A DNA stretch of 32,943 nt from positions 1 to 32,943 of the forward strand of contig JAFCFZ010000007.1 of NCBI GenBank assembly GCA_017608385.1, written 5' to 3'. A program made the translations under genes and the position numbers. Source of the DNA: Candidatus Parvarchaeota archaeon (GTDB lineage: Archaea > Nanobdellota > Nanobdellia > B33-G15). Each line of letters begins with the position of its first letter. The first letter of the stretch is position 1. Shown in pieces: positions 1-32,943 of the stretch. The notes under the pieces were generated by a model that worked only from the letters and a program-made list of their open reading frames with translations, was not told the origin of the DNA and did no database searches.

Positions 1-390
1 TTTTGAATTTGCCATGACTGGACTAGGATATGCATCATCTACATCTATCTCCAAATCTGTTTCTCCACCTATTACAAAATTAAATCTCTCTGTTATGTTG
101 AACCTTGTTCCTTCATCATTTTGAAATGTTAAGATAACATTAATATGATTGGTTCCTTCATTTATTTCTCCAGTTGCTTCCATTGAGATATTTACTTTTT
201 TTGTTACAGATGCTAAAATATTACCTAATATTTTTTTTGATTCCTTTGGGAAAAAACTAATAGAATCTCCGATTTTTATCTCCGCGTTTTTTAATGAATA
301 TGCTTCATTATTCTTCAAATCAAATGAAACATAAAATTCACCAAATGCACTAACGCTTGATACTGCTTTATTTTCAAATGTAAATAACCT
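1..390 (-). pseudogene. Downstream part of a secreted CARDB/S-layer-like protein, out of frame with its N-terminus and cut by the window edge
   Basis: Read on the minus strand, positions 390 to 1 are open for 130 codons and continue past the left edge. No ATG, GTG or TTG lies near the 5' end; the frame opens directly after a stop at 391-393. The protein reads ENKAVSSVSAFGEFYVSFDL and goes on with alternating beta-strand-like segments (FYVSFDL, INVILTF, FNFVIGGE), as in COG1361/CARDB-type extracellular domains. The frame immediately upstream (374-814) carries the signal peptide and ends in the same place. Removing one base within about 374-393 joins them into one protein of at least 270 residues. 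I read this as one gene with a frameshift: a sequencing error, a real mutation or, less likely, +1 recoding at the TGA. In archaea such proteins often sit between a MacB/LolD-type ATPase and its permease, so a permease may lie beyond the edge. Confidence 0.6.
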
Positions 391-814
391 CTATTTCAAA
401 ACTATCTATAATTTCCTTATTTCCTGCTAAATAATATTTTACAAAGAGTTTACCAAGATAATTTTTTGGAGGAGTAGAAGAGGGGACATTTAATGAATAG
501 AATATTTTCTTAGAGTTACCTGCATCCAATTCTCCATAATTGATAAAACAATCATCTTCATATTCTATACATTGTCCTGTATATGAGCTCAATGTTTTAC
601 AAATAGAACAAGTTGAAGAAGTAAGAGGAGATTCAAGATAAACAAAGGCTATTTCTATGTTTTGAATATTTGTGGTTCCTGTATTTTCAATATCAACTTC
701 TAATAATTTTGAGTAACCTATTTCATATGTTTCCTCAGAAACAGAAACATCCAAACCCGCTTGTGAAACTCCTAAAATCATGAATAAACCAATTATAAAG
801 AGTATTTTTTTCAT
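374..814 (-). CDS. Secreted/extracellular CARDB-like protein, N-terminal part of a frameshifted gene
   Basis: This 146-residue frame begins with a signal peptide (MKK, then a hydrophobic stretch, with likely cleavage after SQA near residue 19). The mature part starts GLDVSVSEETYEIGYSK and is rich in beta strands. The pattern 'D..V.....IGYSKLLEVDIENTGTTNIQNIEIAF' is typical of CARDB/COG1361 archaeal surface domains. Four cysteines (STCSIC and GQC...DDC) could form disulfides outside the cell. Its ATG overlaps the stop of the upstream ABC ATPase by four bases (ATGA), which points to translational coupling. The frame ends at 374, where the sequence clearly goes on in another frame. I infer that it is an extracytoplasmic accessory of the neighbouring ABC exporter; the substrate cannot be told. 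Confidence 0.75.
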   Translation of the reverse strand: MKKILFIIGLFMILGVSQAGLDVSVSEETYEIGYSKLLEVDIENTGTTNIQNIEIAFVYLESPLTSSTCSICKTLSSYTGQCIEYEDDCFINYGELDAGNSKKIFYSLNVPSSTPPKNYLGKLFVKYYLAGNKEIIDSFEIEVIYI

Positions 815-1500
815 TTCCTTTTCACCATCCTTTCAATTTTTCCATCCATTAAATAGATTATCCTTTCAGAATGTTTAGCTAATTTTTCGTCGTGAGTTAC
901 CATAACAATAGTATTTCCTTCTTTGTGAAGTTTTTTGAATATTTTTACTATCTCATCTCCAATTTTGGAATCAAGATTACCAGTAGGTTCATCTGCAAGG
1001 ATTATCACTGGCTTTGTTGCTAATGCTCTCGCAATTGCAACTCTCTGTCTCTCTCCTCCAGACAATTGAGCAGGCTTATTGTTGCTCCTTTTTGATAATC
1101 CCATTGTTTCAAGTAATTCTTTTGATCTCTTTGTTCTTTCTTCTTCAGTTATTTCTCCAAAAAGCATGGGGAGTTGTATATTCTCTTCAGCAGTTAAAAA
1201 GGAAGATAAAAAGAAGAATTGGAAAACAATACCAATATCTTTGTTTCTTTTCTCAGCAATATCTTCAGAGGAAAGTTTTGTTACTTCTTCTCCTTGTATA
1301 TAGATTTTACCTCTACTTGGTTTATCAAGAAGACCCAATAAATGTAATAGTGTGCTTTTACCAGAACCAGAAGGACCAAGAATAGATATAAACTCCCCTT
1401 TTTTTATCTTAAGATTAATTCCACTAAGTGCTTTGATTTTATGTTCTCCCATTTCATAGTGTTTTTCAACGTTCTTGAGTTCCATAACTGGCTGTTCCAT
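811..1500 (-). CDS. ABC transporter ATP-binding protein, LolD/MacB family
   Basis: The 229-residue protein has every hallmark of an ABC ATPase. These are Walker [10 protein letters not shown] (about residues 42-50), a Q-loop glutamine near 94, the signature LSGGERQRV (146-154), Walker B VIILADEP with the catalytic Glu (165-172), the D-loop NLDS and the H-loop in MVTHD. The motif [10 protein letters not shown] is characteristic of the MacB/LolD (FtsE-like, type VII) branch. Those ATPases work with a four-TM MacB/FtsX-like permease and act on envelope substrates by mechanotransmission instead of classic import. The next gene overlaps by ATGA and encodes a secreted CARDB-like protein, a common partner in archaea. 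The permease is not in the window and may lie to the left. The ATG at 1498-1500 is the first start; an in-frame Met at residue 6 is an alternative. Confidence 0.95.
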
Positions 1501-1582
1501 AAAAAAGTATTATGAAAGATCACTTTAATATTCTTTTCAATAAACAAAATAAACAAAATAAAAAAGAAAAAGTGGGGTAACA

Positions 1583-1726
1583 TTATTTGGAGATTCTCTT
1601 TCTGGAGAGTCTTTTACTCATTATCTCAATTCTTTTCTTATACCATTCCATAAGATCTTTTCTTTCTCTCTCCAGGGATTCCACTCTGCTCATCACTTCT
1701 CCATATTCGAGGATTGTGCCTGTCAT
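1583..1726 (-). CDS. Small charged ORF, 47 residues, unknown function
   Basis: The interval 1501-1819 would otherwise be empty. On its minus strand an ATG at 1726 opens a 47-codon frame: MTGTILEYGEVMSRVESLER, then a basic segment ending RLSRKRISK. The composition is unlike random AT-rich sequence, with many Glu/Arg/Lys and a heptad-like middle (VESLERERKDLMEWYKKRI), so a short coiled-coil or helical protein is plausible. A TTTTAAATA sequence on the same strand about 25 bases before the ATG fits a leaderless promoter. I do not recognise a family. Nothing else is visible in this gap apart from the probable TATA box of the tRNA gene (about 1785-1797). Confidence 0.5.
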   Translation of the reverse strand: MTGTILEYGEVMSRVESLERERKDLMEWYKKRIEIMSKRLSRKRISK

Positions 1727-1819
1727 AACTATTTATTAGAGGGGGGTATTTAAAAGCAAAAAGGGAAAGTTTCCTCTTTTCCACTAAAATTTTAAAGAAA
1801 CGAGTATTAGAATTATTAC

Positions 1820-1923
1820 GGGCTCATAGTCTAGTGGCTATGACATCACCCTCACAGAAGTTTACCAAGAAAATTAAGCTTGGAGATCTGTGAAGATCGC
1901 CGGTTCGATTCCGGCTGGGCCCA
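1820..1923 (+). tRNA. tRNA-Val(CAC), contains an intron
   Basis: Acceptor strands GGGCTCA (1820-1826) and TGGGCCC (1916-1922) pair, with discriminator A at 1923. The D-arm is GTC/GAC (1829-1844) and the T-arm GCCGG-TTCGATT-CCGGC (1899-1915). Placing U33 at 1852 gives anticodon CAC (1853-1855), valine. The anticodon stem TCACC (1846-1850) pairs with TGTGA (1889-1893) except for a C-U mismatch at 31-39. The D-, variable- and T-arm sequences closely match the tRNA-Val(GAC) at 23834-23906, which supports valine identity. CCA is not encoded. A TATA-like AAAATTTTAAAG lies about 28 bases upstream. A protein-coding start follows one base after the discriminator. Confidence 0.85.
1857..1887 (+). other. 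Archaeal tRNA intron at position 37/38 (31 nt)
   Basis: With anticodon CAC and A37 at 1856, a 31-nt insertion separates A37 from position 38 (1888). It folds as a bulge-helix-bulge. A short helix forms between CTCA (1851-1854) and GGAG (1882-1885), with one A-G mismatch. There are three-base bulges at 1855-1857 and 1886-1888, and a 7-bp intron helix AAGTTTA (1858-1864) with TAAGCTT (1875-1881). Cleavage after the second base of each bulge gives exactly 1857-1887. This is the usual substrate of the archaeal splicing endonuclease. Confidence 0.7.
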
Positions 1924-1924
1924 T

Positions 1925-2365
1925 ATGATAGAAGAAAAATTTGTAAGAGTAACAGGACCAGCACAGGTCTACAAAAAAATGGACAATATTGGGGTTGTTC
2001 TAAGAAGAGCTGAAAGCATTGTGGAGGAATTAGAAGAAATAAAAACAAGGAAAGATGGCACTAAGGCATTAATGGTTGACGAAGTTACTAGAATGATTGC
2101 TGATTTGGATGATTTAAGTGCCTTTCTTGAAAAAAATGAAGGACCAATTGGACTAAAGAAAAAATCCCAACCAATAAAACCTGCTAAGGCAATAAAACCT
2201 CCTAAGATTGTCACTAAAATTCCAGAGGTTAAACCAGTATTAACTTCAGTGAAAATCAAACCTAAAAAAGATGCTAAGGTAGAAAAGGAAAAAACAGTTC
2301 TTAAATCTAGCTTAAAAGACTTGAAAGGAGAGTTAGAAAGGCTCAAAAAAGAACTAAAATCCTAA
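1925..2365 (+). CDS. Hypothetical helical protein with a Lys/Pro-rich linker
   Basis: The frame stays open upstream through the tRNA, but the only sensible start is the ATG at 1925, one base after the tRNA discriminator. This gives 146 residues. Residues about 15-80 are predicted helical (NIGVVLRRAESIVEELEEIK, then a second amphipathic helix around DEVTRMIADLDDLSAFLEK). A basic, Pro/Lys-rich, probably disordered linker follows (repeats of IKP and PPK, residues about 85-125), then a C-terminal helix LKDLKGELERLKKELK with coiled-coil character. There is no signal peptide, membrane segment or catalytic motif. I do not recognise a family. It has almost no room for its own promoter, so it is probably expressed by read-through from the tRNA unit. 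The mRNA 5' end would then be made by tRNA 3' processing. Confidence 0.75.
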   Translation: MIEEKFVRVTGPAQVYKKMDNIGVVLRRAESIVEELEEIKTRKDGTKALMVDEVTRMIADLDDLSAFLEKNEGPIGLKKKSQPIKPAKAIKPPKIVTKIPEVKPVLTSVKIKPKKDAKVEKEKTVLKSSLKDLKGELERLKKELKS

Positions 2366-2406
2366 ATAAGAAAAAATAAAAAGAATTATTTCTGCACATA
2401 GATTAC

Positions 2407-2524
2407 GCGGGGATGCCGGAGTGGTCAAACGGGGCAGGCTCAAGATCTTCTTGAGCGATGATGCAAAGATGATTAGTCACCTGTTGCCTTAGTGGCTGCC
2501 AGGGTTCGAATCCCTGTCCCCGCA
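2407..2524 (+). tRNA. tRNA-Leu(CAA), contains an intron
   Basis: Acceptor GCGGGGA (2407-2413) pairs with TCCCCGC (2517-2523), discriminator A at 2524. The T-arm is CAGGG-TTCGAAT-CCCTG (2500-2516). A long variable arm with a GCC/GGC stem (about 2486-2496) marks a class II tRNA. The anticodon stem GCAGG (2434-2438) pairs with CCTGT (2480-2484). U33 is at 2440, so the anticodon is CAA (2441-2443), decoding UUG as leucine. CCA is not encoded. An A/T-rich AAAAAATAAAAAG about 29 bases upstream is a likely TATA box. Confidence 0.9.
2445..2478 (+). other. Archaeal tRNA intron at position 37/38 (about 34 nt)
   Basis: The intron lies between G37 (2444) and A38 (2479). A bulge-helix-bulge can be drawn. 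CTCA (2439-2442) faces TTAG (2473-2476) with one mismatch, and TCTTCTT (2446-2452) pairs with AAGATGA (2466-2472) with one mismatch. A competing local hairpin is stronger: GCTCAAGA (2438-2445) and TCTTGAGC (2449-2456) pair over 8 bp around a 3-nt loop. That hairpin would bury the anticodon in the precursor. The boundaries are therefore less certain than for the valine intron. Confidence 0.6.
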
Positions 2525-2567
2525 TTTACCAAAAACAAATAAATAGGTTCTCATTATTCCTTCTTTA

Positions 2568-3266
2568 ATGGAAAAAGCAATGATTGATTCAGAAGATATA
2601 AGAAATTTTTTAGTTGTTTTCCTTTTGTTTGTGTTTTTCCTGATTTTATTTGTGGTTTCTTATTCATTTATATCTGGACAATCTTTTGATTATGCAATAA
2701 GAGATGCTTTTGCAATAATGTTTGGGACGGAAGCTAATGAATCTCTAACCGCTTTTGCATTTCTCTTTGTTTCAATAGTTTTCGTCTGGCTTCTTTTTGA
2801 ATACTTATTAAAGATAATATTAAGAATAAATTTTGGGAGTGTGAGAAGAATGGTTAAATTAAGTGGTTCCAAAAACCACTATATTATTTGTGGTTATGGT
2901 AGAGTTGGTTCTAATGTAGCACTTAGATTGAAAGATACGGGGGAAAAGATAGTTGTTGTTGATGAAAATCAGGAGTCATTAAGTGATTGCAAATTTCCAT
3001 ACATACTGGATGATGCCCTTGAGGAAGGTGTTCTTGAAAAAGCAGGAATAACTAAAGCAAAGGGAATTATTTGTTGTTTGGGAAAAGATGAAGAAAATGT
3101 ATTTTTAACAATAACAGCAAAGCACATCAATTCTAACCTAAAGGTAGGTTCAAGGGCCAATAGTCAAAAAACTGCTTCAAAGCTAAGACATGCTGGATGT
3201 GATGTTATCATCCTTCCAGAAGTTGTTGGTGGTTTTGAACTTGCAGATAAAATGGCACAAAAATGA
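2568..3266 (+). CDS. Two-TM channel-like protein with a cytosolic RCK/TrkA-N domain, selectivity filter not recognisable
   Basis: The 232-residue protein has two hydrophobic segments (about 12-35 and 60-83). A basic junction (RRMVKLSGSKNH) and a Rossmann RCK_N domain follow, starting YIICGYGRVGSNVALRL (about 106-122), with the acidic strand end VVVDEN that binds NAD(H) or nucleotide. This is the layout of MthK/TrkA-type potassium channels. However, the loop between the membrane segments (DYAIRDAFAIMFGTEANESL) has no TVGYG or similar filter, only MFGTEAN. The RCK_C (TrkA-C) domain is also absent. It may be a divergent channel, a regulatory subunit or a membrane redox/ligand sensor. Its stop overlaps the next start by ATGA. 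The ATG at 2568 is the first start; a second Met lies at 2580. Confidence 0.8.
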   Translation: MEKAMIDSEDIRNFLVVFLLFVFFLILFVVSYSFISGQSFDYAIRDAFAIMFGTEANESLTAFAFLFVSIVFVWLLFEYLLKIILRINFGSVRRMVKLSGSKNHYIICGYGRVGSNVALRLKDTGEKIVVVDENQESLSDCKFPYILDDALEEGVLEKAGITKAKGIICCLGKDEENVFLTITAKHINSNLKVGSRANSQKTASKLRHAGCDVIILPEVVGGFELADKMAQK

Positions 3267-3349
3267 CTGGGCTTAGAAAATATCAAAAAGAGATACTAGA
3301 AGTTGCAAAAGAATGCAACACTCTAGGTGCTTTTTCTAGCTCCAACTAA
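3263..3349 (+). pseudogene. N-terminal fragment of the Hef helicase, cut off before Walker A
   Basis: An ATG at 3263 overlaps the preceding stop (ATGA) and opens 28 codons: MTGLRKYQKEILEVAKECNT and then LGAFSSSN before TAA. The segment LRKYQKEILEVAKECNTL matches the start of Hef-family helicases (R.YQ...I...A....N.L, the Q-motif region). In the family this runs directly into the Walker A strand (VLPTGLGKT). Here it stops, and the following frame resumes at LFLAPTKPL (motif Ia). About 25-30 residues, including the whole of motif I, are missing. The two frames are offset, so the net loss is not a multiple of three. Confidence 0.7.
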
Positions 3350-4628
3350 ACCTCTTGTTGAACAACATAAAAAAACATTTTCAAAGTTTCTTGAATCTAG
3401 AGAAATGATAGTTTTAACGGGGGAGAAAAAACCAGATCAACGAATTAGAGAATGGAAAGATTATAGGATTTTTTTTGCAACACCTCAAACTATAAGAAAT
3501 GACTTAAAGAAAAATAGGATTTCTTTGGAAAAAGTTTCATTAATAATCTATGATGAAGCTCATAGGGGTGTTGGTGAATATGCTTATGTTGAAATTGCTA
3601 AATATTACAAAAAACAAAGAAAAAAAAGAAGAGTCTTGGCTTTAACTGCTTCTCCTGGCCATGATTCTGAAAAGATACAAGGAATCTGTAAAAGTCTTGA
3701 TTTGAATAGAATTGAATCAAGAATGGAGGAGGATGATTCAGTAAAGGAATATGTCAAAGAAAAAGAGATCATCAAAGTGAATTTAGATCTTCCTCCAGAC
3801 CTCAGAACAATTTCAGACATCTTTAGAAATGTTTTGAAAAGATTCAATAATATATTAATTCAAAAGAAATTTCTCAAGGACAGAGTTAGAAAAAGGGACT
3901 TAATTGCTTTACAAAAGAGATTGATTGTTTCCAAAAAAAAGGAATTGTTTTATTTTGTTTCAATAGCTTCTTCTTCAATAAAGATATGGCATTGTGTCGA
4001 GTTATTGGAAATGTATGGTCCTGAATCTTGTTTAAATTATGTTGATAAATTGAAAGAAGATAAAACAAAGGCTGCTAAACGCATTCTAGATGATTTACAA
4101 TTCCAAGAAGGAGTAGTCATTTTAAAAAATACTAAACAAGATCATCCAAAAATTCAGGTTCTTAAGGACATTGTGGAAAAGGAGAGAAAGGGAAGGGTCA
4201 TTGTTTTTACTCAATACAGGACTACTGCTGAATCCTTAGAAAGGGTTTTGGGAAAGAAATCAAGGTTATTTGTAGGTCAAGCTAAAATGACGCAAAAAGA
4301 GCAAATGGAAAGGATAAAAGATTTTGAAACTAAAAAATTCAGAGTTCTTATTGCCACAAGTATTGGAGAAGAGGGATTACACATTCCTGATGTTGAAACT
4401 GCTGTATTTTTTGAGCCTGTTCCTTCAGCTTTAAGGATGATACAAAGAAGGGGTAGGGTAGGAAGAACTAAGTTTGGAAAAGTTTATGTTTTAGTCACAA
4501 AAAAAACAATAGATGAAACATATTATTGGACAGCTTCAAGAAAAGAAAAGAAGATGGGTGAAAGCATAAAAACAGTGAAAAAAGGGCTTGAGAAAAAAAG
4601 AAGACAAAAAAGTATTGGCGATTTTTGA
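3327..4628 (+). CDS. hef: Hef-type SF2 helicase lacking motif I (probably defective or decayed)
   Basis: From the GTG at 3327 the frame encodes 433 residues that track the archaeal Hef/FANCM-like helicase closely. It has motif Ia LAPTKPLVEQH (4-14), LTGEKKPDQR, TPQTIRNDL, the DEAH box IIYDEAHRGVGEYAY (74-88), TASPG (107-111), the helical insertion, VIVFTQYRTTAESL, the motif V region ATSIGEEGLHIPDV and motif VI IQRRGRVGRTKFGKVYVL. It lacks the 5' part with Walker A. That part lies upstream in a different frame (3263-3349) and breaks off before motif I. Hef unwinds forked DNA at stalled replication forks. Without motif I ATP hydrolysis is not expected. The rest of the frame shows no decay, so either the lesion is recent, the assembly is wrong, or a non-hydrolysing scaffold is kept. 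The nuclease half follows with a 1-nt overlap. Confidence 0.85.
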   Translation: MLFLAPTKPLVEQHKKTFSKFLESREMIVLTGEKKPDQRIREWKDYRIFFATPQTIRNDLKKNRISLEKVSLIIYDEAHRGVGEYAYVEIAKYYKKQRKKRRVLALTASPGHDSEKIQGICKSLDLNRIESRMEEDDSVKEYVKEKEIIKVNLDLPPDLRTISDIFRNVLKRFNNILIQKKFLKDRVRKRDLIALQKRLIVSKKKELFYFVSIASSSIKIWHCVELLEMYGPESCLNYVDKLKEDKTKAAKRILDDLQFQEGVVILKNTKQDHPKIQVLKDIVEKERKGRVIVFTQYRTTAESLERVLGKKSRLFVGQAKMTQKEQMERIKDFETKKFRVLIATSIGEEGLHIPDVETAVFFEPVPSALRMIQRRGRVGRTKFGKVYVLVTKKTIDETYYWTASRKEKKMGESIKTVKKGLEKKRRQKSIGDF

Positions 4629-5287
4629 TGATAATTGCAGATTTTAGGGAAAAAAGAGTTATCGGATATCTTGATAAGAAACGAGTTATAATAAAACCAT
4701 TACAAATTGCTGATTTTGTCATATCTGAAAATTGTGCTCTTGAAAGAAAAACAGTGACTGATTTTGTTAAAAGTATTATTGATAAGAGAATGTTTAGACA
4801 AGCTGAAGAGATGGTTGAGTACAAAAGAGCTATTTTAGTTATCGAGGGCGATGGTCTTTTTGATTTGCCTGGAATCCATCCAAATGCTTTGATGGGTGCT
4901 ATTGCTTCTCTGATATTAGATTATGGACTGATAATAATAAGTACCAAGGATGCTGGTGAAACTGCAAGATTAATATCTGGAATTGATAAAAAGGAGGGTA
5001 AAAAAAAGCATGAAATTCCTTTGAGATCCAAAAAAAAGATTAAAGATATTGAATATTTGAGATTATATCTTATGGAAGGATTTCCCAACATAGGACCAAC
5101 CTTATCGAAAAGAATCTTAGATAAATTCAAAACACCTAAAGAATTTTTTAAAGCAGATGAAAAAGAGATGAAAAAAATCCATGGTCTTGGAAAAAAGAAG
5201 ATAAAGTCAATATTAGATGTTATAGGGATTGAAAAAAATGAAGTTAAAGTACTTAGAAAAACTAAAAAAAAGAAAAAGAAAGTTTGA
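4628..5287 (+). CDS. Hef/XPF-family structure-specific endonuclease (stand-alone nuclease plus HhH)
   Basis: Starting at the ATG at 4628 (TGATG overlap with the helicase stop), this 219-residue protein has the XPF/Mus81 nuclease core. The visible motifs are DFRE (5-8), a conserved Asp at 29 (LQIADFVIS) and the signature ERKTVTDF (39-46), which holds the metal-binding ERK-D motif. A tandem helix-hairpin-helix region follows (about 145-205: EGFPNIGPTLSKRILDKF and IHGLGKKKIKSIL), then a very basic tail (KTKKKKKK). It is the C-terminal half of Hef, which is one polypeptide in Thermococcales. It should cut branched DNA such as flaps, forks and nicked junctions, probably as a dimer. Here helicase and nuclease are separate, coupled genes. 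The last 50 bases overlap the next gene. Confidence 0.92.
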   Translation: MIIADFREKRVIGYLDKKRVIIKPLQIADFVISENCALERKTVTDFVKSIIDKRMFRQAEEMVEYKRAILVIEGDGLFDLPGIHPNALMGAIASLILDYGLIIISTKDAGETARLISGIDKKEGKKKHEIPLRSKKKIKDIEYLRLYLMEGFPNIGPTLSKRILDKFKTPKEFFKADEKEMKKIHGLGKKKIKSILDVIGIEKNEVKVLRKTKKKKKKV

Positions 5288-5813
5288 GAAAAAACTAACA
5301 CCACAACAAAAAAAGATGTGGAGTCTTCTAGTCTTTTTGATAAAATTTGGTATACTCTCTCTTCCTGTTTATTTCATAATGTTCTCTGACCTTGACTTTT
5401 TTATTTTGCAGGATATTGAAGCAAATCAAGTTAATACTATTGTTAATCTTTTGGGCACAAACTCTAGCGTGCAATATTGTGGGATTTCTGAATGTAGCCC
5501 AAATCCTCCAGGAATGCCTTCTATTGTTTATCAGGATAAAGCAATTGGAATTGATAGAGCATGTACGGGGTATAGATCTTTTTTTGCTTTATTAGCCTTA
5601 ATGCTTGCTGTTTCAGGAATTGAAAACAGAAAAAGAACCAAAGGATTCGTTTTTGCAATAATAATTGTTTATCTTGCTAATATCCTTAGATTGGTAACTA
5701 CATTTTATCTTTCCCAAATTTTTGATTTTGAATTAATTCATGGAATTATGTGGAGAGAAGGCATGATTGCTGTGGTTTTCTTTTCATGGTTGTTTTGGTT
5801 GAAAAAACTATAA
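5238..5813 (+). CDS. Archaeosortase/exosortase family membrane transpeptidase
   Basis: The 191-residue membrane protein (start ATG 5238; a shorter start at 5316 is possible) has a basic cytosolic N-terminus and several TM helices. It carries the family's three catalytic positions: Cys109 in RACTGYRS, Arg151 in ANILRLV and His168 in ELIHGI. Exosortases and archaeosortases act as transpeptidases outside the membrane. They recognise proteins with a short C-terminal motif-TM-basic tail, cleave them and attach them to a lipid. Two further cysteines (YCGISEC, 81 and 86) lie in the extracellular loop. It overlaps the nuclease gene by 50 bases but has no functional link to it that I can see. Candidate substrates here are secreted proteins with a C-terminal TM, such as 24193-25023, though no PGF-CTERM motif is recognisable. 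Confidence 0.85.
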   Translation: MKLKYLEKLKKRKRKFEKKLTPQQKKMWSLLVFLIKFGILSLPVYFIMFSDLDFFILQDIEANQVNTIVNLLGTNSSVQYCGISECSPNPPGMPSIVYQDKAIGIDRACTGYRSFFALLALMLAVSGIENRKRTKGFVFAIIIVYLANILRLVTTFYLSQIFDFELIHGIMWREGMIAVVFFSWLFWLKKL

Positions 5814-5859
5814 ACTCTTTAGGAAAATGTTTAATATGTATAATTTTTGGTTTTCCTTT

Positions 5860-6672
5860 ATGGATAACTATCAGAGTGTTATTGATTATTTGAAACAAAA
5901 TGGTCCTTCTCATCCAGTTCAAGTGGGAAAGGCAATTGAAGCAGATATTTTCATGTCTTCTGCAATTCTTCAAGAAATGATTAATGATAAAAGAATCAAA
6001 AAAACCTCAAAAAAAGTTGGTGGCTCTCCATTATATTATTTATCGAATCAAGAAGAAACAGCAAAGAGAATGGTTGAAGATTCTTTAAATTTGGTGGAAA
6101 AAAAAGTATTGAGAATAATAAAGGAATCTGGTTTTGTTTTTCAAGATGAATTAGATGCTCAGTCTAGATTTGTTATGCAAGATCTCAAAGATCTTATTCA
6201 AGCACTAAAGGCAAAGATAGGTGGTGAGGAAAGAATTATTTGGAAGTATTATTCTGTTGATAATAATAAAATTGAGAGAAGGATATTATCAACAAAACCA
6301 AAGCAACTACCTAAAAAAGTTGAACCAGAAAAGATTGAACCAGGAAAAGTCGACTATGGGGTGGATTCTTCTAAAAAATATAATAGTGCTGAAGAAGTTA
6401 TTGATAAATTAGGTGCTAAAATAATCAAAAAAGAGAAGATCAAAATTGGAGAAGTCAATTATGTCATTGAAATGAGCTCTTTACCCAATCAAAAGTATTT
6501 TTTGAAATACAAAAAAAAGAAAAGATTGAGTGATTCTGACTTAAGTCTTGTTTATACAGAAGGAATGGCTAAGAAAATGCCAATAATGCTCGTTACAGAT
6601 GGTAGCATAACTAAGAAAGGACTCGAGAAAAAGAAGGAATTTGGAGATCTTTTTTCTGTCTTAAAAATCTGA
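5860..6672 (+). CDS. Winged-helix DNA-binding protein with a possible nuclease-like C-terminal domain
   Basis: I chose the ATG at 5860 because a TATA-like TTTAATATGTATAAT lies about 25-30 bases before it. In-frame ATGs at 5827 and 5836 are alternatives. The product is 270 residues. The N-terminal 60 residues read as a winged helix (YQSVIDYLKQNGPSHPVQVG, then helices and KVGGSPLYYLS as the wing). A second helical unit follows (about 80-130). After a Pro/Lys/Glu-rich linker (about 145-165) comes an alpha/beta domain with IKIGEVNYVIEMSS, QKYFLKYKKKKRLSD and PIMLVTDGSITKKGLEKKKE. That order vaguely resembles restriction-endonuclease-like folds, but no clear PD-(D/E)xK motif can be assigned. I do not recognise a named family. 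It is probably a chromosomal DNA-binding or regulatory protein. Confidence 0.7.
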   Translation: MDNYQSVIDYLKQNGPSHPVQVGKAIEADIFMSSAILQEMINDKRIKKTSKKVGGSPLYYLSNQEETAKRMVEDSLNLVEKKVLRIIKESGFVFQDELDAQSRFVMQDLKDLIQALKAKIGGEERIIWKYYSVDNNKIERRILSTKPKQLPKKVEPEKIEPGKVDYGVDSSKKYNSAEEVIDKLGAKIIKKEKIKIGEVNYVIEMSSLPNQKYFLKYKKKKRLSDSDLSLVYTEGMAKKMPIMLVTDGSITKKGLEKKKEFGDLFSVLKI

Positions 6673-6673
6673 A

Positions 6674-6683
6674 TTATATATTT
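6674..6683 (+). promoter_or_regulatory. TATA box of nrdJ
   Basis: TTATATATTT is centred about 28 bases before the ATG at 6706, the normal archaeal TATA-to-start distance. This implies a leaderless mRNA and supports 6706 over the in-frame Met at 6730. Confidence 0.6.
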
Positions 6684-6705
6684 TAGGCAAGATAAATCTT
6701 AATAA

Positions 6706-9285
6706 ATGATTCTCGATGTTGAGAAAACAATGGCTGGAAAAATTATCAAAAGAGATGGTAGAATTGTTAATTTTGACCCAGAAAGGATCAAAACAGTTGT
6801 TAAGAAGGCAATGATCGGTGCTGGTAAATTTTCTGAAAAAAAACTTGATCCAATTGTTAAGTATGTTTTAAACACCGTGGAGAAGAATTTTACAGAGAAA
6901 ACACCTCATGTAGAAGAAGTTCAAGATATCGTTGAGTTAGCTTTAATGAAATATGATCTTTATGATGTTGCTAAAATCTATATATTATATAGGAAAGAAA
7001 GAGAGAGGATCAGAAAAGAAAAGGTAAGAATCATCCAAAAAGAGTATGTTGATGAAATTGACAAAGTTTTTTCTCTTGATTCTATAAGAGTTATTGCTTC
7101 CAGATACCTTTCAAAGGATCTAGAAGGAAATATAATAGAGTCTCCAAAACAAATGTTCCAAAGAGTTGCACTTCTTGTGACTATCCCTGATATTCTATAC
7201 AGTCCTTTAATATTTTCAGATAAAAAACTAGGAAAACACAAAGAAGAACAGTTTGATCCTAAACATTATGAAAAAAAGGTTTCCCTAAATTTAGGTGGGA
7301 AAAAAGTATTTTTCAATAAATATCATCTTGACAGGATGAAATATCTTTATGATTGTTTGAACAAAGAGGGAAAAATGAAACATCCTTGGTCTAAATTCTT
7401 TAGAATGTTAATTGCTGGAAAATTTAGGGCTTATTCCAAAAATCTTTCAGATTATTATAAAATAATGGTTGAAAAGAAGTTTATGCCTAATTCTCCTACT
7501 TTATTTAATGCTGGAAAAAAATTAGGTCAGCTATCAGCTTGTTTTGTTCTGAATATAGACGATGACATTAGTAGTATCATGGACTGTGTCAAAGAAGGAG
7601 CTATTATTTTCAAAAGTGGTGGAGGAATTGGAGTTAATTATTCAAAATTAAGGCCTTCTGGAGATCTTGTTGCTACCACAACAGGTATTGCTTCTGGCCC
7701 AACTTCTTTCATGAAAATTGTTGACACTATGACTGAAGTAATAAAACAAGGGGGGAAGAGGAGAGGAGCAAATATGGGCATAATGGAATCTTGGCATCCA
7801 GATATAAGTTCTTTTATAAAACTTAAAGAGAGAGAGGGAGATTATTCTAATTTTAACATCTCTGTTATGTTTGATAATGATTTTTGGAGATCATTGAGTA
7901 AAAAAAAGGATTATAATTTAGTAAATCCTAGAAATAAAAAAAAGATAAGGAAGATAGATCCTACTGTCTTAATCAATGAGGTAGCTTATCTTGCTTGGGA
8001 AAACGGAGATCCAGGAGTTCTTTTCAAAGACAATATTAACAAAAGAAATATTTTGAGAAACGCTTTGGGAGACATAAGTGCAACAAATCCTTGTGGAGAG
8101 GAACCCCTTTATGAATATGAATCATGTAATTTAGGTTCTATCAATCTCTATCATTTTGTAAAAGATGAGAAATTTGATTGGAAATCTTATATTGACACTA
8201 TTAGAACTGCAACAAGATTTTTAGACAATGTAATTGATGTGAATAAATTTCCTATTGATAAAATAGAAAAAAACACCAAGAAAACAAGAAAAATAGGTTT
8301 AGGTCTAATGGGTCTTGCTGATGCTTTATATTCTATGGAAATAACCTACAATTCAGAAGAAGGATTCAAATTAATGAAGACGTTTGCAGAGAGTCTTACA
8401 TACTATTCAATGGATGAGTCCTCAGAAATTTCAAAAGAAAGAGGCAGTTTTCCATTATTTAATAAATCAGAATATCCAAATGGAGAAATGCCTATTGAAG
8501 GTTATTACAATAAGGAAGAATGGAATCTTGAATGGGAAAAACTTTCAAGTAAGGTAAAAAAATCAGGAATAAGAAATGCTGAAACAACAACAATGCCACC
8601 AACCGGGTCAGTAAGCATGATTGCTGATACTTCTTCAGGAATAGAACCACAATTCTCATTAGTCTTTGAAAAAGTGGTTCCTGTTGGATCTTTTTACACT
8701 GTTGATTTGGAATTTAAGAAAAAGCTCAAAAAATGGGGCATGGTGGGGGAGGAATTCTTAAGAAATGTGACTGAAAATGGTGGAAGTATTCAAGGATTAA
8801 AGGAATTTCCAGAAGAATTAAGAAGAATTTTTGTCACTTCTCATGACATTCCTTGGTGGGATCATATAAGAGCACAAGCAGAAATAGGGAAATGGGTGTC
8901 TGCTGCGGTAAGTAAAACAATCAATATGCCTAATCATGTTAGGCCAGGTGATGTAAAAAAAGCTTACATACTTGCATATAAAACAGGATGCAAGGGAATA
9001 ACTATCTACAGAGATGGATCGAAGTCCCAACAAGTGATTTACTTACCTGATTCAAATGGAAATAATCATGAAGGTATTGAAATTGAGAATAATACAAAAA
9101 AAATGATGAATGCTCTTGGTATTGATTCAGATGACGATATGGAATTGTTCAAAACAAAGGAAGGAATACAAGAAGCAAAGAATGGACATAAGGCATGTCC
9201 AACTTGTGAAAATAAAATATTGAAATATGAAAGTGGATGTGTTTCCTGTCCTTCATGTGGTTGGAGTGAATGTATAATATCTTAG
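6706..9285 (+). CDS. nrdJ: Adenosylcobalamin-type (class II) ribonucleoside-diphosphate reductase
   Basis: The 859-residue protein makes deoxyribonucleotides. The N-terminus is an ATP-cone ([14 protein letters not shown] and onward, about 10-100) for allosteric control. The barrel has the active-site set: Cys279 in SACFV and Cys474 in [10 protein letters not shown] as the redox pair, Asn461, Cys463 and Glu465 in NPCGEEP as radical cysteine and partners, and the phosphate-binding loop [22 protein letters not shown]. The 11-residue spacing between Cys463 and Cys474 is that of NrdJ enzymes. The C-terminus ends in CPTCENK...[12 protein letters not shown], a zinc-ribbon/redox tail usual in class II enzymes. 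No glycyl-radical motif and no separate NrdB or NrdG gene is present, so a B12-dependent enzyme is expected. The cell must make or take up cobalamin. It has its own TATA box, and a DUF4430-like gene follows after 39 bases. Confidence 0.95.
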
Positions 9286-9324
9286 GCAAAAACAATAAAA
9301 GCCTATTTTTATTACTATTATCTT

Positions 9325-9741
9325 ATGGAGTATGTTTATGTTTTGGTTGGAATTGTTCTTGTCATAGGTGTTTTAGCAAGTGTGTATGGTATGTTCTTTG
9401 ATCCAACAACAGGAGCCATAATTGATGTTTTCAAGCTCAATCTTTTGATAAACGATTCAATAACAATTTACAACTATGAGGTATTCGCTAGAAACAATAT
9501 GACAGCTATTGATGTTCTTTCTCAAAAAGCAGATAATGAATATAATGAATCTGGAACAGGATTAATTTATGTAACAGGTATTCTAACAAGTTCTTGGATC
9601 AGAAATGATAATCAAACAGAATGGGTTTTCATGGTAAATGGTGAGGTTCCTTCAAAAGAGGGTGTTGTGATCTCCCCAAATAAATTTTATGTTGTTCCTG
9701 GTACTAATATGAGCTTTGTCTATGCTCCTAAAAGTACTTGA
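9325..9741 (+). CDS. Membrane-anchored DUF4430-like (transcobalamin C-terminal-like) protein
   Basis: The 138-residue protein starts with one hydrophobic helix (EYVYVLVGIVLVIGVLASVYG), a signal anchor that puts the rest outside. The outer part fits the DUF4430 pattern: a 'TAIDVLSQKA' helix, 'GLIYVTGIL', 'TEWVFMVNGE' and a final 'FYVVPGTNMSFVYAP'. The W..xVNG core is the family's most conserved element. DUF4430 resembles the C-terminal domain of transcobalamin/intrinsic factor and also occurs as a surface beta-grasp-like domain with other roles. It starts 39 bases after the B12-dependent reductase. A role in cobalamin capture is therefore tempting, but rests on position and fold resemblance only. 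Its 3' end overlaps the convergent DedA gene by 14 bases. Confidence 0.75.
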   Translation: MEYVYVLVGIVLVIGVLASVYGMFFDPTTGAIIDVFKLNLLINDSITIYNYEVFARNNMTAIDVLSQKADNEYNESGTGLIYVTGILTSSWIRNDNQTEWVFMVNGEVPSKEGVVISPNKFYVVPGTNMSFVYAPKST

Positions 9742-10399
9742 TAATAAATACTCCTGAAAAAAGTCCCAGTCCTATAAAGAATATATCAAATCTAGATATT
9801 ATTTCTCCAATTATTAACCAATTAGCTCCCATTAGGAATCCTGCATAAGCAAGACCAAAGTTCCATATTATTGATCCAATAAAAGTCATATAAAAGAATT
9901 TCTTCATATCCATCTCAACAATTCCAGCTGGAACAGATATCACCGTTCTTACTGCTGGCATTATTCTTGAAAAAAAGATTGCCTTATCTCCATATTTTTT
10001 AAAAAAACCTTCGGCTTTTTCCAAATGTTTTTTGGATATGAAGATATATTTCCCATAATTAATAATGGCTTCTCTTCCCCATCTTTTTCCTGCATAATAA
10101 GCAATTACTGAACCTAATAAATTAGCTACAGAAACAACTAGTGTAACTAAAATCACTTCTGCAAATCCAGAAGAGATGAACCCGGCGAGAGGAACTACTA
10201 TTTCACTAGGAATTGGAATCATTGCACTTTCTAAAGTCATTGTTATGAAAAGTCCAATATATCCTGTAGCTTCAACAAAAGATATGGCCCAATCCATTAC
10301 TAAATCAATAATTCCTGTTTTGAATTCATAAAAAATAGAGACAGTTAGTAAAGTGATTAATATAATACTTGAAAAAATCAAATATTGTTTTCTATTCAT
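9728..10399 (-). CDS. DedA/VTT (SNARE-associated) family membrane protein
   Basis: The 223-residue integral membrane protein belongs to the DedA family. It has the ExxxxPxPSE-type segment (LESAMIPIPSEIVVPLAGFI), the long G-rich stretch GSVIAYYAGKRWGREA and the signature FFSRIMPAVRTVISVPAGI, with re-entrant loops and about five hydrophobic segments. DedA proteins act in membrane lipid handling: flipping undecaprenyl-phosphate or phospholipids across the membrane, and proton-motive-force homeostasis. The conserved acidic (E of LESA, E of PSE) and basic (R of FFSR and AVRT) residues are present. It stands alone, converges on the DUF4430 gene and diverges from the MGMT-domain gene with a 40-base shared promoter region. 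Confidence 0.92.
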   Translation of the reverse strand: MNRKQYLIFSSIILITLLTVSIFYEFKTGIIDLVMDWAISFVEATGYIGLFITMTLESAMIPIPSEIVVPLAGFISSGFAEVILVTLVVSVANLLGSVIAYYAGKRWGREAIINYGKYIFISKKHLEKAEGFFKKYGDKAIFFSRIMPAVRTVISVPAGIVEMDMKKFFYMTFIGSIIWNFGLAYAGFLMGANWLIIGEIISRFDIFFIGLGLFSGVFIIKYF

Positions 10400-10439
10400 T
10401 AAAGCAAAACATAATAAGATTGTTTATAATTTTAATGAT

Positions 10440-10715
10440 ATGAATTTTGAACAGGCTGTGAAAAGCATTCCAAAAGGGAAAATATCTACATATGGACTAA
10501 TTGCAAAAGCAATTAATTCAGGTCCAAGAGCAGTGGGACAAATGCTAAAAAGAAGTAAGGGTGTTCCATGTCATCGAGTTATCAAATCTGATGGAAGTAT
10601 TGGGGGTTATAGTGGAACTCAGTGGAAAAAGAAAATTAAAATCTTGGAAAGAGAAGGGATTAAATTTAAAGATAAAAAAATAATGGATTTTGAAAAGCAT
10701 CTTTTCAAACCTTGA
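10440..10715 (+). CDS. Minimal O6-alkylguanine-DNA alkyltransferase domain protein (MGMT/ATL)
   Basis: The ATG at 10440 gives 91 residues covering only the C-terminal alkyltransferase domain. It begins FEQAVKSIPKGKISTYGLIA, carries the DNA-recognition helix with an arginine finger (RAVGQML, R30) and the active-site motif PCHRV with Cys44, then GGYSGTQWKKKIKILEREGI. The nucleophile is kept, unlike in cysteine-less ATL proteins. It may repair O6-alkylguanine by itself or flag it for nucleotide-excision repair. Full-length Ogt is about 150-180 residues; the N-terminal domain is absent and the upstream sequence holds no open frame for it. TTTATAATTTTAATGAT just before the ATG suggests a leaderless or very short-leader mRNA. 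Its 3' end meets the convergent PH-like gene with no spacer. Confidence 0.9.
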   Translation: MNFEQAVKSIPKGKISTYGLIAKAINSGPRAVGQMLKRSKGVPCHRVIKSDGSIGGYSGTQWKKKIKILEREGIKFKDKKIMDFEKHLFKP

Positions 10716-11162
10716 TTATTTCTTTAGTCTTGCTTTTACTTCATTCAGCTTTTTAATAAATTCTCCTGGTTCTCCAAAAACACTGAATTTAATGTTTGAT
10801 CCACAAAAATCAGTCATTTTTACTCCAACTAAACTGAAAAAAACAACTATTGTTCCTAAAATCATACCAATAGGACTAATCAAACCAAAAACAGTTGTTA
10901 TATCCAAAGCGAACCATAAAGAGATTATGTCACTGATTCCAAATAAACCCAAAATTGTTGGAATAAAACCAATTATAAAAAGTATTATTCCATATTTGAG
11001 GTATTGTGGTTTTCCTGTCCATCTCGTTCTCACTCCTGACAATTGATCAAGATAAATAAATCCAGCTCCTTTTTTTATCAGACGTTGACTAGTGACAACA
11101 AAATTTTTCCACTCAAAAACAAGACTTTCACCTTTTGAAAGAAATTCTTTGGCTTCTGTCAT
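10716..11162 (-). CDS. Membrane protein with a split bacterial-PH-like domain
   Basis: The 148-residue protein starts with a PH-like half (LSKGESLVFEWKNFVVTSQRLIKKGAGFIYLDQLSGVRTR, about 8-47). Two or three TM segments follow (about 55-115: LKYGIILFIIGFIPTILGLF, SLWFALDITTVFGLI, GMILGTIVVFFSLVG). A strand and helix pair resembling the end of a PH domain closes it (IKFSVFGEPGEFIKKLNEVK). The pattern 'vvTSqRLI....g....i.l..i..v' is characteristic of YdbS/bPH-like membrane proteins. The function is unknown. A similar layout with different sequence is seen at 32263-32718. It lies just downstream of the initiator tRNA gene on the same strand but has its own ATG after a T-rich stretch. Confidence 0.7.
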   Translation of the reverse strand: MTEAKEFLSKGESLVFEWKNFVVTSQRLIKKGAGFIYLDQLSGVRTRWTGKPQYLKYGIILFIIGFIPTILGLFGISDIISLWFALDITTVFGLISPIGMILGTIVVFFSLVGVKMTDFCGSNIKFSVFGEPGEFIKKLNEVKARLKK

Positions 11163-11208
11163 ATTTTTTTAAGTATGCAATAATTAAAAGATGTTTTGGT
11201 TTTCAGAA

Positions 11209-11283
11209 TAGCGGGACGTGGATTTGAACCACGGACCTTTGGGTTATGAGCCCAACGAGCACTCCTGACTGCTCTATCCCGCT
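11209..11283 (-). tRNA. Initiator tRNA-Met(CAT)
   Basis: The 75-nt cloverleaf has acceptor AGCGGGA/TCCCGCT, anticodon stem TTGGG/CCCAA, loop CTCATAA (anticodon CAT) and T-arm CGTGG-TTCAAAT-CCACG, with discriminator A. Two features make it the initiator: the A1-U72 end pair and three consecutive G-C pairs at the bottom of the anticodon stem (GGG/CCC). Both are standard for archaeal initiator tRNA. A TTTTTTAAATGG sequence about 30 bases upstream on the minus strand is a likely TATA box. CCA is not encoded. Confidence 0.92.
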
Positions 11284-11318
11284 CTAATTGGATACAACCT
11301 TGGTTTCCATTTAAAAAA

Positions 11319-12578
11319 TTATGCAATTACTTGCACATCTGAGAAAATAATTGGGGAACACTTTATTGTATTTTCTTGTCTAACGTCACTAGATATTTCT
11401 TTTATATTTTTTAGCATCTCAAAAACATTCCCAGAAAGCATTACATGTTTCAAAGGAGTCATTTTTCCTTTTTTCACAAGAAAAGCATTGTCTGTATTAA
11501 CTGAAAAGTCTCCTGAAACTGGATTTGCTGTATGGGTTCCTACAAGAGAATTCACATAAACTCCATTAAATCCAGAAAGAATTGTTTTTGAATTTCTTTT
11601 ACCTGGTTTTACTATAAAATTAGTTTCAAAAACACTTGGTCTGAGTCCAATACCTTTGAAATTTCCTGTGCTTTCTTTTCCTTCTTTTTTAGCTGTTGTA
11701 AAATCATACAAATAAGATTTGACTGTTCCATTTTTGACTAATATCTTCTTTTGGCAAGGAGTTCCTTCACTATCTATTGATGAGGTTAAAAAACCATGAG
11801 GAAGAAGCCCATCATCTATAATATTTAATTTATCTGAAAATATCTTTTGATCAATCATATTAATCAATTTTGAGTTTCCTTGTTGAATATTATTTGCGTA
11901 AAATGAGTTAGATAAAATACTAAAAATTGAAGAAGAAGCGAAATAATTCATAAAAATATCATAAATTCCTGTTTTTGCCTTTTGTTTTTTCAATGATTTC
12001 AAACACATTTCAGATGCTTTTTCTCCAACCCAATCAAAATTTTCAAGCCTTCTTGAAGAATGAGTTTCATAAGCATTACTATTCCCTTTTTTTACATCTA
12101 TACTTGATGAAAGTATGGCTGTTTTTGATTCATAAAAGATATTATTACTATTTGCAAATTTTCCATGACCTATGGCCCTTCCAACTGATGCATCAACAAC
12201 CCTAACTTTAGATTTATTCACCATTGAAACCGCCATCAACTTCATTTCTTCTAATGAAAGATCCATTATTTTCTTGTCAAACATTTTAACTTTTTTGTAT
12301 GGTTTTTTAGAAGGAATACCATAATATTCTGCTTTTTTGGATAAATTACATATTTTTTTAGCAGTATCAAGACATTTTTTCCAGTCATTTACATTTGTGC
12401 TAGAACAAGTTCCACTTTTTCCTTTTTTTGTTACTCTAATAGCAATTGCTTCATTCTTAGAACTTTTAGGTAATTTACATTTTTTTCCCTCAAAATAAAA
12501 TGAATCTGAAAGAATGTCAACATAATTGACTTCTACATCGTATCCTTTCAAGGAATTGGCTATTTTCTCAACGTCCAC
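11319..12578 (-). CDS. pmbA: TldE/PmbA-family protein, partner of TldD
   Basis: About 419 residues, of the TldE/PmbA family (lacks the HExxxH zinc motif). Family landmarks are VRVVDASVGRAIGHGKFANS, DEGTPCQKKILVKNGTVKSY-type text (here 'DSEGTPCQ...NGTVKSYLYDF'), the C-terminal 'NPVSGDFSVNTDNAFLVKKGK' and 'MLSGNVFEMLKNI'. With TldD it forms a heterodimeric zinc protease that trims unfolded peptides and matures some modified peptides. There is no ATG. A perfect GGAGG at 12588-12592 precedes TTG codons at 12584 and 12581 and a GTG at 12578. I prefer the GTG (9-nt spacing), but TTG 12581 is possible. The start lies inside the end of tldD, so the two are translationally coupled. Confidence 0.9.
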   Translation of the reverse strand: MDVEKIANSLKGYDVEVNYVDILSDSFYFEGKKCKLPKSSKNEAIAIRVTKKGKSGTCSSTNVNDWKKCLDTAKKICNLSKKAEYYGIPSKKPYKKVKMFDKKIMDLSLEEMKLMAVSMVNKSKVRVVDASVGRAIGHGKFANSNNIFYESKTAILSSSIDVKKGNSNAYETHSSRRLENFDWVGEKASEMCLKSLKKQKAKTGIYDIFMNYFASSSIFSILSNSFYANNIQQGNSKLINMIDQKIFSDKLNIIDDGLLPHGFLTSSIDSEGTPCQKKILVKNGTVKSYLYDFTTAKKEGKESTGNFKGIGLRPSVFETNFIVKPGKRNSKTILSGFNGVYVNSLVGTHTANPVSGDFSVNTDNAFLVKKGKMTPLKHVMLSGNVFEMLKNIKEISSDVRQENTIKCSPIIFSDVQVIA

Positions 12579-13866
12579 CAACAATCGCCTCCTTTAACAT
12601 TATGTGTGGAGCTTTCTCATCAACAGGAACACTTTGTCCCATTTTACCACAATATCCTGTTCTTGGAAGAAAAACAGATTTTTTTCCAATTAGTCTTATT
12701 TTATTCAGTGTTTCCAATATGTTTCCAGATAATGAAACATCACTAACCATCTCTTTTTTCTCTCCATTTTTGATTAGATATCCATATTCTGCATTAAACA
12801 AGAAATTTCCAGTTGCCGTATCAACAACTCCTCCTTTTGATCCAATCAAATACATTCCATTTTTTACTTCTCTTATCATTTCCTTAAGATTTGAGTCTCC
12901 TTTTTTGATAATAGTGTTAGACATACGTGGAATTGGAATGGTTTCAGAATTTTGGACTCTTCCATTTCCTGTTGGTTGAGTCTTCATTCTTGCAGCTGTT
13001 TCTTTTGAATGAAGATAATTAACAAGGTATCCCTCTTTGATCAATTCTGTATTACTTGCTCTCTCTCCTTCATCATCATATTTGTAATGTCCAAATCCAT
13101 TTAATTTAGGATTATCCGCCATTGTTAAGATTGAGGGAGCTATTTTCTTTCCTAATTTCCGATAAAGAACACTTGCCTTGTTTAATATAGCATCAGCTTC
13201 ACATGCGTGTCCTACTGCTTCATGGAAAAAAACTCCTGATAAAGCAGGATCCAAAACGATAGGATATCTCCCTGCTGATGCTTTTTTAGCATGAATTACT
13301 TCATCATGTTTTTTCAATAGTTTATCCACTCTTGATTGAAAATCATGTTTTCTTACAGTTTCATATCCTCCGTGAGTTCCAAAAGAGAAAAAACTTGTTT
13401 GAAGGTTTTTCCCTCCACTAATGGTTACATAAAAAACAATATTGGAAATTGGTTCTATTATTTCTGAATTATTAGAATCTGAATATTTCTTTTCCCCTCT
13501 AGCTATCCTCATTAAAACATTCTTGTAGGAAACATTATTCGCTTCTAACATAGAACTCACTTGTTTCACAAGTTTGATTTTCTCAGAAAGAGAAATCTCG
13601 GAAGGATCTTCTTTGAATTTTGTTTTTATTCTCAATTTAACTGTTTTTGATTCTGGAAATTTTATTTTAGAGTCTGATAGTTTAGCTAATTTCTTTGCCT
13701 TTTCCAATAAAGAATCTGAATATTTTGTTGCAGAAACAAATCCAATACCTTTGTTAACATATCTAACTCCACACAAAGAAAATGGAGTTGACATAATATT
13801 GAGATTATCATTTTCTAAAGAAATTATCTCACTGATTCCTGTTGATTCTCTTATATCATAGAACAT
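12568..13866 (-). CDS. tldD: TldD zinc metalloprotease
   Basis: The 432-residue protein has the TldD metal site GVFFHEAVGHACEAD (HExxxH at about 215-220). It also carries the family C-terminal pattern 'NFLFNAEYGYLIKNGEKKEMVSDVSLSGNILETLNKI'. TldD supplies the catalytic zinc of the TldD/E heterodimer, which degrades short unstructured peptides and, in bacteria, matures microcin B17 and degrades CcdA. In this operon it follows LonB by a single base and overlaps TldE. The order LonB-TldD-TldE suggests sequential proteolysis, with large substrates cut by Lon and the peptides finished by TldDE. That is inference from order. ATG at 13864-13866. Confidence 0.94.
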   Translation of the reverse strand: MFYDIRESTGISEIISLENDNLNIMSTPFSLCGVRYVNKGIGFVSATKYSDSLLEKAKKLAKLSDSKIKFPESKTVKLRIKTKFKEDPSEISLSEKIKLVKQVSSMLEANNVSYKNVLMRIARGEKKYSDSNNSEIIEPISNIVFYVTISGGKNLQTSFFSFGTHGGYETVRKHDFQSRVDKLLKKHDEVIHAKKASAGRYPIVLDPALSGVFFHEAVGHACEADAILNKASVLYRKLGKKIAPSILTMADNPKLNGFGHYKYDDEGERASNTELIKEGYLVNYLHSKETAARMKTQPTGNGRVQNSETIPIPRMSNTIIKKGDSNLKEMIREVKNGMYLIGSKGGVVDTATGNFLFNAEYGYLIKNGEKKEMVSDVSLSGNILETLNKIRLIGKKSVFLPRTGYCGKMGQSVPVDEKAPHIMLKEAIVGGR

Positions 13867-13867
13867 A

Positions 13868-15739
13868 TTATGCTAAAACCTTTTTCATCTTTTTTAAGAT
13901 TTGCTTGTTCTTTCCCTTCCAATCTAAAGAATGTTCAATAACTTCAGCAATATTAGAAACACTAACAATCTCAACTCCCTTTACAAAAACATCATCTTTA
14001 TTCATTGCAGGAACAATCACTTTTTTTATTCCCGCACCAATTGCTGCTTCTACTTTTGCATTAACTCCTCCCACAGGGAGAACTTCACCACGAATGCTCA
14101 AAGATCCAGTCATAGCTACCTCTTGTCTTATTGGAATATTCTCTAAAGCAGAGATAACTGCAGTAGCAACAGAGATGCTTGCTGAATCTCCTTCAACTCC
14201 TTCATATGTTTGGATAAATTGAATATGTAAATCATAATTGAGAATATCTTTTCCTGAATACTTCTTAATAATGGCAGATACATTTTGAATAGCCTCTTTA
14301 GCTATTTTTCCTAATTTTCCTGTTGCGATCATTTTTCCTTGTTTTGAATTCATACTTGGTGTCATTGCTGCTTCAATTGGTAATATTAATCCTGAATTGG
14401 AGTTTTCTATAACAGCAAGACCATTAACTCTTCCTACAGCAGATCCTTTTGTTCTTATTACTTGGTATTCTTTTTTCTCTTTGATATATCTTTCAGCCAT
14501 TTGTTGTTCTAGGGAGCTAGAGACTTGTTCAGCAAGTTTCACGTGTTTTGCTTCAACTACTTTTGATTTAGCTTCTCTTGCAAGATCTCCTGCTGCTCTA
14601 ACAACTCCACCTAACTCTCTCATTTTAAGAGTCAAATATCCCTTTCTTCCTGAAATTTTTTTGGACATTTTTATGATCCCTTCCACCGCTTCTTTTGAAA
14701 AATGAGGTATTTTTTTATCTTTGGAGACTTCTTGTGCAACAAAAATAGAGATTTTTTCCCTGTTTTCTTTTGTATCATCCATATTTGATCTCATATAAAC
14801 ATCATAACCATACCCCCTTAACCTAGATCTTAGTGCAGGGTGCATTTGTCTTAGTGTTCCAGCATTTCCTGCTCCTATAAAAACAAAATCGCATGGGACT
14901 GGTTCTGTTTGGACCATTGCCCCTGCAGATCTTTCACTTCTTCCAGTTATTGAAAATTTACCCTCTTGCATAGCTGTTAACAATTCGACCTGCATTTCAG
15001 GCCTTAATGTCCCTATCTCATCAATAAAGAGAATTCCTTTGTGAGCTTTGTGTATTGCTCCTGCTGAAACTCTTTCATGTGCTGGAGTTCCTAATCCTCC
15101 AGTTTGGAATGGATCATGTTTTATATCTCCTAAAAGAGCTCCTGCATGCAATCCTGTAGCATCAATAAATGGAACTATTGTTTTGTTACTATTATCTACT
15201 ATTACTTTTGGAGCTAGAATTGTAACTCTCCCTGTTCTCAGTTTATAACTAAGATAAAATACTGAAGCAATAATCATAATCATAAATGTCATCATAGCGC
15301 TGATTATCCTATCAGCTGCCATTAGTATTTCGCTTGTTTCCATACTGATTAACCAATCTGCTACAAATGAAAACACAGACAATCCAACTATGAGTAAAAT
15401 AAGAAATAACCATCCCCTATCTTGGGTAGAAGTCATTGACCTCATTTTTGCATTTGTAACTAACTTATTTCCATGACCTGCGGGGAGATTTTTGATTAAT
15501 GGTTTATCTTCATCTTTAGGATTAGGAAACGCTAAAGTATCAACCAGGTTTTCTTTTGGTAATAATTCAGCCATTGCTTGGCCAACCATGGATTTCCCTG
15601 TTCCAGGTTCACCAATAAGAAGAACATTTCTTCTTTGTTTTGCTGCTTTTTTAATTATTTCAACAGCTTCATCCTGACCAATTACTTGATTAATAAGTTT
15701 TTTCGGAAATTTTATCTCCTTGGTAGTCTTATATTTCAT
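13868..15739 (-). CDS. lonB: Archaeal LonB membrane-anchored ATP-dependent protease
   Basis: The 623-residue protein has an AAA+ domain with Walker [11 protein letters not shown] (about 43-50) and Walker B LFIDEIG (237-243). Two TM helices (about 110-131 and 145-165) are inserted inside the ATPase domain, the hallmark of archaeal LonB. The C-terminal proteolytic domain carries the Ser-Lys dyad: Ser519 in [11 protein letters not shown] and Lys562 in [14 protein letters not shown]. LonB is held at the inner face of the cytoplasmic membrane and degrades unfolded and regulatory proteins; in haloarchaea it controls membrane lipid composition. It lies in the middle of the minus-strand operon after the PRC-barrel gene (28-base gap) and one base before tldD. 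An AGGATGAAAGAAG sequence precedes the ATG at 15739. Confidence 0.96.
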
Positions 15740-15767
15740 CTTCTTTCATCCTAACGGAAATGAGGGT

Positions 15768-16022
15768 TTAATTAGATTCTGTTTCCTCTGACACTGTTGA
15801 ACGTGCGATTATCAAAATATCGCCAACAGCTCTTACAAGTTGGTGGGGTATTAGAACTCCTTTAGCTCCTCCCAATGATCTAGAAAGTAAAGATCCTCTT
15901 GTTGCTCTGACCTTCCATCCAGAAAGTTTATTTTTATCGAGCATGAGTTCATCAACTTCTCCGAAATATTCACCATCTTCTGTGTATACATCTTTTCCAT
16001 ACATTTCGGTTATACGTTTCAT
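15768..16022 (-). CDS. PRC-barrel domain protein (CdpB-like size and context)
   Basis: I place the start at the ATG at 16022 (84 residues); a GTG at 16040 would add six residues. The protein is a single PRC-barrel: ITEMYGKDVYTEDGEYFGEV, DELMLDKNKLSGWKVRATRG, then GVLIPHQLVRAVGDILIIA. Stand-alone archaeal PRC-barrel proteins of this size include CdpB1/CdpB2 of haloarchaea, which bind SepF and act in FtsZ-based division. RNA-linked roles (RimM-like) are the other known use of the fold. It follows scpB with a short gap. The neighbourhood of ScpA, ScpB and SMC makes a chromosome-segregation or division role a fair guess, but it is not proven. A GGTGATT sequence upstream could serve as ribosome-binding site. 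Confidence 0.88.
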   Translation of the reverse strand: MKRITEMYGKDVYTEDGEYFGEVDELMLDKNKLSGWKVRATRGSLLSRSLGGAKGVLIPHQLVRAVGDILIIARSTVSEETESN

Positions 16023-16040
16023 TTTAAGCAAATTAATCAC

Positions 16041-16523
16041 CTAATTCTGACTTTTCCTTTCCTTAAATAAATACTTTTCTTCTCCCTTCTTGATTTCAAA
16101 ATATTCGAAGAATTTATCAGTTAATTTCAGTTTATTGGTCTTTCCGAATGGTTTTGAAGCAATGAAATTAGATTCTTGTAGGAATTTTATATGATCATAT
16201 CCTTTATTTCCTCTTATTTTGATAATGTTTGATTGAATTGCTGGATTAAAGAAGGCTATTGCAGCTAAAGTCTTTACAATTGACTTTGGAATCTCCATCG
16301 GAGCTAATTCCTTAACTAATCCAGTCATTTCCGGCTCAACAATCATTTTCCATCTTTGTCCATCAGCTACAATTTTGAATCCTCTTCCCTCATAATCTTG
16401 AGTTAAGTTTTCCAAAATATCTATGACTTCATTTTCTGGTTTTCTCAGCTTTACAGCTATTTCTTTGGTTGTTAACCCATCCTGTACTGCAAAAACCATA
16501 GCCTCAATCTGTTTTTTCAACAT
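16041..16523 (-). CDS. scpB: Segregation and condensation protein ScpB
   Basis: The ATG at 16523 is preceded by GGTGA (16529-16533) with a 5-base spacer, so I prefer it to the ATG at 16544; 160 residues. It opens LKKQIEAMVFAVQDGLTTKE, the usual ScpB start. Two winged-helix domains follow, with the family texts GFKIVADGQRWKMIVEPE (about 50-66) and KSIVKTLAAIAFFNPAIQS...IKIRGNKGYDHIKFLQESNFI (about 80-125). ScpB dimerises and binds the kleisin ScpA, forming the condensin-like SMC-ScpAB complex. Its 5' end overlaps scpA by 20 bases, and the SMC gene lies divergently about 3.3 kb away. Confidence 0.9.
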   Translation of the reverse strand: MLKKQIEAMVFAVQDGLTTKEIAVKLRKPENEVIDILENLTQDYEGRGFKIVADGQRWKMIVEPEMTGLVKELAPMEIPKSIVKTLAAIAFFNPAIQSNIIKIRGNKGYDHIKFLQESNFIASKPFGKTNKLKLTDKFFEYFEIKKGEEKYLFKERKSQN

Positions 16524-17175
16524 AAATTTCACCAAAGGGTTCATCTTGATGTAAATCTAATTTTCCTTGCGAAGATAAATGTAATAATGGAATAAATGTC
16601 CATATTATATCTGTTCTCTCATTACTTTGAACAACTTCTGTAAAGGATATTCTCTTTTTTCCAATATTTTTGAAAAACATGATAATTCTTGAGTATAGTC
16701 CTCTCATTTTTTCCTCAATATCGACGCTCTTGAACATTTCTCTGATTTTTAGGGATCTTTCTCTTTCCTGATGTCTTCTCTTTCTTCTGTCTTCTACTTC
16801 CGTTGCTTTTCTTAGAGCTGAAATTAAATCATCCACAGTGACTTTCCTTCTTCTTGAAGGAGTTAGTTTTGGAAATATCTTGACATTGGGCATGTCAAAA
16901 ACTTGTTTTAGATCTACTGCTCCTGCTAAATCAGATAAATAATACTCATATCCCTCTTCCATCAAGTCTGATTTCATTCGGAGGAGCAAAGAGGCAGTCA
17001 AAAATAGTTTACCATACATTATGATGTTCTTATCTTCAATATTTTCAACAAATTTTGTGGTTAACTGAGATATATCAATGTCCCAAGGATCCATATTCTC
17101 CTTTTTCACAATATCCTTGATAAGGCCTTCCCAAGTAAGGAAAGGTATCATGTCAACAATTCTTTCTTCATGCAT
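16504..17175 (-). CDS. scpA: Segregation and condensation protein ScpA (kleisin)
   Basis: The 223-residue protein has the kleisin N-terminal helices (LTWEGLIKDIVKKENMDPWDIDISQLTTKF, about 13-42) that contact the SMC neck. Then comes LFLTASLLLRMKSDLM, a charged middle (RRRKVTVDDLISAL...RRKRRHQERERSL) and the C-terminal winged helix (ISFTEVVQSNERTDIIWTFIPLLHLSSQGKLDL) that binds the SMC head. 'DPWDIDI' and 'LL.L...GK..L.Q...FGEI' are strong family signatures. It closes the SMC ring for chromosome compaction and segregation. It follows cdc48 with a 2-base gap and overlaps scpB by 20 bases. Confidence 0.94.
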   Translation of the reverse strand: MHEERIVDMIPFLTWEGLIKDIVKKENMDPWDIDISQLTTKFVENIEDKNIIMYGKLFLTASLLLRMKSDLMEEGYEYYLSDLAGAVDLKQVFDMPNVKIFPKLTPSRRRKVTVDDLISALRKATEVEDRRKRRHQERERSLKIREMFKSVDIEEKMRGLYSRIIMFFKNIGKKRISFTEVVQSNERTDIIWTFIPLLHLSSQGKLDLHQDEPFGEIYVEKTD

Positions 17176-17177
17176 TT

Positions 17178-19466
17178 TTAACCAACATAACTGTGTTCTT
17201 CTGTTTCAAGTTGTCCAAGCCTTCTATCAAAATCTTCATAGAATTTGATCTGTTCTTTTGTTATACTTGGATTTATCTTTTCAACTGCTGATTTAAATTC
17301 TACAAGACCAACTTTTTTGGCTTTCTTGTTCTTTCTCAGAGCTTCCATTCCTGCTTCTCTACAAATAGCTTCAATATCCGCACCTGAATAACCTTCAGTC
17401 AATTTAGCAAATCTCTTTAAATTAACATCTTTTTCCAGTGGCATATTTTTAGTATGGACTAAGAATATTAGGTGTCTTGCTGCCTCATCTGGAGCTGAAA
17501 TTAATATCATTCTATCAATTCTTCCAGGTCTTAACATTCCTGGATCTATCATGTCTGGTCTGTTTGTTGCAGCAATCACAACAACATCATTAAGAGTTTC
17601 CACTCCATCCATCTCTGTTAAAATTTGGTTTACTACTTTTTCAGACGCCCTTGCTCCTGCTGACATTCCTCTTTTTGGAGCTATAGCATCTATTTCATCA
17701 AAGAAAATAATACATGGTGCGACTTGCCTGGCTCTTCTAAAAATTTCTCTTATCGCTTTTTCAGACTCCCCCACCCACTTGCTAAAGATTTCAGGTCCCT
17801 TAACAGATATAAAATTGGCTCCTGATTCTGTTGCAACTGCTTTTGCTAATAGTGTTTTACCAGTTCCTGGCAAACCATAAAGTAAAATTCCCTTTGGTGG
17901 TTTTATTCCCATTCTTAAGAATGAATCAGGATATTTCATTGGCCACTCAACTGCTTCTTTTAAAGACTCCTTAATTTCATTAAGTCCACCAATATCATTC
18001 CATTTGACTTTAGGAATTTCTATTAAAACTTCCCTCATAATAGATGGTTGTACATTTCTTAGTCCTTCTTTAAAATCTTCCATATTTACTATCATTTTTT
18101 CAAGAATTTCTTTAGAAAGAGGTTCATCGTCGTATAACTCCATTTTTTCATCATCAACTAATTTTCTAAGAACATTCATTGCTGCTTCTCTTGACAAAGC
18201 TGCTAAATCTGCACCTACAAAACCATGAGTTACATCAGCCATTTCTTCAAGATTAACATCTTTTTCTAAAGGCATCCCTCTTGTATGAATCTTTAGAATT
18301 TCGGTTCTGGCTTTTTTGTTAGGAATTCCTATTTCTATTTCCCTGTCAAACCTTCCAGGTCTTCTTAAAGCAGGATCCAGGGCATTGTGCCTATTAGTAG
18401 CTGCTATAACAACTACTCTTCCTCTTGCCTGCATACCATCCATCGTAGCAAGCATTTGTGCTACGACTCTTCTTTCCACCTCGCCAACAGCTTCCTCTCT
18501 CTTGGAGGCTATGGCATCTATTTCATCTATAAAAATAATTGATGGTGCGTTTTTTTCAGCTTCCAAAAATACTTCCCTGATTCTCTTTTCTGCTTCACCT
18601 ACCCACTTACTCATAACTTCAGGCCCATTCAATAAAATAAAGTGGGCATCTGTTTCATTGGCAACAGCTTTTGCTAATAAAGTTTTACCAGTTCCTGGAG
18701 GGCCATATAATAGAACTCCTTTTGGTGGATCTATTCCTAATTTTTCAAATAATTCTGGTTTTTTCATTGGAAGTTCAACCATTTCTCTTATCTTTCTAAT
18801 AGGTTCGTCCAATCCACCAACATCTTCATATGTGACCTCAGGGATTTTATCTTCTTTTAATTCAACTGCTTCTGTTTTCACTTCGATTCTAGTTGTTTCA
18901 GAAACAATTGCTGCTCCTTTTGGATTTGAATCAACTACCATAAATTTCATCTCAGAAAAACCAAACGGTAACAAATTAAGATCCTCTTCAAACAATTTGA
19001 ATATGTCCGAGAAAGGAGACCCACCCATAACGGTTCTTCTCCTTCTTGTTCCCCCCAAAGAAACAACATCTCCTTTAGTCACAGCTCTTCCTAAAAGACT
19101 TCTCTTTATCATGTCTGGAGAAATTTGGACAAAAACCCCTTTTTGAGCTGGAGCAATTGTTATATTTTTAGCTGATCCTGCTTCTGCTCTCCTTATCTTA
19201 ACTCTTTCTCCAACACTTGTTTTAGCATTAAATCTTGTCAGACCGTCCATTCTTATCAAATCCATTCCAATATCACTTGGGTATGCTCTATCAACTATAG
19301 CAACTGTCTCTTTTTCCCCTTCAATATACATAAAATCTCCTGGTCTAACTCCTATTTTTTTCATATTATTAGTATCAACTCTTACAATTCCTTTTCCTAC
19401 ATCATCTTGAACTGCTTCAGAAACCTTCAATCTCAAAATAGATTCTTCTTTATTTTTCTTAATCAT
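17178..19466 (-). CDS. cdc48: Cdc48/VAT AAA+ ATPase (unfoldase)
   Basis: The 762-residue protein has the Cdc48 N-domain (about 8-190: [20 protein letters not shown], then KGDVVSLGG), followed by two AAA modules. D1 has Walker A GPPGTGKT (255-262), Walker B IIFIDEID (310-317) and the second region of homology [21 protein letters not shown]2 has GLPGTGKT (531-538, Pro replaced by Leu at the second position), IIFFDEID (586-593) and [19 protein letters not shown]. The protein threads substrates for unfolding and in archaea can feed the 20S proteasome. The C-terminus ends EEHSYVG, close to but not a strict HbYX proteasome-docking motif. It is coupled to the upstream wHTH gene by ATGA and precedes scpA by 2 bases. 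No proteasome-activating nucleotidase gene is in this window. Confidence 0.96.
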
Positions 19467-19732
19467 TTTACATCCCTCAATTTTATTACAATTCTAGTCC
19501 TCTTAACTGTTGGAATTTTTCTCCTTCCAGAAACTTCAAATTCTATGAGTCCAAATTTGTTAAGAAGACTTAAATCCTCCCATACATTTTTTACATCTCT
19601 TTCAAGCCCTTCTGCAAGAGCCCTAATGGATTTAAAATCCTCATTGACTATTTCTTTAATCATTTCCATCCTCTTTTCAGTAAAAATTCTAAAGAAGTCA
19701 ACATCATCAAAATCCAACATAATATCTGCCAT
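19463..19732 (-). CDS. Small winged-helix transcriptional regulator
   Basis: The ATG at 19732 lies about 28 bases from a TATA sequence (GTTTATAAAC), so it is the likely leaderless start; a TTG at 19738 is also open. The 89-residue protein reads as a wHTH: FTEKRMEMIKEIVNEDFKSI, RALAEGLERDVKNVWEDLSLL (recognition helix), NKFGLIEFEVSGRRKIPTVK (wing). It resembles COG4190/HVO_A0114-type archaeal DNA-binding proteins. It is the first gene of the cdc48-scpA-scpB-PRC-lonB-tldD-tldE operon and faces smc across the promoter region. Auto-regulation of the operon and of smc is plausible but inferred from position only. Confidence 0.82.
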   Translation of the reverse strand: MADIMLDFDDVDFFRIFTEKRMEMIKEIVNEDFKSIRALAEGLERDVKNVWEDLSLLNKFGLIEFEVSGRRKIPTVKRTRIVIKLRDVK

Positions 19733-19753
19733 ACTCAAAATCTTATTAAAATT

Positions 19754-19801
19754 AGTTTATAAACATTTTGGTATCTGACACCAACATAAAAAATATAAAA
19801 C
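19754..19801. promoter_or_regulatory. Divergent promoter between the wHTH/cdc48 operon and smc
   Basis: AGTTTATAAACAT (19754-19765) is a near-palindromic TATA element centred about 28 bases before the minus-strand ATG at 19732. AAAAATATAAAACC (about 19788-19801) is a TATA element about 27 bases before the plus-strand ATG at 19822. Both genes therefore look leaderless and share one short control region. The palindrome could also be an operator for the wHTH protein. Confidence 0.6.
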
Positions 19802-19821
19802 CTCGAAGCCAATCTGGAATA

Positions 19822-22800
19822 ATGACGAAAGTGCTTTCCTTGGAATTACAAGGGTTCAAGTCATTTGCACACAAAACAAAACTTATCTTCAAAGATGGTT
19901 TAAATGTAGTTGTTGGACCAAATGGCTCTGGTAAATCCAATATAATGGATGCTCTTTGCTTTGTAATGGGAAAGACAAAAAAGCGAGAAATGAGGGCAGA
20001 AAGACTATCTCATCTTATTTTTAATGGAGGTAAGGGAAAAAAATCAATGGATTTTGCCAAAGTTGTTTTAACCCTTGAAAATAATGGAGAATTTCCTATC
20101 AAATCTAAAGAAGTTAGGATTAGTAGGGTTGTAAATAAAGACGGTAATTCTGTTTTTAGAATTAATGGGATAAGAGCAAATCTAGCAGAAATAGTGAATT
20201 TGTTAAGAGAAGGTAATATTGACACTGAGGGATTTAATATAATTCTTCAAGGGGAGATTAACAAATTTGTAGACTTAAGCAATGTTCAAAGAAGACAGAT
20301 AATTGATGATGTCTCTGGAGTTTCTATTTATGAAGAAAAGAAAAGGAAAACAATGGATGAATTAGATAAAGTAGAAGAAAAAACAAAGGGTAAACGAATA
20401 ATTCTTGCTGAAAAGGAAAAATATTTGAAAGAATTGTTGAAGGATAAAGAATATGCAGAACAATATTTGAAATTCAGGGATGAAATTAGATTGGGAAAAG
20501 CCAAACTTATTTTCAAAAGAAAAGATCTTCTTGAAAAAGACAATGAAACTAAAATGTCTGAAATTAATGTTATTGAAAAGAAAAAGCTTGCTGTTGAAAA
20601 GAGAATTGATGAAGGAAATAAAGCATATGGAATTACGGAAAAAGAAATAGAGGAATTAGAAGAGGAATTAGGGAGAAAAGGTCAAGAAAAAGAAAGAGAA
20701 TTAAGAGATAAGATAGAAAAAACAGCAATTGATCTTCAAAAATCAGAGGGTAACGTAGAGAATTACTCAAGAGAAATTGATGAGATAAGTCAAAGATTAA
20801 AACAAATCATTTCTGAATCAAAAGAAAATCATTCTTCTTCCTCTGAAATGTCTAAGGGCATTAACAGAGTAAAAAAGGAAATAAAAAGTATTGAAAGTAT
20901 TATTGAAGAAAAAAAAGATTTTACAAGCAAATATTCTCCATTTGAGATAAAAAAGAGGGTTGTTGTTCTTGAGAGGGATGTAGAACTTCTTGAAAGAAGA
21001 ATAAAGGAACTAAAAGAAAAAGATGAGATAATCAAAAAGAATTCTTCTGCTTTAAGAGATTTAACCCTAAAAAAAGAAAACATCGAGAAGAGGTTGAAAA
21101 ATCAAGAAGATGATATGAGGAATTTAGGAAAAAAAGCAGATGAAATTGATGAATATCTGAAACATCTTCACAAGCAAAAGATCAATTTTGAGATAAAATT
21201 AAGGAATTTCATGAGTTCTCTAAGTAGAGGAACAAAAGCAATAATGAACCTAAAACATCCTGGGATTATTGGGAATATAATGGAATTAATTGAATTCTCT
21301 GAAAATATGAGTCAAGCAATAAATTCGCTTGCTGGAGGCAGAAGAAATATTATTGTTGTTGATACTGAAGATACGGCAATATGGTGTATAAATCATTTGA
21401 AAAGAGAAAGATTGGGAACTGCCACCTTTATTCCCATGTCAAGAATTTTTGAAGCAAACTTAAGACGGAATAAGGCAGAAGGAGTAATTGCACGTGCAAT
21501 TGATGTTGTAAAATATGATCCAAAATTCAAAAAAGTGGCTCAATGGTTGTTAGGAGACGCATTAATAATCAGAAATTTAGAAGTTTCTAAAAAAATAAAG
21601 GATTTTAGAATGGTAACCTCTGAAGGTGATCTTGTTGAAAGATCTGGGGTTTTCAGAGGAGGTTACAGAAGGAATATTGTTGGGCCTAACAAAGCAGAGA
21701 TTGATGATAAATTAGGGAAGATAGACACTGAATTGAAGAGATATAACAAATACATGGAAACCCTTGAAAGAGATATGGAGAATAAGAGAAAAGAAATTTT
21801 TGATTTGGGTGAAGAGATAAGGTCTATTGAAAGAGATGAAACAGAACACAGAGTTAAAATAGAAAACGCTGGAGATATTGATCTTAAAGAAATAATCAAA
21901 AAAGAAATGGAATTCGAAGAAAAGAAGGATGAGTTAGAAGAGTTGTTGAAAATCAAAGAAGATGAGGAGTTTGAAAGAATTTCTAAAGAAATTAGCGATA
22001 TGCAAGAAAAAATGAATAGTCTTCTTGTCGAAGAAAATACATTTAGAATGAAGATAGAAGTTATTTCAAATGAGAATGATAAGCTTGAAAAAATTAAAAA
22101 TAGTTTAGAAAAAGACCAAAAAGAATTCGCTGAAATGTTATCTACAGAAGAAACTAACATGAAATCTCTTAAAAAACACCTTTCTGACATGAAAAAGGAA
22201 CAAGAAAAGTTTTTCTCAAGGATCAAAGGTCTTTATGAGAAGAGGTCCAAAATGAAAAAGAAGTTAGATATCCTTAATAAAAAAATCAATGAAGAAGAGA
22301 AAAGAGCATATAAATTTGAACAAGATAAACAAAAAATTGAATTAGCAAAGGCAGGAATTCTCGCAAAAATTGAAGGTCTGAAAAAGGAATATGAAGATTT
22401 TGAAGATATAGAACTCACAAGAGTTTATGAAAAAATAAGTGATATTGAATCAAAAATAAATTCTCATGAAAAGAAAATAAAAAGATTTGGTCCTGTTAAT
22501 ATGAAAGCTCTTGAAACATATAATGATATCAAGGAAGAATATGACAAAATGATAGCTAAAATTGAAATGTTGGAAAAAGAAAGAGAGAACATAATCAATA
22601 AAATGGAAGAAATTGAAAAAGACAAGGAAGAGACTTTTATGGCTGCATTCAATAGTGTTAGAAAGAGTCTTGAAAAAATTTATTCTGATCTAGCAGAAGG
22701 AGATGCTAAAATGGTTTTAGAAAATCCTGAATCTCCTTTTGAAGCAGGAATGGAATTAGTGGTAAGACCTATGGGCAAGAGATTTGTTCCATTAAGAGCT

Positions 22801-23076
22801 TTATCTGGTGGGGAAAAAACAATTGTTGCAATTGCATTTATTCTTGCTATCCAAGAATTTGAACCTGCTCCATTCTATATTTTTGATGAAATTGATTCTG
22901 CTTTAGATAAAATAAACTCTCAAAAATTAGCAAACACTCTCGATTCAAGTTCTGATAAATCTCAAATGATAGTTATTACACATAATGATGAAGTTGTTGC
23001 AAGTGCACATTATTTGTATGGTGTTTCTATCAATAATGAAGGTATTTCTAAAGTAGTTTCAATCGAACTTCCTTAA
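19822..23076 (+). CDS. smc: Chromosome segregation ATPase SMC
   Basis: From the ATG at 19822 the product is 1084 residues; the frame is open from 19768, but the TATA position favours 19822. It has an N-terminal head with Walker A GPNGSGKS (32-39) and the NG(I)RANLAEI segment. A long coiled coil (about 160-475) follows, then a hinge (about 476-620) with SLAGGRRNIIVVD and GTATFIPMSRI, and a return coil (about 630-960). The C-terminal head has the signature LSGGEKTIVAIAFILAI (from about 994) and Walker B FYIFDEIDSALD. SMC forms the ring of the condensin-like complex with ScpA and ScpB, which are encoded divergently nearby. Its stop shares the palindrome TTAA with the stop of the convergent gene (4-base overlap). 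Confidence 0.97.
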   Translation: MTKVLSLELQGFKSFAHKTKLIFKDGLNVVVGPNGSGKSNIMDALCFVMGKTKKREMRAERLSHLIFNGGKGKKSMDFAKVVLTLENNGEFPIKSKEVRISRVVNKDGNSVFRINGIRANLAEIVNLLREGNIDTEGFNIILQGEINKFVDLSNVQRRQIIDDVSGVSIYEEKKRKTMDELDKVEEKTKGKRIILAEKEKYLKELLKDKEYAEQYLKFRDEIRLGKAKLIFKRKDLLEKDNETKMSEINVIEKKKLAVEKRIDEGNKAYGITEKEIEELEEELGRKGQEKERELRDKIEKTAIDLQKSEGNVENYSREIDEISQRLKQIISESKENHSSSSEMSKGINRVKKEIKSIESIIEEKKDFTSKYSPFEIKKRVVVLERDVELLERRIKELKEKDEIIKKNSSALRDLTLKKENIEKRLKNQEDDMRNLGKKADEIDEYLKHLHKQKINFEIKLRNFMSSLSRGTKAIMNLKHPGIIGNIMELIEFSENMSQAINSLAGGRRNIIVVDTEDTAIWCINHLKRERLGTATFIPMSRIFEANLRRNKAEGVIARAIDVVKYDPKFKKVAQWLLGDALIIRNLEVSKKIKDFRMVTSEGDLVERSGVFRGGYRRNIVGPNKAEIDDKLGKIDTELKRYNKYMETLERDMENKRKEIFDLGEEIRSIERDETEHRVKIENAGDIDLKEIIKKEMEFEEKKDELEELLKIKEDEEFERISKEISDMQEKMNSLLVEENTFRMKIEVISNENDKLEKIKNSLEKDQKEFAEMLSTEETNMKSLKKHLSDMKKEQEKFFSRIKGLYEKRSKMKKKLDILNKKINEEEKRAYKFEQDKQKIELAKAGILAKIEGLKKEYEDFEDIELTRVYEKISDIESKINSHEKKIKRFGPVNMKALETYNDIKEEYDKMIAKIEMLEKERENIINKMEEIEKDKEETFMAAFNSVRKSLEKIYSDLAEGDAKMVLENPESPFEAGMELVVRPMGKRFVPLRALSGGEKTIVAIAFILAIQEFEPAPFYIFDEIDSALDKINSQKLANTLDSSSDKSQMIVITHNDEVVASAHYLYGVSINNEGISKVVSIELP

Positions 23077-23795
23077 GAATTCATGAGAACGCCTAATGCA
23101 TTGAAAAGATCAAAAACTCCCCATATTGGGGATATTAACAACTGTCCACTAAAAAGAGCGCTCATAACTCTTCCACCAACCTGCATGTATAACATGATAG
23201 AACTAAATCCTGTGGCTCCTTGATTCTCTCTCATAATATTAAAAATATCCTCAAGAAATATCAGATCCAATTTAAGATACAGTGGAGTTCCTTGATTTTC
23301 TCCAAAATAAAGACTCTTTGGTTCTCCATTCTCAATATTAATTGTTACTTGTATACAATCAGTATTGTTATAATCCACATCAATTGTTGTTGTTTTGTTT
23401 ATTGCTCCAGCAATCTCAAAAATAATGCTGCCTTCCTCTAATATACTCATATCAATTCCTTGGAAACCAGAGTTTTCAATTAGACCTAAATCTTCCAAAT
23501 CTTTAATTGTTAAATTGCTGAATTCTTCAGGAATCTCATCAAATCCTGGAGGTAAAAGGGATGGATCTATGTCTCCTAAAACTTCATCAAGAGTTTTATT
23601 GTCTAATTCTTGAAACATCAATGACGTTTCATTAAGATAAATGGTTGAATTCTCAAACATATTAGCAATTTGCATTTGTTCACATAACTGATCCATTGGA
23701 ATATCAGATAGTTGGTTCATATTTAGTGTTTGTGCTAGGGTAAGGGGCAGAATTATGAAAAATAAAGAAATCAGTAAAATTTGTTTTGATTTCAT
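23073..23795 (-). CDS. Secreted glycoprotein-like hypothetical protein
   Basis: The correct start is probably the ATG at 23795; an upstream in-frame ATG lies inside the tRNA gene and is rejected. The 240-residue product begins with a clear signal peptide ([22 protein letters not shown]). The mature part is acidic and carries at least six N-x-S/T sequons (NST, NET, NKT, NLT, NKT, NNT), suggesting N-glycosylation outside the cell. It has two cysteines and ends in a moderately hydrophobic segment (LLISPIWGVFDLFNALGVLM), perhaps membrane-associated. I do not recognise a family. The T-tract after tRNA-Val also sits about 28 bases before this ATG and could act as its TATA box. Confidence 0.72.
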   Translation of the reverse strand: MKSKQILLISLFFIILPLTLAQTLNMNQLSDIPMDQLCEQMQIANMFENSTIYLNETSLMFQELDNKTLDEVLGDIDPSLLPPGFDEIPEEFSNLTIKDLEDLGLIENSGFQGIDMSILEEGSIIFEIAGAINKTTTIDVDYNNTDCIQVTINIENGEPKSLYFGENQGTPLYLKLDLIFLEDIFNIMRENQGATGFSSIMLYMQVGGRVMSALFSGQLLISPIWGVFDLFNALGVLMNS

Positions 23796-23820
23796 GTTTC
23801 TAATGAAAACATATTCACTT

Positions 23821-23826
23821 AAAAAA
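23821..23826 (-). terminator. T6 tract after tRNA-Val, possibly also TATA box of the next gene
   Basis: On the minus strand, seven bases after the tRNA-Val(GAC) discriminator, there is a run of six T (in GGTTTTTTAAGTG). Oligo-T on the coding strand is the usual intrinsic archaeal terminator. The same TTTTTTAAG lies about 28 bases before the ATG at 23795, so termination of the RNA unit and initiation of the secreted-protein gene may use the same bases. Confidence 0.4.
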
Positions 23827-23833
23827 CCAACGA

Positions 23834-23906
23834 TGGGCCCGGCCGGATTTGAACCGGCGACCTTCTCCACGTCAAGGAGACGTCATAGCCACTAGACCAC
23901 GGGCCC
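23834..23906 (-). tRNA. tRNA-Val(GAC)
   Basis: The 73-nt cloverleaf has acceptor GGGCCCG/CGGGCCC, anticodon stem TCTCC/GGAGA with loop TTGACGT (anticodon GAC), and T-arm GCCGG-TTCAAAT-CCGGC, discriminator A. It has no intron and no encoded CCA. Its 5' end lies one base from the 3' end of the SRP RNA on the same strand, so both are probably cut from one transcript. RNase P processing of the tRNA 5' end would then also define the SRP RNA 3' end. Confidence 0.95.
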
Positions 23907-23907
23907 A

Positions 23908-24180
23908 TGGGAGGGTGCGCCAAAAGTCGACAAACACATCTTGAAGGATTATCCGGATCCTTTGCTCCACCCCGCTACCCTACAAGCATGCAATGATGCA
24001 CTTACCGCTGCTTCCTTCCGGACCTGACGGGTTCGCACAACAAAACATCCTGCAGGACGAGGCTTCGACGCTCGGGAAACGGGTCCCTTGGAACGTGAAA
24101 GCCTTCCTTTGGATTCAGCTCCACCATAAGGGCGATTTGTGGTTACAAGCTACGCCCAACAGCCCAGCCTAACCCTCCCA
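23908..24180 (-). ncRNA. ffs: Signal recognition particle RNA (archaeal 7S/SRP RNA)
   Basis: This is the most GC-rich stretch in the window. Its 5' and 3' ends pair (GGGAGGG at 24173-24179 with CCCTCCC at 23909-23915). The SRP54-binding helix 8 is plain on the minus strand around 24012-24035: CAGGTCCGGAAGGAAGCAGC with the GGAA tetraloop and the asymmetric AGCA loop. The 5' region (GGGCTGTTGGGCGTAGCTTG) has the conserved Alu-domain type sequence. The length of about 273 nt is in the range of archaeal SRP RNAs. It scaffolds SRP19 and SRP54 to target membrane and secreted proteins co-translationally. A TATA box lies about 25 bases upstream. The exact ends are inferred from the closing stem. Confidence 0.93.
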
Positions 24181-24192
24181 ATAATCACAGAT

Positions 24193-25023
24193 TCAAATGG
24201 TTTTATAAGTCTTGTTCATAAATAGGATTGATAGACCTAAAAGAACAATTACAGACAAAAAATCTAAATCGGGTGTTACAGAAACATCAATTAATCCACC
24301 AGTTTGAGTATATGTTTTTACAAAAAAGCTCTTTTGAGTATAGATATTTGAACATAAAACATCATAAAATTTTATATTGAAACTCTCTTCTATAACTTCA
24401 GTCGCAAAAATCTTTAGAATTGCTACATCTGCATATACTACAGAAAAATTAATTCCATCTAAATCATCAACATCATATATATTTCCATACCTAGATATTT
24501 GAGCATAAAATCCTGGATCCATTGTTACATTATAATAATATTTTTCTGATCCGTTGTTAAATATTAAGATAGGAACATCCCATATTTGTCCAATCCTTGC
24601 TGAGACAACTCTAGTAGTTGTATCTATTCCAAAAGAATTTTTTATTTGAAAACTTCCTGAAGAATTAACAAAATCATCTGTGGTACTATTTATTGCATAT
24701 TTTATTGACACATTGTAATCATATGAATTATCTAAATCAGAACAATCCATTTTTTTAACTTCAAATAAAAAAGTTCCAATTCTTCCGGGAGCAATATCTG
24801 TAGGAGATGATTCTATTCTATAATTTTCAGAAATATTCAATGTGACATTCTTTATGTTAGCAGTTCCATCTCCATTATTCCTCAATTCCATTGTAATTAT
24901 TGGGTTATTATGTACAAAATTATCAGAAACTGAAACATCTATCAAAGAAAGAGTAGTATTTAGTTCTGCTGCTGAGACAAAATTAAAACATAAAAAAATG
25001 AATAACAGGATCCATAATCTCAT
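24193..25023 (-). CDS. Secreted CARDB/S-layer-like protein with a C-terminal membrane anchor
   Basis: The 276-residue protein begins with a signal peptide (MRLWILLFIFLCFNFVSAA). Two beta-rich domains follow: 'LIDVSVSDNFVHNNPIITME' through about residue 130, then 'SFGIDTTTRVVSARIGQIWDVPILIFNNGS' to about 240. These resemble CARDB/NEW-type adhesion folds with the alternating 'NNGDGTANIKNVTLNIS' text. Many N-x-S/T sequons point to glycosylation. It ends TPDLDFLSVIVLLGLSILFMNKTYKTI, a C-terminal TM followed by a short weakly basic tail. This could be a plain anchor or an archaeosortase-type sorting signal, although no PGF motif is present. It follows dnaG by 31 bases on the same strand, and its 3' end overlaps the SRP RNA promoter. 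Confidence 0.78.
   Translation of the reverse strand: MRLWILLFIFLCFNFVSAAELNTTLSLIDVSVSDNFVHNNPIITMELRNNGDGTANIKNVTLNISENYRIESSPTDIAPGRIGTFLFEVKKMDCSDLDNSYDYNVSIKYAINSTTDDFVNSSGSFQIKNSFGIDTTTRVVSARIGQIWDVPILIFNNGSEKYYYNVTMDPGFYAQISRYGNIYDVDDLDGINFSVVYADVAILKIFATEVIEESFNIKFYDVLCSNIYTQKSFFVKTYTQTGGLIDVSVTPDLDFLSVIVLLGLSILFMNKTYKTI
24201..24209 (-). promoter_or_regulatory. TATA box of the SRP RNA-tRNA-Val unit
   Basis: On the minus strand CTTATAAAA lies about 25 bases before the first base of the SRP RNA. It sits within the last codons of the upstream coding sequence (24193-25023). Confidence 0.65.
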
Positions 25024-25054
25024 TAATTATGAATCCCTATGCTAATTTTTAAAC

Positions 25055-26155
25055 CTACTTAATAGTTCTTCTTGTGATAATCTTTATTTTTCTGCTTCTG
25101 ACTCTGGAATCCTCTCCAACAATCGATTCCACTGACTTTTTCTCTGCAATCAATACTAGCGTTTTATCTACTATGCCATTAATAACCAATGTTTTCACAT
25201 TGTCTACTCCTTTCAGTGTGTTTTCCAATTCCTTTAATGGAACTCTTCCAAGGATCTCATCGTTTCTTCCTAACAAGTAAGCTCCATTAGTTCCTTCTAA
25301 CTCATCTAATAGCTTTTTGAGTGGACTTGGTTCTCTTTCTCTAGTTATTCTTCCTTTTTTGTCTCTTAGACATAAGTGAATCTCTTTTTTTGTTAATTCT
25401 TCGACTTCTCTTCCGTTTGGAGCTTTTATTACTGACTTAATCTTAACAAAGTTCTTCAACTCTTTAGCAATTAGGTCTCCTCCTCTATCTCCATCAACAA
25501 AAAGAACAACTTGTTTGTTTTTACAAAGCGTAACTATACTTTTTGGAATATTAGTTCCATTAATAGCTATAGCATTTTTAAAACCGTGTTTTAATAGGTT
25601 AATAACATCAGCTCTTCCTTCAACTATGATTATTTCTTCAGCATCAAGTACTTCAGAACCTGCAGGAAGCTTTTCAGGACCATATTCTATGATATTCATC
25701 ACTCTTACTGAATTTTTAACATTATTTGACATTTCCCTTGAGTCTGGAGTTTGCTCATCAATCATTGTTTTCAATAATTGCTTTGCTCTATCTATCACAT
25801 AATCTCTCTTGTTTAGTCTAACGTCTTCTATTTTGTCAACATCAACCTTTGCATCACAAGGACCTATTCTTTCAATAGTTTCAACAGCTGCTCCAACAAT
25901 AGCTGTTTCTGTCTTGTCTAAAGAACTTGGAATTATAATTGTGCCTCTTGTTTTTCCATTATTTGTTTTAAGGTCTACATCTATTCTCCCAATTCTTCCG
26001 CCTTTTTGCAATTCTCTTAATTCTAAATCCTCTCCCAGCAATCCTTCGGTCTGTCCGAATACAGCACCAATTACGTCTGGCTTTTCTACAACACCCTCTA
26101 TGTCTATTTTAGCATATATGATGTACTTTGCTGAAACAGGTGCTACTTTTCCCAT
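25055..26155 (-). CDS. dnaG: Archaeal DnaG (Toprim primase-like, exosome-associated)
   Basis: The 366-residue protein has the archaeal DnaG layout. The N-terminal domain begins KYIIYAKIDIEGVVEKPDVI GAVFGQTEGLLGEDLELREL. The central Toprim domain has Glu179 in IIIVEGRADVINLLKHG and the DxD motif (Asp221, Asp223) in VVLFVDGDRGGDLI. The C-terminal region is DELEGTNGAYLLGRNDEILG. In archaea DnaG is a core-associated subunit of the RNA exosome (it recruits Csl4/poly(A)-specific activity) and has weak primase activity. A run AGGGGGGGT sits five bases before the ATG at 26155 as a strong ribosome-binding site. The upstream gene is another Toprim protein, so two Toprim genes share this unit. Confidence 0.95.
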   Translation of the reverse strand: MGKVAPVSAKYIIYAKIDIEGVVEKPDVIGAVFGQTEGLLGEDLELRELQKGGRIGRIDVDLKTNNGKTRGTIIIPSSLDKTETAIVGAAVETIERIGPCDAKVDVDKIEDVRLNKRDYVIDRAKQLLKTMIDEQTPDSREMSNNVKNSVRVMNIIEYGPEKLPAGSEVLDAEEIIIVEGRADVINLLKHGFKNAIAINGTNIPKSIVTLCKNKQVVLFVDGDRGGDLIAKELKNFVKIKSVIKAPNGREVEELTKKEIHLCLRDKKGRITREREPSPLKKLLDELEGTNGAYLLGRNDEILGRVPLKELENTLKGVDNVKTLVINGIVDKTLVLIAEKKSVESIVGEDSRVRSRKIKIITRRTIK

Positions 26156-26166
26156 AATTACCCCCC

Positions 26167-26511
26167 CTATTCTTTAAGGTTTATTCCTTCTATGTGCGAT
26201 ATTTTCAATCTCTTGGTCGCACTTTGAAATCTTTTATTTATTTGTAAACCCTTGTGGGAAAATTCCTGGAGAAGTTTTTTGAAGATTTTTTTTCCTTCTT
26301 TATCATTATCTAAAAGCAATATCACGCTTTTGTAACTTTCAGCGATTTCTTCAACAAATGAAAATAATGGTTTTTGTGAAAGTGTGTGAATGTTGTGAAT
26401 TCCTAACTTCTCCAAGGCGGCTTTATCTTTCTTGCCCTCTACCACCACTGGTTTACATTTACTTTCTTCGATTAGTTCTTTTATAAAGTCTTCTATTGAA
26501 TCCATGATCAT
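26167..26511 (-). CDS. Small Toprim domain protein, UPF0292-like
   Basis: The 114-residue protein is a stand-alone Toprim fold: KPVVVEGKKDKAALEKLG with the catalytic-type Glu25, and KSVILLLDNDKEGKKIFKKL with Asp68 and Asp70. It ends with a short C-terminal segment (SATKRLKISHIEGINL). It matches the archaeal UPF0292/RNase M5-like small Toprim family. RNase M5 cuts 5S rRNA precursors in bacteria, but the archaeal activity is not established. Its ATG (26511; a second at 26505) comes directly after a structured RNA whose terminal ACA shares its last A with the start codon. dnaG follows 11 bases after its stop. Confidence 0.85.
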   Translation of the reverse strand: MIMDSIEDFIKELIEESKCKPVVVEGKKDKAALEKLGIHNIHTLSQKPLFSFVEEIAESYKSVILLLDNDKEGKKIFKKLLQEFSHKGLQINKRFQSATKRLKISHIEGINLKE

Positions 26512-26567
26512 GTAAGTTCCGCAACCGATCTACTCTTCATGAATCAGAGAGACACCCTTGCGGAACC
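26511..26567 (-). ncRNA. Putative H/ACA-type guide RNA (or structured mRNA leader)
   Basis: On the minus strand a perfect 9-bp inverted repeat, GTTCCGCAA (26566-26558) and TTGCGGAAC (26524-26516), is extended by a G-U pair. It encloses 33 nt. Inside, CTCT and AGAG pair and are capped by tandem G-A pairs around UUCAU (CUGA...GA), a textbook K-loop for L7Ae. Two 8-nt strands, GGGTGTCT and TAGATCGG, are left as an internal pocket. Directly after the lower stem comes TTACA. This order (lower stem, pocket, short upper stem, K-loop, ACA) is that of archaeal H/ACA guide RNAs for pseudouridylation. A TATA-like CTTAAATTTAG lies about 25 bases upstream (near 26590). It could instead be a leader structure of the Toprim gene. 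Confidence 0.55.
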
Positions 26568-26639
26568 AATTAGAAAATATATGAAACTAAATTTAAGCTT
26601 TTCCAAATATTCATAAGTTGTTTCATTTTCTTAATTATC

Positions 26640-27011
26640 ATGACAAAAAAGCTTGAGGTCTACAAATGTAATGTTTGTGGGAATATAATTGAAGTATTAC
26701 ATGAGGGGGCAGGAGAATTGGTTTGTTGTAATCAACCAATGCAACTTCTCCAAGAAAAGACTGAAGATGTTGGAAATGAAAAACATGTGCCTGTGATTGA
26801 AAAAATAGATGGTGGAGTTAAAGTAACTGTGGGTTCTATCCCTCATCCTATGGAGAAGAAACATTTGATCGAATGGATCGAAGTAATTAGTGGGGAAACA
26901 GTTCAAAGAAAATTCTTAGAGTCAGAAGACAAACCAGAGGCCGTTTTCAAAGTTAAGAGAGATGTAAAAGCAAGAGAATTCTGCAACCTTCATGGATTAT
27001 GGACTTCTTAA
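26640..27011 (+). CDS. dfx: Desulfoferrodoxin-type superoxide reductase (two-iron)
   Basis: The 123-residue protein has the N-terminal desulforedoxin domain with the Fe(Cys)4 site (Cys10, Cys13, Cys29, Cys30 in CNVC and VCC). It also has the catalytic neelaredoxin domain: His49 in EKHVP, His69 and His75 in PHPMEKKHLIEWIE, and Cys115 and His118 in EFCNLHGLW. This is a complete 2Fe superoxide reductase. It reduces superoxide to hydrogen peroxide without making oxygen, usual in anaerobes. No catalase, peroxidase or rubredoxin gene is nearby in the window. It is a single-gene plus-strand unit between minus-strand operons, with the ATG at 26640. Confidence 0.96.
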   Translation: MTKKLEVYKCNVCGNIIEVLHEGAGELVCCNQPMQLLQEKTEDVGNEKHVPVIEKIDGGVKVTVGSIPHPMEKKHLIEWIEVISGETVQRKFLESEDKPEAVFKVKRDVKAREFCNLHGLWTS

Positions 27012-27036
27012 ACATTTGAAATACAGTTTAGAGATT

Positions 27037-27540
27037 TCACATAAATCTATTTAGATTGAAGAATGCCTTCATTTCATTTTCGAATTTATATGCTTCTTTA
27101 TAGATTTTGTTTTGCCAATTCAAATAAGTGCTTCTGTAAAGATATTTTTCTTGAATTCCCTTGAATAATTTAGTTACTGGATGGGATTCCCATCTTCCCT
27201 CATAATCTGTTTCAAGATATGAATTGATTGTTAGTTCTATAGTTGCTTTGTCCATTTTCAATTTAATTCCGTCTCTCTCTACTTCAACCTCGTTCATCCC
27301 CAGAACAAGCCAACTCACTGTTATTCTAAATCTGGTGTAATCATCAAATTCCTTTGTTGCATGCCATGAAATTTCAACCTCTTTCCCCCCCTGACTTACC
27401 TTTTCTTTGTATTTCATCTCTTCAATATGATATCTCATATCAACCAAAATAGAATGAGCTATCCTATACAAATCAGACATTTTAAAGATTCCACTATATT
27501 TTACCTTTGAAGGTCCGGTGATATGATTTTGAGCTGGCAT
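27037..27540 (-). CDS. Conserved hypothetical archaeal protein
   Basis: The 167-residue protein is soluble, without signal or TM segments. It reads as beta-rich in the middle (KEVEISWHATKEFDDYTRFR, ITVSWLVLGMNEVEVERDGI, MDKATIELTINSYLETDYEG) with helices at both ends (DLYRIAHSILVDMRYHIEEM; NWQNKIYKEAYKFENEMKAF). I recall proteins of this shape ('..VSYLVLGM..VEV...G.K..M..A.IE....AYLE.DYEG.W') mainly from DPANN-type genomes, without an assigned function. The fold could be START/Bet v 1-like or a SHS2-type sheet; neither is certain. It is the last gene of the psmB-fttA-CBS operon, 32 bases after the CBS gene. Confidence 0.75.
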   Translation of the reverse strand: MPAQNHITGPSKVKYSGIFKMSDLYRIAHSILVDMRYHIEEMKYKEKVSQGGKEVEISWHATKEFDDYTRFRITVSWLVLGMNEVEVERDGIKLKMDKATIELTINSYLETDYEGRWESHPVTKLFKGIQEKYLYRSTYLNWQNKIYKEAYKFENEMKAFFNLNRFM

Positions 27541-27572
27541 AAGAACTATATTAAATAACAGTAATAAAAATA

Positions 27573-28130
27573 TTACTGAACCTCTTCCAAACAGTCCTCA
27601 CAAACCCACATTGCCTGAGAATACTGTAATTTGTCAGAATAATTACTACAAACTTCACAAGGTCCAGACTCATGTCTTTTACTATCATAAATTGGTTTTG
27701 ACTCTGGTTCTTTAATCATTAATTTTTCTCTTAAGACATCGATCACTTGAGGCTCTGTTTTTAAGAGATCTTTAACTGTTATCATCCCTATTAATTTCTC
27801 TCCTTCAATAACTGGAAGCCTTCTAACTCCTTCTTCATTCATTAATTCTGCAGCTTCCTCCAAATCTAACCAGGGACTGATAGTACATAATTTAGTTGTC
27901 ATTACTTTTGTTATTAGAGTCTTTTTAGGGTCTACTGCTACTGCAACTATTTTCTCGATAACATCTTTTTCTGTGAATATTCCCTTGATATTCTTTTTTT
28001 TGTCAACAATAACTATAGAACCAACTTTATGTTTCATCATTTTTTTAATGGTTTCCATGACTGTTTTATCTTCAGTTATAACAACTGGATTTTGAGTCAT
28101 TACTTCTCTAACAAGTATACCATATGCCAT
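27573..28130 (-). CDS. Tandem CBS-domain protein with a C-terminal zinc ribbon
   Basis: The 185-residue protein has two CBS domains (about 5-62: VREVMTQNPVVITEDKTVME...GSIVIVDKKKNIKGIFTEKDV; and about 72-128: TKVMTTKLCTISPWLDLEEA...RRLPVIEGEKLIGMITVKDL). A linker follows, then a zinc site of two CxxC pairs (Cys158/161 and Cys177/180). CBS pairs bind adenine nucleotides such as AMP, ATP or SAM. The zinc ribbon suggests contact with nucleic acid or with a transcription/RNA partner. It lies 33 bases downstream of fttA on the same strand, so it may sense energy state for that factor or for the proteasome. That is inference from position. Confidence 0.9.
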   Translation of the reverse strand: MAYGILVREVMTQNPVVITEDKTVMETIKKMMKHKVGSIVIVDKKKNIKGIFTEKDVIEKIVAVAVDPKKTLITKVMTTKLCTISPWLDLEEAAELMNEEGVRRLPVIEGEKLIGMITVKDLLKTEPQVIDVLREKLMIKEPESKPIYDSKRHESGPCEVCSNYSDKLQYSQAMWVCEDCLEEVQ

Positions 28131-28163
28131 TGATTAACAAAGTAAGAAGTTGTTTTTAAAGAT

Positions 28164-30065
28164 TTATCTAATACGCAATACATCTAAACCTCTTGGTGCA
28201 GATGTTTCTATTCTAAAGTTTTTGTGAGTAGAACTAGCCATATCAAGACATTTGCTGCTTTCTCCATGCACAAAAATAACTCTTCTTGGTCTTGGATTTA
28301 ATTTTGAAATAAAATCCATTAATTCGTTTCTGTCAGCATGTCCTGAAAAACCTTCAATAGTGTAAGTTTCCAAATCTATTTTGAGAATTTCATTCTTACC
28401 ATTGATTGCCTCGATTGGGACCTCTCTAGCTCCTCTTTGGATAACTCTTCCTAAAGAACCCTCCCCTTGATAAGAAACAAAAACTAATGAGTTTTTCTTA
28501 TTTGAAGCCAAATGTTTTAGATACTCTACAGAAGGTCCTCCAACTAACATACCAGAAGTAGCAAGGATTATACATGGTCCTCCTTCTTCTATAATTTTCA
28601 TCCTTTCTTTTTGAGAACCAACTCTTTTAAGAAATTCGGTAGTAAAAGGATTGTAATCTTTATTGAAAACAAGGGATTTCACATCTTCGTTCATATGCTC
28701 AATATATGCTGTATGAATTGCAGTAATATCCCAAACAACACCATCAATGTATATTGGTATATCCACAATTTTCTTTTGTCTGATCATTTCATCAAGAATC
28801 ATAATTATTTCTTGTGATCTCCCTACTCCTAAAACAGGAATAAGAACCTTCCCTCCTCTGGTTGTAGTGTTTTGGATTATTTGGAAGAGGACGTTTTCAC
28901 ACTCTTCTCTACTTGGTTGCATATCTTTTCTCCCACCATAGGTGCTTTCAATCATCAATGTTTCTAATCTTTGAAAGCTTGAGGCTGCTTTTGGAAGAAG
29001 TTTTGTCTTTTCATATTTCATATCACCCGTATAAAGGAAATTGTGGAAACCATTTCCTATGTTTAGATGAGCCATTGCTGAACCAAGAACATGTCCAGCA
29101 TTGTAAAGAGTCATTCTAAAATCAGGACTAATATCTGTAACAACACCATAATCCATTGAGACTGTGTGTTTTATCATCTCTTTGATATCCTTTATACTGT
29201 AAATTGCTTTTTTTCCTTCTCTTTGGTTGATATCAATATAATCTAATTGTAAGAGAGTCATTATGTCTCTTGTTGGTTCTGTTAAATAAACAGGCCCCCT
29301 ATATCCATATTTGAATAAATAAGGTAAGAATCCACAATGATCTAAATGAGCATGAGTGATCATAACTCCATCTAATGATTTTAGATCTACTTCAGGAGCT
29401 TCTAGATAAGGATATGGTTCATCTTTGGAAGCAATATTAACCCCACAATCTAACAATAATTTACTCTCTGGTGTTTGAAGAAGGAATGCGCTTCTTCCTA
29501 CTTCTCTTCCCGATCCAAGACAACTCATTCTTATCCAGTATTTTTTATCTCTTTCCCAACCAGAATATATTCTCTCTCCTAATTTATTGAGGAATTTTCT
29601 TCTGTAATCTGATTCCTGATAAAGTGATTTTCTGATAGTTTCAACAATATCAGATTTCACTGATGGGCTTCTTCTAACCTTTGGTGTCCAAAGTGTATCC
29701 TCTCTGATTTTTTGAATATTCTCTCCTGCTTTTCCTATTGCTAAACCTGGCTTTTCAGCTTCGATAATAACAATGCTTCTCTTGATTTCAAACCAAATAT
29801 TAGATAATTTTGCTTCCTTTGATATTAGTTTTTTTATGTATTCTTCTGTTTTCTCAGGATCTAGTAACAATGATTCGTCTGCCCTTAATCTAACCCTTTT
29901 CTTCAAGTGATTAACAATCCCCTTAATTGTGTCATCTCCTTCTTTGAAAAATTGTTTATTAGTTGTGTAGAGAACTACATTAGCTCCCTCAAAAACAGTG
30001 TCACTAATGCTAGCGTCTTTGGGAAGTCTCTCCTCTATCTCCGAAAATAGATCCTCTTTTTTCAT
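28164..30065 (-). CDS. fttA: FttA/aCPSF1, KH and beta-CASP ribonuclease, archaeal transcription terminator
   Basis: The 633-residue protein has an N-terminal region with two KH-type folds (the second with GLAIGKAGENIQKI, about 107-120). A metallo-beta-lactamase domain with the zinc motif ITHAHLDHCGF (HAHLDH at 238-243) follows, then the inserted beta-CASP domain (STYGGRKDMQPSREE, IPVLGVGRSQEIIM, ILATSGMLVGGPSVEYLKHL). The final MBL part has GFSGHADRNEL and VFVHGESSKCLDM. This is the archaeal CPSF73 homologue aCPSF1/FttA, a dimeric 5'-to-3' exo- and endoribonuclease that ends transcription at U-rich sites. It lies 12 bases after psmB and precedes the CBS gene. ATG at 30065. Confidence 0.97.
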   Translation of the reverse strand: MKKEDLFSEIEERLPKDASISDTVFEGANVVLYTTNKQFFKEGDDTIKGIVNHLKKRVRLRADESLLLDPEKTEEYIKKLISKEAKLSNIWFEIKRSIVIIEAEKPGLAIGKAGENIQKIREDTLWTPKVRRSPSVKSDIVETIRKSLYQESDYRRKFLNKLGERIYSGWERDKKYWIRMSCLGSGREVGRSAFLLQTPESKLLLDCGVNIASKDEPYPYLEAPEVDLKSLDGVMITHAHLDHCGFLPYLFKYGYRGPVYLTEPTRDIMTLLQLDYIDINQREGKKAIYSIKDIKEMIKHTVSMDYGVVTDISPDFRMTLYNAGHVLGSAMAHLNIGNGFHNFLYTGDMKYEKTKLLPKAASSFQRLETLMIESTYGGRKDMQPSREECENVLFQIIQNTTTRGGKVLIPVLGVGRSQEIIMILDEMIRQKKIVDIPIYIDGVVWDITAIHTAYIEHMNEDVKSLVFNKDYNPFTTEFLKRVGSQKERMKIIEEGGPCIILATSGMLVGGPSVEYLKHLASNKKNSLVFVSYQGEGSLGRVIQRGAREVPIEAINGKNEILKIDLETYTIEGFSGHADRNELMDFISKLNPRPRRVIFVHGESSKCLDMASSTHKNFRIETSAPRGLDVLRIR

Positions 30066-30077
30066 GAAAATCAGAAT

Positions 30078-30683
30078 TTATTGAACAATGTCATTTATTT
30101 CCTGCTCACTTAATAGTGTTGCACCCTTTTTGTTGATGATCATTACATCCAATCCGTTTCCTGTGTAAATGTCCCTGCTTATCGCTGCTTTCACAGCCCT
30201 TATACCTATTTTCACAGCATCTTTTTCTTCCATATTTTCTTGAAATTTGTCTTCAAGAACACCATATGCCATCACAGAACCACTACCTGAAGAAATGTAT
30301 ACATCTCCTACATTTGCTCCATCTGGAGTCAATGTATATAATTGAAATCCTTCACTGTCTTTTCCTGCAACAAGAAGCTGTACATACAATCCATAATTGA
30401 ATAATATGTTTGATATAAGGCTTGCACAAGCTTTTATGCTTGGTTTCCTTCTCTTCTTTATTTCAAAGAGTTCCATCTCTGATCTGATCAATTGAAGTAT
30501 CTTTTGAGCATGTCCTACAGAACCGCTCATTGTCATTCCAATATCATCAGTTATTTTGTGTATTTTATGAAAATTTTTGTGAGCAACTAAATAACCCATA
30601 CTTGCTCTCTTATCGGCTATTAGGACTACTCCTTCCTTATATTTTATACCAACAGTTGTTGTTCCTGTTTTAAGTTCTTCCAT
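30078..30683 (-). CDS. psmB: 20S proteasome beta subunit
   Basis: I choose the ATG at 30683 over the upstream TTG at 30692. It gives 201 residues with a 7-residue propeptide, MEELKTG. Autocleavage before the first Thr of TTTVGIKYKEG exposes the catalytic Thr1 (residue 8 of the precursor). The other catalytic elements are the Asp in ADKRAS with the following Lys region (HKNFHKIHKI), plus GSGSVMAYGVLE and the C-terminal region with NGLDVMIINKKG. It forms the inner rings of the 20S core and degrades proteins unfolded by Cdc48 or PAN. The alpha subunit is not in the window. TTTATAAAAC (30711-30720) on the minus strand is its TATA box. fttA follows after 12 bases, so proteasome and transcription-termination genes are co-expressed. 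Confidence 0.96.
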   Translation of the reverse strand: MEELKTGTTTVGIKYKEGVVLIADKRASMGYLVAHKNFHKIHKITDDIGMTMSGSVGHAQKILQLIRSEMELFEIKKRRKPSIKACASLISNILFNYGLYVQLLVAGKDSEGFQLYTLTPDGANVGDVYISSGSGSVMAYGVLEDKFQENMEEKDAVKIGIRAVKAAISRDIYTGNGLDVMIINKKGATLLSEQEINDIVQ

Positions 30684-30710
30684 AAGAATCAAATGTTGAT
30701 GTGTAATCCA

Positions 30711-30731
30711 GTTTTATAAAGTTTTTTATAA
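30711..30731. promoter_or_regulatory. Divergent TATA elements between psmB and the 58-residue membrane protein
   Basis: GTTTTATAAA (30711-30720) serves psmB on the minus strand, with an ATG at 30683 and a leader of a few bases. GTTTTTTATA (30721-30730) is centred about 25 bases before the plus-strand ATG at 30752. The two elements abut, so RNA polymerase is unlikely to use both at once. Confidence 0.55.
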
Positions 30732-30751
30732 CAACATGTAAATTAAGTTTC

Positions 30752-30928
30752 ATGGGAATCAGAGGAGTTATCAGAGATATCATTGGTATTTACATAGGAT
30801 TTAGACTAATGCAAGCTATTTGGTTTGGTATTCCTAATCATCATGCTTTCTTATTCGGAGCAATAATATTCTTTTTCTCAGTATGGTTTATGTTAGAGAG
30901 ATTTGGAATAATCCCTAAGGTGATATAA
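30752..30928 (+). CDS. Small membrane protein, 58 residues
   Basis: The ATG at 30752 opens 58 codons ending TAA right against the next ATG (30929). The protein reads MGIRGVIRDIIGIYIGFRLM, then a polar turn with FGIPNHH, then AFLFGAIIFFFSVWFMLERF and GIIPKVI. So it has one or two membrane helices with a His-His pair between them. It resembles no family I know. The tight junction (stop and start adjacent) and the TATA element about 25 bases upstream make it the first gene of a three-gene unit with the RNA methyltransferase and its partner. Confidence 0.72.
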   Translation: MGIRGVIRDIIGIYIGFRLMQAIWFGIPNHHAFLFGAIIFFFSVWFMLERFGIIPKVI

Positions 30929-31846
30929 ATGGAATTTAAACCTAAATTTATTGAAAGATATTCAAAAGTTGTAGATGATATGGATCTATTTATGGAATTT
31001 ACTAAGAAAAAACTAAGAAAGAGTATTCGAATAAATACATTGAAATCAAGTGCCAAACATTTAATTCCACTTTTGAAGGAGAGGGGATGGGAAATTGAAA
31101 AGACTCCTTGGTACGATGATGGATATTATGTAAAAACAACTGAAACAGTAGGAAAAACGATGGAACACTCATTAGGTTATTTTTATGTTCAAGAAGCAGC
31201 AAGTATGCTTCCTCCAATTGATTTAGAACCAGGAAAAGATGAGGTTGTTCTTGATATGGCTGCAGCGCCTGGAAGCAAGACAACTCAAATGTCAATGATG
31301 ATGGAAAACACTGGAGTGTTGGTGGCAAATGATATTAGAATGGATAAAATTCGAGCATTGTCCTCCAATACTCAGAGGTGTGGTTGTTTTAATACAATAT
31401 TAACAAGAATGGATGGGAGAAGGTTTAATAATCATCCTGAAAAATTTGATAAGGTTCTTATTGATGCTCCTTGCTCTGGAACAGGTTCAATAAGAAAGAG
31501 TTGGAAAATCTTAAAGATGTGGAATCCAAAAGGAATAACATCATTGTCAAGAAATCAACGGGCTTTGATAATGGCAGCTTATCGGACACTAAAACCAGGC
31601 GGATTGTTAGTGTATTCTACTTGTACACTCGAGCCAGAGGAAAATGAAGGAGTAGTTAATTTTCTTCTTGAAAATGCAGATGTGAAATTGGAAAAGACTA
31701 AAATAAAGAATATGAAGATGAGGCCAGGATTGTTGGAATTTGAAGGAAATAGATATTCTTCTGAACTAAAAAAAACTGTTCGGATTTATCCACAAGATAA
31801 TGATACCGGGGGCTTTTACATAGCAAGGGTGAGGAAAAATGCATAA
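30929..31846 (+). CDS. RNA m5C methyltransferase, NOL1/NOP2/Sun (Trm4/RsmB-like) family
   Basis: The 305-residue protein has the N-terminal RNA-binding part (RKSIRINTLKSSAKHLIPLL) and the SAM-binding site LDMAAAPGSKTTQMSMMM. The two catalytic cysteines follow, in motif IV IDAPCSGTGSIRKS and motif VI LVYSTCTLEPEENEGVV. It ends with YPQDNDTGGFYIARVRK. The size and motifs match archaeal Trm4-like/NSUN enzymes (for example PH1374) that make m5C in tRNA or rRNA. The exact target cannot be read from sequence. It overlaps the next gene by 8 bases, and that gene encodes the PUA-like partner that in some relatives is fused to the C-terminus. Confidence 0.94.
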   Translation: MEFKPKFIERYSKVVDDMDLFMEFTKKKLRKSIRINTLKSSAKHLIPLLKERGWEIEKTPWYDDGYYVKTTETVGKTMEHSLGYFYVQEAASMLPPIDLEPGKDEVVLDMAAAPGSKTTQMSMMMENTGVLVANDIRMDKIRALSSNTQRCGCFNTILTRMDGRRFNNHPEKFDKVLIDAPCSGTGSIRKSWKILKMWNPKGITSLSRNQRALIMAAYRTLKPGGLLVYSTCTLEPEENEGVVNFLLENADVKLEKTKIKNMKMRPGLLEFEGNRYSSELKKTVRIYPQDNDTGGFYIARVRKNA

Positions 31847-32276
31847 GAGGATAATTAACAGCAAAAATAAGGTAAATAAGTACTTAGAAGACCAATTTGG
31901 TGTAAATATTGACTTAGATTTTGAAATACAACCAAATGGTAGAGTTTGGGTAGGAAATAATCATGTTTTTGGCTATGAGATAAACTCTGTTTTAAGAAGA
32001 GGAATTTATTTTGGATTTATTGAAGACGACGGGTTACGGCTTTCAATTGAAGGAACCCAATTAGTTGGTCCTGTTTCTAACAAGAATGTTATTGAGTTGG
32101 ATAGGGAAGAGATGACAGAGTGGATGAGGGGTTATGCTCTAAACAAAGATTCTCCTCCTGGTTATTTGATTATGAAGTATGGAAAAAACTTTATTGGGTG
32201 CGGTAAATCGAATGGGGAAAGAATATGGAATAATACCCCAAAAGAAAGAAGAATCAGAAATATTACTTCTCTTTAG
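31839..32276 (+). CDS. PUA-like NOL1/NOP2/Fmu-family ribosome-biogenesis protein (COG3270-like)
   Basis: The 145-residue protein resembles the RNA-binding C-terminal domain of RsmF/NOL1 enzymes. It has GRVWVGNNHVFGYEINSVLR, GIYFGFIEDDGLRLSIEGTQLVGP, an acidic EMTEWMRGYAL segment and the typical end PPGYLIMKYGKNFIGCGKSNG followed by a short basic tail. Here it is a separate gene that overlaps the methyltransferase by 8 bases and is preceded by GGGTGAGG as ribosome-binding site. I infer that it binds the same RNA substrate and works with the methyltransferase in trans. Its 3' end overlaps the convergent PH-like gene by 14 bases. Confidence 0.85.
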   Translation: MHKRIINSKNKVNKYLEDQFGVNIDLDFEIQPNGRVWVGNNHVFGYEINSVLRRGIYFGFIEDDGLRLSIEGTQLVGPVSNKNVIELDREEMTEWMRGYALNKDSPPGYLIMKYGKNFIGCGKSNGERIWNNTPKERRIRNITSL

Positions 32277-32718
32277 AAATTAATTTTGAAACCTTGTCGT
32301 GAATCTCTTTTTTGATCTTTTCAGGGCTCTTAATGCATTCAAATGCGAGATTTCCTTTTTTTGATTTTACTAAAACATCTCCTACCTTCATTATTCTATG
32401 GATTGGTGTTCTAACAACTCTAACATCATCAATGTCTTTAAAATCAGTCCGCTTTACTCCAAAGATATTTTTTACATGGACTTGTTTTTTGAGGATAAAG
32501 TACTTCTTGGTCCTATATTCATAAAACAAAGAAAATAAGCTCAAAAAAAGTAGTACACTTGAAAAAGTAATCACTGACAATTCAGAATTGTATACATACG
32601 GAATTGAATCAATAGACATCATAACCAAGTACAAACAAAATACGCAAATGAATGTAAGAAAGGGTCCCTTCTCAAAGAACCAGACAACAACTGCTTTTTT
32701 GCTTGGTCTCACTTCCAT
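32263..32718 (-). CDS. Membrane protein with a bacterial-PH-like (YdbT-like) domain
   Basis: The ATG at 32718 is the likely start; upstream in-frame ATGs fall in the promoter and tRNA region. The 151-residue product begins EVRPSKKAVVVWF. It has two TM helices (about 17-40 and 50-68) and then a PH-like domain: YRTKKYFILKKQVHVKNIFG, DFKDIDDVRVVRTPIHRIMK, VGDVLVKSKKGNLAFECI. It ends with the helix SPEKIKKEIHDKVSKLI. The arrangement '2TM then bPH_2' and the text 'V...i.v.r.....iGdV.....G.....f..I..P......I' are characteristic of this family. Function is unknown, probably at the membrane surface. Its TATA box overlaps the ATATATATAAT shared with tRNA-Thr. Confidence 0.75.
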   Translation of the reverse strand: MEVRPSKKAVVVWFFEKGPFLTFICVFCLYLVMMSIDSIPYVYNSELSVITFSSVLLFLSLFSLFYEYRTKKYFILKKQVHVKNIFGVKRTDFKDIDDVRVVRTPIHRIMKVGDVLVKSKKGNLAFECIKSPEKIKKEIHDKVSKLISKEK

Positions 32719-32754
32719 ATATATATAATATAACTGTAGACTTATAAAACTCAT

Positions 32755-32826
32755 GCCCTGGTAGCTCAGTGGTAGAGCGCTTGTCTCGTAAACAAGAGGT
32801 CGAGGGTTCAAGTCCCTCCCGGGGCT
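32755..32826 (+). tRNA. tRNA-Thr(CGT)
   Basis: The 72-nt cloverleaf has acceptor GCCCTGG/CCGGGGC, D-arm GCTCAGTGGTAGAGC, anticodon stem CTTGT/ACAAG with loop CTCGTAA (anticodon CGT, threonine ACG) and T-arm GAGGG-TTCAAGT-CCCTC. The discriminator is T, usual for archaeal tRNA-Thr. It has no intron and no encoded CCA. ATATATATAATATAA about 30 bases upstream is the probable TATA box. Confidence 0.95.
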
Positions 32827-32943
32827 GTTTATTATTTACACAGGAATGGATTGAGAATACACATATCTTAACAAAAAAACACATATTTTTCACGTAAAAA
32901 AGCTCTTTTTTGAGGCTGAAAAACCCGTAGTAACTGTTTTTAG
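32827..32943. other. Intergenic tail of the window
   Basis: After tRNA-Thr there is a T-rich GTTTATTATTT that may end transcription, then AT-rich sequence. The only open frame here runs antisense through the tRNA and has no coding character. I see no gene or stable RNA in these 117 bases. Confidence 0.5.

Follow-up and report, generated by a model that had tools for sequence, protein, structure and literature searches.

A candidate single-hairpin box H/ACA guide RNA for 23S rRNA helix 69 in front of the Toprim and dnaG genes of a Candidatus Parvarchaeota archaeon

Introduction

Guide RNAs for helix 69 of 23S rRNA have been described in several archaea. Examples are Pf7/Pab40 in Pyrococcus, Afu-4 in Archaeoglobus, and HP1/HP2 in Haloferax volcanii, all of which have Ψ1915/Ψ1917 of this helix as their target (PMC2584109). 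The kind of RNA that we describe here is therefore already known. Our candidate lies in the window, that is, the whole stretch of 32,943 nucleotides that was analysed, and by description it shares with these guides the target helix, the machinery, and the general architecture of hairpin, pocket, K-turn or K-loop, and ACA box. In contrast to them, it is a single hairpin of 57 nt that stands before dnaG and is fused to a start codon, and its target is reduced to U1917.

The productive motifs of the archaeal class defined by Toffano-Nioche et al. in 2015 count 10 layers from the pocket-closing pair up to their second G-A pair, and 14-16 nt separate the closing pair from the ANA box (PMC4652768). 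The window RNA has the same 10-layer stem with G-A pairs and a spacing of 14 nt, but the 3′ side of its pocket measures only 3 nt until pairs of the lower stem open (5-6 nt are typical), and its upper stem contains one bulged U. The H/ACA sRNA of Nanoarchaeum equitans comes likewise from a reduced archaeal genome. It is 159 nt long, is located between the tyrosyl-tRNA synthetase gene and a hypothetical gene, and consists of two hairpins separated by ACA, which by description resembles the two-hairpin forms of Woesearchaeota (PMC3491384). In the l7ae leader of Sulfolobus the K-turn or K-loop adjoins the start codon, as it does in the window; however, that leader regulates translation, whereas the window RNA has an rRNA-complementary guide pocket and an ACA box (PMC5539422).

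Within a limited search of the literature we found no guide RNA placed before dnaG and none fused to a start codon, and a study of the exosome by iCLIP held no information on H/ACA RNAs.

The hairpin and its genomic neighborhood

The window belongs to an archaeal genome of 0.70 Mb that is 94% complete. The candidate mature sRNA, a single-hairpin H/ACA-type guide according to its fold, descriptor match and target, occupies positions 26511-26567 of the minus strand. On the same strand it is followed by the gene of a Toprim-domain protein (26167-26511, a partial match to PRK04017) and then by archaeal dnaG (25055-26155; NF003108, 446 bits), which is the conserved downstream gene. The product of dnaG is an exosome subunit (PMC4227792). 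A preliminary description of the locus had named both genes in this order, and it had also seen that the ACA box merges with the Toprim start codon. Indeed, the ACA (26513-26511) and the ATG (26511-26509) have the last A in common, and a second in-frame ATG is present at 26505, 6 nt downstream of the first. On the other side, a desulfoferrodoxin gene (26640-27011, plus strand) lies between the FttA-CBS-hypothetical genes and the guide RNA. Farther away, at 1820-1923, we noted a tRNA of 104 nt that was missed by ARAGORN and received 50 bits with Rfam; it possibly contains an intron.

Read from 26567 to 26511, the minus strand is GGTTCCGCAAGGGTGTCTCTCTGATTCATGAAGAGTAGATCGGTTGCGGAACTTACA, and TG follows. 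The lower stem P1 pairs GGUUCCGCAA (26558-26567) with UUGCGGAACU (26515-26524). It was recognized earlier, but as 9 pairs, while we count 10, one of them G-U. The upper stem had been drawn with 4 bp. In the predicted fold it extends to 8 pairs with one bulged U, its 5′ strand being GUCUCUCU (26546-26553) and its 3′ strand AGAG-U-AGAU (26528-26536). The pocket is accordingly not one of 8 × 8 nt, as had been proposed, but of 4 × 3 nt; it becomes larger once the last A-U pairs open, and the last four bases of the 3′ guide strand also take part in P1, beyond the 3-nt pocket.

The K-loop with tandem G-A pairs is present as first described, and so is the UUACA after it. The loop, GA-UUCAU-GA (26537-26545), is a putative L7Ae site according to its sequence and the published rule (PMC4652768), and the UUACA places an ANA box directly 3′ of the lower stem. 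Counted from the pocket up to the second G-A pair, the stem has 10 stacked layers (8 pairs plus 2 G-A), and the ACA box (26511-26513) begins 14 nt 3′ of the pocket-closing base, inside the range of 14-16 nt. The minimum free energy of the hairpin is -23.5 kcal/mol (z = -3.3), and only 2 of 200 shuffled sequences were equally stable. A descriptor search had been proposed in the preliminary description. Ours was built on the archaeal H/ACA rules (PMC4652768) and applied to both strands; this hairpin was its single match in the window, and 150 Markov-shuffled windows gave none. An Rfam 15 scan returned no match at the hairpin. The window RNA has every sequence feature of archaeal H/ACA guides that we tested.

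Genes of the partner proteins were detected in the same genome. Cbf5 (386 bits) and Nop10 gave matches above the cut-off, and L7Ae gave two partial matches below it. The two partial matches (L182, G000:C17:1-234, and L183, G000:C4:10845-11063) cover overlapping parts of the protein family, and one of them is situated at a contig end; they reflect either a broken assembly or two paralogues.

The target site in helix 69

The 16S and 23S sequences for the target search were taken from the organism's own genome. The target predicted in the preliminary description, CCGATCTA-UN-AGACACCC, has no site in either molecule, its register being wrong. The first target scans gave no outstanding site because the pocket boundaries were fixed as they had been drawn there; when the upper stem was free to extend, a site in helix 69 emerged. 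This best 23S site, GUAACCG-U-A-ACCCU, is complementary to both pocket strands on the two sides of the U-N. The 3′ guide strand CGGUUGC (26521-26527, minus strand) forms 7 bp with GUAACCG, 5′ of the target U, and the 5′ guide strand AGGGU (26554-26558, minus strand) forms 5 bp with ACCCU, 3′ of it, at a distance of 14 nt from the ACA. According to the alignment, the site comprises the loop and the 3′ strand of 23S helix 69. The target U is what we take to be U1917 in E. coli numbering, in agreement with the literature (PMC2584109).

With fixed geometry, the U1917 site ranks first among the 627 uridines of the organism's 23S rRNA. Its score is 30, and shuffled cores matched this score at the helix 69 site with p = 0.0005. 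A score of 30 anywhere in the rRNAs was reached by 11 of 150 shuffled cores, and therefore the target match is weak or indecisive if taken alone. The 16S candidates scored at most 27, below helix 69, found no support among the relatives and were rejected. Position 1915 (E. coli numbering) is U in the other seven genomes compared and C in the window organism (GUAACCGUAACCC, L010), which is why the target is reduced to U1917; the window guide has a G that matches this C.

Related guides upstream of dnaG

Homologous loci were fetched with the Toprim protein as the query. Hairpins of the same plan stand before Toprim in family f12 (five genomes), in family f6 (G006, Jingweiarchaeum), and in family f19 (G026), and the order RNA-Toprim-dnaG on one strand is the same in f12, G006, G026 and the window. 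In G001, too, dnaG lies downstream of Toprim. Wherever the 23S sequence was available, the Toprim-linked hairpin fits helix 69 of its own rRNA. The apical loop of the G006 hairpin lacks a canonical K-turn.

A covariance model made from the f12 and G006 sequences (R1) found further matches in G233, G179 and G124. In all three, dnaG follows the RNA immediately and Toprim is absent from the interval; one more match, in G212 (L067), coincides with the beginning of a coding frame and was dropped. Scanning the named genomes with DnaG gave 80 loci, the best-matching dnaG genes coming from Woesearchaeota and other Nanoarchaeia/DPANN records. The second model, R2, comprises 23 sequences, partly from these loci, and it has matches in 76 of the 80, on the same strand and upstream of dnaG. 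In the 23 relatives 97.1% of the stem cells are paired, with 42 double changes against 9.6 in shuffled alignments; a search for such compensatory changes had been proposed in the preliminary description. The whole-genome search with R2, which was not tied to dnaG, found the RNA in 184 of 378 genomes of the class, or in 144 of 191 if genomes at least 90% complete are considered, and dnaG is directly downstream in 29 of the best 30 matches. Rfam 15 gave no match in any of the 16 dnaG-upstream loci scanned.

The distance from the RNA to dnaG is 105-444 nt in the loci measured, and in most relatives no Toprim gene intervenes. The conserved neighbor of the guide RNA is dnaG and not Toprim, which is a lineage-specific insert between the two.

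Some relatives have a two-hairpin form of the guide RNA, in contrast to the single 57-nt hairpin of the window. A second H/ACA-like hairpin was seen directly upstream of the helix 69 guide in one group, with L064 (G233), L080, L143, L145, L073 and others. In G233 this second hairpin fits GGGUGU-UC-ACCGAUU better than any other place in 23S (6+7 bp, 15 nt from the ACA; score 31 versus 24 for the next); presumably the site corresponds to E. coli U2555 in the A-loop. More conserved structures are located between the guide RNA and dnaG (L132, 2282-2501; also L099, L083, L081, L078, L070, L097, L105 and L137). They include a long stem, AGAACAAG...CUUGUUCU, whose loop motif resembles AUUCAUNAUUAUCAUUCA, as well as a second hairpin, GGAAGCUAU-UAUGUUCAUCA...AUAGCUUCUUC.

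If these hairpins are guides for one and the same helix, then we can ask: Do the guide and its rRNA change together? Eight genomes with both the hairpin and 23S rRNA were compared, G124 and G233 being added to the Toprim-linked ones. Helix 69 U1915/U1917 ranks first in five of them, second in two and fourth in one, and in all eight the target is 14 nt from the ACA. The fitted uridine is U1917 in the window genome (G000), G006, G026 and G233, and U1915 in f12 and G124. An alternative f12 target, UAGCGCAA-UG-CCUUGC, offers 14 bp; it was rejected because its distance from the ACA is 18 nt and its pairing would disrupt the conserved upper stem.

In a cross table of guides by rRNAs, helix 69 of the window organism pairs 5+7 bp with its own guide and at most 3+1 bp with the guides of other genomes, and the G124 guide GAAUUA fits fully only the UAAUUC of G124. 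The table is not fully private, since, with G-U pairs counted, the window guide also reaches 5+7 on the helix 69 of G006 and on that of G026. It is the strongest evidence that we have: the guide and helix 69 change together.

The position of the window hairpin within this family is a separate matter. It was not recognized in the R1 search, the R2 search with filters off gave nothing at its position, and a comparison of the hairpin DNA across 37 genomes yielded matches at chance level only. Orthology therefore rests on position, geometry and target, and the window copy is a divergent relative by position and target rather than a member by sequence model. One further genome of the family to which the window belongs was available, G001 (88% complete); it lacks a hairpin of this kind before Toprim and has no match to R1 or R2 anywhere. 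Its Toprim gene comes directly after a hypothetical gene, with no room for the RNA.

Proposed function

We conclude that the hairpin most likely represents an archaeal box H/ACA guide RNA with a single motif, directed at U1917 of 23S helix 69, and we put the probability of this at about 0.87. The H/ACA guide reading of the preliminary description is well supported by the geometry, the rRNA target, the guide-target covariation across families, and the Cbf5, Nop10 and L7Ae-like genes in the same genome. All this comes from computation: the fold, geometry, target complementarity and conserved position, the covariation of pairs in relatives and of guide with target, and the presence of Cbf5, Nop10 and L7Ae-family genes.

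We infer that the RNA is expressed. It would assemble with Cbf5, Nop10, Gar1 and L7Ae, and the RNP would pair with helix 69 at its loop and 3′ strand, so that U1917 is placed in the active site of Cbf5 and converted to pseudouridine. The window RNA would then be a shortened, K-loop version of the guide that stands before dnaG in many genomes of the class, with a Toprim gene between it and dnaG and its ACA box fused with the Toprim start codon.

Transcription and alternative explanations

A TATA-like TTAAAT (26591-26596, minus strand) begins 29 nt ahead of the hairpin's 5′ end. TATA-like sites cluster in two zones before the RNA: 24 of 69 loci have them at -34 to -26, and another 28 at -120 to -98, several of these 28 with the second H/ACA-like hairpin upstream of the guide. 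Altogether 122 such sites were counted before the RNA versus 46.7 expected, and 34 between the RNA and dnaG versus 67.7 expected. As promoter-like sites are found before the RNA and are depleted before dnaG, one common transcript is probable. A promoter of its own is probable for the RNA, and dnaG is probably transcribed from it as well. In the window, the probable promoter lies some 30 nt ahead of the hairpin, and the transcript would run on into Toprim and dnaG; the guide would then need to be released by cleavage or else to function while still at the mRNA 5′ end. The earlier suggestion that the guide is trimmed from an mRNA leader thus gains indirect support from the distribution of promoter-like sites, while the processing itself we only infer.

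These data bear on the possibility that the RNA has a dual role, in which cleavage of the mRNA leader (of Toprim-dnaG, or of dnaG) releases the guide and the production of the guide and of DnaG, an exosome subunit, is coupled. We give this about even chances, and it is compatible with the guide function rather than exclusive of it. The same-strand order (76 of 80 dnaG loci, 29 of the best 30 genome matches), the excess of TATA-like sites before the RNA with their deficit before dnaG, and the further conserved structure between the two genes all speak for it. However, conserved order can last without coupled expression, and dnaG may have a promoter outside the TATA patterns. A more elaborate version is tentative and in our opinion rather doubtful: the guide would be made from a dnaG mRNA leader carrying the further conserved structures, its maturation would be coupled to the supply of DnaG, for example through a feedback of exosome trimming, and in some lineages the 3′ arm or the ACA box would serve also as the start region of Toprim.

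Could the hairpin act only in cis? Its K-loop might bring L7Ae, or an H/ACA RNP, to the Toprim-dnaG mRNA at its 5′ end, and translation would be repressed without any need for guide activity. L7Ae of Sulfolobus does repress mRNAs via K-turn leaders (PMC5539422), promoter-like sites occur before the RNA and are scarce before dnaG, and the ACA of the window overlaps the Toprim ATG. In f12 the Toprim frame (L013, L014, L016, L017, L019) has no ATG near its start, and its sole in-frame start, a GTG, falls within the hairpin's 3′ arm, which makes the RNA gene and the frame overlap. But a leader has no need of pocket strands that keep pairing with, and vary along with, the organism's own helix 69. 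Moreover, Toprim is missing from between the RNA and dnaG in most relatives, and 105-444 nt separate these two in the loci measured. A conserved K-turn in the leader of one regulated gene, as in L7Ae leaders, is not what we see here, the Toprim neighbor not being conserved. We regard a purely cis-acting leader as improbable. Since Toprim is a lineage-specific neighbor, control of its translation by L7Ae, which the preliminary description had offered as an alternative, is not the conserved role of the RNA; the ACA/ATG overlap and the GTG in the 3′ arm in f12 make such control possible, in the window among others.

A chance hairpin, or a functionless remnant of a lost guide gene, is very improbable: the window hairpin does diverge from the model of its relatives and is absent before Toprim in G001, but no descriptor match occurred in the shuffled windows, the complementarity falls on the homologous helix 69 site and follows rRNA-specific changes, and a decaying guide would not retain 12 bp to its own altered target.

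Significance

The helix 69 guide represents an H/ACA family without an Rfam 15 match in the 16 loci scanned. Of the genomes sampled from its DPANN class, about half carry it, as do three quarters of those at least 90% complete. It has a clear target in an intersubunit bridge helix, and its guides covary with the rRNA. Given its fixed position before dnaG, the gene of an exosome subunit (PMC4227792), it can be tested whether guide maturation and the exosome are linked. The copy in the window, finally, may illustrate how small such a guide can become and how its fusion with a coding gene can arise.
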